Assembly (NCBI GenBank): GCA_026991065.1
Contig: JALXCG010000146.1
Coordinates: forward strand, 1-7,920
Source: JALXCG01 sp026991065 [NCBI: Gemmatimonadota bacterium]
GTDB lineage: Bacteria; GCA-2686955
Length of the DNA stretch: 7,920 nucleotides
Direction of reading: 5' to 3'
A program made the position numbers and the translations under genes. Shown here piece after piece: positions 1-7,920 of this stretch. The notes below the pieces were generated by a model, which worked only from the letters and a program-made list of their open reading frames with translations, made no database searches and was not told where the DNA came from. Within the stretch, counting starts at the first letter, position 1, and the number at the start of each line of letters is the position of its first letter.

Positions 1-964
1 GATCATATTGCACCGGGTCGTGGATCCGCTCCGGCAGGAACTCGATGCCGCCATCGACGCGCCGCCAGCGCGGTTCGACGATCCCGCGGCGCACCAACTC
101 AGCGGCGAGGGCGATGAATGGGTTGCGCTCATGTTCCAGTTGCAGGCTGCCGAGGCGTGCGTAGGCGGTCTCTTCGCCGTGGGTGTAGTCCCAGAAATCC
201 TGACTCAGGGTGGCGCTTTCGGCGGCGCCGTCGCGTACCCCGCCGTCCCACCAGTCCATGTAGTTGGCGTGGGTCCAGGGCAGCCGCAGGAGGCCCGGGA
301 GATAGAGGGTCCAACCGAGGGTATCCTCCAGCATCACCGCCAGGTGTTCCAGGGCGGTGCCGGCGGCCAGGGCTTCAGCGCTAACCTCGGGGTGTCCGAC
401 TGCGGCGTAGATCTCCACCAGGTCATCCGCGGGTAACCACCAAAACGGGTTTTCCAGGTAGCCGCCGCGCTGCTCCACTTGGACGAAGATATCGGTGTTC
501 AGCTCTATGTCGCCGTGGGGATCGGCGGCATCCGACTCCGCCATCGCCATGGTGAGGAAAGCGGTGTCGCCGAAGTGCCACTTCTCGTCGAAGATCGAGT
601 GGCTGCCGATGCCGCAGATGTAGACGAAGAGGCGCTCGGCGTGGCGATCCCAGGGCTGCTCGTAGTGACTCAGAAGGTGATCGAGAGCGGCGGTATAGAA
701 GGGCTCCCAATGGGCGGTTTCGGAAGCGTCGCTGTAGGCGGCGAAGGAGTAGCCCCAGTCGGGGTGGATGGAACCGACCCGGTAGGCCTGTGGATACTGG
801 CGCTTGAGGAGGCGGTAGAGTTCAGGATAGGTGTCGCGGTCGAGTTGAGCCCGGGACAGGTCGGCGGCGTGAAAGTGGGTGCTCACGCCGGCGGCGGCCG
901 CACTGCCGCAGAGAGCCAGGCCGGCGATGAGGAGGGTGGCTGGAGCGGAGACAGACAACGGCAT
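1..964 (-). CDS. Secreted zinc-dependent phospholipase C-like protein (partial, C-terminus beyond window)
   Basis: The frame is open from the ATG at 964 to the window edge, giving 321 visible residues with no stop. Residues 1-25 form a signal peptide (hydrophobic ATLLIAGLALCG, then SAAAA), so the protein is exported. The mature start GVSTH resembles the start of the zinc-dependent phospholipase C / GPI-phospholipase D N-terminal family. Candidate metal ligands follow in the family order: His30 in STH, Asp69 in GSIHPDW, His85 in AHWEPF, and His122, Asp126 and His130 in CGIGSHSIFDEKWH, with an acidic HGDIELNTD stretch near 150-158. Family members hydrolyse phospholipid head groups or GPI anchors; the substrate here cannot be told. 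The start is supported by GGAG 9 nt upstream (974-977 on the complementary strand). It is divergent from the selenoprotein gene. The family call is fairly sure, enzymatic activity less so. Confidence 0.8.
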   Translation of the reverse strand, partial: MPLSVSAPATLLIAGLALCGSAAAAGVSTHFHAADLSRAQLDRDTYPELYRLLKRQYPQAYRVGSIHPDWGYSFAAYSDASETAHWEPFYTAALDHLLSHYEQPWDRHAERLFVYICGIGSHSIFDEKWHFGDTAFLTMAMAESDAADPHGDIELNTDIFVQVEQRGGYLENPFWWLPADDLVEIYAAVGHPEVSAEALAAGTALEHLAVMLEDTLGWTLYLPGLLRLPWTHANYMDWWDGGVRDGAAESATLSQDFWDYTHGEETAYARLGSLQLEHERNPFIALAAELVRRGIVEPRWRRVDGGIEFLPERIHDPVQYD

Positions 965-1134
965 AATGGAGGACTCCGGTAGAGGCGTGCTGGGAAGCTG
1001 TGAATGAAACCGGTGGAAGCTGATGAAAGCAGCGGTGTCGAACCAGCAGCGAAGCGAACGACGGCCAAGAGAGCATAACGCGCGGAGGAAAAGCGTGGGC
1101 GGAAGCCCGGAATCCGGCTGTCCGGCTGCAGCAT

Positions 1135-1146
1135 GCGTGGGCACGC
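1135..1146. repeat. Short inverted repeat upstream of the selenoprotein promoter
   Basis: GCGTG, a 2-nt spacer GG, then CACGC form a perfect 5-bp inverted repeat. It ends 22 bp before the -35 box, a position where an activator could bind. It is short enough to be chance in GC-rich DNA, so the regulatory role is only a suggestion. Confidence 0.25.
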
Positions 1147-1168
1147 GTTTCTCCCGGTCGGGGCAATG

Positions 1169-1197
1169 TTGACACTGATCGGAGAGCGCCGTAGCCT
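1169..1197 (+). promoter_or_regulatory. Sigma70-type promoter candidate for the selenoprotein-antiporter operon
   Basis: A perfect -35 hexamer TTGACA (1169-1174) is followed after 17 bp by TAGCCT (1192-1197). The latter matches TATAAT at 3 of 6 positions, including the key first two and last bases. Transcription would start near 1204, giving a leader of about 68 nt before the ATG at 1272. The -35 box and spacing are convincing; the -10 box is weak. Confidence 0.5.
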
Positions 1198-1271
1198 TGC
1201 ACAATTGCATGCCGTGCCCGAGGTTTCCGCCGCGTGGCCTCCGATTGGTTTCCGCAACCGTGAGTTTTGTA

Positions 1272-3281
1272 ATGGCCAAATCCCTTTTTGCGACCCTCTC
1301 TTTTGCTTCTCTTCTGATCGCTCTACAGGGGCAGGCCGAGGCGGTACAGCGCGTGGTGCTGGCGGAGATCTTCACCAACTCCGGCTGACCCTCCTGTCCC
1401 GCAGCCAACCGTGAGTTGGACAGGTTGCAAGAGCAGTATCCCGGCGCGTTTCAGCCGATTCGTTACCACATGTCATGGCCGTCGCCGTTTGATCCCTTCT
1501 ATTTGGCGAATCCCGAAGAGGCCGATGCCCGGCGCACCTTCTACGGCGTGAACTATGTGCCGAATCTGTGGTACGACGGTGTCTCCAATCCAGGGGCGGT
1601 GGTTGATAACTACGAAACCGCTCTGCTGCAGCGGATGGAGGAATCGAGTCCGCTGGAACTGAGCGTGGAGATCGAGAACAGTTACGCCGCGATCACCGCA
1701 AACGCCGTCGACGAGTTGGGCGGGGATTTTCGTCTGCTGACCGTGCTGATCGAGAATCGCGCGGAGTTGGGCGGCAAAGAATACAACGAGGTGATGCGCA
1801 GCTTTGTCGGTGGAACGCGGGGAACGACGCTGGCGCTGAACCAGGGGGAGAGCTACTCCACGCTGCTGGATTTTGACGTGGCGCCGGAGTGGAATGCCGA
1901 CAATCTGGCGCTGGTGGTGTTTGCCCAGTTGGTGCAGGGCAAAGAGGTACTGCAATGCGCATCGACAGCGATCGCGTTTGATACACCGAAGCTGCAACTG
2001 GGCGAGGTGTCGGTGGATGATTCGGCCGCCGGCGACAATGATCAGCGGCTGGAGGGCGGAGAGTCGGCGGAGATCGTGCTGTCGCTGACAAACCTGGAAC
2101 CGTGGGCCGACGCCGCAGGGGTGCAGATCACCCTCTCAACCGAGGATCCGTCCTTGACCGTGACCGATGGCAGCGGCAGCATCGCCGCGATCGGGGCGGG
2201 CGAGAGCGGCAGCAACACGAGCGATCCCTTCGCCGTGGCCGTGGCGGCCGGCACGGAGCCGCATTGGGCGCTGCTCCATTTCGTGATTTCCGCCAATGAG
2301 GGGGCATTCGAGCGCGAGGCGGAGGCGCGGATTCTGCTCGGGCATCCGCGGGTTCTGCTGCTGGATGATGATGGTGGCGCGGAGTCGGAAGATGCCTATC
2401 AGGCGGCGCTGGACTCGTTGGGCGTGGTGTATGAGCAGTGGGATGTGGCGGCGTCGGGGCTGCCGTCCGGGGATTTCTATGATCGTGCCCAGGAGGTGAT
2501 CTGGTTTACCGGAGAGGTCGCCGGAGGTGGTTTTGATACCGCGGACTTGGCGCTGCTGCAAGCGGCGTTCGACGCTGGCAAGGGGCTCTATCTCTCCGGG
2601 CAGGAGAATGGTCAGGGGCTCAGCCAGATGCCGCTCTTGAGCGAGGTTTTCGGTGCCGAATGCGGCGGCCAGGGCGGCAGTCAGGTGGCCGAGGGCGAGG
2701 CCGGCGATCCGATCGGCGATGGATTGGCGCTGCTGCTGGAACACAATCCGATGACCTGCGAGACGCTGGTGGCGGTTGATGGTGGTGTGGAGATGCTGCA
2801 CTATCTGCCCGGTATGCAGGGCGCCGGAGTTCACAACGAAGTGGCCGGCGGCAAGCGCGCCGTGCTCACAGCGTTCGATTTTTCGGTGGTCAATGAGACC
2901 CAACGCGCGGGATTCATGGCGCCGATCCTGGAGTGGCTGGCGCAGCCCACCGGGGTCGCCGATGGTGATGGTTCCGGCGCCGGCGCGCCGGTGGCTCCGG
3001 CAACCGAGTTCGCCCTCTGGAATGCGCCCAATCCGTTCAATCCGATGACCACGATCAGCTATGCGCTGCCGGTCGCGGGGCGCGTGCGGTTGGCGGTCTA
3101 CTCGTTGCGTGGCGAGCTGGTGGCGACACTGGTGGATGCCCAGCAAGCCCCCGGCAGGTATAGCGTGAGTTGGTTCGGCAGGAGCCAGAGCGGCACAGCG
3201 GTGGCAAGCGGGGTTTACCTGCTTAATCTGGAAGAGAACGGAATCCGGCGGGGATCGCGGAAGATTGTCCTGCTCAAGTGA
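1272..3281 (+). CDS. Putative exported selenoprotein: thioredoxin-fold (Omp28-like) protein with in-frame UGA read as selenocysteine and C-terminal T9SS/FlgD-like sorting domain
   Basis: The gene encodes 669 residues if the TGA at 1386-1388 is read as Sec39. Residues 1-24 are a signal peptide (MAKS, hydrophobic core, QAEA cleavage). Residues 25 to about 140 look like a thioredoxin fold: VVLAEIFTNSG, then U39-P-S-C42 at the CxxC position, helix PAANRELDRL, and YGVNYVP with the expected cis-Pro97. Residues ~150-345 look like beta-rich Ig-like modules. Residues ~361-560 (VLLLDDDGG ... VIWFTG ... GLYLSGQ) match a domain often seen in secreted FCB-group proteins. Residues ~575-669 carry PNPFNP (586-591), SGVYLL and a RKIVLLK tail typical of type IX sorting / FlgD-like domains. 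The likely role is redox chemistry on surface or periplasmic thiols, by analogy with CxxC homologues. The ATG has only a weak GTGAG upstream. A start after the TGA would lose the signal peptide and the redox motif. Other readings are a nonsense mutation or a sequencing error. Confidence 0.8.
1386..1388 (+). other. In-frame TGA, proposed selenocysteine codon (Sec39)
   Basis: The TGA lies between FTNSG and PSC, with intact coding sense on both sides in one frame. In thioredoxin-like proteins the same position (FTxxWCxxC-type motifs) holds the nucleophilic cysteine. Replacing that exact cysteine by Sec is the commonest way redox selenoproteins differ from their homologues. A random stop mutation would hit this position only rarely. 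Confidence 0.8.
1393..1424 (+). promoter_or_regulatory. Bacterial SECIS-like hairpin immediately downstream of the Sec codon
   Basis: Lower stem CCTGT (1393-1397) pairs with ACAGG (1420-1424). Upper stem CCAAC (1405-1409) pairs with GTTGG (1415-1419). The apical loop is CGTGA (1410-1414) and the 5' side bulge is 1398-1404. An alternative pairs CCTGTCC (1393-1399) with GGACAGG (1418-1424) plus AAC/GTT and keeps the same loop. The loop begins 21 nt after the TGA and has G at position 2. Both agree with known bSECIS rules: a G in the first two loop bases and a loop roughly 16-37 nt from UGA. It would recruit SelB with Sec-tRNA. Pairing was done by eye, with no energy calculation. Confidence 0.75.
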
Positions 3282-4333
3282 TGTCTGTTGACCCGCTCGC
3301 TCTGCTGATCGATGAACATGGGCTGGCCGCGTATCTGGCCACGCTTTCCACTGCGTGGCTGCTGCTCATCATTGTTCTGACCATCCTCACCCTCTCCAAG
3401 GGGGCGGACTGGATGATCGAGGGCGTGGTGGCGCTGGCCCGGCGCACCGGCCTGCCAAGGATCGTCATCGGAGCGACCATCGTCTCTTTGGGCACCACCA
3501 TGCCGGAGGCATTCGTTTCGGTGATGGCGGCGTTCATGGGAGATCCCGGGCTGGCGCTGGGCAATGGCGTGGGGTCGATCATTGCCGATACCGGGCTGAT
3601 TTTCGGTGTCACCGCCCTGGTGGCGAAAGTGCCGGCCGATCGGTTCATCTTGAACCGGACCGGTTGGGTACAGTTGGCAGCGGCGCTGCTCCTGGTGCTC
3701 ATGGCGACGATCGCCCGCTTGGGAAGCGGCGCTGCCGAACCGGTGCTGGGGCGCGGTGTTGGTGTGTTCTTCCTGGTCTTGCTGCTGGCGTATCTCTACA
3801 TGTCCTATGTCTGGGCACGCGAGCACTCTCCCGGCGGCGCGGCAGCCGACCCTGACGAGGGGGCGCTGCCGTCGCTCCTGCGCAGCTTCGCAGAGATTGT
3901 CGGGGGGATCGGGCTGGTAATCTTGAGCGCCCGGGTGCTGGTGCCGGGGGCCGCGGAGGTGGCGGCTCGCTTTGGTGTTCCGCATGACGTGATCGCCGCC
4001 ACCATGGTGGCCTTCGGAACCTCGCTGCCGGAACTGGTCACGGCTCTGGCGGCGGTGCGCAAGGGGCATCCGGAGATCGCGGTGGGCAACGTAGTGGGCG
4101 CGGATGTGCTGAACTGCCTCTTTGTGATCGGCGCGGCGGCTTGCGCCAGTCCGCTGCAGATTCCACCGACCTTTTACACGTTCCACTTTCCCGCAATGGT
4201 GGCGATTCTGATCTCGTTTCGGATCTTCAGCATGCGGGCCGCGGGGGGCTATTTTCGCCGCTGGCACGGCGGCTGGCTCTTGTCCCTCTACTTGATCTAC
4301 ATCACGTTGCAGTTCGTGGCGACGCACCAGTAG
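3281..4333 (+). CDS. CaCA-family cation antiporter (Na+/Ca2+ exchanger type)
   Basis: This 350-residue integral membrane protein has the two inverted alpha repeats of the calcium/cation antiporter superfamily. Alpha-1 is GATIVSLGTTMPEAFVSVMAA with the ion-binding Glu76, then GNGVGSIIADTGLIFG. Alpha-2 is AATMVAFGTSLPELVTALAA with Glu251, then GNVVGADVLNCLFVIG. About ten hydrophobic segments are split by a polar loop around 185-205 (EHSPGGAAADPDEG). The family exchanges Na+ or H+ for Ca2+ or related cations across the inner membrane. In alpha-1 the usual GSNIFN reads GSIIAD, so ion preference may differ from classical exchangers. The ATG overlaps the upstream stop (TGATG) and has no strong ribosome-binding site, suggesting translational coupling. 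A GTG at 3278 is an alternative start adding one residue. Confidence 0.9.
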   Translation: MSVDPLALLIDEHGLAAYLATLSTAWLLLIIVLTILTLSKGADWMIEGVVALARRTGLPRIVIGATIVSLGTTMPEAFVSVMAAFMGDPGLALGNGVGSIIADTGLIFGVTALVAKVPADRFILNRTGWVQLAAALLLVLMATIARLGSGAAEPVLGRGVGVFFLVLLLAYLYMSYVWAREHSPGGAAADPDEGALPSLLRSFAEIVGGIGLVILSARVLVPGAAEVAARFGVPHDVIAATMVAFGTSLPELVTALAAVRKGHPEIAVGNVVGADVLNCLFVIGAAACASPLQIPPTFYTFHFPAMVAILISFRIFSMRAAGGYFRRWHGGWLLSLYLIYITLQFVATHQ

Positions 4334-4357
4334 GAGCCTGTCGCGTGGTGGGGTCAT

Positions 4358-4387
4358 GGAGAGCGGGGAGTGGAACAGATGCTCTCT
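4358..4387. terminator. Weak hairpin between convergent genes
   Basis: GAGAGC (4359-4364) pairs with GCTCTC (4381-4386), extended by one G-T pair, around a 16-nt loop. It sits in the 55-bp gap between the antiporter stop and the kinase stop, where a two-way terminator would be expected. The stem is short, the loop is large and there is no U-run, so confidence is low. Confidence 0.25.
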
Positions 4388-4388
4388 G

Positions 4389-6140
4389 TTACCCCTTCGG
4401 GCGCAGAAGAATCGACTCCGAGGCCATGAGGCGCAACGGGAAGGGCGACGGGGAATCAAGGTAGGGTGCGTCGGGGAAGTATTTGCGGGCGTCGGTGATC
4501 TCCGTAAGGATCTCCTCGTTGAGACCGGTGTCGATGAGCTTTCGAGCGACCCGAATATACTCGTCGTGAATCATCAGGAGGGCGCGTTCGCTACTGCGCT
4601 CCTTGCTCGGTATCTCCTTCAGGTCAAAAAACTCGGAGACGCTCTGCGGAGCCTTGAGGATCAAGACCGGGCGCAGCTGTTCATCGTTTTCGATGCGACC
4701 ACGGGTCGCCGCGAGATAGAACATCGGAGAAAGGTCTTCGTGCGAGATGTTCCAGTGACGCTCGTAAGGTTTGTGGGAGAAGAGGTCGACCCGGTTGGTG
4801 GGGGTGACGCTGATGATGAAGATGCTGCCCCGGTGTTCCGCCTTGGAGTTGACGAAGTCCTCATAAACCAGCCGCCCGCACTGCTCGCGGGAAGTTGGTG
4901 CACTGTTTCCCCCGGCCGAAGGCGTGGCCACGCCAGCGTTGGAACCGTCGGCCGCGCCGGCTCGTGGTGCCGATGCCGTGACCGCGGTAGTGGCTGTGCC
5001 GGTTGGGCCTGGTGACGGCTGCTCGCCGCCGGGAGCGGCATGATCTCCGGACAGAACCTGGATCTCATATTTCTGGCAGCGGGAGGGACGCTGGGCGGAA
5101 GGCTTGGCGTCGGGATGGAACGGAAGGCAGACCGTAACAGTGGTACCTTTGCCGATCTCACTGCGGATTTTCAAAGTACCGTCGAGTTCGGCGATGGTGC
5201 GCCGCACATAGACGAAGCCCAGCGAGTGAAGTTCGCCGTCGAGTGTGGGTTTGTCCGCGCAGAGCTGCGCGATCTTGGCTTCGCTCATGCCGTTGCCGGT
5301 ATCGCAGACGTTCAGGCAAACCCGGTTGTCCGCCGTGCGCTTGACGTCAACTTTCAAGACACCGAACTTCTGCGCCGCCATGGCGTCGACCGCGTTCATG
5401 ACAAGATTGAAGTACATGCGGCGGAAACGATGGCGGTTCCCATGGATCACGGCTGACTCGAGATCCTGCAGCTGCAGCTCGACGCGCGAACTGCTCTTCT
5501 CCATCACGTAGCCGTAGACGACGTGGCGAGTGAATTCGCGGACGTCGTGGGCGATGTCGAAATACTCGAGTGCGTTGGCGTCGTTCAGATCATTCAGGAA
5601 ATGCTCGATCCGGTAGTAGACACCACAGATCCAGCGGATGCTGTTGCGGTAGTGGTTGCGCGCGCGGACCGAGCGGGCATGCTCCGGAAGAAAGGTCAGT
5701 ACCTTGTCGAAACGGCCCCAAAGAGGGTTGAGGATCAGCTCACATAGATCGTAGATGCGACCGATGTAGGTCTTTCCGGCCGCCAGAATGGTGTCCGGCG
5801 GCGAGAAACTGCGCACCGCATTGCTGTAGTCGCGAAAAGCGCGACGCACTTCGATGGCTCGTTCTTTTAGTTCCTGCAGATCGGCACCATGGAGCACTTG
5901 CGCCTGAGCAACGTCGAAGATCTCCAGATCGGTGTTCAGGGTGACGTGGAAGTGGATGACCTCGTTGATGAAGGGCTCGACCCGAAGGTCGTGAATCAGG
6001 AACTTGATCTCCGCTACCTCTCGCTTGATGCCTTCGTTGTAGTCGATCATGAGTTGGGACGTGCCCCTTTCGACAAGGCTTTCGGCGGGTTCCCGGGAGA
6101 GCGCGGCGGCGGGCGGAGAGTGACGCCGCGATAACAGCAT
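4389..6140 (-). CDS. Histidine-kinase-like ATPase with helical N-terminus and unknown C-terminal domain
   Basis: The protein is 583 residues long and cytoplasmic, with no signal peptide or membrane segment. Residues ~45-58 (IKFLIHDLRVEPF) resemble a kinase H-box, with His50 the likely phospho-acceptor. A long helical stretch follows. The HATPase domain has its N box NLVMNAVDAM (245-254), G1 box DTGNGM (280-285), SLGF (306-309) and GKGTTVTV (330-337). An Ala/Pro/Gly/Thr-rich linker (~345-417) leads to a ~165-residue domain (GRLVYEDFVNS ... RHWNISHEDLSPMFYLAATRGRI ... PFPLRLMAS) that I do not recognise. The gap between the putative H-box and N box (about 195 residues) is much longer than usual. 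No response regulator is visible nearby. ATG 6140 is chosen, but GGAG touches it directly; TTG 6146 and ATG 6050 are alternatives. It lies downstream of thiD on the same strand, 83 bp away and past a hairpin. Confidence 0.75.
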   Translation of the reverse strand: MLLSRRHSPPAAALSREPAESLVERGTSQLMIDYNEGIKREVAEIKFLIHDLRVEPFINEVIHFHVTLNTDLEIFDVAQAQVLHGADLQELKERAIEVRRAFRDYSNAVRSFSPPDTILAAGKTYIGRIYDLCELILNPLWGRFDKVLTFLPEHARSVRARNHYRNSIRWICGVYYRIEHFLNDLNDANALEYFDIAHDVREFTRHVVYGYVMEKSSSRVELQLQDLESAVIHGNRHRFRRMYFNLVMNAVDAMAAQKFGVLKVDVKRTADNRVCLNVCDTGNGMSEAKIAQLCADKPTLDGELHSLGFVYVRRTIAELDGTLKIRSEIGKGTTVTVCLPFHPDAKPSAQRPSRCQKYEIQVLSGDHAAPGGEQPSPGPTGTATTAVTASAPRAGAADGSNAGVATPSAGGNSAPTSREQCGRLVYEDFVNSKAEHRGSIFIISVTPTNRVDLFSHKPYERHWNISHEDLSPMFYLAATRGRIENDEQLRPVLILKAPQSVSEFFDLKEIPSKERSSERALLMIHDEYIRVARKLIDTGLNEEILTEITDARKYFPDAPYLDSPSPFPLRLMASESILLRPKG

Positions 6141-6198
6141 CTCCAAGCAAACAACAGAAATAGCAAGATTGCAAGTGTTCGGTGGTGCGATTCCCTGG

Positions 6199-6222
6199 AA
6201 ATCGGCATCCTCCCGATGCCGA
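6199..6222 (-). terminator. Hairpin directly after thiD
   Basis: On the minus strand TCGGCATC, loop GGGAG, GATGCCGA form a perfect 8-bp stem (6202-6222), followed by TTT (6199-6201). The stem starts one base after the thiD stop codon. The position fits a rho-independent terminator or a processing/attenuation hairpin before the kinase gene. The U-run is very short, so termination may be partial. Confidence 0.55.
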
Positions 6223-6223
6223 G

Positions 6224-7075
6224 TTAGGAATTGTCCCGGATCGAGTCAGCGTGATCGCTCCGGGCTGTGACCCGTGGGTGGAACAAACCACAGTGGACTG
6301 GGCGTGTGCGCGAAGCGTGGAGGGCGGCTTCGACGTGCGCGATCGCGTCGGCGATCGCCGGTTCAAGGTCGAGTCCGTGCGCCAGACCGGCGGCGATTGC
6401 GCTGGCCAGCGTACAGCCGGTGCCCCGGGCATTGGCAGTTTCGATGCGCGGGTGACGGAAGATGTGGGGCGCCTTCTTGGGTTGGTAAAGGCAGTCCCTT
6501 ACAGGGTCGCCGATGCCGTGGCCCCCTTTGAGCAGGACCGCGAACGATTGTCGGTTGCACCATGCGTGGAGTTGCCGTTGGGCGGCATCGCCGGCTACCC
6601 CGCCCGCAGCATCGGCGGATCCGGCAAGAATCAGAGCCTCGGGAAGATTCGGGGTGAGCAGCGTGGTGATGGGAAAGAGCAGGCGAACCGCCTCCGCGGG
6701 GGCGATATCCCAGCGAAATGTTCGTCCGGAGGTGGAGCCGAGCACCGGATCCAGCACCACCGGGCCGCGAAAATCGACCAGAGCCGCGCGGATGCTCTCC
6801 ACCACCGCCAAGGGACCCAGCATGCCGATCTTGACCGCGGCGGGTTGCTGTTCCTGGAGCGCGGTTTCGATCTGTGCGCGTACGGCGGCGGCGGGAAGTG
6901 GATCCAGGCGTTGCACGCCCCTGGCGGTTTGGGTTGTGACGGTGGTGATGGCGCAGGCGCCGTGAACTCCGAATGCGTGCAGCGTGGCCAGATCCGCCTG
7001 GAGTCCGGCGCAACCGCTGGAGTCGGAACCGGCGATGCAAAGGAGTGTGGGGCAGTCAGCCTGCATGGAGCGCAT
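6224..7075 (-). CDS. thiD: Hydroxymethylpyrimidine / phosphomethylpyrimidine kinase (ThiD)
   Basis: This cytoplasmic ribokinase-fold enzyme phosphorylates HMP and then HMP-P to HMP-PP for thiamine synthesis. The 283 residues match the family's usual length. Visible motifs are CIAGSDSSGCAGLQADL (13-29), ITTVTTQT, VVLDPVLGSTSG, LLTPNLPEA, VLLKGGHG, and the anion-hole/catalytic NARGTGCTLASAIAAGLA with Cys221. In the first motif, Cys22 stands where glycine is more common (SSGGAG). The start at ATG 7075 follows AGGAG at 11 nt; ATG 7066 is an alternative. A longer open frame reaching to 7426 is rejected because it would run antisense through hemH and adds nothing homologous. The gene is divergent from hemH across a 64-bp gap. 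Alternatives within the ribokinase family, such as a pyridoxal kinase-like enzyme, are less likely given the motifs and length. Confidence 0.92.
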   Translation of the reverse strand: MRSMQADCPTLLCIAGSDSSGCAGLQADLATLHAFGVHGACAITTVTTQTARGVQRLDPLPAAAVRAQIETALQEQQPAAVKIGMLGPLAVVESIRAALVDFRGPVVLDPVLGSTSGRTFRWDIAPAEAVRLLFPITTLLTPNLPEALILAGSADAAGGVAGDAAQRQLHAWCNRQSFAVLLKGGHGIGDPVRDCLYQPKKAPHIFRHPRIETANARGTGCTLASAIAAGLAHGLDLEPAIADAIAHVEAALHASRTRPVHCGLFHPRVTARSDHADSIRDNS

Positions 7076-7103
7076 TCGAGGGGGAACTCCTGACCTGCAT
7101 GTC

Positions 7104-7131
7104 TCGTAGCGAACGGATCTTCCTGCTACGA
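7104..7131. promoter_or_regulatory. Inverted repeat in the thiD-hemH divergent gap (operator or leader hairpin)
   Basis: TCGTAGC (7104-7110) and GCTACGA (7125-7131) form a perfect 7-bp inverted repeat with a 14-nt spacer. It ends 8 bp before the hemH ATG and covers the place where a ribosome-binding site would sit. It could be an operator shared by the divergent genes, or an RNA hairpin affecting hemH translation. I cannot decide between these, and no good promoter hexamers stand out in the gap. Confidence 0.4.
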
Positions 7132-7139
7132 TCCTAGCC

Positions 7140-7920
7140 ATGAAAAGCGCCATTTTGCTCCTCAATTTCGGGGGGCCGACCGAAGCGGACGACGTTGAGC
7201 CCTTCTTGCACGCCCTGCTGGCGGATCGCGATGCGATTCGGCTCCCGGTTCCGGCTTGGGTGCAGGAACGGCTGGCGGGGTGGATTTCCGCCCGGCGGGC
7301 ACCGCGGACGCGGGCGCAATACGCGGAGATCGGCGGGGGATCACCGCTGATCGCCAGCACTCGCGCACAGGCCCGTGTTCTCGCGCAACGTTTGCGGGCG
7401 CGCGGAGTGGAGGTCGAGATGGGCATCGGAATGCGCTACACCGAGCCGAGCATCTCCGCCGCGCTGGAGGAACTCCTGGCTGGGGGCTGCGATCGCTTGA
7501 TTCTGCTGCCGCTCTATCCGCAGTATTCGATCGCGACCACCGGTTCCGCTTTCAATGCAGTCGTTCGAGTCCTGCGAGTGGCCGCCAGTCGCCCCTCTGA
7601 GGTGCACTTCATTCCCGCCTTTTACCGGGCGCCGGAGTTCATTGCCGCCCACGCCGAACGGATTGCGGCCGCCATGCGGCATGCACCACCGCGGGCACAT
7701 CTGCTCTTCTCCGCTCACGGTTTGCCGGTCTCCTATGTGCGCAAGGCTCGCGATCCCTATCTGCGCCAGACCCAGGAGACAGTGTCGGCGATTCTCGCGC
7801 ACTTGGAGTTGTTCCACGACATCGTGCCGCACGCCTACCATCTGGCCTGGCAGTCACGGGTGGGGCCCGCCAGGTGGTTGGCGCCGCCGGTCGAAAGAGT
7901 GCTGCAACGCTTGGGCGGCG
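7140..7920 (+). CDS. hemH: Ferrochelatase HemH (partial, C-terminus beyond window)
   Basis: The enzyme inserts iron into protoporphyrin (or coproporphyrin in some lineages) in the last steps of haem synthesis. There are 260 visible residues, and the frame is open to the window end. Family motifs are the start MKSAILLLNFGGPT, YAEIGGGSPL, MGIGMRYTEPSI, LILLPLYPQYSIATTGS, LLFSAHGLPVSYV with the metal-binding His193, and YHLAWQSRVGPARWL. The conserved glutamate of the second active-site motif would lie beyond the window. No clear ribosome-binding site precedes the ATG; the inverted repeat at 7104-7131 occupies that place. The N-terminus aligns naturally with family starts, so the start is trusted. 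It is divergent from thiD. Confidence 0.93.
   Translation, partial: MKSAILLLNFGGPTEADDVEPFLHALLADRDAIRLPVPAWVQERLAGWISARRAPRTRAQYAEIGGGSPLIASTRAQARVLAQRLRARGVEVEMGIGMRYTEPSISAALEELLAGGCDRLILLPLYPQYSIATTGSAFNAVVRVLRVAASRPSEVHFIPAFYRAPEFIAAHAERIAAAMRHAPPRAHLLFSAHGLPVSYVRKARDPYLRQTQETVSAILAHLELFHDIVPHAYHLAWQSRVGPARWLAPPVERVLQRLGG

What the first reader, a model, noticed from the sequence alone, without database searches (positions are those of the whole stretch)
1272..3281. Unannotated selenoprotein: in-frame TGA at the first position of a thioredoxin CxxC motif
A signal-peptide stub (1272-1385) and a 620-codon frame are in the same phase, separated by one TGA. The joined product reads FTNSG-U-P-S-C and is a continuous thioredoxin-fold protein with the expected cis-Pro97. 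Standard gene callers would report a truncated gene beginning at TTG 1416 or later, or a pseudogene. Sec exactly on the nucleophilic cysteine position is the hallmark of redox selenoproteins.
Basis: partly seen in the sequence, partly recalled or inferred. Interest (0 to 1): 0.92.

Follow-up and report, generated by a model that had tools for sequence, protein, structure and literature searches.

The report
Divergent Omp28/HBP35-like secreted thioredoxin selenoprotein
The gene is very probably a real selenoprotein: a secreted thioredoxin-like protein whose key active-site residue is selenocysteine read from an internal TGA; it is a divergent relative of a family first reported from ocean samples in 2008, so it extends a known kind and does not found a new one.

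Summary
A 669-codon gene (1272-3281, +) has one in-frame TGA (1386-1388) at the first position of a thioredoxin-type UxxC motif, with the cis-Pro at residue 97. The window's genome encodes tRNA-Sec, SelA, SelB and SelD, and its SelD itself needs a TGA read as Sec. In a search of 192 genomes, 25 of 66 scored homologous stretches carry TGA at the equivalent site, 38 carry Cys, 3 neither. All 15 genomes with a TGA copy have selA over the cut-off, against 6 of 15 with Cys copies only. A SECIS-like hairpin follows the TGA in 21 of 26 Sec genes, against 15 of 38 Cys genes. The Trx-Omp28 module is predicted to fold like P. gingivalis HBP35, a T9SS-secreted protein with thioredoxin activity. The kind is known: NCBIfam NF045500 'Omp28-related selenoprotein' is the GOS_C family of 2008. 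This protein scores 48-52 bits against a cut-off of 200, so it is a divergent variant and cannot be filed as a member. No close orthologue was found. Sec insertion, export and substrate are inferred.

The parts
1272..3281 (+). Sec-containing CDS, 669 codons plus stop TGA 3279-3281
   Evidence: homologues with open frames of similar length, e.g. 693, 685 and 673 codons
1272..1343 (+). signal peptide, residues 1-24 (MAKSLF...GQAEA), lies wholly before the TGA
   Evidence: read by eye; similar hydrophobic starts in rows; no signal-peptide program was run
1386..1388 (+). TGA read as selenocysteine 39 (first position of UxxC)
1395..1397 (+). TGT, Cys42 of the UPSC motif (resolving cysteine by analogy with thioredoxins)
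   Evidence: nearly invariant
1393..1424 (+). SECIS-like hairpin: inner stem CCAAC 1405-1409 / GTTGG 1415-1419, loop CGTGA 1410-1414; outer stem CCTGT 1393-1397 / ACAGG 1420-1424 (outer stem seen by eye)
   Evidence: motif scan; the minimum-energy fold keeps the outer stem but pairs the inner part otherwise (z -1.45); the inner stem of L047 is CCAGC/GCTGG, an A-U to G-C change on both sides
1560..1562 (+). cis-Pro97 of the thioredoxin fold
   Evidence: invariant column
1539..1973 (+). Omp28 (PF11551) domain, residues 90-234
   Evidence: 34.6 bits with the whole protein, just under the cut-off of 34.9; 37.3 bits with the first 263 aa
3075..3233 (+). C-terminal FlgD_ig (PF13860) tail, residues 602-654, over cut-off; T9SS sorting-domain models match only below their cut-offs

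Best explanation
The gene encodes an exported thioredoxin-fold oxidoreductase in which selenocysteine, inserted at UGA 1386-1388 by SelB and tRNA-Sec with the help of a hairpin just downstream, replaces the nucleophilic cysteine of the active-site CxxC. After removal of the signal peptide, the Trx-Omp28 module (HBP35-like fold) carries out selenol/thiol-disulfide chemistry on proteins or small oxidants outside the cytoplasm. The C-terminal tail may let the type IX system carry it to the surface. Shown here: the in-frame TGA, its conservation as Sec or Cys, the Sec machinery in the genome, the hairpin enrichment. Inferred: Sec insertion itself, export route, redox direction and substrate.
For: tRNA-Sec, SelB, SelA, SelD with its own Sec codon. 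Site tally 25 TGA / 38 Cys / 3 other of 66. selA over cut-off in 15 of 15 genomes with a TGA copy and 6 of 15 with Cys copies only (Fisher p 0.0007); base rate 87 of 192. Hairpin motif in 21 of 26 Sec genes against 15 of 38 Cys genes (p 0.001) and 222 of 884 downstream windows of the same Sec genes. R27, V29, E32, C42, R87, Y91, P97, D102 and G103, on both sides of the TGA, invariant or nearly so in 32 rows. AlphaFold2 model of residues 24-263: pLDDT 87; best VIA-align match HBP35 5y1a, Z 23.7, rmsd 2.5, 211 aligned. SprA homologue in the genome; 4 of 5 relatives scanned have a T9SS sorting domain over the cut-off.
Against: No direct evidence of Sec insertion. The tRNA-Sec model is over its cut-off in 5 of 14 control genomes, while selA is over its cut-off in 1 and selB and selD in 2 each, so that hit alone would not prove Sec use. 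The window's hairpin alone is not outstanding (z -1.45; 14 of 200 shuffles fold as well) and 5 of 26 Sec genes lack the motif as defined. No close orthologue is held: the best match is 39% identical, and the same-family genome G001 has only two Cys copies. The T9SS tail is below the curated cut-off for the sorting domain in this protein, so the export route is weakly supported.
Confidence: 0.93

Rival explanations
1. Sequencing or assembly error, or a recent nonsense mutation, turned a Cys codon (TGC/TGT) into TGA; the gene is a Cys protein or a pseudogene.
For: The genome is fragmented (902 contigs); Cys is the commonest residue at this site in homologues (38 of 66); no close orthologue confirms the TGA.
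Against: TGA recurs at the same site in 25 of 66 homologous stretches, from 15 genomes, each with selA over the cut-off; the genome needs TGA as Sec in SelD; the rest of the frame is intact over 630 codons.
Confidence: 0.04
2. TGA is a true stop and translation restarts downstream (for example TTG 1416), giving a protein without signal peptide.
For: the ORF listing gives a 621-aa ORF from TTG 1416.
Against: Such a product would lack the signal peptide, the first strand of the thioredoxin fold and the CxxC; these are encoded in phase before or at the TGA and are conserved in homologues.
Confidence: 0.02
3. TGA is decoded as another residue (for example Trp, by a reassigned code or readthrough).
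For: A frame open through TGA is by itself compatible with any decoding.
Against: The aligned residue is Cys in 38 of the 41 scored rows without TGA at the site; there is a tRNA-Sec over cut-off; and the gene's own terminal stop is TGA, so TGA is not generally reassigned.
Confidence: 0.01

Closest known systems
NCBIfam NF045500 'Omp28-related selenoprotein' = 'Hypothetical protein GOS_C' (PLoS Genet 2008, PMC2398784, passages seen; the two names are linked in the review PMC13188914, passages seen)
   Same: Trx-like fold, UxxC motif with Sec first, Omp28-related; the Trx part of this protein matches the profile (48-52 bits)
   Different: Far below the curated cut-off (200 bits), and the best stretch covers only profile positions 33-118 of 377. 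A Neomarinimicrobiota protein found here (L093) scores 171 bits over positions 43-375 and is a closer relative of that family, though also under the cut-off.
Porphyromonas gingivalis HBP35 (PDB 5y1a; abstracts and section lists of PMC2907840 and PMC3120885 seen)
   Same: First by VIA-align for the Trx-Omp28 model (Z 23.7, rmsd 2.5, 211 aligned); the first Cys of its FTAEWCGYC aligns to Sec39 in the profile match. By the abstracts it has thioredoxin activity in vitro, abolished by mutating the two active-site cysteines, and reaches the cell surface through the Por (type IX) system by its C-terminal domain
   Different: Cys, not Sec; binds hemin; shorter (344-residue chain, against 669). Foldseek's own list did not show it among its first 50 rows.
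Omp28 family outer membrane lipoprotein (NF033782; Pfam PF11551; PDB 2r2c)
   Same: 27 of 32 aligned rows match NF033782 and 25 of 32 match PF11551 at E 0.001
   Different: Below the NF033782 cut-off (45-50 of 150 bits); the start of this protein shows no lipobox by eye
Atu2684 (PDB 2axo; that it belongs to DUF1223 is recalled)
   Same: First by Foldseek and second by VIA-align (Z 19.4, rmsd 2.9, 195 aligned); best solved structure by profile
   Different: Cys at the site; 270-residue chain; the window protein is below the DUF1223 cut-off (19.7 of 30.7 bits)

Membership tests
bacterial selenoprotein | in-frame TGA aligned with Cys of homologues | tested here: met
   25 TGA, 38 Cys, 3 other of 66
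bacterial selenoprotein | tRNA-Sec, SelA, SelB, SelD in the genome | tested here: met
   all over cut-off; SelB lies on two overlapping contigs
bacterial selenoprotein | SECIS hairpin shortly downstream of the UGA | tested here: met
   motif present in the window gene (5-bp stem, loop CGUGA starting 24 nt after the U of UGA) and enriched across Sec genes, 21 of 26; single-sequence folding alone inconclusive
bacterial selenoprotein | Sec shown in the protein | not testable with these tools
   needs mass spectrometry or 75Se labelling
NF045500 Omp28-related selenoprotein (GOS_C) | score over the curated cut-off of 200 bits | tested here: not met
   48.1 bits for the whole protein, 51.9 bits for the first 263 aa
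NF045500 Omp28-related selenoprotein (GOS_C) | Trx-like fold with UxxC | tested here: met
Omp28 (PF11551) | score over Pfam's gathering score 34.9 | tested here: inconclusive
   34.6 bits with the whole protein, 37.3 bits with the first 263 aa
type IX secretion cargo | C-terminal sorting domain over cut-off | tested here: not met
   TIGR04183 15.9 of 23 bits, PF18962 14.6 of 27 bits; FlgD_ig met, 29.8 of 27 bits
type IX secretion cargo | SprA translocon in the genome | tested here: met
   PF14349 85.2 bits, cut-off 27; rings in 0 of 14 control genomes

The most novel reading that the evidence does not exclude
A surface-displayed, type IX-secreted branch of selenocysteine thioredoxins (HBP35-like), present in several copies in some genomes and spread over several uncultured phyla (among the named loci: TA06, Gemmatimonadetes/Gemmatimonadota and Neomarinimicrobiota MAGs), in which Sec and Cys have replaced one another repeatedly, so that selenium chemistry is placed outside the cell.
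Probability: 0.35. Interest if true: 0.6.

Novelty: new variant of a known kind. Interest (0 to 1): 0.42.

Why it matters
By inference, a gene caller using the standard code would drop the signal peptide and the active site of this protein and of its relatives; 14 further genomes among the 192 searched carry TGA copies. The set links an ocean-survey 'hypothetical protein' family (GOS_C) to the HBP35/Omp28 fold, which gives it a testable function (thioredoxin activity, surface export). In this sample Sec and Cys copies are mixed on the tree (15 changes at the least by parsimony; only 3 forced by strongly supported branches), a useful case for asking why Sec is kept outside the cytoplasm.

Tried and rejected
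Fossil SECIS in Cys paralogues: the three hits among the first 15 Cys genes all came from genomes with selA, but over 38 Cys genes the motif is as common in selA+ genomes (9 of 22) as in selA- ones (6 of 16); dropped.

Free-energy z-scores of the 54 nt from the TGA: Sec mean -1.23 (n 25), Cys mean -0.58 (n 7), one-sided p 0.095; not decisive, so a constrained hairpin motif was used. The motif (perfect stem of at least 4 pairs with at least 2 G-C, loop 3-7 nt with G in its first two positions, loop starting 17-30 nt after the T of TGA) was set after looking, so its p-values are somewhat optimistic. The Cys set is the 38 Cys rows from the genome search; the 8 Cys rows from genome contigs tested (0 of 8 with the motif) are not in it.

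Closer orthologues: the phylum of the window holds 2 genomes here, that of G103 1, of G106 2, of G059 1; no close orthologue was found. One genome new (G192) has two matches without TGA and is not in the tallies. Rfam found nothing in the window at gathering thresholds.

The tree used 59 rows: 26 Sec and 33 Cys. Of the 38 Cys rows, 27 went in and 11 short ones were left out (two short Sec rows, L041 and L046, were kept); 6 Cys rows came from genome-contig loci. It is a 'quick' tree with 32 of 56 inner branches under 80; 11 to 17 of 500 shuffles of the labels need as few changes.

Rows dropped: of 67 rows, one (G103:C121:35606-35797, a fragment without the site) was not scored. The three rows with neither Sec nor Cys (G106:C186:37415, G105:C4, G103:C19:60327) were left out of the hairpin and tree tests. 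The script printed all its rows and then failed on its last line (saving to a file).

Print searches: no held paper has both 'Omp28' and 'selenoprotein', none has 'DUF1223' and 'selenocysteine', and the one paper with 'selenoprotein' and 'type IX secretion' is, by its listing, a rabbit diet study; most subscription papers and bioRxiv are not held. Of the deep-Sep paper (PMC12013277) I saw passages only; 'thioredoxin' and 'outer membrane' do not occur in its main text.

Full report
What is there. The window lies on contig C146 of a 4.14 Mb, 902-contig genome, 83.8% complete. In the + strand an ATG at 1272 opens a frame that meets TGA at 1386-1388 and then runs to TGA 3279-3281. Read with TGA as Sec the product is 669 residues: a signal-peptide-like start (residues 1-24, read by eye), a thioredoxin-type active site FTNSG-U-PSC with Sec39 and Cys42, Pro97, an Omp28 domain (PF11551, residues 90-234, at the edge of its cut-off) and a C-terminal FlgD_ig domain (PF13860, residues 602-654, over cut-off). 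The T9SS sorting-domain models match only below their cut-offs.

Does the genome make selenocysteine? Yes, on sequence grounds. It has a tRNA-Sec over the Rfam cut-off (73.5 bits, cut-off 47; ARAGORN, anticodon TCA), SelA (502.8 bits), SelB (341.3 bits on C45; the C-terminal piece on C415 overlaps the end of the C45 piece by some 40 residues) and SelD (317.8 bits with one TGA inside). Controls: over the cut-off in 5 of 14 well-known genomes for the tRNA, 2 for selB, 1 for selA, 2 for selD, so the four together weigh more than the tRNA hit alone. The SelD reads MKIELTKLVPAGGUARKLNAEDL, a second gene in the same genome whose frame needs TGA as Sec; that this is the usual Sec/Cys place of SelD is recalled.

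Do relatives agree? A six-frame search of 192 genomes found matches in 30. I scored 66 of the 67 matching rows at residue 39: 25 have TGA (23 by pairwise alignment, G106:C24, and G135:C176 as UxxC two residues along), 38 have Cys and 3 have neither (read as Asn, Met and Ser). The 26th row with a TGA (G103:C5) is a Cys copy whose TGA is its terminal stop. All 15 genomes with a TGA copy have selA over the cut-off, against 6 of the 15 with Cys copies only and 87 of 192 overall (Fisher p 0.0007 for 15/15 against 6/15). One of the 15, G105, has a selA match with three stops inside. A genome-contig scan gave 16 named loci, of which 5 carry TGA (two from candidate division TA06 SM23_40, one each from Gemmatimonadetes J002, Gemmatimonadota bin29 and a Neomarinimicrobiota MAG) and 11 carry Cys (Krumholzibacteriia, LCP-89, Prevotellaceae/Prevotella, Melioribacteraceae, Ignavibacteriales). 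The sequence on both sides of the TGA is conserved: R27, V29, E32, Cys/Sec39, Cys42, R87, Y91, P97, D102 and G103 (32 rows). None of these relatives is close: the best is 39% identical, and the same-family genome G001 holds two Cys copies only.

SECIS. The window has a hairpin with an inner stem CCAAC/GTTGG, loop CGUGA, and an outer stem CCTGT/ACAGG (1393-1424). Alone it is not exceptional (z -1.45), and the minimum-energy fold pairs the inner part in another way. Across the family, a stem of at least 4 pairs whose loop has G in its first two positions and starts 17-30 nt after the T of TGA is present in 21 of 26 Sec genes, against 8.5 expected from shuffles and 222 of 884 windows further down the same genes, and against 15 of 38 Cys genes (p 0.001). 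With at least 5 pairs it is 16 of 26 against 10 of 38 (p 0.005). Four of the Sec loops are GGUC. The motif was chosen after a first look at the folds, so these p-values lean to the optimistic side.

Structure and function. AlphaFold2 on residues 24-263 with 15 sequences gave pLDDT 87, pTM 0.84. Foldseek puts Atu2684 (2axo) first and Omp28 (2r2c) next; HBP35 is not among its first 50 rows. VIA-align, over the chains Foldseek ranks highest, puts HBP35 of P. gingivalis first (5y1a, Z 23.7, rmsd 2.5, 211 aligned), then 2axo (Z 19.4, rmsd 2.9, 195 aligned) and 2r2c (Z 9.3, rmsd 3.0, 111 aligned). By sequence profile the first cysteine of HBP35's FTAEWCGYC sits at Sec39. According to their abstracts, HBP35 has thioredoxin activity in vitro that is lost when its two active-site cysteines are mutated (PMC2907840), and it is carried to the cell surface by the Por secretion system through its C-terminal domain (PMC3120885). 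The window genome has a SprA homologue, and 4 of 5 relatives scanned carry a T9SS sorting domain over the cut-off, but the window protein's own tail does not reach it. The likely reading is an exported, possibly surface-displayed selenol/thiol oxidoreductase. The substrate and the electron partner are unknown; the export route is the weakest step.

What is known. NCBIfam has NF045500, 'Omp28-related selenoprotein'. [quoted passage not shown] So a Sec form of this fold was known. The window protein reaches 48-52 bits against the family's cut-off of 200; 31 of 32 aligned rows match the model at E 0.001 or better, the best at 1.3e-21. A Neomarinimicrobiota protein (L093) scores 171 bits along nearly the whole model, while relatives from TA06, Gemmatimonadetes and Gemmatimonadota (L079, L080, L084; read from the start of the match to the stop) score 26-60 bits. 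I therefore call the window protein a divergent variant of a known kind, matched by that model in its N-terminal part only, and do not file it as a member of NF045500.

Evolution. On a quick tree of 59 rows, Sec and Cys copies are mixed: at least 15 changes by parsimony, against about 19.5 for shuffled labels (11 to 17 of 500 shuffles as low); strongly supported branches force only 3. Single genomes hold several Sec copies together with Cys copies (G103, G106, G059, G100, G070).

Verdict. The interest is moderate because the kind was already known.

Noticed in passing
L052 (G106:C186:32800-45900): Five Omp28-family genes in a row with, in order, Cys, Asn (active site lost), Sec, Sec and Cys at the site; between the first and second lies an unidentified open frame of about 550 codons.
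   Followed up: partly
L095 (G000:C739:1756-2676, -): SelD of the window's genome is itself a selenoprotein (GGUARK).
   Followed up: yes
L025 (G135:C176:178728-179414): Sec copy with an extra Cys two residues before Sec (CGUAAC) and an 8-bp hairpin with a GGUC loop after the TGA.
   Followed up: no
L084 (Gemmatimonadota bin29): A Sec Omp28-like protein that ends in a dockerin type I domain instead of a FlgD_ig/T9SS tail.
   Followed up: no
G105:C83:7374-8537: The selA match of a genome with a TGA copy has 2 TGA and 1 TAG inside: frameshift, decayed gene or assembly error.
   Followed up: no
L063 (G000:C810) and L066 (G001:C244): Two Cys Omp28-like paralogues in each of the two genomes of the window's family, pairing off as likely orthologues on the tree.
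   Followed up: partly
3279-3283: The Sec gene's stop overlaps the start of a sodium/calcium exchanger gene (TGATG; PF01699), so the two may be translated together.
   Followed up: no
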